Of a DNA stretch of 53,147 nucleotides, positions 1 to 53,147 are shown piece after piece. Position 1 is the first letter of the stretch; the number at the start of each line of letters is the position of its first letter. The DNA is taken from assembly GCA_021787555.1 (NCBI GenBank), contig JAJYLS010000003.1, forward strand, positions 1 to 53,147. The letters run 5' to 3'. A program made the position numbers and the translations under genes. This DNA is from Acidobacteriota bacterium. GTDB taxonomy: Bacteria; Acidobacteriota; Terriglobia; Bryobacterales; Bryobacteraceae. The notes beneath the pieces were generated by a model that was given only the letters and a program-made list of their open reading frames with translations, searched no databases and was not told the origin of the DNA.

Positions 1-477
1 CCCGGCCGGAGCCGCATCGTCCGCGCTGCCGGCCGGGTGCTGCCGGTCACGAGCGAGTATCAGGGCGCGCGGTTCTTCACGCGCCTCGGCGGCCGCCTGT
101 TCGCCACACCTCTGCTCCTGGTGCTCCTGTTTCTGGAATCTACCGACGTGGTTTTCGCCATCGATTCCGTTCCCGCCGTGTTTGGCGTCACCCGCGAGCC
201 CTTCGTCGTGTATTCCTCGAATATTTTCGCGGTCCTCGGCTTGCGCTCTCTGTTTTTCCTGCTAGCGGGCGCACTCGACCGGTTCCGCCTGCTGAAGTAC
301 GGTTTGTCGGCAGTCTTGGTGTTTGTCGGCCTGAAGATGGTTTGGCTCGATCACCTCGCCGGCGGCAGGTTCCCCATTGGAGTGTCGCTGATCGTCATCG
401 CAGCCATGCTCGGCATCCCGCTGCTCGCCTCGCTGCCGCATGCCAGACGGGCAGTCTCTCCGGAATCAGATATTTGA
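1..477 (+). CDS. TerC/Alx family integral membrane protein (5' truncated by window edge)
   Basis: The reading frame is open from base 1, and the first codons read PGRSRIVRAAGRVLPVT, which matches the middle of TerC/Alx proteins just before the 'LPVT..Y.G.RFF' segment. The first visible GTG at 37 is therefore not the start; the N-terminal half lies outside the window. The visible part has four or five hydrophobic helices and the family hallmark around 'FLESTDVVFAIDSVPAVF', whose acidic residues are thought to bind Mn2+ or other divalent cations. Family members are inner-membrane proteins linked to manganese export and tellurite resistance. It ends at TGA 475-477 and is convergent with the minus-strand genes that follow. 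The 93-base gap after it shows no clear terminator. Confidence 0.85.
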   Translation, partial: PGRSRIVRAAGRVLPVTSEYQGARFFTRLGGRLFATPLLLVLLFLESTDVVFAIDSVPAVFGVTREPFVVYSSNIFAVLGLRSLFFLLAGALDRFRLLKYGLSAVLVFVGLKMVWLDHLAGGRFPIGVSLIVIAAMLGIPLLASLPHARRAVSPESDI

Positions 478-570
478 CTGTTGTTGAGCGCAGGAAGGGC
501 TGGGCGCTGTCCCAAACGGTACACCGGCAAATCCCCTTGCTCGATATCGGACACGCCTCCCTGTGGCGCG

Positions 571-1461
571 CTACCCGGCCGCCGCGCGGCGCAGTCGGTC
601 CAGCACGCCGGCCCACTCGGGAGTCTCCGGCGGGCGCTCGACGGCGATCCAGTCGAATCCCTGCGCATCCAGCCGATGCAGCATCTCGTAGAGCGCGGCG
701 GCATAGGCGCGCGCATCGCCGGGCATTTCGCGGCCGATGCGCAGCCACGCGCCGCGGCCCTCCGCCGGCACCGGATCGCCGGCCCTCAGCAGGTAAAGCG
801 GCGTCGCGGGGCGGTAGTGCCGCGGATGCATCCCGGGCGAGGGGTGCGCATCGCCGTCGGGCGCCGCCGCCGCTTCCACCGGGCCGATCAGTTCCTCGAT
901 TTCCGGCAGCGGAATGACCCCCGGCCGCAGCAGCGCCGGCCGCTCGCCCGCCAGCGAAAGCACCGTCGATTCGATCCCCACGCGCGCCGGCCCCCCGTCC
1001 AGCACATAGTCCGCGAGCGCTTCCGGAACGTGCCCCGCGGCCGTCGGCGAAAGCTCGGTGAAGCGGTTCGCGCTGGGCGCAGCGATGGGTACTCCCGCCG
1101 CCCGAATCAACTCCAGCGCCAGCGGATGCGCGGGCATCCGCAGCCCCACCGTCGGCAGGCCCGCGGTCACGATGTCGGGAATCCCGGCGCGCTTCGGCAC
1201 CACCAGCGTCAGCGGACCGGGCCAGTAGCGCCGCGCCAGCGTTTCCGCGGCCTCCGGCCAACGCGCCGCCAGCCCGCGGGCCATCTCCACCGAATCCACG
1301 TGCACGATCAGCGGGCTCGATCGCGGCCGCCCCTTGGCGGCGAAAATGCGCTCCACGGCGCCGGCATCCAGCGCATTCGCGCCCAGCCCGTACACGGTTT
1401 CAGTGGGAAACGCTACCAGCCTGCCGGCGCGGATCAGTTCCGCCGCATGCGCAATCTTCAC
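571..1461 (-). CDS. L-threonylcarbamoyladenylate synthase (Sua5/YciO/YrdC family)
   Basis: A 296-residue protein of the long Sua5 type: an N-terminal YrdC domain (about residues 1-190, with 'PTETVYGLG' and 'KGRPRSSPLIVHV') followed by a C-terminal Sua5 domain that begins near 'PGMHPRHYRPATPLYLL'. The family makes threonylcarbamoyl-AMP from threonine, bicarbonate and ATP, the first step of t6A37 formation on ANN-decoding tRNAs. The start ATG (1459-1461) overlaps the stop of prfB by four bases (ATGA), so the two genes are co-transcribed and probably translationally coupled. Coupling a decoding-fidelity enzyme to release factor 2 makes functional sense. The length fits Sua5 rather than the short TsaC. 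Confidence 0.9.
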   Translation of the reverse strand: MKIAHAAELIRAGRLVAFPTETVYGLGANALDAGAVERIFAAKGRPRSSPLIVHVDSVEMARGLAARWPEAAETLARRYWPGPLTLVVPKRAGIPDIVTAGLPTVGLRMPAHPLALELIRAAGVPIAAPSANRFTELSPTAAGHVPEALADYVLDGGPARVGIESTVLSLAGERPALLRPGVIPLPEIEELIGPVEAAAAPDGDAHPSPGMHPRHYRPATPLYLLRAGDPVPAEGRGAWLRIGREMPGDARAYAAALYEMLHRLDAQGFDWIAVERPPETPEWAGVLDRLRRAAAG

Positions 1462-2598
1462 TCCGTATCCTCACCGCCCGGTTGGCCGTCCCCGGCGGTC
1501 TTGCCGGTCTTGCGCCAGACCAGGAATGCGTGGATCAGCCCATCGAGATCGCCTTCCAGCACGCGGTCCACGTCGCCCATCGCCAGCCGGCTGCGCAGGT
1601 CTTTCACCAGCCGGTAGGGCGCCAGCACGTAGTTCCGGATCTGGCTGCCGAAGTTGATGTCCAGCTTGGAATCTTCGGTCTTGCGCGTCTCCTCGCGCTT
1701 CTTTTCCAACTCGTATTCGTAGAGCCGCGCGCGCAGTTGCTTGAAGGCGCTGTCGCGGTTCTTGTGCTGCGAGCGCTCGTTCTGGCATTGCACCACGATC
1801 CTCGTGGGGAAGTGCGTGATGCGCACCGCCGAATCGGTCATGTTGACGTGCTGCCCCCCGGCGCCCGACGAGCGAAACGTGTCGATCCGGATATCGTCCT
1901 GCTTGATATCGATCTTGATCTCGTCGTCCACCTGCGGGTACACGAAAACCGAGGCGAACGAGGTGTGCCGCCGGGCGTTGGCGTCGAACGGCGAAATGCG
2001 CACCAGCCGGTGTACCCCGATCTCCGATTGCAGCAGCCCGTATGCGTTCTCGCCGTTCACCTCGAAGGTCACCGACTTGATGCCCGCACCTTCGCCTTCC
2101 AGGCGGTCCGTAATCACGGTCTTCAGTTCGTGCCGCTCCGCCCAGCGCAGGTACATGCGAAGAAGCATCTCGGCCCAATCCTGGCTCTCGGTGCCGCCGG
2201 CGCCGGGGTGGATGGTCACGATCGCGCTGCGGGCGTCGTTTTCGCCCGACAGCAGCATGGCGGTCTCGACCCTCTCGATGAAGTCCGCGTAGGACTTCAT
2301 CTCGCGCTCGATATCGCCGCTCACGTCTTCGCCCTCGCGCGCCAACTCGAACAGCGTGTCCAGATCGTCGGTCAGACCGCGCAGGCGCTCGTCATTCGCC
2401 AGCGCCTGCTCCAGGCGCTTGCGGTCCTGCATGAGCTTCTGGCTTTTCTCCGGCTGCGTCCAGAAGTCCGGCGCTGCCATGCGTTCTTCGATCGTGCTTA
2501 GCTTTTGTTTTTGCGCAGGGGCGTCAAAGATACCTCCGCACGGCCAAGGCTTGGTCGCGGAGGGGCAAATATTCACGTTGTAAGTCTTCAGCAGTCAT
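1458..2598 (-). CDS. prfB: Peptide chain release factor 2 with programmed +1 frameshift
   Basis: RF2 terminates translation at UGA and UAA. The body has the stop-codon-reading SPF tripeptide ('VRISPFDANARR') and the catalytic GGQ loop ('SSGAGGQHVNMTDSAV'). The gene is not one open frame. A short zero frame starts at ATG 2596-2598 (MTAEDLQREYLPLRDQALAV..), reaches in-frame TGA 2524-2526 after 24 codons, and the remaining 355 codons are in the +1 frame starting with GAC 2523-2525. The shift site reads CGGAGG-TAT-CTT-TGA-C, as in most bacterial prfB genes. The apparent upstream start inside the +1 frame at 2576 is thus not used. Downstream it overlaps the Sua5 gene. Confidence 0.96.
2523..2538 (-). 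promoter_or_regulatory. Autoregulatory +1 frameshift signal of prfB
   Basis: Read on the minus strand: a Shine-Dalgarno-like CGGAGG, three bases, then the slippery CTT-TGA-C. Low RF2 leaves the UGA unread and the ribosome slips from CUU to UUU, so RF2 controls its own synthesis. Spacing and sequence match the Escherichia coli site except for one base in the SD-like box. Confidence 0.93.
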
Positions 2599-2641
2599 AA
2601 CGAATTACGGGGATAGAAGCTGGTCAAGAGCCTCTCATGTA

Positions 2642-2647
2642 ATTATA
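2642..2647 (-). promoter_or_regulatory. -10 element TATAAT upstream of prfB
   Basis: A perfect TATAAT on the minus strand, 43 bases before the prfB start. No convincing -35 box is visible about 17 bases upstream. The 2599-2852 stretch otherwise shows no gene. Confidence 0.45.
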
Positions 2648-2852
2648 CAACGAGCGCGGCGGCCCGAGGCTGCGCCAGGCGGCGCAACGAGCCGCGCGCG
2701 CCCCGGCACGCCGGGAGAGTGAACATCGCGGCAAATGACGCCCGCGGGACGCTCACTGCCCGATAACGGCGTTTTTCGACCCGTGGAGACCAAGGCTATT
2801 GGACGCGTGTCGCTTGGCGATGACTGTCGAATAGTGCCACGTTATAGCCTCG

Positions 2853-2903
2853 ATGAAGACCGTCGCGGTCCTCCTCCTCGTGGCAACACTGCTGTCCGGC
2901 TAA
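2853..2903 (+). pseudogene. Signal-peptide stub of a disrupted secreted protein
   Basis: ATG 2853 opens MKTVAVLLLVATLLSG followed by TAA at 2901, a textbook Sec signal-peptide start that ends exactly where the IS4-type transposase remnant begins. It looks like the 5' end of a secreted-protein gene cut off by the insertion. The TonB-receptor tail on the far side of the IS fragment (3213-3500) is on the same strand, so both could be ends of one gene, but nothing proves it. Confidence 0.35.
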
Positions 2904-3205
2904 AAGTCGAACAGAATCAGTTGGTTGCCGGGGTCGGGTAAATCGTTCTCGTAGTCGGCCTCTTGAAGTGCCCGTAAAATGGGCGTGTTCTCAAAGAGCG
3001 TCACGCTCAAAATCTGTAGAATCTGGTAGAGCCTGATCTCCAGCCCGAGTCGCTTGCGGACGATGGCCACCAGTACGTATACCGAAACGGCGACCCAGAT
3101 CTGGGTCTTCACGGCATTCTCGCTGGTGCCGTAGAACGCCTTGATTCGCAGGTGTTGCTTGATCCACTTGAACAACTGAACGACATACTGCCCATCAACA
3201 GCGTC
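2900..3205 (-). pseudogene. IS4-family transposase, C-terminal fragment
   Basis: The frame is open only from just after TAG 3206-3208 and reads 'QLFKWIKQHLRIKAFYGTSE' followed by 'NAVKTQIWVAVSVYVLVA..' to a TAG at 2900. This is the conserved C-terminal block of IS4-group DDE transposases, including the region around the catalytic glutamate. About three quarters of the protein is missing, so the element is dead. It lies opposite in orientation to the two broken genes that flank it. Confidence 0.8.
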
Positions 3206-3212
3206 CTACTGA

Positions 3213-3500
3213 AGTAACAATCTACTACCCGGCGCCAGCACCTCGAACACGAACAGCCGCCGCCTGACCAATCTTGCGAATCCCACCCTAGGCCAATACT
3301 ACGGCGTGATCCAGCGGCGGTTCTCTGTCTCGGAGGTGTCGGAGCGGTGGAAGATCGACGTTCGCGCCGACTTCTTCAATATCATGAACCACGCCAACTG
3401 GAACAATCCGTCCAATACCATGAGCAGCGCCACCTTCGGCCAGGTGACCGCCTTCGGTAGCCCGCGGATCATCCAGATGGCCATGAAAGTCTACTTCTGA
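3213..3500 (+). pseudogene. TonB-dependent receptor (Oar-like), C-terminal fragment
   Basis: Open frame after TGA 3210-3212 ending 'RADFFNIMNHANWNNPSN..' and '..PRIIQMAMKVYF', the terminal beta-strand signature of the large Acidobacteriota TonB-dependent receptors (aromatic last residue). The intact homologue at 43560-47006 has the same 'RGEAFNVMNTVRF' and '..LQLALKLLF' ending. No start codon or N-terminal part is present, so this is the tail left after the IS-associated deletion. Confidence 0.75.
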
Positions 3501-3545
3501 TCGGTATCGGCGGAGGTCGGGCGCGACTGGCTACAATCGGATGTC

Positions 3546-4211
3546 GTGCCCGACACCGCCGCTCTTAAACAGCTCTATCTCGACCGCGCCCGGCGCCGGT
3601 GGCATTGGCTGGAGCCTCCGGCGCCGTATATTCCGAATCCCGCCGAGCCCAAGGACTTCCCCTTGGGCCGGTGGAACCTCTACATCGGCGGCGCGGGCCG
3701 CTCGGTGGATGGCTACGTCAACCTCGATCTCGTGGCCATCCGTGGGGTGGATGTCGCCGCCGACGCCGCGCTTCTGCCGTTTCCCGACGCCCTCTTCCAG
3801 CGCGTCGAGTGCGATGCCGTTTTGGAGCACGTCCGCGACCCCGCCGCCGTGATGCGCGAAATCCATCGCGTGCTCGCCCCCGGCGGTTACGCCCACATCG
3901 TCACGCCCTTCTGCCACCCCTTCCATGAATATCCCAAGGATTACCGCCGCTTCACCCTCGAAGGCCTGAAGGAGATCGCCGGGCCGCTCCAGCCCGTGGC
4001 CGAAGGCTGGCGCACCGGTCCCACCGCCACCCTCCTGGTCTTCGCCATCGAATACGCCAAGCTGCTTTTCCCCTGGCGCGCATGGCGCATCGCCGCGCAC
4101 GGCGTGCTCGGGTGGCTGCTGTTTCCATTCCGCTACCTGGACCTCGCCCTTTTCAATTCCCCCCGCGCCTGCCGGTTAGGGAACCACTGTTATCTGTGGC
4201 TGCGGAAATGA
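3546..4211 (+). CDS. SAM-dependent methyltransferase (class I, Methyltransf_11 type)
   Basis: A 221-residue protein with a Rossmann methyltransferase core: 'GAGRSVDGYVNLDL' in place of the usual glycine-rich motif, 'LPFPDALFQRVECDAVLEHV' (motif II region) and 'EIHRVLAPGGYAHIVTPFCHPFHEYPKDYRRFT' (motif III), typical of O-methyltransferases acting on sugars or lipids. I choose GTG 3546 as start because TACAAT at 3532-3537 sits eight bases upstream as a likely -10 and an ATG at 3541 is in another frame. The C-terminus has a hydrophobic stretch ('AAHGVLGWLLFPFRYLDLALF') that may contact the membrane. The substrate cannot be read from the sequence. Confidence 0.75.
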   Translation: MPDTAALKQLYLDRARRRWHWLEPPAPYIPNPAEPKDFPLGRWNLYIGGAGRSVDGYVNLDLVAIRGVDVAADAALLPFPDALFQRVECDAVLEHVRDPAAVMREIHRVLAPGGYAHIVTPFCHPFHEYPKDYRRFTLEGLKEIAGPLQPVAEGWRTGPTATLLVFAIEYAKLLFPWRAWRIAAHGVLGWLLFPFRYLDLALFNSPRACRLGNHCYLWLRK

Positions 4212-4340
4212 ACGCCTTTCACCGCGGAGGCCGGCCCAAAGGGCGCCCCGATTTGCTATTGTCCCGGAGCGCTCGGCCACCCGCCTGAAGTGCAGTAGCA
4301 CGGCGGAATGTTCATGGTATTGTTCCCGGCGTGGACTGCG

Positions 4341-4640
4341 TCAGCTCCCGGTCTTCGGATCCCCGTAGTGCTTCGCCTTGCCATACCGGTCGAGGCACTC
4401 CTTCGAGCAGAAGTAGAGCACTTCCCCGTGCACGGTTTTGGTGAAACTGGTCGCCGTCGAGACGTAAGTTCCGCACACGGGATCTTTCTTCAGCTCGCCG
4501 CCGGCGGGAACCGGAGGCGGCTGCGGCGTCCGGCTGCGCGGCACTTGCGCGCGCGAGCCCCCGAACAGATTCCGCAGGAACGATCTCAGCAGGAGAAAGA
4601 GAAGGAAATAGACGGCGAAGCGGAGGAGAATGCGTATCAT
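4341..4640 (-). CDS. Membrane-anchored TRASH/YHS-like metal-binding protein
   Basis: A 99-residue protein with one N-terminal transmembrane helix (about residues 4-18), a basic/proline linker, and a C-terminal module with Cys56, Cys78 and Cys82. The spacing C-x21-C-x3-C ('DPVCGTYVS', then 'YFCSKECLDRYGKAKHYG') fits the TRASH/YHS family, which binds heavy metals. Proteins of this size and order occur widely in Acidobacteriota and delta-proteobacteria without assigned function. It is followed by a TPR protein 60 bases upstream in the same direction, and a CusRS-like two-component system lies nearby. Metal sensing or trafficking is a reasonable guess only. Confidence 0.75.
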   Translation of the reverse strand: MIRILLRFAVYFLLFLLLRSFLRNLFGGSRAQVPRSRTPQPPPVPAGGELKKDPVCGTYVSTATSFTKTVHGEVLYFCSKECLDRYGKAKHYGDPKTGS

Positions 4641-4700
4641 GAAATCGGCGTCGCGGGAGCGAAGCGAGGGGAGTGCCGCACCCCCGCGGCCGCACTGCTC

Positions 4701-5855
4701 TTACCTCTTCCTTTTCTTCTTTTCTTCGTTAGGATTTTCGTAGGTCGTCTTCACCGTCGAGCCGAGCGTGGCAATCATGTTCTTGGCCTCGGCCGAAAAC
4801 TTCCCGTTGGGATCCAGATCCAGGTATTTTTGGAAGGCTTCCACTGTTCCGGGCGCGGGAACCACCTTGCCGTCCGCCGAGGTCGTCGCCTTGCCCAGCA
4901 GCGTCACGCCGTATTGGTAATAGGCATCGGCGTAAGTCGGCGTCAGCTCGATGGCTTTCTTGAACGCCGTGGCCGCCGCGTCGGTCTGGCCGTTATTCAC
5001 CATGATCGCCCCGAGATTGTAGTAATACTTGCCGGCGTTGGGCGAATCGAGCTGCGCCGCCTTGGCGAATTCCGCTTCGCATTCCGGGAACTTCTTCGCC
5101 TTGGCCAGCGCCAGCGCGTAATTGTTGTGCGTGGCCGGATCGTCCGGCTTCAGCTCGATCGCCTTGCCGTAAGCTTCCGTCCCCTTCTGGATGTTGGTAT
5201 CGAATTCTGGGCCGGTCTTGCCTTCCGCCATGCGCATGTAGGCGTCGCCGAGTTGCGCCCACACCGCCGGCTGTTTGGGATCGATCTCGCTCGCCTTGGT
5301 GAAATTCGTGATGGCGTCGGCGTAGTTCTTGGCCTGCATGGCCGCCATGCCGCCGTTGAAGGCGTCGTTCAGCTCCTTGTTATGCTTCATGGCGGCCTCG
5401 CGATCTTTCATGGCCTTTTCGACCTGGGCCTTCTGATCGGCCGTCATGCCGCGCGTCAGGTCCTTGGCCGCCTGTTCGCTCTGCATGGCCTTCTCCATGG
5501 CGGCCCTCTGCTGCTGCTGAGCCGCGGCGCTGTGCTGCAAGTCGAAGTTGACCGGAATGGGGTCCCCGGGATGGGTGCGGACGTGGGAGACTTTGTCCAT
5601 CACCTTGCCTTCCACCACGCAACTGATGTCGTAGGTGCCGATGGGCAGGCCCATATAGATGTAGTGGCCCTTCTTATCGGTCTTGACCGTGTAGTGCCCC
5701 TTGATATCGGTGCGCACGATGTCGATGACGGCTTTCTGAATGGGATTGCCGTCCGTCCCCATCACCTTGCCTTCGATTGTCGTGATCTGCGCGAACGAGC
5801 TAGCCGCCAGGAATGCCATCCCGGCCGCTGCAACTGCCAGGTTGCGGAACCTCAT
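4701..5855 (-). CDS. Secreted TPR protein with carboxypeptidase-regulatory-like domain
   Basis: A 384-residue protein beginning 'MRFRNLAVAAAGMAFLAASS', a clear Sec signal peptide. The start at 5855 is preceded by GGAGG at a proper distance; an upstream in-frame ATG at 5990 would put 45 unlikely residues before the signal. After the signal comes a carboxypeptidase-regulatory-like beta fold ('IEGKVMGTDGNPIQKAVIDI' ... 'GHYIYMGLPIGTYDI'), a glutamine/alanine-rich helical linker, then at least four tetratricopeptide repeats ('GKAIELKPDDPATHNNYALA', 'FKKAIELTPTYADAYYQYGV'). The C-terminus is lysine/arginine rich. Such secreted TPR proteins are common in Acidobacteriota; the role, perhaps envelope assembly, is unknown. 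Confidence 0.85.
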   Translation of the reverse strand: MRFRNLAVAAAGMAFLAASSFAQITTIEGKVMGTDGNPIQKAVIDIVRTDIKGHYTVKTDKKGHYIYMGLPIGTYDISCVVEGKVMDKVSHVRTHPGDPIPVNFDLQHSAAAQQQQRAAMEKAMQSEQAAKDLTRGMTADQKAQVEKAMKDREAAMKHNKELNDAFNGGMAAMQAKNYADAITNFTKASEIDPKQPAVWAQLGDAYMRMAEGKTGPEFDTNIQKGTEAYGKAIELKPDDPATHNNYALALAKAKKFPECEAEFAKAAQLDSPNAGKYYYNLGAIMVNNGQTDAAATAFKKAIELTPTYADAYYQYGVTLLGKATTSADGKVVPAPGTVEAFQKYLDLDPNGKFSAEAKNMIATLGSTVKTTYENPNEEKKKRKR

Positions 5856-5943
5856 GAAACCTCCAGGAGATATTTTCGTATGAAAGCCCAGTATAACCTG
5901 AGCGGCCGGGGGGTTGGGAATTCGATGCCCGCCCCGGGGCGCT

Positions 5944-6060
5944 TCATCTTTCCCGGCGCAGCAGCTTGTTGTAGGCTTCGTGGGAGCCAATCCAGTACCA
6001 GTGGAAGTCGTTCTCCCGGCGCCAGGCGAGTGCCCGGTAAGCGCGGAAAGCTGTCAGCCG
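5944..6060 (-). pseudogene. C-terminal remnant of a RelE/ParE-like toxin
   Basis: On the minus strand a 38-codon frame reads 'AFRAYRALAWRRENDFHWYW' then 'IGSHEAYNKLLRRER'. The 'W.WIGSH..Y..LL' ending is typical of RelE/HigB-type toxins. No start codon or N-terminal half exists: a TGA lies just upstream, and the 5' side is replaced by TCAGC-type heptamer sequence resembling the repeat at 30143. No antitoxin is visible. Confidence 0.4.
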
Positions 6061-6090
6061 TCAGCTCCTGGAATGGTAAGCTGAGATGGA

Positions 6091-6813
6091 ATGCGGATTC
6101 TGGTCGTCGAGGATGAAAAGCGGATCGCCGACTTTCTTTGCCGCGGGTTGCAAGGCGCCGGATATGCCGTGGACGCGGCGCCCAACGGCGCGGCGGCGCT
6201 CGAACACATCCACTCCGCCGATTACGATCTGGTCATCCTTGATCTCATGCTGCCGGATATGGACGGGCTCCAGGTGCTGGAACGGATCCGCAGCCGGAAG
6301 GTCGGGCCCCCGGTGTTGATTTTGAGCGCGCGCGGGGCGCTGGACGACCGCGTCAAAGGCCTGGAACAGGGCGCCGACGACTATCTCGTGAAACCGTTCG
6401 CCTTCGTCGAATTGCTGGCGCGGGTGCGGGCGCTATTGCGGCGCGGCCAGCCGGCGCCGGAGAAATTGCAGGTGGCCGACCTGGCGCTCGACTGCATTCG
6501 CCGCAAGGTGACGCGCGGCCCGGAAACCATCGAGCTTGCGCCCAAGGAATTCGGCATCCTCGAATACATGATGCGCAACCGCGGCCGGCCGCTCAGCCGC
6601 ACCATGATCGTCGAGCACGTCTGGGACATGGATTACGACGGCCTCACCAACATCGTGGACGTTTACATCCGCCACCTGCGCAGCAAGATCGACGACCGCT
6701 TCCAGCAGAAACTCATCCAGACCGTGCGCGGTATCGGCTACATGATCGACGCGCCCGACCGGCCCGCCGAACGGCCGTCCGAGCCGGTGCCGGCCGCCGA
6801 ACGGCAGGAGTAG
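6091..6813 (+). CDS. OmpR/PhoB-family response regulator (CusR-like)
   Basis: A 240-residue regulator. The receiver domain (residues 1-115) has the acidic pair 'VVEDE', phospho-acceptor Asp51 ('VILDLMLPDMDG'), the switch serine in 'LILSARG' and Lys101 ('YLVKPFAF'). The C-terminal winged-helix domain (about 130-225) has 'LAPKEFGILEYMMRNRGRPL' and the recognition-helix region 'NIVDVYIRHLRSKID'. The closest general type is CusR/CopR, which responds to copper or silver, but the signal cannot be told from sequence. The sensor kinase starts one base after the stop codon, so the two are one operon. A proline-rich tail of about 15 residues after the DNA-binding domain is unusual. Confidence 0.9.
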   Translation: MRILVVEDEKRIADFLCRGLQGAGYAVDAAPNGAAALEHIHSADYDLVILDLMLPDMDGLQVLERIRSRKVGPPVLILSARGALDDRVKGLEQGADDYLVKPFAFVELLARVRALLRRGQPAPEKLQVADLALDCIRRKVTRGPETIELAPKEFGILEYMMRNRGRPLSRTMIVEHVWDMDYDGLTNIVDVYIRHLRSKIDDRFQQKLIQTVRGIGYMIDAPDRPAERPSEPVPAAERQE

Positions 6814-6814
6814 G

Positions 6815-8461
<1,647 letters not shown>

Positions 8462-8513
8462 GCCGCGCCGCAGCCGGATGCAGCGGGCACCCCGGCGCAG
8501 CCTGTGGATACGG

Positions 8514-8526
8514 TATAAGATATAGT
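8514..8526 (+). promoter_or_regulatory. AT-rich promoter/operator of VapBC module 1
   Basis: TATAAG (8514-8519) and TATAGT (8521-8526) lie 9 and 2 bases before ATG 8529. The start codon is embedded in a TATA-rich near-palindrome, leaving almost no leader. No ribosome-binding site is visible. Confidence 0.4.
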
Positions 8527-8528
8527 AT

Positions 8529-8762
8529 ATGGCCCAGATCACGATTTATCTTCCCGATGCGGTGGAGAAGAAAGTTCGGAAAGCGGCCAAGGCCCGCGGC
8601 AAATCCGTGAGCCGATGGATCGCGGAGCGGGTAGTCGAACAGGTCGAAGGCGCCTGGTCCAAGGAGGTTCTGGCAGCGGCCGGAGCATTCCCCGATTTTC
8701 CCGACCTGACGGAAATCCGGAAGGGCTACGGCCGCGATGCGCGCCGGGAGAAACTCGGGTGA
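8529..8762 (+). CDS. Ribbon-helix-helix antitoxin (VapB/CopG type)
   Basis: A 77-residue protein whose N-terminus 'MAQITIYLPDAVEKKVRKAA' is a ribbon-helix-helix DNA-binding fold, followed by 'GKSVSRWIAERV' (second helix) and a polar toxin-binding tail ending 'GYGRDARREKLG'. The downstream PIN toxin starts at GTG 8759 within this gene's last codons (GTGA overlap), the usual translational coupling of antitoxin to toxin. The AT-rich sequence directly upstream is a likely autoregulated operator. Its A+T content stands out from the GC-rich kinase gene before it. Confidence 0.85.
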   Translation: MAQITIYLPDAVEKKVRKAAKARGKSVSRWIAERVVEQVEGAWSKEVLAAAGAFPDFPDLTEIRKGYGRDARREKLG

Positions 8763-9151
8763 TTCTGCTCGATACGAATACGCTGATTCACTATTTGAAG
8801 GGGATCAACAAAGTCGTTGCACGGCTTAAGGCGGCATCGCCGCGCGAACTCGCCATCCCCAGTGTGGTTGCTTATGAGATTGCGTACGGCACTCTCAAAG
8901 GCGGTTCCGCGCAACGGCGCGCCATCGTCTCCAGTCTGCTCGCCGGCATCGCGGAGGCCCCGTTCGACCATGGCGCTGCGGAAGAAGCGGCGCGGACCCG
9001 CGTGGAATTAGAGGGGCGCGGCCTGACAATCGGCCCCATGGACCTGATGATCGCGGGCACTGCTTTGAGCCGCGGTGCTATTCTGGCCACCAGCAACACG
9101 CAAGAGTTCTCGCGCGTGAAGGGATTGCGCGTCGAGGACTGGACGAAGTGA
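8759..9151 (+). CDS. VapC-type PIN-domain ribonuclease toxin
   Basis: A 130-residue PIN-domain toxin starting at GTG 8759, which overlaps the antitoxin stop by four bases. An apparent longer frame from 8615 is rejected because it runs through the antitoxin gene. The acidic metal-binding residues of the PIN active site are visible: Asp in 'ILLDTNTLIHYLKG', Glu in 'VVAYEIAYGTLKG', and the Asp of 'GPMDLMIAGTAL', with the terminal 'ILATSNTQEFSRVKGLRVED' block. VapC toxins cut initiator tRNA or other structured RNA. The module sits between the two-component operon and a convergent secreted-protein gene. Confidence 0.9.
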   Translation: MILLDTNTLIHYLKGINKVVARLKAASPRELAIPSVVAYEIAYGTLKGGSAQRRAIVSSLLAGIAEAPFDHGAAEEAARTRVELEGRGLTIGPMDLMIAGTALSRGAILATSNTQEFSRVKGLRVEDWTK

Positions 9152-9155
9152 CCGC

Positions 9156-11663
9156 TCAGTCCGCCACGCTGGTCCGCCGGCCCGTGGTCTCGCCGCGCAG
9201 CCAGATGTAGAGCGGCGCGTGGGGAGCGGGCGAGGGCCACGGCACCGCGATGCGCAGCGTCTGCTCCCCGGGATTGCCGGGGACCGGCGCCGGCACCACC
9301 GAAACGGGCAAGCCGTTCTGCGCGTCCCAGCCGGCTTTCGCAATCACGTCCAGATCGCGTCCGAGCAGGACGCCGGCATACGTATTGGGCCCCAGCGATT
9401 CGCTGGTGAGGGTGAATTTCTCGAGGCGCGGCAGGCGCACCACGCGGCCCAGCACGAACGGCTTCGAGCGGCCCTTCGGCTCGATGGAGACCGCCGCGGT
9501 CAGCTCGCAGCCGGGATAGCCGACCGCCGCCGGGTCGAGCGAAAGATACAGCGCGCCGGAGCCGGCGAACGTGAGGCTCGCACCGGGTCCGGAGGCGGCC
9601 CCATCGCCGCGCTCGTCCGGAGCGAGCGCCAGCGGATGGCGCAGTTCGCCGGACTGGCAGCCGAGATCCACCCGCGGCCGCCCTTGGGTCCGCCCGTCGT
9701 TCAGGTGGTCGACCGTGATCTCGAAACCAATGCTCACCGCGGCGGGGAGTTCGTCGCCGCGAAGCTCGACCCCCATATCCTGGAGCACGGATGTGCGCAC
9801 CGCGGCGATGCGCGGCCGCGGGCTCACCACCAGGATGACGTCGTCCACCTCGAGGGGATTCTCGAGCCCGCGCACCCGAAGGCTCACGGGGAAGGTCTCG
9901 CCGTCGCGCGCTTCCTTGCTCAGCTTGATCTTGCCGCGCCAGCCCTGGTCAACGGGACCGCCGGTGATGGTGCCGGCGTCCGAGGTAATACCTTCGACGC
10001 GGTCTAGGCCCGTCCCTTCCAATTGGAAACACTCCTCGCCCTCGTCCAGATGGGCATGGATCGGCAGGTGGGAGAGCTTGGGATTGGGCGGCAGAACGAC
10101 CAAAGGAACCGTGTGCGTGACGTCATCGGTCTGCACCAGCGCGAGCCGGTAGGAGCCCGCCGCGGCCGTATCGATATCCACACTCAGCGAGTTCTGCTCG
10201 CCCCGGCGCGGGCCCTTGGGCAGCTCGAAATAGACGTCCACCGGTTTGGCGCGGTGGACTTGGGGCCGCTCCAGGACGGCTTTATCGAGGAACTCGAAAT
10301 CGGCGCCGGCGAGCTCGACCGTGACCACGCCGTTGCCCTGCACCAGCCGGTCGCGGGACGCCGGCGCCACCTTCACGTGCGCGAAATCGCTGTAGGGCCG
10401 CAGGTGCACGGTGCCGATGCCGAGATCGTCCCAATCCCAGGTGGCGGCCAGCCAGTAATCGCCCGCCGCAGGCGCGGTTCCCGCCAGGTCCAGGGTGAGC
10501 GAAGCGGGCGAAGTGCCAACGATCGCCGGCAGGTCGACTTCATCGCCGCCGGAGACCGGAACCAGGCGCCAATCCCGCGCGCGCGCCAGGTCCTTCGGAT
10601 TGAAGCCGCCGGCGATCTTGATTTTGAGCGTCGATTTGGCGCCCAGCGGAAGGTACGCCGGGCCGTCGAGCGTTGCCACCGGACGCTGGATGTCGGGAAT
10701 CCGGTACGCCCACAGGTAGGCGATGCGGGTGCGCGATTTGGCGGAGAGGTTCTTGGTGCAGAAGGCCAGCGAGCCGCCGCCGGCCGATTGCGCGAAGGTG
10801 GAGCGGAATTCGGTATTGGGGAAGAGCGCGGATTTGAGACTCGCCACCAGCGCCGTGCCGCCGACCGCCAGCCCCACGGGGTCGCCGAAGAACAGCCCGG
10901 CAACGGACGCGGCGAGGCCGGTAGTTTGCTCGATCCGCGCGGTGCCCGAGGCCAGCGGATCGTACGTGGTGGCGGTGGGCATTACGGCCGAGAGCAGCGT
11001 GCTGGCCTGCTCGTTGGTGCTGGCGTGCATGTCGAGCTTGGGGACCGCGACGCCGTACGCCGAGGAGAAGCCGGCCAGCGCGGCGTTGGCGCTGCCGCCG
11101 GACGATTCGCTATTGGCCAGCACCTGCATCAGCGATTCCACTTCGGAAGTTTCCTGGGCGTAGGCGGCAAGCTGTGTGAGCAGGTCCTCGTCCTTGGCCA
11201 CCAGGTTTTTCACCTTGTTCATGTTCAGCCCATCGGGGCCGAGTACCAGCGCCACCACGTTGGCCGCGGCGGGCAGATCCCATTGGGCATATTGGCCGGC
11301 CTTGTGCGGTGCGAGGGTGACAAGCCTGGTGTGGCCCCGCGGGACCACCAGCACGGCGATCTCGCCCTTGGACGAAAACTGGGGAGAGAGATGCACCGGG
11401 TTCCAGACCAGCTCGGCGCCGGGAGGGACTTGGGAAACCTGGCGGATGGGAATGCCGGCGACCTTATCGGGACGGTATATGGAGACACGAAACCGGCCCA
11501 GCGGCGCGCTGCCCATGCACCCGGGCGGCGTATCCTCGGAACCAGGCGCCTCGGCCGCCAGCGCGGCCGCCGCCAGACACAGAACGAACACCCTCCGGCC
11601 CACGACATTTAGACGCGCGGAGCGGGGGAAAAGGCGGCCCACAATTTCAGAGTGGCGCCCCAC
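9156..11663 (-). CDS. Large uncharacterised secreted protein
   Basis: I do not recognise the family. The 835-residue product has an N-terminal signal sequence ('GRRVFVLCLAAAALAAEAPG') and no further obvious membrane helix, so it is probably exported. The first 150 residues resemble a small folded domain ending in 'VVALVLGPDGLNMNKVKNLV', followed by a helical segment (about 165-290) and then a long series of beta-rich, Ig-like stretches rich in Pro, Gly and Asp. Start is uncertain: GTG 11663 (used here) or GTG 11603, which would leave a shorter, more typical signal peptide. It is convergent with VapC 1, the two stop codons being about five bases apart, and its upstream side carries a TCAGTT repeat. 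Confidence 0.7.
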   Translation of the reverse strand: MGRHSEIVGRLFPRSARLNVVGRRVFVLCLAAAALAAEAPGSEDTPPGCMGSAPLGRFRVSIYRPDKVAGIPIRQVSQVPPGAELVWNPVHLSPQFSSKGEIAVLVVPRGHTRLVTLAPHKAGQYAQWDLPAAANVVALVLGPDGLNMNKVKNLVAKDEDLLTQLAAYAQETSEVESLMQVLANSESSGGSANAALAGFSSAYGVAVPKLDMHASTNEQASTLLSAVMPTATTYDPLASGTARIEQTTGLAASVAGLFFGDPVGLAVGGTALVASLKSALFPNTEFRSTFAQSAGGGSLAFCTKNLSAKSRTRIAYLWAYRIPDIQRPVATLDGPAYLPLGAKSTLKIKIAGGFNPKDLARARDWRLVPVSGGDEVDLPAIVGTSPASLTLDLAGTAPAAGDYWLAATWDWDDLGIGTVHLRPYSDFAHVKVAPASRDRLVQGNGVVTVELAGADFEFLDKAVLERPQVHRAKPVDVYFELPKGPRRGEQNSLSVDIDTAAAGSYRLALVQTDDVTHTVPLVVLPPNPKLSHLPIHAHLDEGEECFQLEGTGLDRVEGITSDAGTITGGPVDQGWRGKIKLSKEARDGETFPVSLRVRGLENPLEVDDVILVVSPRPRIAAVRTSVLQDMGVELRGDELPAAVSIGFEITVDHLNDGRTQGRPRVDLGCQSGELRHPLALAPDERGDGAASGPGASLTFAGSGALYLSLDPAAVGYPGCELTAAVSIEPKGRSKPFVLGRVVRLPRLEKFTLTSESLGPNTYAGVLLGRDLDVIAKAGWDAQNGLPVSVVPAPVPGNPGEQTLRIAVPWPSPAPHAPLYIWLRGETTGRRTSVAD

Positions 11664-11672
11664 CTGGAAATG

Positions 11673-11716
11673 GTTTTCAGTTCGCAGTTCTCAGTACAAC
11701 CGATAAGTGACAACTG
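11673..11716. repeat. Degenerate copy of the TCAGTTN inverted repeat
   Basis: Left arm TTTTCAGTTCGCAGTTCTCA and right arm AAGTGACAACTGATGTT are imperfect reverse complements built of TCAGTTN heptamers, like the better copy at 30143-30218. Confidence 0.5.
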
Positions 11717-11747
11717 ATGTTCTGGCAGGCAGGAGCGCCACTCCTCG

Positions 11748-11776
11748 TTGACTTAGCTAAATTATCTGGCTAAGCT
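11748..11776 (+). promoter_or_regulatory. Promoter/operator of toxin-antitoxin module 2
   Basis: TTGACT (11748-11753), 17 bases, TAAGCT (11771-11776), then seven bases to ATG 11784. An inverted repeat CTTAGC-N11-GCTAAG (11752-11757 / 11769-11774) covers both boxes, a natural site for antitoxin autorepression. The mRNA would start at or next to the start codon. Confidence 0.55.
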
Positions 11777-11783
11777 AGTTATT

Positions 11784-12020
11784 ATGCAGGTCAACGTGCA
11801 CGAAGCGAAGTCCCAGCTTTCGCGGCTCCTGGAACTGGTCGAGGAAGGGGAATCCGTGATCATCGCCCGTCACGGGCAACCCGTTGCCGAACTGGTCCCC
11901 GCGCGGCAGAAGGGGTTTCCTTTTGGCATCGCGCGAGGAGAGCCGCTGGTGAGGCCCGGGGACGAATGGTGGCAGCCCATGAGCGATTCGGAGGCCGAAG
12001 ATTGGATCGAGGGCCAATAA
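11784..12020 (+). CDS. Phd/YefM-family antitoxin
   Basis: A 78-residue antitoxin: 'MQVNVHEAKSQLSRLLELVE' then 'GESVIIARHGQPVAELVPA' is the Phd/YefM dimerisation and DNA-binding fold, and the rest ('GDEWWQPMSDSEAEDWIEGQ') is the flexible acidic toxin-binding tail. The downstream PIN toxin follows within a few bases. A promoter with overlapping inverted repeat sits immediately upstream, with no room for a Shine-Dalgarno leader. The pairing of a Phd-type antitoxin with a VapC-type PIN toxin is common in Acidobacteriota and cyanobacteria. Confidence 0.9.
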   Translation: MQVNVHEAKSQLSRLLELVEEGESVIIARHGQPVAELVPARQKGFPFGIARGEPLVRPGDEWWQPMSDSEAEDWIEGQ

Positions 12021-12025
12021 AGATT

Positions 12026-12397
12026 TTGACCGACACCCATACCCTCGTGTGGGCACTCTCCAGCCCCGAGATCTTGGGCGCCGGCGCGCGCGCGGCGCTC
12101 GCGGGATCGTGGTTCACGGCAAGCGCCGCAAATCTGTGGGAACTGCTTCTGAAATCGCGCAAGCCCGGCGCATTAATTGCGGACCCGATTCCGTGGTGGG
12201 AGAAGTACGTGACGGGACCGCGGATTCCAACCCTCGCCATTCGCACCGCGCATATTCGCGCGTTGGCGAATCTGCCCGAATTGCACAAGGACCCTTTCGA
12301 CCGGATCCTGGTGGCGCAGGCTCTCGCGGAAAACCTGACGCTCGCGACTAAAGAGGCCGCCTTGGCGCGCTACGGCGCGCCGGTAGTGTGGGAGTGA
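12026..12397 (+). CDS. VapC-type PIN-domain ribonuclease toxin
   Basis: A PIN toxin of about 123 residues: 'LTDTHTLVWALSSPEIL' carries the first catalytic Asp, 'ASAANLWELLLKSRKPG' the conserved Glu, and 'LHKDPFDRILVAQALAENLT' the third acidic site. The family endoribonucleases cleave tRNA or rRNA. Start is uncertain: TTG 12026 is used here, while the rarer ATT 12023 or ATA 12017 would also be in frame and the ATG-containing upstream frame belongs to the antitoxin gene. It is translationally linked to the antitoxin, whose stop lies five bases before. The next gene starts 46 bases downstream. Confidence 0.88.
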   Translation: MTDTHTLVWALSSPEILGAGARAALAGSWFTASAANLWELLLKSRKPGALIADPIPWWEKYVTGPRIPTLAIRTAHIRALANLPELHKDPFDRILVAQALAENLTLATKEAALARYGAPVVWE

Positions 12398-12443
12398 TCG
12401 CGGGCCGCGCCGCAATGGTAGAATATTTTTCGCCGCACAAAAC

Positions 12444-12854
12444 ATGGAACGCGCCAGTAAACTGATTCGTGGCTTGAGCCTGCCGCGTGACACCATGACC
12501 GCCGAAGAGCTGGCCTGCGCCGCCTGGCCGCAGGCCGTGGGGAAGAAAATCGCCGCTCATACGCGCGCGGCCCGGCTGGTCCGCACGCGCCTGGTGGTCG
12601 AGGTCGAAGACCGCGTCTGGCAGCGGCAGTTGTTCGCCCTGACGCGCTTCATCGTGGCCAACCTGGAAAAGAGCATCGGCGGTGGGCTGGTGGACGATCT
12701 CGAATTCCGCGTGGTCCCGCGGCGCATCGAGCCGGGACGCGCGGTAGAAATGGAACCCGGCCGGGCGCCGCTGTTCCACGACGAAGCCGCCGAAATCGCC
12801 GACCCCGTTCTGCGCGAAATCTACCGCGCGGCCAGGAGGCGGGCGCTGGCGTGA
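12444..12854 (+). CDS. DUF721/DciA-like protein
   Basis: A 136-residue basic protein of the DUF721 family: 'ELACAAWPQAVGKKIAAHTR' then 'AARLVRTRLVVEVEDRVWQR' and 'QLFALTRFIVANLEKSI' are the conserved KH-like core. In many bacteria the family (DciA) loads or recruits the replicative helicase DnaB; whether this member does so is inference. ATG 12444 follows TAGAAT at 12419-12424 without a visible ribosome-binding site. Its end overlaps gatC by four bases (GTGA), placing it in an operon with gatC-gatA, a frequent arrangement in this phylum. Confidence 0.75.
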   Translation: MERASKLIRGLSLPRDTMTAEELACAAWPQAVGKKIAAHTRAARLVRTRLVVEVEDRVWQRQLFALTRFIVANLEKSIGGGLVDDLEFRVVPRRIEPGRAVEMEPGRAPLFHDEAAEIADPVLREIYRAARRRALA

Positions 12855-13150
12855 GGATCACCGAACAGCAGGTGCGCTACGTGGCCGAGCTGGCCAACCT
12901 GAAGCTCACCGAAGCGGAGGTGGCGAAATTCCAGGCGGACCTCGACGGCATTCTGGAGCACGTCGAGAAGCTCCGGGAAATCGATACCGAAGGCGTCGAG
13001 CCCATGGCCCAGGTGCTGTTCGAGGCCGATGCGGCGGCCACGCTGCGCGCGGATGTTCCCGTGCCGCCGCTGGGCAGCGAAGCGGCGCTGGCCAACGCTC
13101 CACAGCCAGGACCGGGATATTTCAGAGTGCCGCGAGTTATCGAACGGTGA
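12851..13150 (+). CDS. gatC: Glutamyl/aspartyl-tRNA amidotransferase subunit C
   Basis: A 99-residue GatC: 'ITEQQVRYVAELANLKLTEA' and 'FQADLDGILEHVEKLREIDT' match the family, which tethers GatA to GatB in the GatCAB complex that converts misacylated Glu-tRNA(Gln) or Asp-tRNA(Asn) to the amidated forms. The C-terminal 'ALANAPQPGPGYFRVPRVIE' is the conserved tail. The GTG start overlaps the DUF721 stop by four bases, and the stop overlaps gatA GTG 13147 likewise. gatB is not in the window. Confidence 0.93.
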   Translation: MRITEQQVRYVAELANLKLTEAEVAKFQADLDGILEHVEKLREIDTEGVEPMAQVLFEADAAATLRADVPVPPLGSEAALANAPQPGPGYFRVPRVIER

Positions 13151-14586
13151 AAATCGAATCCCTCACAATCGATGCGGTCCGCCAGGCGCTCGGTACGCGC
13201 CAGGCGAGCGCCGCCGAGCTCACGCGCGAAGCGCTGCGCTTCGCCGAACGGGAGAATCCCCGCACCGGAGCGTATCTGCATTTCTCGCCGGAGCGCGCCT
13301 TGGCCGCGGCAGCGCGGGTGGATGAGCGCCTGGCGCACGGCGAAGATCCCGGCCCGCTGGCCGGCGTGCCCGTGGCGGTGAAGGACGTCATCGTCACCAA
13401 GGGCGTGCGCACCACCTGCGCCTCGAAGCTGCTGGCCAACTACGTTCCGCCCTACGACGCCACGGCCATCGTGCGGATGGAGGCAGCCGGTGGCATCGTG
13501 CTGGGCAAAACCAACTGCGACGAGTTCGCCATGGGCTCTTCCACGGAGAACTCGGCGTTCGGCCCGGTGCGCAATCCGGTGGCGCTCGACCGCGTTCCCG
13601 GCGGATCGAGCGGCGGCTCGGCGGCCGCCGTGGCGCAAGGCACCGCCGTGGTGGCGCTGGGCTCCGACACCGGCGGTTCCATCCGCCAGCCGGCGTCGTT
13701 CTGCGGTGTGGTCGGCGTCACGCCGACGTATGGCCGCGTCTCGCGCTACGGATTGACCGCGTTTGCCAGCTCGCTCGACCACATCGGGCCGTTCGCCCGC
13801 ACGGTGAAGGACGCCGCCATCCTGCTGGGCGCGATCGCCGGCCGCGATCCCGCCGATTCCACTTCGGCCGAAGCGCCCGTGCCGGATTACACCGCCGCCC
13901 TCGATGGAAATGTAAAAGGTTTGAAGCTTGGGCTGCCCCGCGAGTATCTAAAAGACTTGAAGGGCGAAAGCAGCGATCTCCTCTACCGCGGCGTGGACGT
14001 GTTGAAACGCCTGGGCTGCGAAGTGCGGGAGATCTCGATGCCCGCCACGGACTACGCCATCGCCACCTATTACATCATCTGCACCGCGGAAGCCAGCTCG
14101 AATTTGGCGCGCTATGACGGCGTGCGCTACACCACGCGCTCGCCCCATTCGGACACGCTTTCGGAGATGTATCGCAACACCCGCGGCGAGGGCTTCGGCG
14201 CGGAATGCAAGCGCCGCATCATGCTGGGCACGTACGTGCTGAGCCACGGCTATTATGACGCTTATTATTTGAAAGCGCAGAAAGTGCGCGCCCTTATCGC
14301 GCGCGATTTCGCCCGCGCCTTCGAGCAAGTGGATGCCATCGTGGCGCCGGTCTCGCCATTCCCGGCCTTCAAGCTGGGCGAGAAGCTCGACGACCCGATG
14401 GCCATGTACCTTTCGGATATTTATACGATCACGGGCAGCCTGGCGGGGGTCCCCTGCATGAGCGTTCCCTGCGGCCAAACCGCCGAAGGGCTGCCGGTGG
14501 GGATGCAGATCTTGACCAGGCACTTCGGCGAGACCACCATGTTCCGGCTCGCCCATGCGTTTGAACAATCCGGCGCAGTAAATTAA
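13147..14586 (+). CDS. gatA: Glutamyl/aspartyl-tRNA amidotransferase subunit A
   Basis: A 479-residue amidase-signature enzyme that releases ammonia from glutamine for tRNA transamidation. The catalytic Ser-cisSer-Lys triad is in place: Lys in '[20 protein letters not shown]', and both serines in '[20 protein letters not shown]' and '[16 protein letters not shown]'. Length and motif order are normal for GatA. GTG 13147 is the start, overlapping gatC by four bases, so the subunits are made in coupled translation. The next gene, sod, has its own strong ribosome-binding site 35 bases on. Confidence 0.96.
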
Positions 14587-14621
14587 GCCGGCGGCTTTCT
14601 ATTTCAATTGGAGGAGAAAAC

Positions 14622-15233
14622 ATGCCATTCACAGTTCCACCCCTGCCGTACTCGTCCGACGTACTGGAGCCTTACATCGACAAGATGACGATGGAGATTC
14701 ACCACGACAAGCACCACGGCGCGTACGTCACCAACCTGAACAAGGCCCTGGAATCCGTGCCCAACCTGGCGAATAAGACCGTCGAGGAATTGCTCGCCAA
14801 CAACTGCGCCATCGTGCCGGAGAACATTCGCACGGCGGTGCGCAACAACGGCGGCGGCCACATCAACCACTCGATGTTCTGGAAGATCATGGCGCCGAAG
14901 GCCGGCGGCGCTCCCTCGGGCAACATCGCGCAGGCCATCAATTCCACTTTCGGCAGTTTCGATACATTCAAGGAAAAGTTCAACCAGACGGCCGCGACCC
15001 GTTTCGGATCGGGATGGGCGTGGCTGGTGAAGTCCGGCGGCAAGCTGGAGATCCTCTCCACCGCCAACCAGGACAGCCCGGTGATGGAAGGCAAATTCCC
15101 GGTGATGGGCCTGGACGTGTGGGAGCACGCCTACTACCTGAAATATCAGAACCGTAGGCCGGAATACATTTCGGCGTGGTGGAATGTGGTGAACTGGCCG
15201 GAGATCGAGAACCGGTTAAACAGCGGGAAGTAA
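14622..15233 (+). CDS. Superoxide dismutase, Fe/Mn type
   Basis: A 203-residue cytoplasmic dismutase converting superoxide to hydrogen peroxide and oxygen. Metal ligands are visible: His27 ('[20 protein letters not shown]'), the second His in '[14 protein letters not shown]', and Asp/His in '[20 protein letters not shown]'. Sequence alone does not settle Fe versus Mn. GGAGG lies ten bases before ATG. Directly after the stop is one copy of the CACAGAG palindrome, which could end transcription or stabilise the message. No signal peptide is present. Confidence 0.95.
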
Positions 15234-15235
15234 AA

Positions 15236-15330
15236 AACTCACCACAGAGAACGGAGAACACCGAGCTGCACAGAGAAGACCAGGAATTTCTCTGTGTAAC
15301 CTCCGTTTCTCTGTGGCTCTGTGGTGAATT
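15236..15330. repeat. CACAGAG palindromic repeat, copy 1
   Basis: Left arm starts AACTCACCACAGAG and right arm ends CTCTGTGGTGAATT. Between them, CACAGAGA and TCTCTGTG form an inner stem. It begins two bases after the sod stop and lies upstream of the transhydrogenase gene. Confidence 0.85.
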
Positions 15331-15373
15331 CTCTTGTGCCAGACCCGATCCGGTATGATGGGTTCGGGCCACA

Positions 15374-16777
15374 ATGCAAAAATACGACCTCATTGTGATC
15401 GGCTCCGGACCCGCGGGGCAGCGCGCGGCGATTCAGGGAGCGAAATGCGGCAAATCCGTCGCCCTGATCGAGCAGCGCGAAATCGTGGGCGGCGTATGCA
15501 TCAACACCGGCACCATCCCGAGCAAGACCATGCGCGAAGCCGTGCTGCACCTTTCCGGCTTCCTGTATCAGGGGATTTACGGCTTCAACGCCCGGCCCAA
15601 GGATAAAGTCGGCATGGCCGACCTGGGCTCGCGCGTCAACCAGGTAATCCACACCGAAGCCGACGTGCTGCGCTCGCAGCTTGTGCGCAACGGCGTGGAA
15701 CTGCTGAGCGCGCGCGCCAGCTTTCTCGACGCCACGCACGTGCGCCTGGAAAATTCGCACGGGCAGTCGGACATCGAAGCGCCGGCCGTCATCATCGCCA
15801 CCGGGACCAAGCCGGCGGTGTCGCCGCTGGTGCCCATCAACGGCCGCAACATCATCAACAGCGACCAGATCCTGGACATTTCGCAGATCCCCAAGACGCT
15901 CATCGTGGTGGGCGGCGGCGTGATCGGGGTCGAGTACGCCTGCATGTTCTGCGTGCTGGGTGTGCGCGTGATCCTCATCGAGAAGCGCCCGCGGCTGCTC
16001 GAATTCGCGGATACCGAAATCGTCGAGGCGCTGTGCTACCACCTGCGCGACCAGCGCGTGACGCTGCGGCTCAACGAGGAAGTGGCCAGCGTGGAAGAGA
16101 CGGGCGAAGGCGTGGTGGCCAATCTCAAGAGCAACAAGAGAATTTTCGGCGACACGCTGCTCTACGCGGTGGGGCGGCAGGGCAACGTGGACGAGCTGAA
16201 CCTGGACGCCGCCGGAATCGAAGCCGACAAGCGCGGCCGCATCCCGGTGGATTCCGAATACCGCACCAAGGTGCCGAATATCTACGCCGTGGGCGATGTG
16301 ATCGGTTTTCCCAGCCTGGCCTCGGTGTCCATGGAGCAGGGGCGCATCGCCTCGGCTACCGCTTTCGGGCTGAAGATCCACTCGAATCCGGCGACCTATC
16401 CCTACGGCATCTACACCATTCCCGAGATTTCCTTCATCGGCAAGACGGAAGAGCAGTTGACCGACGAAGACGTGCCCTACGAAGTGGGGCTGGCGTATTA
16501 CCGCGAGACGGCGCGCGGGCAGATCCGCGGCGACACCACCGGCCGGTTGAAAATCATCTTCCACCGCGAGACGCACGAGTTGCTGGGCGTGCACATCATC
16601 GGCGAAGGCGCGAGCGAGCTGGTGCACATCGGCCAGGCGGTGCTGGCGCTCAAGGGCACGGTGGACTACTTCGTCGAGACGGTCTTCAACTATCCGACGC
16701 TGGCGGAATGCTACAAGCAGGCGGCGTTCAACGGCCTCAACAAGCTGCTGGTCTTCGAGCAGCAAGCCGCGCGGTAG
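15374..16777 (+). CDS. sthA: Soluble (Si-specific) pyridine nucleotide transhydrogenase
   Basis: A 467-residue FAD flavoprotein of the disulfide-reductase superfamily. The FAD site is 'YDLIVIGSGPAGQRAAIQGA' and the NAD(P) site is 'TLIVVGGGVIGVEYACMFCV'. At the redox position it has only one cysteine, 'GVCINTGTIPSKTMREA', instead of the CxxxxC of lipoamide or glutathione reductases. A single-cysteine 'GTIPSK' motif marks SthA, which transfers hydride between NADPH and NAD+. The C-terminal dimerisation domain is present ('GEGASELVHIGQAVLALKG'). It follows a CACAGAG repeat and has its own promoter-like TATGAT 16 bases upstream of ATG. Confidence 0.88.
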   Translation: MQKYDLIVIGSGPAGQRAAIQGAKCGKSVALIEQREIVGGVCINTGTIPSKTMREAVLHLSGFLYQGIYGFNARPKDKVGMADLGSRVNQVIHTEADVLRSQLVRNGVELLSARASFLDATHVRLENSHGQSDIEAPAVIIATGTKPAVSPLVPINGRNIINSDQILDISQIPKTLIVVGGGVIGVEYACMFCVLGVRVILIEKRPRLLEFADTEIVEALCYHLRDQRVTLRLNEEVASVEETGEGVVANLKSNKRIFGDTLLYAVGRQGNVDELNLDAAGIEADKRGRIPVDSEYRTKVPNIYAVGDVIGFPSLASVSMEQGRIASATAFGLKIHSNPATYPYGIYTIPEISFIGKTEEQLTDEDVPYEVGLAYYRETARGQIRGDTTGRLKIIFHRETHELLGVHIIGEGASELVHIGQAVLALKGTVDYFVETVFNYPTLAECYKQAAFNGLNKLLVFEQQAAR

Positions 16778-16828
16778 ATCCGCTGGTGATAGAATAGCGG
16801 TTCTCGTCAACAAGGAGGTTCTCCCCAA

Positions 16829-17233
16829 GTGGAGACTGTAAAGGTACTCATGCGTTATTTCAGTTATCTCTTTCATGGCCTGTTGGCCCTGGTGCTGATT
16901 GCGATTGCGGGCATGGCGCTGGCCACCGATCCCGGCGGCTTGCAGCTCGGCATGCTGCCGTGGCAAGGGTCCACGCTGGCCTACGTGGTGCTGTTCGGCG
17001 CGATTTTCGGTTTGATTAGCGTGTTGCTGGCCATCCGCCACACGTGGCGCTTCCTGTTGGTGCTGTGGAGCGCCGCGGTGTCCATCCTGCTCATCAAGGG
17101 CTATATCTTCAGCCACTACCGCTTCAATCCCGGCGAGCCGAGCCGCGCATTCGGTCTGACCGTCGCCTCGCTCATCGCGCTGGCCGGCGCGTGGTTCCAG
17201 TTCCGGCAGTTCCTGAAGCCCGCCAAACGGTAG
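16829..17233 (+). CDS. Small integral membrane protein, function unknown
   Basis: A 134-residue protein with four predicted transmembrane helices (for example 'LFHGLLALVLIAIAGMALA', 'LAYVVLFGAIFGLISVLLAI', 'FLLVLWSAAVSILLIKGYIF', 'FGLTVASLIALAGAWFQF') and a basic C-terminus. No known domain is recognisable. GTG 16829 is chosen because AGGAGG lies at 16813-16818, ten bases upstream; ATG 16850 is too far from it. TAGAAT at 16790-16795 is a likely -10. It follows sthA by 51 bases and may share its transcript. Confidence 0.7.
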   Translation: METVKVLMRYFSYLFHGLLALVLIAIAGMALATDPGGLQLGMLPWQGSTLAYVVLFGAIFGLISVLLAIRHTWRFLLVLWSAAVSILLIKGYIFSHYRFNPGEPSRAFGLTVASLIALAGAWFQFRQFLKPAKR

Positions 17234-17272
17234 TTCCGAAACCGGACAGGCCGTCTCAAAACCGGACATCAT

Positions 17273-17349
17273 AATTCACCGCCGAGGCGCAGAGACGCCG
17301 AGAAAGGCATTTGTTTTTCTCTGCGCCTCCGTGCCTCGGCGGTGAGTTT
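17273..17349. repeat. CACAGAG-type palindromic repeat, copy 2 (GC variant)
   Basis: Arms AATTCACCGCCGAGGCGCAG and CTGCGCCTCCGTGCCTCGGC followed by GGTGAGTT. The core differs (CCGCCGAGG for CCACAGAG) but layout and ends match the other copies. It is preceded by two AACCGGACA direct repeats (17240-17268). Confidence 0.75.
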
Positions 17350-17385
17350 TTAAGGCCCGCCAGTTGCACGTGCTAGCCTCCTAGA

Positions 17386-19269
17386 ATGAGATCCGCCCGT
17401 CTTCTTCTCGCCCTGGCGGCTTGCGCAGCGGCGTTCGCGCAGTCGGAAGTCTCCATCGCCATGCCCAGGCCGGTGCCGGTGGTGGGCCGGTTTCTGAAGC
17501 CCTTCCATCTGGAGAAGCGCATCGTCGCCCCGCCGCTCCTGACGGATTCCGCGCGCCTGGAATCGCTGGTGCGCGGAGGGAACCTCTATCTTTCCGTCCA
17601 GGACGTGATCGCGCTGGTGCTGGAGAACAACCTCGATATCGCCGTGCAGCGCTATAGCCCCTTCCTGGCGCGCGAGGTGCTGCGGCGCGCGGAGAGCGGC
17701 AATGTCCTGCGGCAGGTGGATACGCCCATCATGCCCGGACCCACCAGCGTCAGCACGGCCGGCATCAGCGCCAACGCCAACGGCCTGGTGGGCGGCAGCG
17801 CGTTCAGCACGGGCGGCGGCATCGTGACGCAGGTGGGGCCGTCGCTGCCCAACCTGGACCCGTACTTCGCCATGAGCGCCACGGTGGCGCACTACACCAC
17901 GCCCGAAACCAACATTCTGCTGAACCAGACCTCGGCGCTGACCAACAGCTACCAGCAGATCGCCATGCAGTACGGCCAGCAGTTCGTCACCGGAACGAGC
18001 TTCTATGTGACCTTCGCCAATACCCGCCAATATCTCAACAGCGTCACGCCGCTGCTCAATCCATCGTTGAACGGGTACCTGGATATCACCGTCAATCAGC
18101 CGCTCCTGCAAGGTTTCAGCCTGGGGGTCAACAAGCGGGATATCGAGGTGGCGCGCAACAACATGAAGGTGAGCGACCTGCAAGTGCGATTGCAGGTGGC
18201 CACCACGGTGGCGGCGGTGCTCAACCTCTACTGGGACCTGGTGAGTTTCAACGACGCCGTGCGCATCAAGCAGAAAGCGCTGGCCACCGCCGGGCAGCTT
18301 TATGAAGGCAACCAGAAGCAGAAGGCCATCGGCGCGATGGCGGGCATTGAAGTGACCCGCGCGGCGGCCGGCGTTTCCGCCGCCAAGGAAGACCTGCTGA
18401 TCGCGCAGACCAATCTCGCGCAGCAGGAGATCGTGCTGAAGAACGCGCTCAGCCGCAACGCCATGGAGAACACCTGGCTGGACGACGTGCACATCATTCC
18501 CCTGGACCACATCGCGGTGCCCAAGACCGAGGAGATCCGGCCGGTGCAGGACCTGATCGGCGAGGCGCTGGCGCACCGCGTCGAGATCCAGCAGAGCCGG
18601 ATCAACCTGGCCAGCCGGCAGATCATGGTGCGGGGAGACAAGAACGGGCTGCTGCCCAGCCTCTCGGCCTTCGCCGAATTCACCAACAACGGCCTGGCGG
18701 GGCCGCCGAATCCGATGTACAACAACTGCTGCGGCGCGCCGGACGCCTATTTTGTCGGCGGCGCCGGCACGGTGATGTCCCAGCTCTTCCAGCGCAACTT
18801 CCCGAATTATTCCGCCGGATTTTCGCTGAACATACCCTTCCGCAACCGCACCGCACAGGCGGACTACGTGACCGACCAATTGCAGTTCCGGCAGAACCAG
18901 TTGCAGCTCCAGCGGGCGGTCAACCAGGTGCGGGTGGACGTGAAGACCGCGGTGATCGGCCTGGAGCAGGCGCGCGCCCGCTACCAGACCGCCGTGGACA
19001 CGCGCGTTCTGGCGGAGCAGAGCCTGGACGCGGAGCAGAAGCGCTTCCGCGCGGGCGTGGGAACGGTGGCGCTGGTCATCCAGGCGCAGCGCGACGTGGC
19101 CACCGACGAAGATGCCGAAGTCGAGGCCATGGCCAATTACACGCACGCGAAAATCTTCTTCGACCTGGCGCTTGGCCGCACGCTGGAAGTGAATCACATA
19201 TCGATGAAGGAGGCCATCGACGGCCGCGTCGATCGGGAGTCGATGATTCCCGCGGGGGTGACGAAATGA
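17386..19269 (+). CDS. TolC-family outer-membrane protein, paralogue 1
   Basis: A 627-residue outer-membrane channel protein with signal peptide 'MRSARLLLALAACAAAFAQS'. Two TolC-type halves are visible: a helical segment 'VQDVIALVLENNLDIAVQRY', the strand/turn 'LDITVNQPLLQGFSLGVNKR', long helices with 'QKALATAGQLYEGNQKQKA', and the C-terminal 'VRVDVKTAVIGLEQARARYQ'. TolC trimers join inner-membrane pumps and periplasmic adaptors into export ducts; neither partner is encoded here. The next gene is a paralogue and starts inside its stop (ATGA overlap). TAGAAT overlaps the start region, leaving almost no leader. Confidence 0.9.
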   Translation: MRSARLLLALAACAAAFAQSEVSIAMPRPVPVVGRFLKPFHLEKRIVAPPLLTDSARLESLVRGGNLYLSVQDVIALVLENNLDIAVQRYSPFLAREVLRRAESGNVLRQVDTPIMPGPTSVSTAGISANANGLVGGSAFSTGGGIVTQVGPSLPNLDPYFAMSATVAHYTTPETNILLNQTSALTNSYQQIAMQYGQQFVTGTSFYVTFANTRQYLNSVTPLLNPSLNGYLDITVNQPLLQGFSLGVNKRDIEVARNNMKVSDLQVRLQVATTVAAVLNLYWDLVSFNDAVRIKQKALATAGQLYEGNQKQKAIGAMAGIEVTRAAAGVSAAKEDLLIAQTNLAQQEIVLKNALSRNAMENTWLDDVHIIPLDHIAVPKTEEIRPVQDLIGEALAHRVEIQQSRINLASRQIMVRGDKNGLLPSLSAFAEFTNNGLAGPPNPMYNNCCGAPDAYFVGGAGTVMSQLFQRNFPNYSAGFSLNIPFRNRTAQADYVTDQLQFRQNQLQLQRAVNQVRVDVKTAVIGLEQARARYQTAVDTRVLAEQSLDAEQKRFRAGVGTVALVIQAQRDVATDEDAEVEAMANYTHAKIFFDLALGRTLEVNHISMKEAIDGRVDRESMIPAGVTK

Positions 19270-21227
19270 GCGCCCGGAGGCACGTCATTCACCACGGAGC
19301 CGCAGAGAGCACAGAGATCACACGGAAAAAACCTTCTTGCTTTTCTCCGTGCTTCCTCTGCGTTCTACGTGCCTCTGTGGTGAGTTGTCTTCTTCTCCTG
19401 GCCTCCTATGCCCAGGACCAGCCCATCACTATCGAACGGCCGCATTTGATGCTGCCGTTGCGGTCGTACATGGCGCCGTCGATCGGGCCGATCCGGCTTT
19501 CCAATTCCAAGCGCCTCTACGCCCTGATTCGCGCCGGGAACCTTTACCTGACCGTTCAGGACGCGCTGGCGCTGGCTATCGAGAACAACCTGAACCTGGA
19601 GATCGCGCGCTACGGGCCGTTGCTGGCCGATTCGGCGCTCCAGCGCGCCAAGGCCGGCGGGCCGTATCGCGGCGTGCCCAGCGCGAGCGCGCAGGTTTCC
19701 AGCGTGACGCCCGGAGTGGGCGTGAACGGCAGCACGCTAAGCGCCGGACTTTCGGGCGGGGGCGGAGGCGGCGGCGGAAACGGCGGGGCCAATACGACCA
19801 TCGAGCAGGTCGGGCAGATGGAACCGAATTTCGATCCGATCTTGCAGAGCACCGAAACGTTTTCGCATCTTACGGAGCCGCAGACCAACCAGGTGGTCAG
19901 CCAGACCAACGCGCTGGTGCAGGGAGTCCATACCTATAACACCGTGCTCAACCAGGGGCTGATCACCGGCGGGCAATTCCGCTACATCGATTACGAGCAA
20001 TACCTGAAGGAGAACGCGCCCAGCGATTACCTCAACCCCGTGACGGCGCCCTACATGGGGCTCTGGCTGCGGCAGCCGCTGCTCCAGGGCTTCGGCATCG
20101 CGCTGAACAACCGCGATATCCGGATCGCCCGCATCAATACGTTCGCCTCGCGGCAGGCCTTCCGGTCCGAGATGCTGAACCTGGCGGGCAGCGTGATCAA
20201 CCTCTATTGGAACTACGCCTCGGCTTATGAGGAACTGCGGCTGCGCCAGCGCGCGCTCGCGATCACCGAAAAATTCCGCGACGACACGAAGTACGAAATT
20301 TCGATAGGCGCCATCGCGGGGGTGGAACTGCCGCGCGCCGAAGCCGAGGTGGCCAGCCGCCGCCAGGACCTGAATATCGCCCAGGGCAACCTGCGGCAGC
20401 AAGCCGTCCTTCTCAAGGAAGCCATCAGCCATACCGAAGATCCGGCGCTGGAGAGCGCGGGAATTGTTCCGCTCGACCAGGTCGAGGTACCCGAGGAACT
20501 CGATCTGCCGCCGGTCCGGCAGCTTGTGGGCACTGCGGTTGCGCAGCGGCCCGACGTGCAGATCGCCAAGCTGAAGGACGAAACCGACGCCATCAACCTG
20601 CTGGGCACCACCAATCCGCTGCTACCGAGTTTGACGGCGACGGTGCAGACTTACAACCGCGCCGTGACCGGCACGCCGCAGTTAAGCGGCGGAACAGCGA
20701 ACCCGTATTTTGTGGGCGGGTATGGCAGCGCGCTCGGCCAGATCTTCCGCCGCAATTTCCCCAACGAAACGGCCAACGTGCTGTTCTCCATCCCGTTTGA
20801 AAACCGCCTGGCGCAAGGCGATTACGGGATCGACCAGTTGCAGTACCGGCAATCGCAGGTGGAGGCGCAGCGGGACCGCAACCGGGTCCTGGTGGACGTG
20901 TCGAGCCAGGCGGCCGCGCTGCGGCAGGCGCGGGCGCGGTACGACGTGGCCCGGGAAGAGCGGGTGCTCGACGAGCAGTTGCTCGCGGCGGAGCGGCGCA
21001 AGTCCTACGGCCCGGAGACGTTCAACTACATCATGGCCGACCAGCGGGCGTTGATTGCCGCGCAGCTTTTGGAGATGAACGCCATGGCGGCGTACGCCCA
21101 CGCCCGCGCCGCGCTCGACCAGGTTCTGGGCACCACCCTCGAGCGCTACCACATCTCGCTGGAGGAAGGCCTCCGCGGCCGCGTCGAGCGGCAATCGACC
21201 CCGCCCGTAGGGGCCGGGGGCCGATAA
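19266..21227 (+). CDS. TolC-family outer-membrane protein, paralogue 2, with repeat-derived signal region
   Basis: A 653-residue paralogue of the preceding protein, sharing 'AGNLYLTVQDALALAIENNL', 'GLWLRQPLLQGFGIALNNRD' and 'YFVGGYGSALGQIFRRNFPN'. It starts at ATG 19266 overlapping the upstream stop by four bases. Residues about 8-40 are encoded by a CACAGAG palindrome copy that has been read through in frame; its right arm forms part of the hydrophobic signal segment 'LCVLRASVVSCLLLLASYAQ'. Without the repeat the signal would have to begin at a GTG at 19378 or 19381 and be very short. A run of glycines (about residue 158) is notable. Its last codons lie in a 12-bp GC-rich inverted repeat. 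Confidence 0.88.
   Translation: MSARRHVIHHGAAESTEITRKKPSCFSPCFLCVLRASVVSCLLLLASYAQDQPITIERPHLMLPLRSYMAPSIGPIRLSNSKRLYALIRAGNLYLTVQDALALAIENNLNLEIARYGPLLADSALQRAKAGGPYRGVPSASAQVSSVTPGVGVNGSTLSAGLSGGGGGGGGNGGANTTIEQVGQMEPNFDPILQSTETFSHLTEPQTNQVVSQTNALVQGVHTYNTVLNQGLITGGQFRYIDYEQYLKENAPSDYLNPVTAPYMGLWLRQPLLQGFGIALNNRDIRIARINTFASRQAFRSEMLNLAGSVINLYWNYASAYEELRLRQRALAITEKFRDDTKYEISIGAIAGVELPRAEAEVASRRQDLNIAQGNLRQQAVLLKEAISHTEDPALESAGIVPLDQVEVPEELDLPPVRQLVGTAVAQRPDVQIAKLKDETDAINLLGTTNPLLPSLTATVQTYNRAVTGTPQLSGGTANPYFVGGYGSALGQIFRRNFPNETANVLFSIPFENRLAQGDYGIDQLQYRQSQVEAQRDRNRVLVDVSSQAAALRQARARYDVAREERVLDEQLLAAERRKSYGPETFNYIMADQRALIAAQLLEMNAMAAYAHARAALDQVLGTTLERYHISLEEGLRGRVERQSTPPVGAGGR
19287..19386. 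repeat. CACAGAG palindromic repeat, copy 3, inside a coding region
   Basis: Arms ATTCACCACGGAG and CTCTGTGGTGAGTT with inner ACGGAAAAA/TTTTCTCCGT pairing. It lies wholly within the 5' coding region of TolC paralogue 2, with no stop codon in that frame. Confidence 0.85.
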
Positions 21228-21266
21228 CGGGGGCCAACCCCAACCCCGGTCCCCGCCCCCGGCCCC
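21210..21266. repeat. GC-rich inverted repeat at the end of the TolC tandem
   Basis: GGGGCCGGGGGC (21210-21221) and GCCCCCGGCCCC (21255-21266) are perfect complements with a 33-base loop. The stem straddles the stop codon of TolC paralogue 2 and ends before the HAD gene. It may be a terminator-like or mRNA-stabilising hairpin; no T-tract follows. Confidence 0.6.
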
Positions 21267-21287
21267 CTCGTGTGCCACGCTAGAAGA

Positions 21288-21896
21288 GTGGGCTACAAAG
21301 CCGTTTTTCTCGATTTAGGCAAGGTTCTGATTTATTTCGATTTCGCGCGCGGGTACCGCGCCATGGAAGGTCTTTGCCCGTACGCCGCGGCGGAGATTCC
21401 GCGGCGGCTGGCCGGCACGGACCTCGTCGAGCGGTTCGAGACCGGGCTCATCGAGCCGCGCGATTTCGTGGCGGAGCTTTCGGCCATCCTCGCCTTGAAA
21501 ATGGATTATCCGCAGTTCTGCGGTGCCTGGAACGCCATCTTCACCGAGCCGCTGATTCCGGAATGCATGCTGGCGGGGCTCGCCGCGCGCTACCGCCTGC
21601 TCCTGGTGTCCAACACGAATGCCATCCATTTCGAGGGCATCCGGGCGAAGTACCCGCTGCTGCGGCATTTCCACGCGCTGGTTCTGTCGTACCAGGTCAA
21701 AGCCATGAAGCCGCGGCCGGAAATTTTCCGAGCGGCCGTCCAGGCCGCCGGCTGCCGGGCTGAGGAGTGCTTCTATACCGACGATATTGCCGAAAACGTG
21801 GAAGGCGCGCGGCGGCTGGGGATCGATGCCGTGCGGTTCGAATCGCGCGCGCAGTTGGAAAAGGAGATGGCGGAGCGCGGAATCCGGTGGCGCTAA
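21288..21896 (+). CDS. HAD-superfamily hydrolase (YihX-like, subfamily IA)
   Basis: A 202-residue HAD phosphatase. Motif I is 'AVFLDLGKVLIYFDF', where the second catalytic Asp is replaced by Gly as in YihX-type sugar phosphatases ('DLGNV'). Motif II is 'LLLVSNTNAIHF', motif III Lys is in 'YQVKAMKPRPEIF', and motif IV is 'CFYTDDIAENVEGARRLGID'. The cap region is the small helical type. YihX dephosphorylates alpha-glucose-1-phosphate; the substrate here is unknown. I use GTG 21288 ('MGYKAVFLD'), because an upstream GTG at 21270 adds residues with no homology. A strong hairpin follows the stop. Confidence 0.8.
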   Translation: MGYKAVFLDLGKVLIYFDFARGYRAMEGLCPYAAAEIPRRLAGTDLVERFETGLIEPRDFVAELSAILALKMDYPQFCGAWNAIFTEPLIPECMLAGLAARYRLLLVSNTNAIHFEGIRAKYPLLRHFHALVLSYQVKAMKPRPEIFRAAVQAAGCRAEECFYTDDIAENVEGARRLGIDAVRFESRAQLEKEMAERGIRWR

Positions 21897-21930
21897 AAAG
21901 AACCGGGCCCGTTGCCGGGCCCGGTTTGAG
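21894..21930 (-). terminator. Intrinsic terminator between convergent genes
   Basis: Perfect 11-bp stem AACCGGGCCCG / CGGGCCCGGTT with loop TTGC. On the minus strand it is followed by CTTTTT, a proper U-tract for the MoeA-like gene; on the plus strand only TTT follows, so it serves the HAD gene weakly if at all. Confidence 0.8.
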
Positions 21931-21983
21931 AAGCGCCTATATCCGCTCGGAGGGTGGTACAGATACAGGCGTGGAGGAGCTTG

Positions 21984-22955
21984 TTACGCTAGCAGGCCGC
22001 CGTGTCCCAGACAGGCCACTTCCCAGCCTGTGACGTGGTAGCGCGCCAGCAACGGCGGCATAATCAGGTCCACCGCGTTGAGCTTGGCCGAGCGGAAACA
22101 GCCCGGCGCGGAAATCATCGGTATCTCATCCTTGTACGCCAGCAGCAGCAGGTTGCCCGGCTCGACCGGAGCCAGGAAACGCTCGACCTGCGCGCCCGCG
22201 CGCAGCATGGCACGGCCGATGGTATCCTCGGGACCGGCCGGAGCCGTGGTCGAAGCCACCAGGATCACCGAGGGCCTCGATCTCATTAAATGTAGTAGGC
22301 AGCGGGCGACGGAATTCTCATCTTCCGTGCAAGAAAGTACGAAGCTGCCGTTGGCCGCGAAGCGCTCGAGGCGCTGCCGCATGATGTTCTCGAACAACTG
22401 GCGTGCACGCTCGCCGCTGGCGGAATCAGCGTAGAGAATTCCTACACTGGGGGTGCGGATGGGGCGCGCCTGAAGTATGGGCCCACGCTCCTTGATGAGC
22501 GCCATGATGGCGTCCAGGCCTTCCCGCGAAACCGCGAACGGGGCGCTCTTGATCGTCGCAATCCGTTGGCCCGCAACGGCATAGCTAAAATTCGAGGCGG
22601 TCGCGATGACCACGCTGCCGGCGTAGTTGATCTGCTTCAGTAGTTCGTCGTCCACCAGGACGCAGCACGGTTCAGTGGCCACCAGGTTGGCCCGGCCGCC
22701 CGCCGCCAGGCGGATCTCGAAGCTGCCGCATCCCATTTCGCTCGAGACGGAGCAGACTGCGTCGTCTTCGGCGATTTCCCCTTCCTCCAGTTCGGTAACC
22801 CAGATCTTCTGGAGACCTTCGGATTCGAGGATGCGGACGTCCTCATCGCTGATAACATGGCCCTTAGCCAGAAGTTTCTTCCCGCCCGCTCGGAAGACCG
22901 TGCAACATAAGATCCGGCCAGTCGAAGATTTCACATCAACCGTTTGCGCTCTCAT
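21984..22955 (-). CDS. Molybdopterin-binding protein (MoeA/MoCF-like)
   Basis: A 323-residue protein with an N-terminal region ('AGGKKLLAKGHVISDEDVRI'), a central beta-rich part, and a C-terminal MoCF-type molybdopterin-binding domain recognisable by 'TEDENSVARCLLHLMRSRPS' leading to 'VILVASTTAPAGPEDTIGRA', and 'GNLLLLAYKDEIPMISAPGC'. These proteins resemble MoeA, which inserts molybdate into molybdopterin, but this short form lacks the full MoeA domain set and may be an accessory protein for a molybdoenzyme. No molybdoenzyme is in the window. The upstream region is unusually A+T rich and carries a small inverted repeat. It is the only gene of its transcript. Confidence 0.75.
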   Translation of the reverse strand: MRAQTVDVKSSTGRILCCTVFRAGGKKLLAKGHVISDEDVRILESEGLQKIWVTELEEGEIAEDDAVCSVSSEMGCGSFEIRLAAGGRANLVATEPCCVLVDDELLKQINYAGSVVIATASNFSYAVAGQRIATIKSAPFAVSREGLDAIMALIKERGPILQARPIRTPSVGILYADSASGERARQLFENIMRQRLERFAANGSFVLSCTEDENSVARCLLHLMRSRPSVILVASTTAPAGPEDTIGRAMLRAGAQVERFLAPVEPGNLLLLAYKDEIPMISAPGCFRSAKLNAVDLIMPPLLARYHVTGWEVACLGHGGLLA

Positions 22956-22987
22956 GCCTGACTCACAAGAAGTAGGATCACTTGCTC

Positions 22988-23006
22988 AAGGACTTTATTT
23001 GTCCTT
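22988..23006. promoter_or_regulatory. Inverted repeat upstream of the MoeA-like gene
   Basis: AAGGAC-TTTATTT-GTCCTT, perfect six-base arms, 33 bases before the minus-strand start. TAAAAT (minus strand, 23015-23020) just upstream could be the -10, placing the repeat in the leader. It could be an operator or an RNA hairpin. Confidence 0.35.
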
Positions 23007-23071
23007 AATAGATCATTTTATCCCAAAATCTCTAAATGTGTAGGAGTTTTCTGCGGTATTTTGGGGGGTGA

Positions 23072-23096
23072 GCCAAAATCCCCCATTTTGCGGGGG
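23072..23096 (-). terminator. Intrinsic terminator of the arginine operon
   Basis: Directly after the GNAT stop codon the minus strand reads CCCCCGCAAAATGGGGG followed by ATTTTGG: a 5-bp GC stem plus a short T-rich run. Confidence 0.6.
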
Positions 23097-23711
23097 TTAG
23101 CGGTTAACCGGAATAGGAATTTGGATTAGGGGCTCGTCGCCCGGCCACGCTGCGGGGGCCGCGCCCCGGGGTCCGCTCCAACGCTCCGGCCGAAGCACAC
23201 GGAGAACGGCGATCTCATCGCAGGCTTGGAACTTAGGGCAGCGCAGGCAATCCTTCCAGGCCTTCAGTGGGAGCACCCCGCGCTCGACTTCGTGGAATCC
23301 CACACGGCCGAAGAATTCGACGACATAGGTAAAGGCAAATACCGCATCGAGGTCGTAGTCTTCGGCTTCGGCGACCAGCGCTTCCACCACTCGCCGGCCG
23401 ACGCCGTGGGTTTTGGCCGATTCGGCAACGGCCAGCGAGCGAATTTCGCCGATGCTGGGGCTGTAGAAGTGCAGAGCGCCGCAGCCCAGCAGCGCGCCAT
23501 CGAGGGTGGCCACGGTGAAATCGCGGATGGCTTCGGACATTTCGAATTCGGTGCGCGGCAGCATGATGCCTTTGGCGGCATAGCCGTTGATCAGGTCGAG
23601 GATGGGGGCGATGTCGTGCATCGCGGCTTTGCGGACTTGCAACCGGGCGGCGGGGCCGCCGGGCAGGCCTGGCGTTTCGATAAAGGCATCGGCGCGAACG
23701 CTGCTGATCAT
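23097..23711 (-). CDS. GNAT acetyltransferase, probable N-acetylglutamate synthase (short ArgA type)
   Basis: A 204-residue GNAT enzyme. The acetyl-CoA region is 'IRSLAVAESAKTHGVGRRVV' and the fold ends with 'AFTYVVEFFGRVGFHEVERG'. Downstream is 'KAWKDCLRCPKFQACDEIAV', a three-cysteine segment found in the short single-domain ArgA enzymes of several phyla. It lacks the amino-acid-kinase domain of E. coli ArgA. ATG overlaps argB's stop by four bases, so the gene is co-translated with N-acetylglutamate kinase, which supports a role in the first arginine step. The N-terminal 28 residues before 'VRKAAMHDIAPILDLING' look disordered. Product specificity is inferred from context. Confidence 0.8.
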   Translation of the reverse strand: MISSVRADAFIETPGLPGGPAARLQVRKAAMHDIAPILDLINGYAAKGIMLPRTEFEMSEAIRDFTVATLDGALLGCGALHFYSPSIGEIRSLAVAESAKTHGVGRRVVEALVAEAEDYDLDAVFAFTYVVEFFGRVGFHEVERGVLPLKAWKDCLRCPKFQACDEIAVLRVLRPERWSGPRGAAPAAWPGDEPLIQIPIPVNR

Positions 23712-24496
23712 GCGACATGCCCCTCGGCGAGGACGATGCGGGTGCCGATTTCGGCGCCGTCGAGCAGGCGGGCGAGGACGTTTTCCGCAGCACCGGGGGC
23801 GATGCGCACCTCTTGCACGCCGGATTCGAGCGCGGCGAGGGCGGCGCGCAGCTTGGCCTGCATGCCGCCGGTGGCGATGCCGCCGGAGATGAGGCGCTCG
23901 CTTTCGGCGGCGGTCAGGACCGGCTGAACGCGGCGCGCGGAGTCGAGCACGCCTTCCACATCGGTCAGGAAAACAAGCTGGCGCGCCCCGAATCCGGCGG
24001 CGCAGGCCACGGCCATCTGGTCGGCATTGACGTTGTAGATGGCGCCGTCGCGGCCTCCGGCAACGCAGGCCACCACGGGGAGATAGCCGTTGCCGGTGAG
24101 GAGGTCGAGCAGTTTGGGATTGGAGCGCGTGACGCGGCCGACGGCGCCGAGCGCGGGGTCCATCTGCTCCGCTTCCACGAGGAAGGAATCGATGCCGGAG
24201 AGGCCCACGGCGAGGGCGCCGGCGCGGTTGAGGCTGGCCACCAGTTCATGGTTCACGCTGCCGGCGAAGATTTTCAGCACGGCGTCCAGGATCTCCGGAG
24301 TAGTGACGCGCAGGCCGCCCACGAAGCGGCTCTCCACCCCGCGCGCTTCGAGGTAGCGGGTCATCTGCTTTCCGCCGCCGTGCACCACGACGATTTCGGC
24401 GCGCGTCGTGGCCATGGCGATCTGCGCGGCGAGGCGGTCGCGCAATTCGGGCGCGTCGAGGAGCGTGCCGCCGAGTTTGATGAGGAGCTTAGACAT
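23708..24496 (-). CDS. argB: Acetylglutamate kinase
   Basis: A 262-residue amino-acid kinase that phosphorylates N-acetylglutamate, the second step of arginine synthesis. Visible blocks: N-terminal 'KLLIKLGGTLLDA', the substrate loop 'VVVHGGGKQMTRYLEARGVE', 'NADQMAVACAAGFGARQLVF' followed by 'LTDVEGVL', and the C-terminal 'GGIATGGMQAKLRAALAALE'. The N-terminus lacks the extra helix of arginine-inhibited hexameric NAGKs, so it resembles the insensitive E. coli form. It follows argC across a CACAGAG repeat and overlaps the GNAT gene by four bases. Confidence 0.95.
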   Translation of the reverse strand: MSKLLIKLGGTLLDAPELRDRLAAQIAMATTRAEIVVVHGGGKQMTRYLEARGVESRFVGGLRVTTPEILDAVLKIFAGSVNHELVASLNRAGALAVGLSGIDSFLVEAEQMDPALGAVGRVTRSNPKLLDLLTGNGYLPVVACVAGGRDGAIYNVNADQMAVACAAGFGARQLVFLTDVEGVLDSARRVQPVLTAAESERLISGGIATGGMQAKLRAALAALESGVQEVRIAPGAAENVLARLLDGAEIGTRIVLAEGHVA

Positions 24497-24503
24497 GGGA
24501 GTT

Positions 24504-24604
24504 GCTCACCACAGAGTCACGGAGTGCACAGAGGAAGCACAGAGAAGCTCTTTGAGGTTTTCTCTGTGAAGCCTCTGTGTTCTCTGTGGCTCTGTGGTGA
24601 ATAG
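24504..24604. repeat. CACAGAG palindromic repeat, copy 4, inside the arg operon
   Basis: Arms GCTCACCACAGAGTCACGGAG and CTCTGTGGCTCTGTGGTGAAT with inner AGCACAGAGA/TCTCTGTG pairing. It fills nearly the whole argC-argB gap (24497-24609), so the mRNA must carry it as a hairpin. Confidence 0.85.
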
Positions 24605-24609
24605 AATTT

Positions 24610-25617
24610 TCATATCAAGCCTTCGCTTTCGGGATAGCCGAGCATCAGGTTCATGTTCTGGACCGCCTGCCCGGCGGCGCCTTTGACGAGGTTGTCGATG
24701 GCGCTGACCACCACCGCGCGGCGGGTGGCGGCGTCCACGGTGACGGCGATGTCGCAGAAGTTGGTGCGGGCCACGGCGTGCAAGTCGGGCGCGTGGCCGG
24801 CATGGTAGAGGCGGATGAAGGGCTCGCCGGCGTAGCGGCGGTTGTAGATTTCCAGGAGGTCGTCGGCGGTCAGGGCGCCGGCGGTGCGGAAATAGATGGT
24901 TTCGAGGATGCCGCGGTCAATGGGAAGAAGATGGGCGGTGAAGCTGAATTCGCGCTCTTCCAGCCCCGAAACTTGCAGGACCTCGGGGACGTGGCGGTGC
25001 CGCAGGATGGAGTAGGCCGAGAAGTTTTCGGTGACCTCGCAGAAGCTGGTCTTCAAGCTGGGCTTGCGTCCCGCGCCGCTGGCGCCGGATTTGGCGTCGC
25101 AGACGATGCCCGCGGCGCGCTCCACGGCGCCGGCTTCGACCAGCGGCCGAATGGCCAGATTGGCCGCGGTGGGATAGCAGCCCGGGTTGGCGACGAGGCG
25201 CGCGCCGGGGATGCGGTCGCGGCAGAATTCCGGCAGGCCGTAAGCGGCCTCCGCCAGCAGCGCGGGCTGCGTGTGCACGGCGCCGTACCAGGCGGCGTAA
25301 TTCTCCGGCGTGCGCAGGCGGAAAGCGCCGCTGAGATCGACCACGCGGGCGCCGGCCTCGAACATCGCGGGGGCAAGCTCCATCGAGACTTCCGCGGGAG
25401 TGGCCAAAAAAACGATGGCAAGTTTCTCGGCGCGGACGGCTTCGGCGGTGCACGGTGCGCGGTGAGGGCCCTGGGCGTTGCGGATGATAATGCCCGCGGC
25501 GCCATCGTCGCGGTGCTCCAGCAGGACCGGCTCGACGCGCGGGTGGTGCTGTAAGATGCGCACCAGTTCCGCGCCGCTATAGCCGCGATGACCGGCAATT
25601 CCTACGCGATGGGGCAT
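24610..25617 (-). CDS. argC: N-acetyl-gamma-glutamyl-phosphate reductase
   Basis: A 335-residue NADPH-dependent reductase, third step of arginine synthesis. The N-terminal nucleotide site is 'VGIAGHRGYSGAELVRILQH', the catalytic cysteine is in 'GARLVANPGCYPTAANLAIR', and the substrate region is 'SGASGAGRKPSLKTSFCEVT'. The ending 'KGAAGQAVQNMNLMLGYPES' is the family hallmark. It is the first gene of the argC-argB-GNAT operon. An ARG-box-like palindrome covers the likely -10 just upstream of ATG 25617. Confidence 0.95.
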   Translation of the reverse strand: MPHRVGIAGHRGYSGAELVRILQHHPRVEPVLLEHRDDGAAGIIIRNAQGPHRAPCTAEAVRAEKLAIVFLATPAEVSMELAPAMFEAGARVVDLSGAFRLRTPENYAAWYGAVHTQPALLAEAAYGLPEFCRDRIPGARLVANPGCYPTAANLAIRPLVEAGAVERAAGIVCDAKSGASGAGRKPSLKTSFCEVTENFSAYSILRHRHVPEVLQVSGLEEREFSFTAHLLPIDRGILETIYFRTAGALTADDLLEIYNRRYAGEPFIRLYHAGHAPDLHAVARTNFCDIAVTVDAATRRAVVVSAIDNLVKGAAGQAVQNMNLMLGYPESEGLI

Positions 25618-25634
25618 GACTGATTATTCGTTCC

Positions 25635-25652
25635 TATGAATAAATATACTAC
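25635..25652. promoter_or_regulatory. Candidate ARG box upstream of argC
   Basis: TATGAATAAATATACTAC compared with the E. coli ARG-box consensus WNTGAATWWWWATTCANW matches the left half and the W4 centre fully and part of the right half. It lies 18 bases before the argC start and overlaps TATATT on the minus strand, a possible -10. ArgR itself is not in the window. Confidence 0.4.
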
Positions 25653-25683
25653 AACGATTGCGGGGCGCGTGGGCACGGCTTCG

Positions 25684-26517
25684 TCACAGCATCTCCAGCT
25701 TGTGCTTCTTCTTGGGCGGCGGGAAGTGCGTATCGAGGTCTTCCCAGTCGTCGGCCGTCAACTCCAGCGCCAGCGCGCCGTGGTTTTCGCGCACGTACTC
25801 GATGGTGGCGGCCTTGGGAATGGCGATCACCTGGGGCTCGCGCAGCACCCAGGCAAGCGCCACCTGCGCCGGCGTGGCGTGATGGCGCGCGGCGATGGCC
25901 TGCAATTCGCGGCGCTTCAGCAGCCGGCCCTGCTCGACCGGCGAGTAGGCCATCGCCGGAATTTCGTGCGCGCGGCACCAGGGCAGCAGGTCCCATTCGG
26001 CGCCGCGGCGGCTGAGGTTGTAGAGCACCTGGTCGGTGGCGATCGCGTCGCCGTGAGGCGCGGCGACGGCCTCCTCCATATCGTCCGTATCGAAATTGCT
26101 CACGCCGAAGTGGCGGATCTTGCCGGCTTCGCGCAGCCGGGCGAGGCCGTCGAAGGTTTCCGCGAGCGGCGTCGAGCCGCGCCAGTGGAGCAGGTACAGA
26201 TCCAGGAAATCGGTCTTCAGCCGGGCGAGGGAGCGGTGACAAGCTTCCGCGACGAGCTTGCGCGTGGCGTGGTGGGGATAGAACTTGCTGACCAGAAAGA
26301 CCTCGGCGCGGCGCCCGGCGATGGCTTCGCCGGCGAGCTCTTCGGTTTTGCCGTCGCCATACATTTCGGCGGTGTCGATGAGCGTCATGCCGAGGTCGAG
26401 ACCGGTGCGAAGCGCGGCGATCTCGGCGCTGCGGTGCGCCGGCTTTTCGCCCATCCCCCAAGTCCCCTGGCCGAGGGCGGGAACGGTTTCTCCGGACGGC
26501 AGCTTGACGGTCTTCAT
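25684..26517 (-). CDS. Aldo/keto reductase
   Basis: A 277-residue NAD(P)H-dependent oxidoreductase with the AKR barrel. Catalytic tetrad: Asp and Tyr in 'GMTLIDTAEMYGDGKTEEL', Lys in 'VFLVSKFYPHHATRKLV', His in 'LDLYLLHWRGSTPLAETFDG'. The cofactor side has 'VIAIPKAATIEYVRENHGAL'. It resembles the YeaE-type branch, which reduces methylglyoxal and other small aldehydes, but the substrate is not determinable. ATG overlaps the stop of the upstream secreted protein by four bases. The last residues are basic ('PPPKKKHKLEML'). Confidence 0.88.
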   Translation of the reverse strand: MKTVKLPSGETVPALGQGTWGMGEKPAHRSAEIAALRTGLDLGMTLIDTAEMYGDGKTEELAGEAIAGRRAEVFLVSKFYPHHATRKLVAEACHRSLARLKTDFLDLYLLHWRGSTPLAETFDGLARLREAGKIRHFGVSNFDTDDMEEAVAAPHGDAIATDQVLYNLSRRGAEWDLLPWCRAHEIPAMAYSPVEQGRLLKRRELQAIAARHHATPAQVALAWVLREPQVIAIPKAATIEYVRENHGALALELTADDWEDLDTHFPPPKKKHKLEML

Positions 26518-27962
26518 AGCAGCGGCATGATCAGGTCGGGCGTGCGCGGCGCGGCGCGTTCCAACTCGGCATAGGCCGCGATGACCGGGTCGCCGCAGGC
26601 GGCCAGTTCGTTCGACAGTTTGCCGAGGCCCATGGGATCGAGCGACATGCGCCCGAGCAAAGCGTTAATCGGGAGGAACCACTCCATGCGGCTCTCTTTG
26701 GCGAACGGATTTTGCGCGACGAAAGAAAGCGTGGCGCGCACCACGGCTTCGCGGCCGGCCTCGTCCGGGGCCAGGGTGAGGAGATTGTTGTACGCCCGGG
26801 TCTTTTCGCGGTAGTACTCGGGGTTGGGATTGGATTCGGGGCTCCAGGCCGCCAGGGCCGCGAGCGCCGCCTTAAATTTCGCCTGCCATTCGGGTGTGGT
26901 GCGGGCGGCGGTGGGGTAAGCGTTACCAGCCTTGTCGAATACCAGGCCGCGGAACTCCTTGGCCATGGCTTGGCAATCGGGCTCCTCGCAGGAGCGCAAC
27001 CCGGTAGCAGCGCCCTCGATGCGCGAGGGCGTAGTTTCGACCTCCTGAATGGGCTGCAACGGCGGCATGCGAAGCTGGTCGTTGAAAAACGGCACGTAGC
27101 CAATCGTCGTACCGCCGACGGGAATGGCGGAGAGCAGGCCGAACGTGCCCCCACCGCTCTGCATGATGTCGTCGTCGGCGCAGCGCGGCCCGGAGAGGTT
27201 GTTGACCAGGTAGAGCCGCCAGGCTTCGAGCAGCGGCAGGGGTGTGAGGCTGCGGCGCTTCAATTCATTGGTGAGGTCCTGGATGTCTTTCTCGGCGGGG
27301 AGCGAGTGGGTGAACGAGCGGTCGTCGCCGGAGATTTTGCCGAGGGCGCCGGCGAACGAACGCACCAGGACCGCGAAATCGGCGTCCTGGACCTTCCGCT
27401 GGGCCGCAAGCACGCGGGCCATGGGGCCGATCTCGACGGGCGAGGTGACGGCGGAAGTGTAGCGCGCGAGCAAGCGGTAGGGCTCGGAGTTGCGGCCGGC
27501 GAGTTTGCCGAGAACCTCGTAGAAAAGGCCGGGATCGTAGACCATGAATTCCTCGCAGGTGACGCGGGGAAGTTGGGGCGGGGGAATCCGCAGGAGGAGC
27601 GCGGCGGCTTTGCCAGCATCGAGCGGCAGCATGGCCTCCACGGCGCGCACGCGCAGGGAAAGCGTGTCGAGGTTCTGGTAATACGCGCGGTTGAGGAAGC
27701 CGGGGGCGCCGTCGAGCCGGGCCGTGGCGGCGCGGCGTTTGAAGGGCTGCTGTGCGCCGGCGGCTTTCTCGAAGGCCTCGCCAAGAAGCGCGATGCGGCG
27801 CGGTTTCTCGATGCTGCCGAGCCCCGCCAGACGCAGCAGACCGTCGGCCGCGAATTCCGGCGGTAGGGCGCGCAGTTTGGCGGCGAGAGCGTCGGGATCG
27901 GTGGGCGCGCCCGCGCGCGCGCACAGGAGAAACACAAGAGCCAGGACCGGAGTTTTCATCAT
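26514..27962 (-). CDS. Uncharacterised secreted protein
   Basis: I do not recognise a family. The 482-residue product starts 'MMKTPVLALVFLLCARAGAP', a Sec signal peptide; the upstream in-frame GTG at 27992 would add an unlikely N-terminal extension. The mature part is alpha-helical, with repeated 'AAKLRALPPEFAADGLLRLA' style segments, and four cysteines in the middle ('RSCEEPDCQAMAKEF' among them). Minus-strand TACAAT (27976-27981) is a likely -10, 13 bases before the start. Its stop overlaps the aldo/keto reductase start (ATGA), implying one transcript. It does not look like an enzyme of known type. Confidence 0.65.
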   Translation of the reverse strand: MMKTPVLALVFLLCARAGAPTDPDALAAKLRALPPEFAADGLLRLAGLGSIEKPRRIALLGEAFEKAAGAQQPFKRRAATARLDGAPGFLNRAYYQNLDTLSLRVRAVEAMLPLDAGKAAALLLRIPPPQLPRVTCEEFMVYDPGLFYEVLGKLAGRNSEPYRLLARYTSAVTSPVEIGPMARVLAAQRKVQDADFAVLVRSFAGALGKISGDDRSFTHSLPAEKDIQDLTNELKRRSLTPLPLLEAWRLYLVNNLSGPRCADDDIMQSGGGTFGLLSAIPVGGTTIGYVPFFNDQLRMPPLQPIQEVETTPSRIEGAATGLRSCEEPDCQAMAKEFRGLVFDKAGNAYPTAARTTPEWQAKFKAALAALAAWSPESNPNPEYYREKTRAYNNLLTLAPDEAGREAVVRATLSFVAQNPFAKESRMEWFLPINALLGRMSLDPMGLGKLSNELAACGDPVIAAYAELERAAPRTPDLIMPLL

Positions 27963-27998
27963 GGGTGAAAACACTATTGTATTCGCACCCACGCGCCG

Positions 27999-28856
27999 TC
28001 AGCCTTCCCGGCTGCGCAGGATTTCGTCCGCCACGTCGGCCGCGGCGCGCATTTCCCGCACATCGTGGACGCGGACGATGTGCGCGCCGGAGAGCACCGA
28101 AGCGGTCACCGCCGCGGCGGTGGCAAAGCGCGTTTCCTCGGGGTCCTCGTGCGCCAGGAAATGCTTGCGCGAGGGGCCGGCCAGAATCGGCAGATCGAGC
28201 GGCGTCAACTCGGAAAGGCGGTCGATGATCAGCGCGTTCTGCTCGCGGCGCTTGCCGAAGCCCAGCCCCGGATCGACCACCAGGCGCGTGCGGTCGATGC
28301 CCACGTGGCGCGCGCGGCTGACGGCGGCGTCGAGGTCGCGGTGGATCGTGGCCATCGGATCGGGCATGGGCGCAAGCTTGGTCCACATTTCCGGGCGCCC
28401 GCGCATGTGATTGATCGCCAGGCCGGCATCGTGGTTCGACACCACGCGCGCAAGCTGCGGCTCGAAGGTCAGCCCGCTCGGGTCATTGATGATCTCGGCG
28501 CCCAGATCGAGCGCGCGCTCGGCTACTTCCGCCTTGTAGGTGTCCACGGAAATCGGGATGGCCAGGCGGTCCTTGAGGCGCTTGAGTACGGGGATGAGGC
28601 GGCGCAGCTCCTCGGCGGCGGAAATGCGGGAAGAACCGGGGCGCGTGGATTCGGCGCCGATGTCCAGGATATCGGCGCCCTGCTCTTCGAGCTCCAGGGC
28701 GCGGGCGAAGGCGCGGTCCGGGTCGGCGTACTTGCCGCCGTCCGAAAAGGAGTCGGGCGTCACGTTGAGCACGCCCATCAGCAGCGTGCGTTCCCCGAGA
28801 GCGATCTCGCGCCGCTTGAGCTTCCAATAGTAGAGCTTTCTCACCGCAGATTTCAT
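27999..28856 (-). CDS. folP: Dihydropteroate synthase
   Basis: A 285-residue TIM-barrel enzyme joining p-aminobenzoate to dihydropterin pyrophosphate in folate synthesis. Motifs: 'MGVLNVTPDSFSDGG', 'DIGAESTRPGSS', 'EIINDPSGLTFE', 'RLVVDPGLGFGKRREQN' and 'ILAGPSRKHFL', covering both the pterin and pABA sites. ATG 28856 is used because the bases further upstream are a CACAGAG repeat and not coding sequence; the in-frame GTG at 28904 would translate that repeat. The leader therefore consists of the repeat, whose right end supplies GGTGAA just before ATG. tyrS ends within the same repeat. Confidence 0.93.
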   Translation of the reverse strand: MKSAVRKLYYWKLKRREIALGERTLLMGVLNVTPDSFSDGGKYADPDRAFARALELEEQGADILDIGAESTRPGSSRISAAEELRRLIPVLKRLKDRLAIPISVDTYKAEVAERALDLGAEIINDPSGLTFEPQLARVVSNHDAGLAINHMRGRPEMWTKLAPMPDPMATIHRDLDAAVSRARHVGIDRTRLVVDPGLGFGKRREQNALIIDRLSELTPLDLPILAGPSRKHFLAHEDPEETRFATAAAVTASVLSGAHIVRVHDVREMRAAADVADEILRSREG

Positions 28857-28950
28857 TTCACCACAGAGACACCGAGAACACGGAGATTGCACAGAGGAAA
28901 ACAAGGGTTCTCTGTGCTTGCTCTGCGTTCTCAGTGGCTCTGTGGTGCTG
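28857..28950. repeat. CACAGAG palindromic repeat, copy 5, spanning the tyrS end
   Basis: Arms TTCACCACAGAGACACCGAG and CTCAGTGGCTCTGTGGTGCT. On the minus strand tyrS runs into it: its last codons and TGA (28931-28933) are repeat sequence, and the other arm abuts the folP start codon. Confidence 0.85.
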
Positions 28951-30142
28951 TCTTAATTCTTCTCCAGTTTTTGCCCACCTGGACGAGCAGTTCCGGGCCG
29001 GGATCGTGGAGCACGAGTTCATGCACCTTTTGCCCGCCGATTTCGACGGCGCCGGCCTTGATCTTGCGCACGGCGTCGCTCACCGAGTCCGCAAGGCCGA
29101 TGCGCGCCAGCAGCTTGTCCACGCGCACGCCGTTGGCCACGCGCACGGCCTCGGGCAGTTCGACCTGCGGGATGTCCCGCGGCACTTCCTTTTGCCGCAC
29201 CACGCGGTTGAACACTTCCGCGGCGCGCCCGGCATCGGCCGCGGAATGGAAATCGGCCACAATGCGCTTGCCCAGCGCGATCTTGGCGTCCATGGGATGC
29301 ATCGTGGCCTTCATGCCCGCGATTTCGGCCAGGCTCGCGTCGCTGAGCAGTTCGTAGTAGCGCCACATGAGCTCGTCGCTCACCTGCATTACCTTGCGGA
29401 ACATGACCTCGGGCGGCTCGGTGATGCCGATGTAATTGCCCAGCGATTTCGACATCTTATTGACGCCGTCGAGCCCTTCGAGCAGCGGCACAGTGGCCAC
29501 GATCTGCGGCGGCTGGCCGAAGTCCTTCTGAATTTCGCGGCCCACCAGCAGGTTGAATCTCTGGTCCGTTCCGCCCATCTCGACGTCGCATGCCAGCATC
29601 ACGGAATCGTACGCCTGCGCCAGCGGGTAGAGCAGCTCGTGCATCGAGATGGGGATGCCCTGCTTGTAGCGCTGGGCGAAATCGTCGCGCTCCAAAATGC
29701 GCGCCACCGTGTATTTCGAGCAGAGCTTGACCACGTCCATCCACTGGAGCGGCGCCAGCCAGTGGCTGTTGAAGCGGATCTCGGTTTTCTCCGGATGGAG
29801 GATTTTAAAAACCTGCTCCTTGTAAGTTTCCGCGTTGCGCTCGATGGCCTCCCGCGTCATCGGCGGACGCGTGACGTTGCGGCCGGTGGGGTCGCCGATC
29901 ATGCCGGTCATGTCGCCGATCAGGAAAATGACCGTGTGGCCGAGGTCCTGGAAGTGCTTCATCTTGCGCAACAGGACGGTGTGGCCGAGGTGCAGGTCGG
30001 GCGCGGTGGGGTCGAAACCCGCCTTGACGCGCAGGGGCCGGCCCTCTTTGGCGGCTGCAACGAGCCGCTCGCGCAGGTCTTCCTCGCGGATGATCTCCGC
30101 CATGCCTTTGCGGAGGTAGATGAGTTGTTCGTCGATGGTCAC
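28931..30142 (-). CDS. tyrS: Tyrosyl-tRNA synthetase
   Basis: A 403-residue class I synthetase charging tRNA-Tyr. The ATP site motif HxGH is in '[20 protein letters not shown]', and KMSKS in '[20 protein letters not shown]'; the C-terminal S4 RNA-binding domain is '[20 protein letters not shown]'. The type is the 'TyrRS-2' branch of many bacteria. The natural C-terminus would end near '[12 protein letters not shown]'; the final residues (about KTAPQSH) are encoded by a CACAGAG repeat, so the tail is a recent addition. GTG 30142 is the start. The upstream gap carries the TCAGTT repeat. Confidence 0.95.
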
Positions 30143-30218
30143 AGTTATCAGTTGTCAGTTGTCAGTTTTAAGCTTTCAGTTGCGGGCCTGAGAACTGAGA
30201 ACTGACGACTGAAAACTA
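30143..30218. repeat. Inverted repeat of TCAGTTN heptamers
   Basis: Left arm AGTTATCAGTTGTCAGTTGT and its continuation pair with the right arm ACTGAGAACTGACGACTGAA and its continuation over about 30 bases with roughly five mismatches. It fills the whole tyrS/bifunctional-nuclease gap and touches both coding regions. Confidence 0.7.
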
Positions 30219-30701
30219 CATCTTGTACCGCCCCAAATCTTCGTCGTTGAGCCCTTCCAGCCAGCGCCGCAGTTCTTCGTTGTTGACCTTGTCGGAGATG
30301 GTGGCGGCCAGCTTGGAAGATTTGAGGACGCTCTCCTCGACGTAGATCGGGCAATCCAGGCGCAGCGCCAGCGCCAGGGCATCGCTGGGCCGCGAATCCA
30401 CGCTGATCAGTTCGCCGTCGCGGTCCAGCCAGATCACGGCATAGAAGGTGTCGTCTTTGAGTTCGCTGACCACAACCTTGCGCAGGCCGGTGCCGAGGCC
30501 CAGCAGCAGGGTCTTGATCAGGTCGTGGGTCATGGGTCGGGGAGTCGAAACTTTTTCGATCTCGAGCGCGATGGCGTTGGCTTCGTACACGCCCACCCAG
30601 ATGGGCAGCACCATATTGCCATTCACATCTTTGAGAATGACGATGGGCATGTTGGAAACCGGATCCATCATCAGCCCGCGAATTTTCATTTCAACTTCCA
30701 T
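30216..30701 (-). CDS. Bifunctional nuclease family protein (DUF151)
   Basis: A 161-residue member of the DUF151/BFN family. The hallmark segment is 'VILKDVNGNMVLPIWVGVYE' with 'ANAIALEIEKVSTPRPMTHD' and 'LISVDSRPSDALALALRLDC'. Plant and Mycobacterium members were reported to have nuclease activity; the bacterial role is not settled. Start ATG 30701 follows miaB by only 17 bases in the same direction, so it shares miaB's transcript, an arrangement seen widely in Acidobacteriota. Its stop lies at the edge of the TCAGTT repeat. No signal peptide. Confidence 0.88.
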   Translation of the reverse strand: MEVEMKIRGLMMDPVSNMPIVILKDVNGNMVLPIWVGVYEANAIALEIEKVSTPRPMTHDLIKTLLLGLGTGLRKVVVSELKDDTFYAVIWLDRDGELISVDSRPSDALALALRLDCPIYVEESVLKSSKLAATISDKVNNEELRRWLEGLNDEDLGRYKM

Positions 30702-30718
30702 GCGACCACCCCATTCAA

Positions 30719-32056
30719 TTAGACCACAGTTGCAGTCTCACCCACCAACGAGTTGGGGCCGGCGCGCGTGACCCGCACCGGGAGATAGCGCCCGATGAGA
30801 GAAACGCCGGGCGAGTGGCCGTTGGAATCCGCGTGCGTGAAATTCAGCGTGCGGTTGTCGGAGGTGCGGCCGATCCATTGCCCCAGCGCCTGGTTGCGCC
30901 CTTCGACCAGCACTTCCCGGATCTCGCCCACCAGCGCGGCGTTGCGGCGGATCTGAATCGCGCGCTGCTTTTCCTGAAGAATCGTCAGGCGGCGCTGCTT
31001 CTCGTCGTCAGGCACCGCGTCCGGCATGGCCAGCGCGGCGGTGTTGGGCCGCGGCGAATACTTGAAGCTGAACATCGAGTCGTACTCGACTTCATCCAGC
31101 AGGTCGACCGTCTGCTCGAAATCCTCTTCCGTCTCGCCGGGGAAGCCGACGATGACGTCAGTGGTGATCGAGTACCGGCGGCGCGCGGTCTTCAGCCACT
31201 CGATGCGCCGCATGTAATCGTCGCGCGTGTACAGGCGGTCCATCGCGGCCAGCACTTTCGTCGAGCCCGACTGCACCGGCAGGTGGACGTGGTCGCACAG
31301 CACGGGGTTGGCGTCCATGGCATCCACGATGCTCTTACCGAAATCGCGCGGGTGGGAGGTGGTGTAGCGCACGCGGCGGATGCCCGGAACCTCGGCGACG
31401 CGCGCCAGCAGCGCGGCGAAGTCCCAGCCGGCCGGCGAGGGGTCGCGGTAGCTGTTCACGTTCTGGCCGAGCAACTGGATTTCCGTGTAGCCGCGCCCGG
31501 CCAGGCCGCGCGCCTCGGCCATGACGCTTTCACTCGTCCGGCTGCGCTCCGGCCCGCGGGTGAACGGCACCACGCAATAGGCGCAGGATTTATCGCACCC
31601 TTCGATGATGGTGATGTAGGCGCGATGCGGGTTGTCGCGGCGGGTGAAAGGCGTGTCGAAGGTCTCGCCGGTATCCAGGCTAAGCCCGGTGACGCGCCGG
31701 TTGCCGGCTTCGAGTTCGACCAGCATCTCGCCCAGCCGCGGATAGCTGGCCGAGCCGGCCACCAGGCTGACGTGCGGCGCGCGCTCGAAGATCTTTTCGC
31801 CTTCCTGCTGCGCCACGCACCCCAGCACGCCGAAAATCTTCCCGTTGCCATTGCGCTTGAACTGCTGCAACCGGCTGAAAACCTTCTGTTCGGCCTTGTC
31901 GCGGATGCTGCACGTGTTGTAGAGCACCAGCCCGGCCTCGTCGGGCGTCTCCACCTGCGCGTAGCCCTTGGCCACCAGCGTGCCGATCACCTTTTCGGAA
32001 TCGTGCGCGTTCATCTGGCAGCCGAAGGTTTCGATGTAGAAGGTTTTCCCAGGCAC
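30719..32056 (-). CDS. miaB: tRNA-2-methylthio-N6-dimethylallyladenosine synthase
   Basis: A 445-residue methylthiotransferase that adds the ms2 group to i6A37 of tRNA. The auxiliary cluster cysteines are in 'IETFGCQMNAHDSEK', 'LYNTCSIRDKAEQK' and 'VLGCVAQQEGEK'; the radical-SAM CxxxCxxC is 'EGCDKSCAYCVVPFTRGPER'; the C-terminal TRAM domain is visible. I place the start at GTG 32056 ('MPGKTFYIETFGC'), seven bases after minus-strand TACAAT (32064-32069); an upstream ATG at 32170 would add 38 residues unlike any MiaB. The adjacent t6A-type and tRNA-synthetase genes make this a translation-fidelity neighbourhood. Confidence 0.93.
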   Translation of the reverse strand: MPGKTFYIETFGCQMNAHDSEKVIGTLVAKGYAQVETPDEAGLVLYNTCSIRDKAEQKVFSRLQQFKRNGNGKIFGVLGCVAQQEGEKIFERAPHVSLVAGSASYPRLGEMLVELEAGNRRVTGLSLDTGETFDTPFTRRDNPHRAYITIIEGCDKSCAYCVVPFTRGPERSRTSESVMAEARGLAGRGYTEIQLLGQNVNSYRDPSPAGWDFAALLARVAEVPGIRRVRYTTSHPRDFGKSIVDAMDANPVLCDHVHLPVQSGSTKVLAAMDRLYTRDDYMRRIEWLKTARRRYSITTDVIVGFPGETEEDFEQTVDLLDEVEYDSMFSFKYSPRPNTAALAMPDAVPDDEKQRRLTILQEKQRAIQIRRNAALVGEIREVLVEGRNQALGQWIGRTSDNRTLNFTHADSNGHSPGVSLIGRYLPVRVTRAGPNSLVGETATVV

Positions 32057-32222
32057 TGATTCTATTGTAGCGGGCCGGGTGGTGGACAGTGAATAGCGGC
32101 ATTTTTCGCCGCCGCTAACTTTTTTTTCAGGCCACCGAATCAGCAGCTTGCAGAGAAATCCCCGCCTCATTCAGCCGCGAATTTTGGAAACCGCTGCGTA
32201 CAATAAAGACGTAAGTCGTAGC

Positions 32223-32396
32223 GCAGGTTTCTAACCTGCCATGCCGGCATTTTGCCGGCATACCCACAAGAAAGCGGCGAACCGCCTGCGCACAGGCGGT
32301 TTGCTGCGCTGGAACCAGTAGAACCGGCGCCCCGACCGCCGGTTTCAGCGACTAACTCGTTTGTTTCCATCGAAAGACCGGCGCTCGACCGCCGGT
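32223..32396. repeat. Ladder of five hairpins between leuS and miaB
   Basis: Five inverted repeats in order: GCAGGTT-TCT-AACCTGC (32223-32239); ATGCCGGCA-TTT-TGCCGGCAT (32241-32261); AACCGCCTG-CGCA-CAGGCGGTT (32280-32301); AACCGGCG-N7-CGCCGGTT (32322-32344); ACCGGCG-N6-CGCCGGT (32377-32396). Each stem is perfect. The last two share most of their sequence. The 32057-32410 gap has no gene; TACAAT at 32199 is the only promoter-like site I see. Confidence 0.8.
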
Positions 32397-32410
32397 TCGG
32401 GTTCGTTCCG

Positions 32411-34855
32411 CTACTTCACGACGATGTTGACCAACTTATCCGGCACCACGATCAGCTTCACCACCTTCTTACCGCCGGTGGCCGCCTGGATCTTCTCGTC
32501 CGCCAGCGCGCCGGCTTTCAGTTCCTCTTCCGGCGTGCCGAAGGGGACTTGGATGCGGCTGCGCAGCTTGCCGTTCACCTGCACCACGATCTCGGCCAGG
32601 TCTTCCTTGGCCAACTCGGGGTCGAACGACGGCCAGCAGTGGCGGAACACCGGGCCTTCGTCCCCGAGTTCGTCCCAGATGTCTTGCGAGATGTAGGGCG
32701 CGAACGGCGCGAGCAGCAGCGCCAGCTTTTCCAGCACCTCCGCCATCGTGGCCGAGCCGATATTTTCCTCCTCGGCGTAGAGGATGTTCACCAGCTCCAT
32801 AATGCTGGCGATGCACGTATTGAAATGCCAGCGGGTTTCGAAATCCTCGGTGATTTTGCGGACCGTCTGGTGCAGCTTGCGCAGCACTTTGCGGTCGGAT
32901 GCGCCCTCGGCCGGCATATCGGTCCGCCCCGCGTTGCGCGTGGCGAAGCGGTAGACGCGGCCCAGGAAATAGTGGATGCCGTTGGCCCCTTCCCAGCGCC
33001 AGTCGACTTCCTTTTCCGGCGGCGCGGCGAAGAGCACGAACATGCGCGCGGTGTCGGTGCCGTATTTTTCGGCCAGCATGTCCGCGCCCACCACGTTGCC
33101 CTTGGACTTCGACATCTTCGCGCCTTCGGCAATCACCATGCCCTGCGTGAAAAGGCGCCGGGCGGGCTCGGAGTTCTTCACCAGCCCGATGTCGCGCATC
33201 ATCTTGGTGAAGAAGCGCGAATAGATCAGGTGCAAAATGGCGTGCTCCACGCCGCCGATGTACTGATCGATCTCGAACCAGTAGGCGATTTTCGCCGGAT
33301 CGAACGGCATGCGGTCGTTGCGCGGATCGCAGTAGCGATAGAAATACCAGGACGAATCGATGAAGGTGTCCATGGTATCGGTCTCGCGGCGCGCCGTACC
33401 GCCGCACCGCGGACAGGCCACATTCACGAACTCGGGCACGTTTTCGAGCGGCGAGCGGCCGGTGCCGGTGATCTCGACCTGGTCCGGCAGAATCACCGGG
33501 AGTTGATTTTCGGGCACCGGAACTACGCCGCACTGCGCGCAGTGGATCACCGGAATGGGCGTGCCCCAGTAGCGCTGGCGCGAGATGCCCCAGTCCTTGA
33601 TGCGGTACGTAATGGCCGCATCGCCGAAGCCGTGCTCGCGCGCGTAGGCCGACATGCGGCGGCGCGCCTCATCGCCTGGCAGGCCGGACCACGGCCCGGA
33701 ATTTTCCAAGATGCCGTCTTCGGTGAACGCCTCCTTCATGCCGGGTTCGACGGCCAGCGGCCCATCGACGGGGCTAATCACCGGGCGGATCGGAATGCCG
33801 TACTTGCGGCAGAATTCGAAATCGCGCTCGTCGTGCGCGGGGACGGCCATAATCGCGCCGGTGCCGTAGCCCATGAGGACGAAGTTGCCGATCCAGATGG
33901 GCACCCGCTCGTTGCTGTACGGGTTCAGGGCGTAGTGGCCGGAGAAGAAGCCTTCCTTTTCGATATCGCCCGGGTCGCGTCCGGCGCGGGCGTCCACCAT
34001 GGCTTTGGCCCGCGCCTTGCCGGCGGCGTCGAGCAGCGTTTCGTTGAGCGGATGCTCGGGCGCGAGGATCACGCACGTCGCGCCGAAAATGGTATCCACG
34101 CGCGTGGTGAAGACGCGGATGTGCTCGCCCGTTTCGGCGAGCATGAAGTCGATTTCCGCGCCTTCCGAGCGGCCGATCCAGTTGCGCTGCATGGTGAGCA
34201 CGCGCTCGGGCCAGCCGCCTTCGAGCTGCTGCATGTCGGTGAGAAGCTGGTCGGCATAGGCTGTGATCTTCAGGAACCACTGCTCCAGGGCGCGCTGATC
34301 CACGGGCGTTTCGTCGTGGCGCGAGCAGCAGCCGTCCACCACCTGCTCATTGGCCAGCACGGTGGCGCACTTGGGGCACCAGTTCACCAGCGCCTTCTTG
34401 CGATACGCCAGCCCGCGCTCCAGCATCTTAAGGAAGAACCACTGGTTCCAGCGGTAGTATTGGGGCTCGCAGGTGGAGACCTCGCGGTCCCAATCGTAGC
34501 TGAAGCCGAAGCGGCGATGCGTCTTCTTCATGGCCGCGATGTTCTGGAGCGTCCATTCGCGCGGCGGGCGCTTGTTGGCGATGGCGGCATTTTCGGCGGG
34601 CAGGCCGAAGGCGTCCCAGCCCATCGGGTGCAGGACGTTGAAGCCGCGCATCCACTTATAGCGCGCCAGGGCGTCGCCGATGGAGTAGTTGCGGATGTGG
34701 CCGATGTGCAGCGTACCGCTCGGGTACGGCAGCATCTCGAGCACGTAGAACTTGGGCTTCGAGGGATCCTCCTCGGCTTTGTAGAAGGTGGCGTCCTTCC
34801 ACCGCTCGAGCCATTTCAGCTCGATGGCTTGATGATCGTAAGGCTTTTCGGGCAC
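32411..34855 (-). CDS. leuS: Leucyl-tRNA synthetase
   Basis: An 814-residue class I synthetase. HIGH-type motif: 'MLPYPSGTLHIGHIRNYSIG'; KMSKS: 'MVIAEGAKMSKSKGNVVGAD'; the editing domain is present ('MGYGTGAIMAVPAHDERDFE', 'VFTTRVDTIFGATCVILAPE'), so mischarged Ile or Met can be cleared. Zinc-type cysteine pairs are seen in 'WCPKCATVL' and 'VACPRCGGTAR'. It is shorter than E. coli LeuS (860), mostly at the C-terminal end. GTG 34853-34855 is the start, with minus-strand TACGAT (34863-34868) seven bases before it. Downstream lies the hairpin ladder. Confidence 0.96.
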   Translation of the reverse strand: MPEKPYDHQAIELKWLERWKDATFYKAEEDPSKPKFYVLEMLPYPSGTLHIGHIRNYSIGDALARYKWMRGFNVLHPMGWDAFGLPAENAAIANKRPPREWTLQNIAAMKKTHRRFGFSYDWDREVSTCEPQYYRWNQWFFLKMLERGLAYRKKALVNWCPKCATVLANEQVVDGCCSRHDETPVDQRALEQWFLKITAYADQLLTDMQQLEGGWPERVLTMQRNWIGRSEGAEIDFMLAETGEHIRVFTTRVDTIFGATCVILAPEHPLNETLLDAAGKARAKAMVDARAGRDPGDIEKEGFFSGHYALNPYSNERVPIWIGNFVLMGYGTGAIMAVPAHDERDFEFCRKYGIPIRPVISPVDGPLAVEPGMKEAFTEDGILENSGPWSGLPGDEARRRMSAYAREHGFGDAAITYRIKDWGISRQRYWGTPIPVIHCAQCGVVPVPENQLPVILPDQVEITGTGRSPLENVPEFVNVACPRCGGTARRETDTMDTFIDSSWYFYRYCDPRNDRMPFDPAKIAYWFEIDQYIGGVEHAILHLIYSRFFTKMMRDIGLVKNSEPARRLFTQGMVIAEGAKMSKSKGNVVGADMLAEKYGTDTARMFVLFAAPPEKEVDWRWEGANGIHYFLGRVYRFATRNAGRTDMPAEGASDRKVLRKLHQTVRKITEDFETRWHFNTCIASIMELVNILYAEEENIGSATMAEVLEKLALLLAPFAPYISQDIWDELGDEGPVFRHCWPSFDPELAKEDLAEIVVQVNGKLRSRIQVPFGTPEEELKAGALADEKIQAATGGKKVVKLIVVPDKLVNIVVK

Positions 34856-34900
34856 TGAAAATATCGTAGCAGGAGGCGCGCGAACAGGGTGCGATTCATC

Positions 34901-35299
34901 TCAGGCCAGCAGAGAGAATCCAGCGACGCCGCGAAGAGCCCGATCGAAGGTGACGGTGTCGCGGCACCCCGCCTGGCGGCTGATCTCGCCGATGAGATGA
35001 TCGGAGAAATCTCCCTTGCCGGCACGCCAGGCGCGCAGCGCGCGCCGCACCAAGGCATCGTGTTCAATGGAAAACTGCCCAGTGCGCAGGACTTGCTCCA
35101 GGTGGCCCGCGATTTGAGGCTTGGTTTGGTGGTAGAGGCGTGACAACACCCAGACCAGCTCACAGAGAACGATGGCGCTCAGGTAAAGGGGCTCATCGTT
35201 CCGGAGGCACTCTTCGATCACGCGCTCGGCGATCGCGCACTGGCGCGGGTCGTCGGCGGCGAGATAACGCACCAGGACGTTAGTGTCCAGGCTTCTCAT
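34901..35299 (-). CDS. VapC-type PIN-domain toxin
   Basis: A 132-residue PIN toxin: 'MRSLDTNVLVRYLAADDPRQ' (first Asp), 'LSAIVLCELVWVLSRLYHQT' (Glu), 'GKGDFSDHLIGEISRQAGC' (third acidic site) and the 'TFDRALRGV' end. This branch is often paired with AbrB/MazE-type antitoxins, as here. ATG overlaps the antitoxin stop by four bases. It lies 45 bases from the leuS start, in the same orientation, so transcription could continue into leuS. The family cuts tRNA. Confidence 0.9.
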   Translation of the reverse strand: MRSLDTNVLVRYLAADDPRQCAIAERVIEECLRNDEPLYLSAIVLCELVWVLSRLYHQTKPQIAGHLEQVLRTGQFSIEHDALVRRALRAWRAGKGDFSDHLIGEISRQAGCRDTVTFDRALRGVAGFSLLA

Positions 35300-35538
35300 C
35301 GCCGCGCGTATCCATCCGCGATCGCCCGGCGGATTTCGGCGAGGGAAGGTGCCCGCTTTCGGGGAGAACGCACCATGCCCTTCAACTTTCGGATCTCGTT
35401 CGTGAGGGGCTCCAGGATCAGGCGCCGCTTGGCATCGACACGAAACTCGATGCGCTGCCCCTTGCGGAGATGCAGTTCCTCCCGGATCTCCTGTGGCACG
35501 GTGAGTTGTCCCTTACTGGTTAGAGTGCTAACCGGCAT
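35296..35538 (-). CDS. AbrB/MazE-type swapped-hairpin antitoxin
   Basis: An 80-residue antitoxin. The N-terminus 'MPVSTLTSKGQLTVPQEIRE' with 'GQRIEFRVDAKRRLILEP' is the AbrB/SpoVT swapped-hairpin DNA-binding fold; the basic tail contacts the toxin. It starts at ATG 35538 and overlaps vapC by four bases. Just upstream is a perfect 10-bp palindrome overlapping the promoter, and GTAAGGAAG recurs next to the start codon, so the protein probably represses its own operon. Confidence 0.9.
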   Translation of the reverse strand: MPVSTLTSKGQLTVPQEIREELHLRKGQRIEFRVDAKRRLILEPLTNEIRKLKGMVRSPRKRAPSLAEIRRAIADGYARR

Positions 35539-35555
35539 CTTCCTTACCGCTTAAA

Positions 35556-35598
35556 GCTTCCTTACTATAGTGTAAGGAAGCAGGCCACCGCCCGTCAA
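35556..35598 (-). promoter_or_regulatory. Promoter with perfect palindromic operator of TA module 3
   Basis: On the minus strand: TTGACG (35593-35598), 18 bases, TACACT (35569-35574). The palindrome GCTTCCTTAC-N6-GTAAGGAAGC (35556-35581) covers the -10, and a third GTAAGGAAG half-site (35539-35547) abuts the start codon. It is the clearest operator in the window. Confidence 0.65.
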
Positions 35599-35610
35599 GC
35601 CGCGCGAAAG

Positions 35611-38600
35611 CTACGGAACCGAGGGCCGCAGCAGCAGGCGCACCGTCGCAATGGAATTGGGCCCCAGCCCAACCTCCAGCCCGCCGTTCTGCACCGCGAG
35701 CTCCCGCTGGTTATCCTCCGCCGCGTTGCACAGCCAGGCATGATTGATCGCAAGCAAGCCGGAAGACAGTCTGGCCGTCGCCGCGTGGCCGGCGGTTTCG
35801 AGCAGCCTCGCCACATAGCCGTTGCCGTCTTCGGCGGGCTTGAGCGTTTCGAGCTCGACGCCGTCGCCGCTCAGCATAAGGAACGATCCGCCGGCCGCCG
35901 GCAGCGTGCCGCGCTCGGCGAGCTTATCGTTGCGCACCAGCTCGCCCAATTCGAGCGGCGTCAGTTCCTCGTGCGCCAGGCGGGTGAGCGCGGCGGGCGC
36001 CAGGTCCGCGCCGCTCGTGAGCACGTAGCGGAAAAGAAAATCGCCGCTCTGCACGCGCGGGAAATTGGTATGCCAGTAGTTGTTCAGTGCGTAAGAAAAA
36101 ATCGTGGACGAGCGCGGCTCGAATTTTTTCGGCCACAGGCCGCGGTCGATGTCGCCGAAGGTGACCAGCGGGGCATCCAGCGGAAGCACCGCCGCGCTCA
36201 TGCCGCCGCCGCTGACGCGCGCCCAGCGGCCCGTCGTGTACCATTCGCGGCAACCGCCCGCGAGTTCGTCGCGTGCGGGGTTTACGGTTCCCGTTTGACC
36301 CTGGTATTCGAACTGCGGATCGGGCGCGGCGAACGGGAAAGCGAAGTAAACGGCTTCCTTGTCGCTGACCGGCTCCTTCTTCAGCCGGTTGAGAATCTCG
36401 ATCTTCTTTTCGGCATCGAACAGCCGGATTTCGACCGCGATTTCGGGCGCATGCGGCCCGCTCACCTGGAAGCGCAGCGTGGAGCCCCAGGGCGTCCGGC
36501 TGACGCGCACCGCCGCGGTGCCGCCGGAGGGCGTCACGGTGAGGTTCGCGGTGGGCAGGTGCTCGGTGATGTGGATGAGACGAGTGTTGTCGCCGCCGGA
36601 AACATAGAGGTATTGGCCAAGCAAATAGGGGCTGTGCGAATCCACCATCTCGCGGCCGGTCTGCTTGTCCACGATGCTCGAAATGCCGCCGCGGCCGGGA
36701 TCCACGGTCACGCGGTAGAAGGCGTTTTCGATGGTGTTCTCAAGCCTGGCGGGCGGAGCCGCCGCGGGGGGCGGGCGGCGCTCGAGGCGGTACACGCGGT
36801 AGCCAAGGCCGGGAACATTCCCGGCCCGGAATTGCACGTGGCGGTATCCGGGACCGTTGCGCAGCGTTTCGAGCGGAACCACCCCGCCCTCGCTGTCCAC
36901 CAGCGCCAGGCCGTTGGCAAGATCCGTTTCCACCAGCCCGCTGCGCGCGTGCGCCAGGGAATTGAAAACCGCTACCGCCGGCGGCGTGATGCGGATGGAA
37001 TCCATCAGGCGGCTCATGGATTCCTGTGCGATCCAGTGCGCGGTCTCGTGCGCGTCGGTGACGTGGAAATGCTTGGTCGCGATCTGGCGCACGCTCTCCT
37101 CGCTCTCCGGGCGCGACCAGCCGCCGGAAGAGGTATAGGTGTGCTCGGCGTAAAGGACCAGGTCCGACCAGAGGCGGTGGAGGCGGTCGAGCGGCGGCGC
37201 CCACTCGGGCTGCTGGAGCGCGGCCAGCGAAGACAGCGTCTCGACCGCCGGCCCGCGGCTTTCGGTCTCGCGGTACAGCGCGGCAAATTGCGCGTCGGTG
37301 CCGATGCCGTCTTCCCAATAGGGGCCGAAATCGCCGCGCACCGTCTCGAGCCTATCGCCGTAGCGTTTGGCGATCAGGTCGAAGTAATCGCGGAAAGTGG
37401 CGAGTTGGAGGTGCGGCCAGGCATATTTGGCGTTCCACTGCCGCACGAATTCGCCCTCGCCGGCAATGAGGTCGGTATTTTCGAGCTGGCTGCCGAACAT
37501 GAGCACCGTATCGGGCACATAGCCCGGCGATTCGAAAGTCTGGAAAAACACCGGCAGGCTTTCGCGGCAGGCGGCCTCGCGCGGCGGCATGCCGCAGACG
37601 AACCAGAGGTTGGAATACTGCTTCGTGTAGGCCATCAAAACCTTCGACCCGTCGGGGCCTTGCCACCAGAAAGGCGAGCGCGTCTGCCAGCGGCCGTAGA
37701 GCGGCTGCGGCCCGCGGTCGGGATTCGCGCCGGCGGCGAAATACTTCACGCCCGCGGCGCTCAGCACGGAGGCATAGGCCCATGGATACGCGGGCACGTC
37801 GGTGATGTTGGCGTAGTCGGCCGGCTGGCCCATCTGGCGGTTGAGCGCGTGGCCGGCGTAGAGCGAGCGGATGAGCGTTTCCAGGCTGGCGCCGCCGGCC
37901 ATCAGGTTCATTGCCTGCGCGGGAATGGCGATGTGGCCGGCGCGGACCGCGGCTCCGAATTCCTTCCGCGCGGCGGGCGAGCGCGTGCGCAGATACTGCT
38001 CGGCCAGCCAGGCGCCGTCGAGCGAAAAGCGCATATCGGGATCGCTGCGCATCTCCGCCAGCAGGCGGTCCAAATTTCGGTTTTGCAGCTCTTCGATTTT
38101 GGGCTGGTAGTCGGTGAAGCCGATATCGAGATGCGTGTGCGGAACGATGTACACGGTCAGCTTGCGCTCGGGTGTGACGGGCACGGCGGGCTCATATTTC
38201 TTGCCGTTGATCTCGATAGTGGCGCGGGCTTCGGACCCGGCGGGAAATTCCGGGACCGCGAATTCAAAACGCTGCTGGCCGAAGCGGCCGGTCGCGAGGT
38301 CGGCGCGCTGGGTGGAGCCGGCGAGCGAGAGGAAAAGGTTTCCGCGCGAAACCGTTTCGGCGGGCGTGACGGTTACGGAGATCAACTCGCGGTTCGGAGC
38401 GGAGTAGAAATAAGTCGGCTCGATGGCGATGGCGGGTTCGGCGGGAGCGCTCTCCGAATGCACCAGCGCCAGCGCGTCCCACTCGAATCGGGAATCGCCG
38501 TTCTCATCCGGCGGATCGTTCACCGCGGTGATGCGCAGCGTGTTCTCGCCCTGCCGCAGAACGCTGGCGGGAACTGGGACGCGGGCACGCGCTTCGGCGT

Positions 38601-38976
38601 TGACCGGCGAATCCATGCGCCCTTCGGCGTGATAGCTCAGGCGACGATCAAGGTACACTTTGCCGGGTGTGCCGTTGAGGTCGAGATCCAGGTGCGGCGC
38701 GCGCGGAAAACCGGCGAGCACGGCGAGGTCCAGGAAGAACGATCCGCGCGGAGGCTCGTTCAGGCGAAAGTGGATCTCGCGCACGCCGGCAGTCTGCGTT
38801 GCCGGCCAGCGCCGCGCGGCATTGGGCGCCGCGGCATCCACCACGACCTGTCGATTGCCGGCGCGTCCGCCAAATTCGGCCGCATTGTGGTTGAACTCGC
38901 CGATATGCCAGACAGTCGTCTCCTGGGCCGGAAGCAGCAGCGCCAGGAACAAGAGGGTTATGATTCCTTTAGCCAT
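35611..38976 (-). CDS. Secreted GH38-type glycoside hydrolase with N-terminal carbohydrate-binding-like domain
   Basis: An 1121-residue exported protein. Signal peptide 'MAKGIITLLFLALLLPAQET' starts at ATG 38976; longer in-frame starts precede it but add non-homologous residues. Residues ~20-175 form a beta-sandwich like the C-terminal domain of rhamnogalacturonan lyases (PL4). The GH38 core starts at 'TVYIVPHTHLDIGFTDYQPK', which holds the His/Asp zinc ligands, with 'RFSLDGAWLAEQYLR' following; a large C-terminal beta domain ends the protein. GH38 enzymes cleave alpha-mannosides, but this branch is diverged, so the substrate is open. The catalytic Asp cannot be assigned by eye. The start overlaps the divergent oxidoreductase start. 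Confidence 0.82.
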   Translation of the reverse strand: MAKGIITLLFLALLLPAQETTVWHIGEFNHNAAEFGGRAGNRQVVVDAAAPNAARRWPATQTAGVREIHFRLNEPPRGSFFLDLAVLAGFPRAPHLDLDLNGTPGKVYLDRRLSYHAEGRMDSPVNAEARARVPVPASVLRQGENTLRITAVNDPPDENGDSRFEWDALALVHSESAPAEPAIAIEPTYFYSAPNRELISVTVTPAETVSRGNLFLSLAGSTQRADLATGRFGQQRFEFAVPEFPAGSEARATIEINGKKYEPAVPVTPERKLTVYIVPHTHLDIGFTDYQPKIEELQNRNLDRLLAEMRSDPDMRFSLDGAWLAEQYLRTRSPAARKEFGAAVRAGHIAIPAQAMNLMAGGASLETLIRSLYAGHALNRQMGQPADYANITDVPAYPWAYASVLSAAGVKYFAAGANPDRGPQPLYGRWQTRSPFWWQGPDGSKVLMAYTKQYSNLWFVCGMPPREAACRESLPVFFQTFESPGYVPDTVLMFGSQLENTDLIAGEGEFVRQWNAKYAWPHLQLATFRDYFDLIAKRYGDRLETVRGDFGPYWEDGIGTDAQFAALYRETESRGPAVETLSSLAALQQPEWAPPLDRLHRLWSDLVLYAEHTYTSSGGWSRPESEESVRQIATKHFHVTDAHETAHWIAQESMSRLMDSIRITPPAVAVFNSLAHARSGLVETDLANGLALVDSEGGVVPLETLRNGPGYRHVQFRAGNVPGLGYRVYRLERRPPPAAAPPARLENTIENAFYRVTVDPGRGGISSIVDKQTGREMVDSHSPYLLGQYLYVSGGDNTRLIHITEHLPTANLTVTPSGGTAAVRVSRTPWGSTLRFQVSGPHAPEIAVEIRLFDAEKKIEILNRLKKEPVSDKEAVYFAFPFAAPDPQFEYQGQTGTVNPARDELAGGCREWYTTGRWARVSGGGMSAAVLPLDAPLVTFGDIDRGLWPKKFEPRSSTIFSYALNNYWHTNFPRVQSGDFLFRYVLTSGADLAPAALTRLAHEELTPLELGELVRNDKLAERGTLPAAGGSFLMLSGDGVELETLKPAEDGNGYVARLLETAGHAATARLSSGLLAINHAWLCNAAEDNQRELAVQNGGLEVGLGPNSIATVRLLLRPSVP

Positions 38977-40063
38977 GATTCGTATCGTAATGCTTCTTGC
39001 GACGCTCGTGTCGCTCGCCGCCGCCCAGCCGGTCCGCGTGGCCATCGCGGGACTGGCGCACGGCCACGTGGCCGGCTTCCTGCACAATGCCAGGGGCCGC
39101 TCCGAAATCGGCCTCGTCGCGCTGTACGATCCCGATCCCGCGCTGCTTGCCAAGTATGCCAAACCGGCCGGCCTCGCCAGCGACATGCTTTTTACGGACC
39201 TTGGCAAGATGCTCGACACCGTGAAGCCGGAAGCGGTCGCCACCTTCACCAGCACCTACGATCATCCGATGGTGGTGGAGGCATGCGCCCAGCGGCATAT
39301 TCCGGTGATGATGGAAAAGCCGCTGGCGGTGAGCGTGGCCGCCGCGCGGCGCATCCAGCAGGCGGCCAACCGCACCCGCACGCCGGTGATCGTCAATTAC
39401 GAAACCACGTGGTACCGCAACCACGCCGCGGTCTGGAAAATGTTCCACCCGCAGGGCGCGGCGGGCGCGATCCGCAAAATGGTGGCCATGGACGGCCACC
39501 AGGGGCCCAAGGAGATCCACGTCCAGCCGGAGTTTTTCGCCTGGCTCAGCGACCCGGTGAAGAACGGCGCCGGCGCGCTGTTCGATTTCGGCTGCTACGG
39601 CGCGAACCTCATGACTTGGCTCATGGACAACCAGCGGCCCCTCAAGGTCACCGCCATCGCGCAAACGGAGAAGCCGCAGATCTACGCGCGGGTGGATGAC
39701 GAAGCCAGTGTGCTGCTGGAATATCCCAAGGCGCAGGGGATCATTCAGGCGTCGTGGGACTGGCCCTTCAACCGCAAGGACCTGGAGGTGTACGGCGAAC
39801 GAGGCTACGCGATCGCCACGACCGGCGGCAACGACTTGCGCGTGCGGCTTCCGGGCGACCGCGCCGAGCAGGTGCGCGGCGCGGCGGACCTGCCGGCATT
39901 GCCCGCCGATGCGCACGATTCCATCTCGTACCTCGCCGCCGTGGCGCGCGGGAAGGTGAAGCCCTCGGGTTTGTCGGGCCTGGAAAACAACATGATCGTC
40001 GTCGAGATTTTGGAAGCGGCGCGCGAATCCGCGCGCACCAGCCGGACGATCGTTTTGCAGTAG
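38975..40063 (+). CDS. Exported Gfo/Idh/MocA-family oxidoreductase
   Basis: A 362-residue NAD(P)-dependent oxidoreductase. It opens with a Sec-like signal 'MIRIVMLLATLVSLAAAQPV', then the nucleotide fold 'RVAIAGLAHGHVAGFLHNAR', 'EKPLAVSVAAARRIQQAANR' (the conserved EKP) and the C-terminal alpha/beta domain with 'GALFDFGCYGANLMTWLMDN'. Family enzymes oxidise sugar hydroxyls, often at C3. ATG 38975 overlaps the ATG of the divergent GH38 gene; ATG 38990 is a possible alternative. There is no twin-arginine motif, unusual for an exported cofactor-binding enzyme. The gene leads to the DinB-like and DUF1080 genes. Confidence 0.85.
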   Translation: MIRIVMLLATLVSLAAAQPVRVAIAGLAHGHVAGFLHNARGRSEIGLVALYDPDPALLAKYAKPAGLASDMLFTDLGKMLDTVKPEAVATFTSTYDHPMVVEACAQRHIPVMMEKPLAVSVAAARRIQQAANRTRTPVIVNYETTWYRNHAAVWKMFHPQGAAGAIRKMVAMDGHQGPKEIHVQPEFFAWLSDPVKNGAGALFDFGCYGANLMTWLMDNQRPLKVTAIAQTEKPQIYARVDDEASVLLEYPKAQGIIQASWDWPFNRKDLEVYGERGYAIATTGGNDLRVRLPGDRAEQVRGAADLPALPADAHDSISYLAAVARGKVKPSGLSGLENNMIVVEILEAARESARTSRTIVLQ

Positions 40064-40072
40064 AATACCTCT

Positions 40073-40582
40073 ATGAATCGCGTGGCTTTTCTGTTTCTCG
40101 CCGTTCCGCTCGTGGGTACGCTGTACGCGCAAAATCCGGTGATCGCCGAGGCGAAGCAGCAGTACACCAGGGTGAAAGACAACCTCATCGCTGCGGCCGA
40201 GAAGATGCCGGAGCAGGACTACAACTTCAAACCAACCGACGCGCAGCAGACCTTCGCCGAACGCATGACGCACGTGGCCAATCAGTACCGGTCATGCGGC
40301 GCCATCGCCGGCCAGCACAAGACCATCGACACCTCGAAGCGCGACAAGGCCAGCGTGGTCTCGGCGTTGAAGGAGTCATTTGCGGTCTGCGACGCCGCCT
40401 GGGACGGGCTGAACGCCCAGAACGCGCACGAAATGGTTCAAGCCGGGCGGGGCGGCCAGCGCTCCAGGCTGGGCATCCTGATCGGCAACACCAATCACGA
40501 TAGCGAGCTGTACGGCTACATCGCGGTGTACCTGCGGCTGAAGAACGTGGTGCCGCCCTCGAGCGAGCGCCGGATGCGGTAG
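40073..40582 (+). CDS. DinB-like family protein, exported
   Basis: A 169-residue protein with signal peptide 'MNRVAFLFLAVPLVGTLYAQ' and a four-helix DinB/YfiT fold: 'AKQQYTRVKDNLIAAAEKMP', 'AERMTHVANQYRSCGAIAGQ' and 'IGNTNHDSELYGYIAVYLRL', in which His residues form the usual metal site. DinB-like proteins include thiol transferases, but most are uncharacterised. The likely -10 TAGAAT (40061-40066) overlaps the stop codon of the previous gene and leaves six bases before ATG. It is convergent with the DUF1080 gene, four bases away. Confidence 0.78.
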   Translation: MNRVAFLFLAVPLVGTLYAQNPVIAEAKQQYTRVKDNLIAAAEKMPEQDYNFKPTDAQQTFAERMTHVANQYRSCGAIAGQHKTIDTSKRDKASVVSALKESFAVCDAAWDGLNAQNAHEMVQAGRGGQRSRLGILIGNTNHDSELYGYIAVYLRLKNVVPPSSERRMR

Positions 40583-40586
40583 CGCA

Positions 40587-41408
40587 CTACGGCTTGTCGT
40601 ACTCGCCGATTTTGCGGATCCAGATGTTGCGGAAACGCACCGGATAGCCGTGGTCCTGTAAGAGGATGGGGGCGTCGCCGTGCGGTTGGTAGCTGCCCAC
40701 CGCGCGGTACAGGGTAGGGCCGTCGAGTTCCTTGTGGTTCTGCACGACCACGCCGTTGAACAGCAGCGTAAGATACGCCGGCCGGGTGAGCTTCTGGCCC
40801 TCGAACTTCGGCGCCTCCCAGACGATGTCGTAAGTGTTCCACTCGCCGGGCTTGCGCACGGGGTTCACCAGCGGCGGCCATTGGCCGTAGATCGCGCCGG
40901 CCGAGCCATCGGCATAGGTAGGATTGTTGTAGGAATCGAGCACCTGGATCTCGTACCGGCTCATCATGTAGACGCCGCTATTGCCGCGGGCCTGGCTGTT
41001 GCCGCGCACGACCTCCGGCGAGGCCCACTCGATGTGAAGCTGGCAATCGCCGAAATAATCGCGGGTCATCAGGTCGCCGCTGTGCGGCGCGATCTCGAAG
41101 TAGCCGTTCTCCACCTTCCATTTGAGCTCGACCAGCTTGCCGCGGTCGGCGCGGCGGCCGCGCTGCACCCACTTAGAGAGGTCGTGGCCGTCGAACAGGA
41201 CGATGGCATCCGACGGCGGTGCGCCGGGCGTTGATCCCGGCGTGATCACGCGCGGGTGCGGGCGATCCGAATCGTGCACGTGCCACGGCTGGCCGGGCAG
41301 TATGGGGGTATCCTTGAAACCCAGGTCGTGCGAGGTCTGCTGCGCGACGAGCGCGCCGCCGGCCAACAGCGCGGCGGCATAGAGCGAGCGAGTCAGAGTG
41401 CGGTTCAT
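40587..41408 (-). CDS. Secreted DUF1080 protein (3-keto-disaccharide hydrolase type)
   Basis: A 273-residue exported protein with signal 'MNRTLTRSLYAAALLAGGAL'. The DUF1080 concanavalin-like fold is clear: 'AIVLFDGHDLSKWVQR', 'ENGYFEIAPHSGDLMTRDYF' continuing to 'GDCQLHIEWASP', 'NSGVYMMSRYEIQVLDSY' and 'ILLQDHGYPVRFRNIWIRKI'. Some DUF1080 proteins hydrolyse 3-ketoglycosides produced by Gfo/Idh/MocA oxidoreductases; one such oxidoreductase is two genes away. ATG 41408 is preceded by minus-strand TATGCT and lies 22 bases from the divergent PQQ dehydrogenase start, so the two share a regulatory gap. Confidence 0.88.
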   Translation of the reverse strand: MNRTLTRSLYAAALLAGGALVAQQTSHDLGFKDTPILPGQPWHVHDSDRPHPRVITPGSTPGAPPSDAIVLFDGHDLSKWVQRGRRADRGKLVELKWKVENGYFEIAPHSGDLMTRDYFGDCQLHIEWASPEVVRGNSQARGNSGVYMMSRYEIQVLDSYNNPTYADGSAGAIYGQWPPLVNPVRKPGEWNTYDIVWEAPKFEGQKLTRPAYLTLLFNGVVVQNHKELDGPTLYRAVGSYQPHGDAPILLQDHGYPVRFRNIWIRKIGEYDKP

Positions 41409-41430
41409 AGATGAATTCCAGCATACACGA

Positions 41431-43509
41431 ATGCGGCATAATGTAACCTTGATCCGGACACTGCAATTCCTCGCATGCATCGCGGCGCTGGCCTCGCTGC
41501 GCGCCGCCGATCCCGATTGGCCGGTGAACGGCGGCCGGAATAACATCCGCTATTCGCCGCTCACGGAAATCAGCCCGCGCAATGTCGGCCGGCTGGCGGT
41601 CGCCTGGACCTACGATTCGCACGACGATTTCTACGGCTCCGAGATGCAGTGCAACCCGGTGGTGGCCGATGGCGTGCTCTACGCCACGACGCCGCGGCTG
41701 CGGGTAGTGGCGCTCGACGCCGCCACCGGGCGCGAGATCTGGAGCTTCGACCCCGACCCGCATCGCACCATGCACGTCCGCAATCGCGGCGTGACGCTCT
41801 CGAAAGACCGCCTCTTCTTCACCTATTTGAGTTACCTCTACGCGCTCGACCGGAAGACCGGCCGGATCGTGCGGAGCTTCGGGGATAACGGCCGCGTCGA
41901 TCTTCGGCAGGGGCTCGGCCGGCCCGCCGACCGGATGACCGTCAGCGCCACCAGCCCGGGCGCGATCTTTGAAGATCTCATCATCCTGGGCAGCACGGTG
42001 CCGGAAACGCTGCCCGGCTCGCCCGGCGATATCCGCGCCTTCGACGTCCACACCGGGAAGCTGCGCTGGAGCTTCCACACCATTCCGCACCCCGGCGAAT
42101 TCGGCTACGATACGTGGCCGCCGACAGCGTACAAAATTTCCGGCGGCGCCAACGCCTGGTCCGGCGTGGTGGTGGACGCGAAGTTGGAGATGGTGTTCGC
42201 CTCGACCGGCTCGGCGTCTTTCGATTTCTACGGCGCCAACCGATTGGGCGACGACCTGTTCGCCGATTGCATCCTGGCGCTGGACGCGCGCACGGGCAAG
42301 CGCATCTGGCATTTTCAGGGCATCCATCACAACGTCTGGGACTACGATTTTCCCGCCGCGCCGAACCTGATCACGGTGACGCGCAACGGCCGCAAGATCG
42401 ACGCGCTGGCGCAGATCACCAAGACGGGGTTCGTCTACGTCTTCAATCGGCGGACGGGCGAGCCGCTGTTTCCCATCGGCAGCCGCAAGGTGCCGCCGTC
42501 GCCGGTGGATGGCGAGAAGCTGGCGCCGAGCGAGCCGGTCGCTTTGAAGCCGCCGCCCTTCGTCCGGCAGGGGCTGATCGAAGACATGCTCACCACGCGC
42601 ACGCCGGAGGCGCACGCCGCGGTGCTGGAGATGTTCCGCAAAGTCCACTCCGGCGGCATGTTCTATCCGCCGACCACGGAAGGCACGGTGATCTTTCCCG
42701 GCTTCGACGGCGGCGGCGAGTGGGGCGGCGCGGCGTTCGATCCCGAAACCGTGCTGCTCTACGTGAACGCCAACGAGATGGCCTGGATCCTGCGGCTGGT
42801 GCCGAGAGATGAGAAGTCCGCGTACATGAACCATTGCGCCAGCTGCCATCGCCCCGACCGGCGCGGCACGCCGGGGGAATTTCCCTCGCTGGTGGATGTC
42901 GGCAAGCGGCTTTCGCGGCAGGAGATCGTGCGCACCATCCAGCAGGGCGCCGGACGCATGCCGGGGTTCGCGGCGCTGGGCGCGGCGACCATCGACGATA
43001 TCGCCGATTTCCTGATCACCGGCAAGGACAGCACCGGACATCCGGAGGTGACCGCGCACCGCGATCCCAACTGGCTCGAATACCGCAGCGACGGCTACAA
43101 CAAGTTCCTCGATCCGGACGGCTATCCGGCGATTGCGCCGCCGTGGGGCACGCTGAACGCCATCGACCTGAACAAGGGCGAGATCCGGTGGAAAGTCCCG
43201 TTCGGCGAATATCCCGAACTGGCGGCCAAGGGCATGCGCAACACCGGCAGCGATAACTACGGCGGTCCGGTGGTGACCGCCGGCGGGCTGGTGTTCATCG
43301 GCGCGACCGATTTCGACCGCAAGTTCCACGCCTACGACAAGCGCAGCGGCAAGCTGCTGTGGGAGACCACGCTGCCCGCGGCGGGCAACGCCACGCCGGC
43401 GATTTACGAAGCTCACGGCCGGGAATACGTGGCGATCGCCTGCGGCGGCGGGAAGGACAAGATGCCGTCGGGCGGCAAGATCGTGGCCTTCGCGCTGCCC
43501 GAAAGATAG
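41431..43509 (+). CDS. PQQ-dependent dehydrogenase with inserted cytochrome c segment
   Basis: A 692-residue quinoprotein. Signal region 'LIRTLQFLACIAALASLRAA' precedes an eight-bladed PQQ propeller ('DWPVNGGRNNIRYSPLTEIS', 'YALDRKTGRIVRSFGDNG', 'WHFQGIHHNVWDYDFPAAP'). Near residue 469 there is one haem c site, 'NHCASCHRPDRRG', and a ~70-residue cytochrome c module. The propeller resumes after it with 'GYPAIAPPWGTLNAIDLNKG' and 'VFIGATDFDRKFHAYDKRSG'. Electrons from sugar or alcohol oxidation can pass directly to the haem. ATG 41431 is used; GTG 41398 would overlap the divergent gene. The inferred substrate is a sugar. Confidence 0.88.
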   Translation: MRHNVTLIRTLQFLACIAALASLRAADPDWPVNGGRNNIRYSPLTEISPRNVGRLAVAWTYDSHDDFYGSEMQCNPVVADGVLYATTPRLRVVALDAATGREIWSFDPDPHRTMHVRNRGVTLSKDRLFFTYLSYLYALDRKTGRIVRSFGDNGRVDLRQGLGRPADRMTVSATSPGAIFEDLIILGSTVPETLPGSPGDIRAFDVHTGKLRWSFHTIPHPGEFGYDTWPPTAYKISGGANAWSGVVVDAKLEMVFASTGSASFDFYGANRLGDDLFADCILALDARTGKRIWHFQGIHHNVWDYDFPAAPNLITVTRNGRKIDALAQITKTGFVYVFNRRTGEPLFPIGSRKVPPSPVDGEKLAPSEPVALKPPPFVRQGLIEDMLTTRTPEAHAAVLEMFRKVHSGGMFYPPTTEGTVIFPGFDGGGEWGGAAFDPETVLLYVNANEMAWILRLVPRDEKSAYMNHCASCHRPDRRGTPGEFPSLVDVGKRLSRQEIVRTIQQGAGRMPGFAALGAATIDDIADFLITGKDSTGHPEVTAHRDPNWLEYRSDGYNKFLDPDGYPAIAPPWGTLNAIDLNKGEIRWKVPFGEYPELAAKGMRNTGSDNYGGPVVTAGGLVFIGATDFDRKFHAYDKRSGKLLWETTLPAAGNATPAIYEAHGREYVAIACGGGKDKMPSGGKIVAFALPER

Positions 43510-43559
43510 GCGCGACAGCCTCGCTCCAGCAAGGTGACGCGTGCTACTATCTGGCCGCT

Positions 43560-46500
43560 ATGCGTACGCGAATTCTGGCGCCCTTACTGCTGCTGTCGTT
43601 GTCTGGCCCGGTAGCGGCTCAAACGATCACGGCCTCGCTCGAAGGCCTCGTCCACGATCCCACCGGCGCGATGATAGCCGGCGCTCAGGTCACCGTGGTC
43701 AATACCGCGACGAACGTGGAAACCCACCTGACGACCGGCGACACGGGGCAGTTCCTGGCGCTGTCGCTTTCGCCGGGAACTTATAGCATCGCTATCGAAG
43801 CGGCGGGCTTCAAGAAAGTCGAAGAGAGCGGTATCGTGCTGCAAGTCAACCAGGCCGCGCGCCTGGAGTTCAAGATGGAATTGGGCGCGACTTCGGAAAA
43901 GGTGGAGGTGACCGGGCAGGCGCCGCTCATCGATCCTTCGACCTCCGCCTTGGGGCAGGTGGTGGATAACCGCAGCATCTCCAACCTGCCGCTCAACGAG
44001 CGCAACTCGTGGTCGCTGGTTTTCCTGGCGCCGGGAGTCGAGGGCAGCGTTGGCGACAAATACAACAACGTCAATATTTCGATCAATGGCGGCCGGCCCG
44101 GCAGCGCCGCCATCCTGGTGGACGGCACGCCTTCCTCCACACCGCTTTCCAACCCGATTCAGGGGTTCACGGTTTTGCCCTCGGTGGATGCGGTGCAGGA
44201 ATTCAAGGTGCAGACCGACAATTACTCGGCGGAGTTCGGACGCAGCGGCAGCGGCGTGATCAACCTGATTTACAAATCGGGCACCAACGACCTGCACGGC
44301 AGCGCCTTCGAGTTCCTGCGCAACTCCGATATGGACGCCAACGACTTCTTCTCGAACCGCAACGGCATACCGCTGCAAAGCTTCAAGCGCAGCCAGTTCG
44401 GAGGCACAGCCGGCGGGCCGGTGTATCTGCCGCGCCTGTACAACGGCCGCGACAAGACCTTCTTCTTCTTCTCCTATGAAGGGCTGCGGCAAACCACGCC
44501 CGCGAACCTCAACGCGACGGTACCCACCGCGTTGCAGCGCGACGGGGACTTCTCCCAGACGCTCAACGCCAGCGGCGGTCTCATCAACATTTACGATCCC
44601 ACCACCACCACGCCCTCGGGCTCCGGCTTCGTGCGCCAGGTGTTTCCGGGAAATGCGATTCCAACTTCGCGGTTCGACCCGGTCTCGCGCAACGTGATGA
44701 AGTATTATCCCCTGCCGAACGAGCCGGGAAACCTGTACACCAACGCGAACAACTACTACGTGGCCAGCACCGGCTCTACCGTGATGGACCAGTTCGACGT
44801 GAAGATGGACGAAAATATAAATGCCCAGAATCGTTTTTTTGTCCGGTTCTCCCACCGCAACTTCGACCCCCAGCCTCCGGATTATTTTCCTGCCGAGATC
44901 CGCGTCGCGCAGGGCAACACGAACACGGTCGACAAGTTTAATAACGCGGCGCTGGAATACACGTACAACCCGAGCGCCACGCTGTTGTTTTCGCTGCACT
45001 ACGGTTTGGCCCGCACGGCGGAACATACCATCCCGCGCAGCCTCGGATTCGACCCGGTGCAACTGGGGATGCCCAGCTACATGGACCAGGCGAACGACAT
45101 CATGTTTCCGCAGTTCTCTCCGGCGGGGTACCGGGCCCTGGGCAACGGCGGCGCCTCGCAGGTCCAGAGCAATGCCTGGTACACGCACTCGGTGGAGCTG
45201 AATAACATGAAGGTCTTCTCCAAGCACCTGCTCAAATTCGGCTTCGACGGGCGTTTGTCCTATGTCAACGTCCTCAATCCCGGAAAGAATCCCGACGGGG
45301 GTTTCAGTTTTCCGAAGAGCTTCACGCAGGGGCCCAACCCGAACAAGGCCAGCAACACCGCCGGCGATGGATTCGCCGCTTTCCTCCTGGGCGTGGGCAA
45401 CGGGTCGCTGGCGCTGAACAGCAAGGACGCCGCCACCACCAGCCCGTATTACGCCTGGTACGTGGCGGACGACTGGAAGGTCACGAAGCGCCTTACGTTG
45501 AACATCGGCCTGCGTTACGCGCTGGATGTGCCTTTTAGCGAGCGCTACAACCGGGCGAACCTGTTCGATCCCACCATCGCTTCGCCGCTGGCGGGTCCCG
45601 CCGGGCTGCCCGGATTGCAGGGCGGGCTGCTGTTCCTGGGCACCGGCGGCCAGAGCTCGCAGTCGTTCGCCACCGACCTGCGCAACTGGGACCCGCGCTT
45701 CGGCTTCGCGTATCAACTCAGCGGAACCACGGTGGTGCGGGGCGGCTTCGGCATTTTCCACGCACCTTCGTACCGCGAGGCGGCCGCTACCTTCGGCAGC
45801 GCGGGTTTCAGCAGCACCACCAGCTTCGTTTCGGCGGCCGACGGCATCACTCCAACCGACTATCTGCGCAACCCGTTCCCCCAGGGGCTGGTCCCCACGC
45901 CGGGCAATGCCGCCGGGCTCCTCACCGCGATCGGAACCGACATTGACGCGCAGTTGCGCGGCGATGACACCGTGCCGTACTCGGAGAACTGGAGCTTGAA
46001 CCTTCAGCATCAGTTCCCCGGCAGCGTGCTGGTGGAGGCCGGATATGTGGGGATGCACGCGTTGCACCTGAACTTCGCGAGTTACCCGATGGATTCCCTG
46101 CGGCCCGAGCAGTTGACCCTGGGCACCCAGCTTCAGCAGATGGTCCCGAACCCGTTCTATGGCCTGATCACCATCGGCCCGATGTCCGCGGCCACGGTCC
46201 CGTACGGCTCGCTGGTCGCGCCCTTCCCGCAATTCACCAGCGTGAGTCTGGATTACCCGTCGGGGGCCGAGTCGATCTACCATTCCTTCCAGCTCAAGGC
46301 CGAAAAGCGGCTCAGCTCCGGGCTGAGCTTCCTGGTCTCCTACACCGCGCAGAAGCTTATCGACAACGCTTCCATCATCAAGAACGTGGGCTCGGATGCC
46401 GCCATTCAGAACATCTACGACCTGCGGTCGGAGCGCTCGGTTTCGGCCAACGATATCTCTCAGATGCTGGTGATCAGCTACGTGTACGAGTTGCCGTTCG

Positions 46501-47006
46501 GCAGAGGGCGGCGGCTGGGCGGCAACTGGAACCGTGCGGTGGATGGGTTCCTGGGGGGATGGCAGGTCAACGGGATCACCACCTTCCAGACCGGCCTGCC
46601 GCTGGTGATGACCACGCAGAACACCTCGCATGCCGGCAACGACACGCTGCGTCCCAACAACGACGGGCAGAGCGCCAAGCTGGGCGGACCGGTGGAAAGC
46701 CGGCTGAACGAGTATTTCGACACGTCGGTGTTTTCGCAGCCGGCGCCCTTCACCCTGGGCAACACGGGCCGCACGCTTCCGGACGTGCGCGGGCCGGGCA
46801 CGAGGAATTTCGATTTCTCGCTGTTCAAGAACTTCGAGTTAAGGGAGCGCCTGTCGGTGCAATTGCGCGGCGAGGCCTTCAATGTGATGAACACGGTGCG
46901 GTTCGCGGATCCCAACCAGAACCTGAGCAACGTCCAGTTCGGCATCATCTCGTCGCAGGCCAACGACCCGCGGCAGTTGCAACTGGCGTTGAAGCTGCTG
47001 TTTTGA
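43560..47006 (+). CDS. TonB-dependent receptor (Oar-like) with carboxypeptidase-regulatory plug
   Basis: An 1148-residue outer-membrane receptor. Signal 'MRTRILAPLLLLSLSGPVAA', then a carboxypeptidase-regulatory domain ('ITASLEGLVHDPTGAMIAGA'), a plug domain ('VLPSVDAVQEFKVQTDNYSA' with 'EFGRSGSGVINLIYKSGTND') and a very long barrel ending '..LQLALKLLF'. It imports large or scarce substrates with TonB energy; many Acidobacteriota encode dozens. TACTAT (43545-43550) lies nine bases before ATG. It closes the sugar cluster, and an intron-like 5' end (GTGTGCC) begins in the base after its stop. Confidence 0.9.
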   Translation: MRTRILAPLLLLSLSGPVAAQTITASLEGLVHDPTGAMIAGAQVTVVNTATNVETHLTTGDTGQFLALSLSPGTYSIAIEAAGFKKVEESGIVLQVNQAARLEFKMELGATSEKVEVTGQAPLIDPSTSALGQVVDNRSISNLPLNERNSWSLVFLAPGVEGSVGDKYNNVNISINGGRPGSAAILVDGTPSSTPLSNPIQGFTVLPSVDAVQEFKVQTDNYSAEFGRSGSGVINLIYKSGTNDLHGSAFEFLRNSDMDANDFFSNRNGIPLQSFKRSQFGGTAGGPVYLPRLYNGRDKTFFFFSYEGLRQTTPANLNATVPTALQRDGDFSQTLNASGGLINIYDPTTTTPSGSGFVRQVFPGNAIPTSRFDPVSRNVMKYYPLPNEPGNLYTNANNYYVASTGSTVMDQFDVKMDENINAQNRFFVRFSHRNFDPQPPDYFPAEIRVAQGNTNTVDKFNNAALEYTYNPSATLLFSLHYGLARTAEHTIPRSLGFDPVQLGMPSYMDQANDIMFPQFSPAGYRALGNGGASQVQSNAWYTHSVELNNMKVFSKHLLKFGFDGRLSYVNVLNPGKNPDGGFSFPKSFTQGPNPNKASNTAGDGFAAFLLGVGNGSLALNSKDAATTSPYYAWYVADDWKVTKRLTLNIGLRYALDVPFSERYNRANLFDPTIASPLAGPAGLPGLQGGLLFLGTGGQSSQSFATDLRNWDPRFGFAYQLSGTTVVRGGFGIFHAPSYREAAATFGSAGFSSTTSFVSAADGITPTDYLRNPFPQGLVPTPGNAAGLLTAIGTDIDAQLRGDDTVPYSENWSLNLQHQFPGSVLVEAGYVGMHALHLNFASYPMDSLRPEQLTLGTQLQQMVPNPFYGLITIGPMSAATVPYGSLVAPFPQFTSVSLDYPSGAESIYHSFQLKAEKRLSSGLSFLVSYTAQKLIDNASIIKNVGSDAAIQNIYDLRSERSVSANDISQMLVISYVYELPFGRGRRLGGNWNRAVDGFLGGWQVNGITTFQTGLPLVMTTQNTSHAGNDTLRPNNDGQSAKLGGPVESRLNEYFDTSVFSQPAPFTLGNTGRTLPDVRGPGTRNFDFSLFKNFELRERLSVQLRGEAFNVMNTVRFADPNQNLSNVQFGIISSQANDPRQLQLALKLLF

Positions 47007-47064
47007 GTGTGCCAAGAGCAAAAGAGGCGGCGACAGACGACTCTTTTGCGTAACTGAGTAGTCG

Positions 47065-47369
47065 ATGAGGGAAGGCCCCTTGGAACCGTCTTGCAGGAGA
47101 AGGTTCCAAACCACCTCCCGCTGCTGCGGGCAAACGGTGAAGATCCCGAAAGCCAATGGCGGGGAGAGGACGTTGGGGATACCGACGGTCTCAGATCGAA
47201 TCGCGCAAATGGTCGTGAAGAATCGACTGGAAGCAGTGGTGGAGCCACTATTCCTGCCGGCATCGTATGGGTATCGCGCGGGGAAGTCGGCGTTGGATGC
47301 AGTGGGGTAGGCGCGGCAGAAGTGCTGGGCCTACGACTGGGTTTGCGACCTGGACATCAAGGGCTACTT
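47065..47369 (+). pseudogene. Group II intron reverse transcriptase, N-terminal piece
   Basis: 'KIPKANGGERTLGIPTVSDR' then 'IAQMVVKNRLEAVVEPLFLP' and 'ASYGYRAGKSALDAVG' are classic intron RT finger motifs; after a TAG at 47308 the frame continues 'ARQKCWAYDWVCDLDIKGY'. A neighbouring frame upstream reads 'WNRLAGEGSKPPP', showing a frameshift in the N-terminus. The catalytic YADD is not present. Confidence 0.85.
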
Positions 47370-48530
47370 GGATCGTGTTCCATACTGCCCCCTGGTTGTT
47401 GAAAAAGTGGCGGCTGTCGAGCCTCTGGATCGCCTGGAGTTGCTCCGGTCTGATGGCACTGGGCCGCTGCTGCTCCCGGCGCTGCAGTTCGCTCTCCGCC
47501 GTGGCGAGATCGCGCAGCCGATTCTCCCACTCGCTTTCCAGTCCGCGGGCGACCAGCCGATTCTCCGGCTCCACCGCCCGATAGCCTCGCTCGGCCCGCT
47601 CCGCTTCATAGCGGGCGCGTTCTACCTCCAAACGCCATTGCGACAAAGCAGCGTCGTGGTTCGCTTGCAGTTGTTCAACCGACAGCCGCATGGCTTCGAT
47701 CGCGGCCGGTGTGATGGCCTGAAGAAAGGTATCGGCAACGGCCTGCTCGATCACCGTGCCTCCGACGTTGAAGCAGTACACGCCGCGCCCATTCACGAGG
47801 TCTTTGCCGGCACAGTGATAACCGGGAGCCGAGTTCCGGCCGCGATAATGAACATGCAGACGGCGGCCGCAGTGTCCCCAAGTGACGATGCCTTGCAGCA
47901 GTGCCGAGCCCTCCCTCACCGCACCTCCCGGTTGATGCGGCTGCGGCCGCGTGTTGGAATCAAGCCGTGCCTGGTTGGCTTCGAAGGTGGGCCAATCGAT
48001 GAAGCCGGGATGATGGTCCCGGATGAGAACGGACCATTGATCCATGGGCAAATGCCGCGCCCGTTTTCTGACCATCCCCTGTTCATCGACGTAGCGTTCG
48101 TACCGAGTCTTGCCGTAGGTGTAAGCGCCAGCATACCCCGGATTGGTGAGGAGTTGGTGGAGTGCGTGATAGGTCGGGGTGACCCAGCGGATCGGGCCAG
48201 GCATGCCGGCGGGATTGGCCTGGAGCGGAAACGACAGGCCTTCGGAGCGGAACCAGAGCCACACTCGTCGAGCGGAGCCGAATTCAGCGAACCGCTGGAA
48301 GACGGCGCGGATCGCGCCGGTGACGGTTTCGTCGGGATGAAACAGGACTTCACCATCCTGTTTTCCCCAAACGAAGCCCGCGGGCAATCCGCGGCGCAGT
48401 TCTCCGCGGGCGGCCTTGTTACGGATGCCGCCGTCGAGCCGCGCGCGGATGATCTGCAACTCGGCTTCGCTCATCGTGCCCTTCAGCCCCAGCAGCAGCC
48501 GATCAGAGATAAGCCCCGGAGAGGGCCGAC
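47370..48530 (-). pseudogene. Large serine recombinase, catalytic domain missing
   Basis: Reads 'DRLLLGLKGTMSEAELQIIR' (the helix after the catalytic domain), 'NKAARGELRRGLPAGFVWGK', the recombinase DNA-binding domain, and the zinc ribbon region 'GIVTWGHCGRRLHVHYRGRN' with a later 'YHCAGKDLVNGRGVYCFNVG', then a coiled coil. The roughly 100-residue N-terminal resolvase domain with the nucleophilic Ser is gone, and the C-terminus runs out into intron antisense (open to 47248). Confidence 0.85.
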
Positions 48531-48532
48531 AG

Positions 48533-48683
48533 AAGTTTTGCCGTCCGGCCAATCGGCGGGGATCATGGACTTGCTGCCGTCAGGTAAAATGAGCACGAAC
48601 TGCAAGCCGGTTGGCATGCGCGCTTGCCGAAGGACTTCCAGAGATTGTCCTTGGAACGGATGATGGGGACGCGTGATGGTCAC
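48533..48683 (-). pseudogene. DUF5372-like protein, truncated
   Basis: GTG 48683 starts 'MTITRPHHPFQGQSLEVLRQ', later 'LILPDGSKSMIPADW'. This matches DUF5372 proteins that travel with serine recombinases. Homology stops near 48533, where an internal deletion joins it to the recombinase. Confidence 0.65.
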
Positions 48684-48727
48684 GCGTTCGGGAAAGTGCT
48701 GATGATGGGTAGTGTGTCGTGATGTCC

Positions 48728-48802
48728 TTCGACAGCATCGATCAGGAAAAGCTGATGATGCTGGTAGGGGAGCGAATCTCGGATCGATGGATGCATTCGT
48801 GA
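48728..48802 (+). pseudogene. Group II intron reverse transcriptase, continuation after the insertion
   Basis: 'FDSIDQEKLMMLVGERISDR' then 'WMHS' to TGA 48800-48802 continues the RT motif interrupted at 47369. The rest of the RT, including YADD and the maturase domain, is missing. Confidence 0.8.
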
Positions 48803-48957
48803 TCTACAGTCTACGCCGTTGGCAGCATCGGCGGGGTGGGCAAGCGACCCACGAAACGTCCGCTGTTCACCTGGGATCAGCTTCGCGGAATGAACCTGTA
48901 CCGGTTGATGGGCACGGTGAAATATCCGTCGCAAGCTACACCCAGAAGATCATCGTT

Positions 48958-48990
48958 AAGCCGTGTGCCGGAAAGCGGCACGCACGGTTT
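48958..48990 (+). ncRNA. Group II intron domain V
   Basis: The lower helix AAGCCGTG pairs with CACGGTTT (G.T wobble in the AGC triad), a two-base CG bulge follows, then TGCCG pairs with CGGCA around a GAAA-type loop. This is the catalytic domain V fold, intact although the protein is dead. Confidence 0.85.
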
Positions 48991-49047
48991 GAAAGGGGAA
49001 ATTAGAAACGGGCTGGTGTAAGCCAGTACCGCGCTAAACTTCTAGCA

Positions 49048-50310
49048 ATGGCCGGAGTCCTCGCGAAGCGGTTGCGCACGGTGGCGGCTTCGCTGGCCGT
49101 GATCCTGGTGATCGCGCTTGCGCTGCGCGTCGATTACGCCTGGGACTACGCGCAGCATCGTCCCCGGCAGGCGCTGGCCATCTTTCCGTTCCTGTTCGAG
49201 CCGGGGAACGTGGCCGCATCGCTCGCGGCGGGCCACGGATTCAGTTCGCCCTTCCGCCAGAACACCGGGCCGACAGCGTGGCTCGCGCCGGTCTACCCGC
49301 TGCTTCTGGCCGGCATCTTCCGCACCTTCGGCATCTACAAATTCGCCTCGTTCGCAGCCGCGGCCGGACTGAATATCGCGTTCTCCACTCTCACCATCGT
49401 GCCGCTGTACTTCGCCGGGCGGCGCGTGGGCGGCATCGGCACCGCCGCCCTGGCCGGATGGCTGTGGGCGGTGTTCCCGAACGCCATCAAACTGCCGGTA
49501 CAGGCGATGTGGGACGCCTCGCTCGGCGCGCTGCTCGCGGCGGCGATTCTATGGGCCACGCTCGCGGTAGCCGGGTCGCGGCGCATCGCGGCTTGGTGCG
49601 GCTACGGCCTGCTATGGGGTCTGGCGCTCATGACCACGCCCGCACTGGGCGCGATGCTGCCGTTCCTGCTCGGATGGATGGCCTGGCGCGCGCGCCGCAT
49701 TTCGCGCCCGGCGCTGGCGCTCGCGGCCGCGGTGCTGTGCTGCGTCCCCTGGACCGTGCGCAACTTCGAGACCTTCCACGCCTTCATCCCGCTGCGGTCG
49801 GTGGTTGGCCTGACCCTTTGGCTGGGCAACCACAGCCAGGCGGCCGGCGTCTGGCCGGGACGGCTGCATCCCATCGATAACCAGGTGGAGCGCGCCCGCT
49901 ACGTCGAATTGGGCGAGGTGGCCTACATGCAGGAAAAGAAACAGCAGGCGCTGGAATTCATCGGGCGGCGCCCGGCAGAGGAGGCCGGCGCCGCCTGGTC
50001 GCATTGCGTGGCGCTCTGGACGGGCGGCACCGCCCACCCGCTGGCCGATTTCCCGCGCGGCGATTGGCCGTTCCGCGGCATTCTGCTTTTCAACCTGCTG
50101 GCCGGCGCCGGCGCCCTGGCCGGGGCAATAGTCCTCTACCGCGCGCGCAATGTGTATGCGTTCCCCCTGGCCGCGGGGCCGCTGATTTTTCCGCTGGTGT
50201 ACTATCTCACGCTGGGCTCGGCCCGCTACCGGCACCCGCTCGACCCGGCACTGCTGCTGCTGACGGCGGTGGCGTTGAACCGCGGGGCCGCGAGTAAGGG
50301 GCGTTACTGA
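49048..50310 (+). CDS. GT39/ArnT-like membrane glycosyltransferase
   Basis: A 420-residue polytopic inner-membrane protein with about ten helices. The N-terminal helix 'VAASLAVILVIALALRVDYA' is followed by a periplasmic loop containing 'GHGFSSPFRQNTGPTAWLAP' and 'VYPLLLAGIFRTFG', the layout of GT39/PMT-type sugar transferases that use polyprenyl-phosphate sugars. A typical catalytic acidic pair is not clear by eye. ATG 49048 follows TAAACT (49035-49040) by seven bases. Its end overlaps the convergent HTH-like gene by seven bases. Substrate unknown. Confidence 0.72.
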   Translation: MAGVLAKRLRTVAASLAVILVIALALRVDYAWDYAQHRPRQALAIFPFLFEPGNVAASLAAGHGFSSPFRQNTGPTAWLAPVYPLLLAGIFRTFGIYKFASFAAAAGLNIAFSTLTIVPLYFAGRRVGGIGTAALAGWLWAVFPNAIKLPVQAMWDASLGALLAAAILWATLAVAGSRRIAAWCGYGLLWGLALMTTPALGAMLPFLLGWMAWRARRISRPALALAAAVLCCVPWTVRNFETFHAFIPLRSVVGLTLWLGNHSQAAGVWPGRLHPIDNQVERARYVELGEVAYMQEKKQQALEFIGRRPAEEAGAAWSHCVALWTGGTAHPLADFPRGDWPFRGILLFNLLAGAGALAGAIVLYRARNVYAFPLAAGPLIFPLVYYLTLGSARYRHPLDPALLLLTAVALNRGAASKGRY

Positions 50311-50570
50311 AGGCGCGGGTGGATCTGCTCGTTCGAAACCAGGCCGTCGAAGATCGCCAGGACCTGCTTGCGGTAGGCGTAGATGCGTTGCAGGCTGTCC
50401 CGGAAGGAAACCTCGAAATCACGCGCTTTCATCCACTTCTGGAGCATGGACGGGGACACGTCAATATCTTGCCTGAGGGTCTCGACATCATGCCCCCGGA
50501 GGAAGAGGCCGTAAAAAAAGGCGGCTTCACGCTGGGGAGCTAAGGGGTCGTTTTCATCTCTCGCCGTCAT
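50304..50570 (-). CDS. Small HTH-like protein, function unknown
   Basis: An 88-residue protein starting at ATG 50570 (an in-frame upstream ATG at 50819 lies inside manA). 'RGHDVETLRQDIDVSPSMLQ' with 'KWMKARDFEVSFRDSLQRIY' looks like a helix-turn-helix followed by a helical tail. I do not know a named family. It follows manA in the same direction and overlaps the convergent GT39-like gene by seven bases, so sense and antisense transcripts collide here. Confidence 0.55.
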   Translation of the reverse strand: MTARDENDPLAPQREAAFFYGLFLRGHDVETLRQDIDVSPSMLQKWMKARDFEVSFRDSLQRIYAYRKQVLAIFDGLVSNEQIHPRLQ

Positions 50571-50659
50571 AAACGTCTCAGCGAAAATAGCAGTATAGCG
50601 ATGCCTGGAGCCTTCCGGCAAGTGGCCCGCGGGGCCGGGGGAAAGAAGGGAGGCATCTT

Positions 50660-51466
50660 TTATTTTTGTCTTGGCGCCCAGGTTCGGAGGAACCGGGCCG
50701 CCGATTCCGCACGGACCGCCGGTTGCTCGCCGGATTCGGGCAGCAGCCAGACCTCGGCCGGCCGGAACGGCTGAGTGCCGATCGTGCCGCGGCCTTCCAG
50801 ACAGATCCAAAGCTGACACCGCTCCGCTTGCGGGCGCTCTTCCCCGCCCTCCGGCACGCGCACTGCCTCGGTGATGAAATGCGCCGAGCGCGCCAGTTCC
50901 TCACGACCGGGCGCGATGGCCCGGGGCACCGAGGCTCCGGGATGCACTCCTAAATCGGCGATGGCCGCCGCCTGCTCCACGTGGATCGGCCGCGGCCGGC
51001 CATAGTCCCACAACCGGTAGGTCACGTCCGAATTCTGCTGGATTTCGCACAGCACCAGCCCCGCGCCGATAGCGTGCACCGTGTGGGCGGGGGTGAAGTA
51101 GGTTTCGCCGGCGCGCACCGGAATCCAGTTCAGCAGCCGCTCGATTTCGCCCGTGCAGGCGGACTGCCGCAGGCGCTCGCGCGCGATCGGCTCGCGGAAC
51201 CCGAGGGCGATTTCGGCCCCCGGTTCCGCTTCCAGGATGTGCCACATTTCGGTCTTGCCCGGCTGCCCGTCGCGATCGTCCGGGTGGACCTGCACGGAAA
51301 GCCGTTCCGAGGTGAAGATCAACTTCACCAGCAGCGGCAATTCGCGCGGCGCCAGGTACCAAACCTCGCCGACCGCCTGCGGCGCATTTGGAAACCACGG
51401 CGTGAGCCGCGTCTTGCCCCAGACTTTTTCGCGGAGGGAGGGCGCCAGGCGGATCGGTTCGTCCAT
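50660..51466 (-). CDS. Mannose-6-phosphate isomerase, class I
   Basis: A 268-residue cupin enzyme interconverting mannose-6-phosphate and fructose-6-phosphate. Zinc-site blocks: 'LSVQVHPDDRDGQPGKTEMW' (Gln, His, Glu) and 'TYFTPAHTVHAIGAGLVLCE' (His), then 'IQQNSDVTYRLWDYGR'. Length fits the short ManA type. ATG 51466 is chosen because the upstream in-frame GTG at 51598 lies inside aspC. Only two bases separate it from the aminotransferase stop, so the two are co-transcribed. It may feed mannose released by GH38. Confidence 0.9.
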   Translation of the reverse strand: MDEPIRLAPSLREKVWGKTRLTPWFPNAPQAVGEVWYLAPRELPLLVKLIFTSERLSVQVHPDDRDGQPGKTEMWHILEAEPGAEIALGFREPIARERLRQSACTGEIERLLNWIPVRAGETYFTPAHTVHAIGAGLVLCEIQQNSDVTYRLWDYGRPRPIHVEQAAAIADLGVHPGASVPRAIAPGREELARSAHFITEAVRVPEGGEERPQAERCQLWICLEGRGTIGTQPFRPAEVWLLPESGEQPAVRAESAARFLRTWAPRQK

Positions 51467-51468
51467 AC

Positions 51469-52659
51469 TTACGAGTGTTTCACGACAAACTGGTGCAGGC
51501 GGTCCAGGCCGCGCTCCAGTTCCGTCATAGAGGTGGCATACGAAATGCGAATGTGCTCGGCGGTGCCGAAAGCTTCGCCGGGCACCACTGCCACGCACTG
51601 CTCGGCGAGCAGGCGCTCGGCGAATTCCAGGGTGTCGTCAATGCCGTCTTTCCCGATTGCCACCGAGATGTTCGGGTAGGCATAAAACGCGCCGCGCGGC
51701 TCGGCGCAGGTGACGCCCGGAATCGCGCGCAGCCGGGCCACCACGAAATCCCTCCGCCGGCGATATTCCGCCAGCATCCGGTCCACCGAATCCTGCGGCC
51801 CGCGCAGCGCCTCGACGCCGGCGGCCTGCGAAATCGAAGTGGGATTCGACGTGGTGTGGCTCTGGAGCTTGGTCATCGCGCCGATGATGCTCTTGGGCGC
51901 CAGGGCGAACCCGATGCGCCAGCCGGTCATGGCATAGGTCTTCGAGAGCGATCCCACCACCAGCACCCTCTGCTTCGCCCCGGGCAGCGACGCGATGGAG
52001 AACGGCTCGCTGTCGTACAGGAATTTGCAGTAGCACTCGTCGGTCAGCAGGTAAATGCCGCGCGTCGAGGTCAGGCGGAGAATCTCTTCGAATTCCCGGC
52101 GCTCCACCAGACCGCCGCTGGGGTTCGACGGCGAGTTGACGATCACCATCCGGGTGCGCGGCGTGAGCGCGCGCTCGACCATGGCCGCCGTGAGCGCGAA
52201 CCCGCGCGCTTCGGCGGTCTCGACGAAGACGCATTGCCCGCCGGCATAATTCACCACGTCCTTGAAGGTGACCCAATACGGCACTGGAATAATGACCTCG
52301 TCGCCGGGGTTGACGAGCGCTTGCATGTAGTTGAAGATCGCGTGCTTGCCGCCCACCGTGATCATGCACTCCGCCGGCTGGTAATCCGTGCCGAAATCTT
52401 TCGCATGGCGCTCGCACGCGGCCCTCTTCAACTCGGCCGTGCCGCCCGCCGGCGTGTACTTGGTGAAGTTCCGTTCGAGCGCGCGAACGGCCGCCTGCTT
52501 GATGTTCTCCGGCGTGGGAAAATCGGGTTCACCCGCGCCGAAATCCACCACGTCGGCCCCCTCCGAGCGCAGTCGCGTGGCCTCGGCGGCCACTTTCATG
52601 GTCGTCGATTCGCTGATAGAAGATATACGTTCCGCAATTGCGTTTACCGCTGCCTGCAT
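51469..52659 (-). CDS. Pyridoxal-phosphate aminotransferase, aspartate aminotransferase type
   Basis: A 396-residue class I aminotransferase. The N-terminal 'GADVVDFGAGEPDFPTPENI' and 'NFTKYTPAGGTAELKRAACE' are typical of the AspC Ib branch; the PLP lysine is in 'VVGSLSKTYAMTGWRIGFAL', and the substrate Arg is in 'EHIRISYATS'. These enzymes interconvert aspartate and oxaloacetate, sometimes prephenate too. ATG 52659 is nine bases from the coaD stop (52669), and manA follows at two bases, so coaD-aat-manA form one minus-strand transcript. Confidence 0.92.
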   Translation of the reverse strand: MQAAVNAIAERISSISESTTMKVAAEATRLRSEGADVVDFGAGEPDFPTPENIKQAAVRALERNFTKYTPAGGTAELKRAACERHAKDFGTDYQPAECMITVGGKHAIFNYMQALVNPGDEVIIPVPYWVTFKDVVNYAGGQCVFVETAEARGFALTAAMVERALTPRTRMVIVNSPSNPSGGLVERREFEEILRLTSTRGIYLLTDECYCKFLYDSEPFSIASLPGAKQRVLVVGSLSKTYAMTGWRIGFALAPKSIIGAMTKLQSHTTSNPTSISQAAGVEALRGPQDSVDRMLAEYRRRRDFVVARLRAIPGVTCAEPRGAFYAYPNISVAIGKDGIDDTLEFAERLLAEQCVAVVPGEAFGTAEHIRISYATSMTELERGLDRLHQFVVKHS

Positions 52660-52668
52660 GGAATTTTG

Positions 52669-53147
52669 TTACGCCCCTCTGTGTTTGATTTTAGACAGCC
52701 TGCGCTGGAGCCGCGCTTCCACCGAAGGCGGCACCAGCCCCGTGATATTTCCCCCCAGACTCGCCACTTCCTTCACGATCCGCGAGCTGATGAACGAGTA
52801 CGCTTCGTTGGCCATCAGAAAGACGGTCTCGATCTCCGGACGCTGCCGCCGGTTCATGAGCGCCATCTGAAGCTCGTACTCGTAATCCGAGATCGCGCGG
52901 ATGCCGCGCAGCAGCACCGTGACGCCGCGCGCCGCCGCATAATCCACCAGCAGCCCGTCAAATGAATCCACCTCGACATTCGGATACACCCGCACCACCT
53001 CGCGCAGCATGTCCGTGCGCTCCTCGACCGAAAACAGCGGCTCCTTGCTTTCGTTGCGCAGCACGGAAACGATGAGGCGGTCGAACAGCTTCGAGCCGCG
53101 CTGGACGAGGTCGAGATGGCCGTTGGTAATCGGATCGAACGACCCGG
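52669..53147 (-). CDS. coaD: Phosphopantetheine adenylyltransferase (5' truncated by window edge)
   Basis: The frame is open from the window edge: 'GSFDPITNGHLDLVQRGSKL' is the nucleotidyltransferase T/HxGH motif that starts CoaD just after residue 8. Further blocks are 'RGIRAISDYEYELQMALMNR' and 'FISSRIVKEVASLGGNITGL', which bind pantetheine and ATP. The enzyme makes dephospho-CoA from 4'-phosphopantetheine and ATP. Only about eight N-terminal residues are missing. The gene heads the operon with the aminotransferase and manA. Confidence 0.95.
   Translation of the reverse strand, partial: GSFDPITNGHLDLVQRGSKLFDRLIVSVLRNESKEPLFSVEERTDMLREVVRVYPNVEVDSFDGLLVDYAAARGVTVLLRGIRAISDYEYELQMALMNRRQRPEIETVFLMANEAYSFISSRIVKEVASLGGNITGLVPPSVEARLQRRLSKIKHRGA

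What the first reader, a model, noticed from the sequence alone, without database searches (positions are those of the whole stretch)
19266..19386. Repeat captured as the signal-peptide region of a TolC-family protein
Copy 3 of the repeat lies within TolC paralogue 2. Its 100 bases are stop-free in the gene's frame and its right arm encodes most of the hydrophobic segment that now acts as signal peptide. The start codon (ATGA overlap) precedes the repeat, so translation must pass through the hairpin.
Basis: seen in the sequence. Interest (0 to 1): 0.65.

Follow-up and report, generated by a model that had tools for sequence, protein, structure and literature searches.

The report
Palindromic repeat splits signal peptides
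A short mirror-like DNA repeat, scattered through this soil bacterium's genome, has inserted itself in-frame inside the export signals of several different exported proteins, apparently because the peptide it encodes (water-loving first, greasy second) resembles an export signal.

Summary
A ~97-nt imperfect palindrome (19288-19384) lies inside tolC2, stop-free, 7 codons after an ATG that overlaps the tolC1 stop (ATGA). It belongs to a dispersed family with 83 recognised places in the fetched parts of this Solibacteraceae-like genome. The reading needs refining. The ATG and basic n-region (MSARRHV) and the last hydrophobic stretch with cleavage site (SCLLLLASYA/QDQP) match the intact leaders of orthologues, so the repeat split an ancestral signal peptide and did not create one. 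ATGA is kept in 7 of 9 other tandem pairs, so GTG 19377/19380 is an unlikely start. Ten of the 83 places have this design in unrelated exported proteins (FlgI, GDSL esterase, phosphoesterase, methyltransferase, TPR protein, lipoproteins); no copy was found inside a mature domain. G030's tolC2 leader carries a different palindrome. In all three frames the left arm is polar and basic and the right arm hydrophobic, so tolerance in leaders is expected. The genome's only GxxExxY (PD-(D/E)XK) gene sits between two half-repeats. Thirteen of 30 GxxExxY loci in the family have flanking inverted repeats, which suggests the palindromes derive from that element.

The parts
17386..19269 (+). tolC1: outer membrane efflux protein (OEP, PF02321); its stop codon overlaps the tolC2 start
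19254..19261 (+). Shine-Dalgarno-like GGGGGTGA before the tolC2 ATG (duplex -9.9 kcal/mol with a recalled anti-SD)
19266..21227 (+). tolC2: OEP family protein (PF02321), 653 aa
19266..19269 (+). ATGA start-stop overlap, kept in 7 of 9 other tandem tolC pairs: ancestral start
19266..19287 (+). original start and n-region (MSARRHV...), left of the insertion
19288..19384 (.). inserted palindromic repeat, in-frame and stop-free (HHGAAESTEITRKKPSCFSPCFLCVLRASVV)
19288..19329 (+). left arm (approximate): codes a polar, net basic stretch
19343..19384 (+). right arm (approximate): codes a hydrophobic stretch FSPCFLCVLRASVV
19377..19382 (+). GTG GTG at the right end of the repeat: the only in-frame alternative starts next to the h-region; no Shine-Dalgarno match
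19383..19412 (+). remaining ancestral h-region and cleavage motif SCLLLLASYA (cleavage inferred before Q, 19413)
15239..15327 (.). another copy of the repeat
17275..17345 (.). shorter, GC-richer variant of the repeat, upstream of tolC1
24506..24601 (.). another copy of the repeat
28857..28947 (.). another copy of the repeat

Best explanation
A dispersed, MITE-like palindromic element inserted in-frame between the n-region and the h-region of the existing tolC2 signal peptide. Translation starts at the original ATG 19266, coupled to tolC1 termination by the ATGA overlap, reads through the hairpin sequence, and gives a ~49-residue leader: MSARRHV, then about 32 repeat-encoded residues (polar and basic, then hydrophobic), then the original SCLLLLASYA/QDQ. 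Sec export and cleavage continue at the original site. The insertion is tolerated because a palindrome read through in either orientation encodes a polar, net basic stretch followed by a hydrophobic one, the order of a signal peptide. The same event is seen in about ten exported proteins of this genome. Shown from sequence: the insertion, the frame, the conserved start, the recurrence and the hydropathy order. Inferred: translation through the hairpin, export, cleavage, tolerance rather than benefit, and mobility of the element.
For: Repeat family. Orthologue leaders lacking it: tolC2 L039/L040, FlgI MKKRCLIALLLFLLRPAPAPAARLKD, methyltransferase MKRTAVFLALALASGLSAQVATDANK, GDSL MRAGRWVVLFAAGVSAFAQTHW, phosphoesterase MSLMRWRVAAALALMVFAAG. 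Conserved ATGA in 7 of 9. Ten of 83 places show start + short stretch + repeat + h-region + cleavage or lipobox motif; seven of the ten bodies match Pfam. Of 50 other ORFs spanning a repeat, four match Pfam, three with their own ATG after the repeat and the fourth the GxxExxY gene of the element itself. Right half more hydrophobic than left in 110 of 110 copy-strands, in each of three frames. Shine-Dalgarno energy: upstream starts mean -5.3 (n=11), repeat-end GTGs mean +0.6 (n=8), background -2.6. The G020 genome has one case with its own repeat variant, a GH28 protein MKTQNSI[repeat]GGLILAVLSSYAQD. The G030 tolC2 leader carries a different dispersed palindrome.
Against: No expression or proteomic data; a metagenome-like draft assembly (516 contigs). 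No same-genus genome was among those drawn, so no empty site or target duplication could be seen. Three of the ten proteins (L045, L072, L103) have no Pfam or NCBIfam match, and two starts (L094, L103) have no Shine-Dalgarno match. Thirteen assumed gene starts in the window average only -3.0, so Shine-Dalgarno strength discriminates weakly here, and the repeat's T-rich arm could not give one anyway. The start-within-12-codons count by frame (14, 4, 2) includes spurious ORFs. Captured hairpins are no weaker than the others (p 0.98), so selection to ease translation is not seen. No mature-domain insertions were found, but most copies are intergenic, so the bias could partly reflect insertion near gene starts.
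Confidence: 0.82

Rival explanations
1. The repeat is untranslated: its terminal GTG GTG is the start codon, so the insertion displaced the start and the leader is MVSCLLLLASYA.
For: The repeat ends GTGGTGA in most copies; in the frame used, this GTG is in phase in most cases. For two genes it looks natural: the pseudopilin L062 (VKRHGERG|LTLVELI) and the phosphoesterase L085 (VKLGLVALLGLSLAAQ). It also predicts the frame bias.
Against: It would give 6-13-residue uncharged leaders for most cases, e.g. MVGLILTGC and MVILNGC. No Shine-Dalgarno match (mean +0.6). It leaves the conserved ATGA overlap (7 of 9) and the nearby in-frame ATGs unexplained. L072 uses the other frame, with no such GTG in phase.
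Confidence: 0.13
2. The insertion inactivated tolC2; the ORF is a young pseudogene.
For: A 32-residue insertion into a leader could block export; a strong hairpin follows the start.
Against: 653 codons without a stop and 60% identity to G020's orthologue over residues 40-647. All ten affected ORFs are open over the length seen, including FlgI (PF02119 complete); ten pseudogenes without a frameshift are unlikely.
Confidence: 0.07
3. Selected innovation: the repeat was recruited because it improves or regulates the leader (extended n-region, hairpin-controlled translation).
For: Recurrence in ten leaders, and palindromes in the tolC2 leaders of other genera, could reflect selection; the bipartite hydrophobic layout recalls extended signal peptides (recalled).
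Against: Tolerance alone predicts the same pattern, since the repeat encodes a polar-then-hydrophobic stretch in every frame. No sign of altered hairpin strength.
Confidence: 0.12

Closest known systems
Rickettsia palindromic elements (RPE) and other protein-coding palindromes
   Same: ~100-150 bp palindromic, multi-copy elements inserted in-frame in conserved genes and translated (passages in PMC2229807, PMC10969869).
   Different: Other phylum. RPEs are reported in many unrelated metabolic genes; here every coding case found is in the leader of an exported protein. Sequence homology was not tested.
YPAL/RU-2 repeat of Yersinia (YPO1552)
   Different: A few loci, fusion at the N-terminus; here ten leaders in one genome with the start and h-region on either side, supported by orthologues in five.
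REP/REPtron (RAYT, TnpAREP)
   Same: A mostly single-copy resident gene flanked by palindromes whose relatives are dispersed over the genome (passages in PMC6006769).
   Different: The flanked gene here is GxxExxY (PD-(D/E)XK superfamily), not an HUH Y1 enzyme; repeats are ~97 nt and without a GTAG tag at the ends. Whether this genome also has a RAYT was not tested.
TolC/OEP outer membrane efflux proteins
   Same: PF02321 match, tandem pair.
   Different: Only the leader is unusual.

Membership tests
Protein-coding palindromic repeats (RPE-like, as a kind) | Multi-copy dispersed palindrome of about 100-150 bp | tested here: met
   ~97 nt, hairpin z -4.8, 83 places
Protein-coding palindromic repeats (RPE-like, as a kind) | In-frame insertion in a conserved gene, absent from orthologues | tested here: met
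   tolC2, FlgI, methyltransferase, GDSL, phosphoesterase
Protein-coding palindromic repeats (RPE-like, as a kind) | Insertions within mature parts of diverse proteins | tested here: not met
   none among 50 other repeat-spanning ORFs
Rickettsia RPE proper | Sequence homology to an RPE family | not tested
   no RPE sequence was fetched
MITE | Terminal inverted repeats, no gene | tested here: met
   TTCACCACAGAG...CTCTGTGGTGAA
MITE | Target-site duplication | tested here: inconclusive
   flanks printed show none by eye; no empty site among relatives of other genera
MITE | Autonomous relative with the same ends | tested here: inconclusive
   446-bp GxxExxY element between half-repeats; mobility not shown
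REP/RAYT system | 20-40 nt REP with GTAG or similar tag | tested here: not met
   ~97 nt copies, ends TTCACC/GGTGAA
REP/RAYT system | HUH Y1 transposase gene flanked by the repeats | not tested
TolC/OEP | PF02321 domains | tested here: met
   E 6.8e-21, two stretches; the NCBIfam TolC subfamily model is below its cut-off (39 vs 225)
Sec signal peptide | basic n-region, h-region, A-x-A-like cleavage site | tested here: inconclusive
   MSARRHV ... SCLLLLASYA/QDQ by inspection and orthologue alignment; no signal-peptide predictor available

The most novel reading that the evidence does not exclude
GxxExxY (PD-(D/E)XK superfamily, function unknown) proteins are the mobilising enzymes of a widespread class of palindromic elements built from CACAGAG/CGCGGAG-type units. 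The gene stays at a resident locus between two arms, as in a REPtron, and its gene-less palindromes spread through the genome. They accumulate in-frame in signal peptides because a palindrome inherently encodes a polar-then-hydrophobic peptide in either orientation.
Probability: 0.35. Interest if true: 0.88.

Novelty: new variant of a known kind. Interest (0 to 1): 0.68.

Why it matters
Coding palindromes are known, and one repeat contributing to a predicted signal peptide has been reported. Recurrent splitting of unrelated signal peptides within one genome, at one position of the leader, with orthologues showing the uninterrupted state, shows where a coding genome can absorb repeats and gives a simple reason: palindromes encode polar-then-hydrophobic peptides. 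Automatic start calling may misplace these starts. The GxxExxY association offers a testable origin for a class of dispersed repeats and a possible role for a large family of unknown function.

Tried and rejected
Considered and rejected: (a) a regulatory or Rfam-type RNA: no Rfam hit at the repeat. (b) The stop-free frame as evidence of coding: it is a property of the family. (c) Other repeat-spanning ORFs as mid-gene insertions: of 50, four matched Pfam. L060 (alcohol dehydrogenase), L092 (DNA polymerase III delta') and L089 (LptC) have their own ATG after the repeat; L104 is the GxxExxY gene. (d) Weaker hairpins in captured copies: no difference, 10 vs 65 copies. (e) The same capture in G030, G001 and G076 with the R1-type repeat: of 50 places scanned in four genomes, 14 rows passed the loose filter; I accepted one (L137, G020) and dropped the rest by inspection (tandem array L124, own later start as in L131, or no leader). 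(f) The second palindrome of G030: a regex for complete copies found only the tolC2 one in the 30 loci held; the other copies vary in the middle. (g) Paper search by repeat words gave only unrelated hits among the 20 of 157 listed. (h) GxxExxY flanks matched their own genome's dispersed copies best in 4 of 5 genomes, not in G001.

Rows dropped before counts: two half copies at L104 and the L124 tandem array; places shorter than 85 nt in the hydropathy count and shorter than 65 nt in the fold comparison. L062 (pseudopilin) is not counted among the ten, because its start is probably the repeat-end GTG.
Full report
What is there. The window is one contig of a 5.9-Mb draft genome (516 contigs). 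Named relatives of tolC2 are a Solibacteraceae peat-soil MAG (L039, 64%) and a Terriglobia MAG (L040, 61%). The tandem genes tolC1 (17386-19269) and tolC2 (19266-21227) are outer membrane efflux proteins (PF02321) that overlap by ATGA. A 97-nt palindrome at 19288-19384 lies inside tolC2, folds strongly (-53.9 kcal/mol, z -4.8) and is open in the tolC2 frame. It is one of a dispersed family: 69 strand-wise BLAST matches, 144 strand-wise matches to a covariance model built from 40 copies, with only 150 of 1537 candidates scored, and 83 non-overlapping places in the 76 sequences searched. Consensus ends are TTCACCACAGAG and CTCTGTGGTGAA. Being stop-free is a family property: 206 of 264 frames in 44 copies.

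An insertion into an existing leader. Orthologues without the repeat have ordinary leaders: L039 MNTREIRRTLAAGVCLVSLCGAQDQP and L040 MSPRKWSAILLAGACLLLQAPAQGQP. Here the leader reads MSARRHVI, repeat, SCLLLLASYAQDQP. The tolC1-tolC2 ATGA overlap is present in 7 of 9 other tandem pairs examined; the eighth (L014) has a 4-nt gap and the ninth (L015) a TTGA overlap with an ATG further on. So ATG 19266 is the ancestral start, with a Shine-Dalgarno-like GGGGGTGA.

It recurs. Reading every repeat outward gave ten places of 83 with the same design in G000: tolC2; FlgI (L041); a TPR protein (L044, GTG start); L045; a methyltransferase (L065, with a second partial copy); a lipoprotein (L072); a phosphoesterase (L085); a glycosidase-like lipoprotein (L094); a lipoprotein (L103); a GDSL esterase (L112). 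In nine the start lies 1-8 codons before the repeat; in L065 it lies about 22 codons before. Seven bodies match Pfam; L045, L072 and L103 match nothing in Pfam or NCBIfam. Orthologues of four more of these genes have plain leaders (loci). Fifty other ORFs span a repeat with at least 30 codons on each side; four match Pfam, three with their own start after the repeat, and the fourth is the GxxExxY gene. I found no insertion inside a mature domain. 'Exported' is by inspection of leaders, since no signal-peptide predictor was available.

Why leaders. In all 110 copy-strands of copies at least 85 nt long the right half is more hydrophobic than the left, in each of the three frames (means about -1.9 on the left, +0.6 to +1.2 on the right), and the left half has a net positive charge. 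This follows from palindromy: hydrophobic codons (T in the second position) pair with polar ones (A in the second position) (established code property, recalled). A palindrome reads the same in both orientations, so any in-frame insertion gives polar-basic then hydrophobic, the order of a signal peptide. The GC-richer repeats of G030, G001 and G076 have less hydrophobic right halves, and I accepted only one capture, in G020, among 50 places in four genomes: a GH28 protein, MKTQNSI[repeat]GGLILAVLSSYAQD.

Parallel events in the same gene. The tolC2 leader of G030 carries a different palindrome (L012 1422-1493, arms 28 nt, 93% complementary), in-frame after an ATGA start. It gave 73 strand-wise matches in G030, most covering one arm. 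The G020 leader (L010) holds what looks by eye like half of such a repeat. Seven other tolC2 leaders seen have no room for one.

Origin of the repeat (inference). G000 has a single PF13366 gene, TIGR04256 GxxExxY, 159.6 bits against a cut-off of 35, and it lies between a left half-repeat (L104 1497-1542) and a right half-repeat (1895-1942), a 446-bp unit. In 61 genomes of the family, 24 have PF13366, including all nine that match the repeat model at E <= 1e-6; Fisher p 7.5e-5, not corrected for relatedness. Flanking inverted repeats scoring 14 or more surround 13 of 30 GxxExxY loci, against 2 of 502 control windows, both at L231 beside a tandem repeat array; one of the 13 (L248) has arms unlike the others. 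Eight of these loci, in eight genera, share neighbouring genes, so the gene is a resident there, and all eight have flanking inverted repeats, though at L231 and L227 the margin over their own controls is absent or small. The flanks match their own genome's dispersed copies best in four of five genomes tested, not G001. Four of four plasmid loci also have inverted repeats above their controls; in Bacteroides finegoldii the arms are TTCACCACAGAGGACGCAGAGG, and in Sphingomonas the gene sits between fabD and fabG. This resembles a REPtron or an element with its MITEs, but mobility is not shown and a RAYT was not sought in G000. Solibacter is reported to have ~600 structures of a class 3 RAYT (passage in PMC6006769), so a RAYT origin of one of these families remains open.

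Literature. [quoted passage not shown]). In the held library I found no report of repeated signal-peptide splitting or of GxxExxY with palindromes; that library lacks most subscription journals. The only two papers with the word GxxExxY mention it in passing (passages).

Verdict. Real, mechanistically sensible, and one case of a genome-wide pattern. Translation and export are not shown. The kind is known (coding palindromes); the leader-specific pattern and the GxxExxY link appear new.

Noticed in passing
L104 1497-1942 (G000 contig C274 6696-7141): The genome's only GxxExxY (PF13366/TIGR04256) gene sits exactly between two half-copies of the repeat, as a 446-bp unit; similar flanks in 13 of 30 family loci and 4 of 4 plasmid loci.
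   Followed up: yes
L012 1422-1493 (G030): A different dispersed palindrome is inserted in-frame in the tolC2 leader of another genus; G020's orthologue (L010) seems to hold half of one.
   Followed up: partly
L062 about 1517-1607, minus strand: The repeat's terminal GTG probably serves as the start codon of a pseudopilin gene (VKRHGERG|LTLVELI); the same may hold for L085.
   Followed up: partly
many copies, e.g. L044, L046, L049: Genes running into a repeat often end at the TGA inside its GGTGA end, so the repeat supplies their stop codon.
   Followed up: no
L124 1345-2016 (G030 contig C165): Five tandem copies of the palindrome with a ~144-nt period stand next to the G030 GxxExxY gene.
   Followed up: partly
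window 17275-17345: A shorter, GC-richer variant of the palindrome stands just upstream of tolC1.
   Followed up: no
window 47067-47189: Rfam match to a group II intron domain (RF01999, 56.1 bits).
   Followed up: no
L254 (Sphingomonas parapaucimobilis plasmid): GxxExxY gene with inverted repeats inserted between fabD and fabG.
   Followed up: partly
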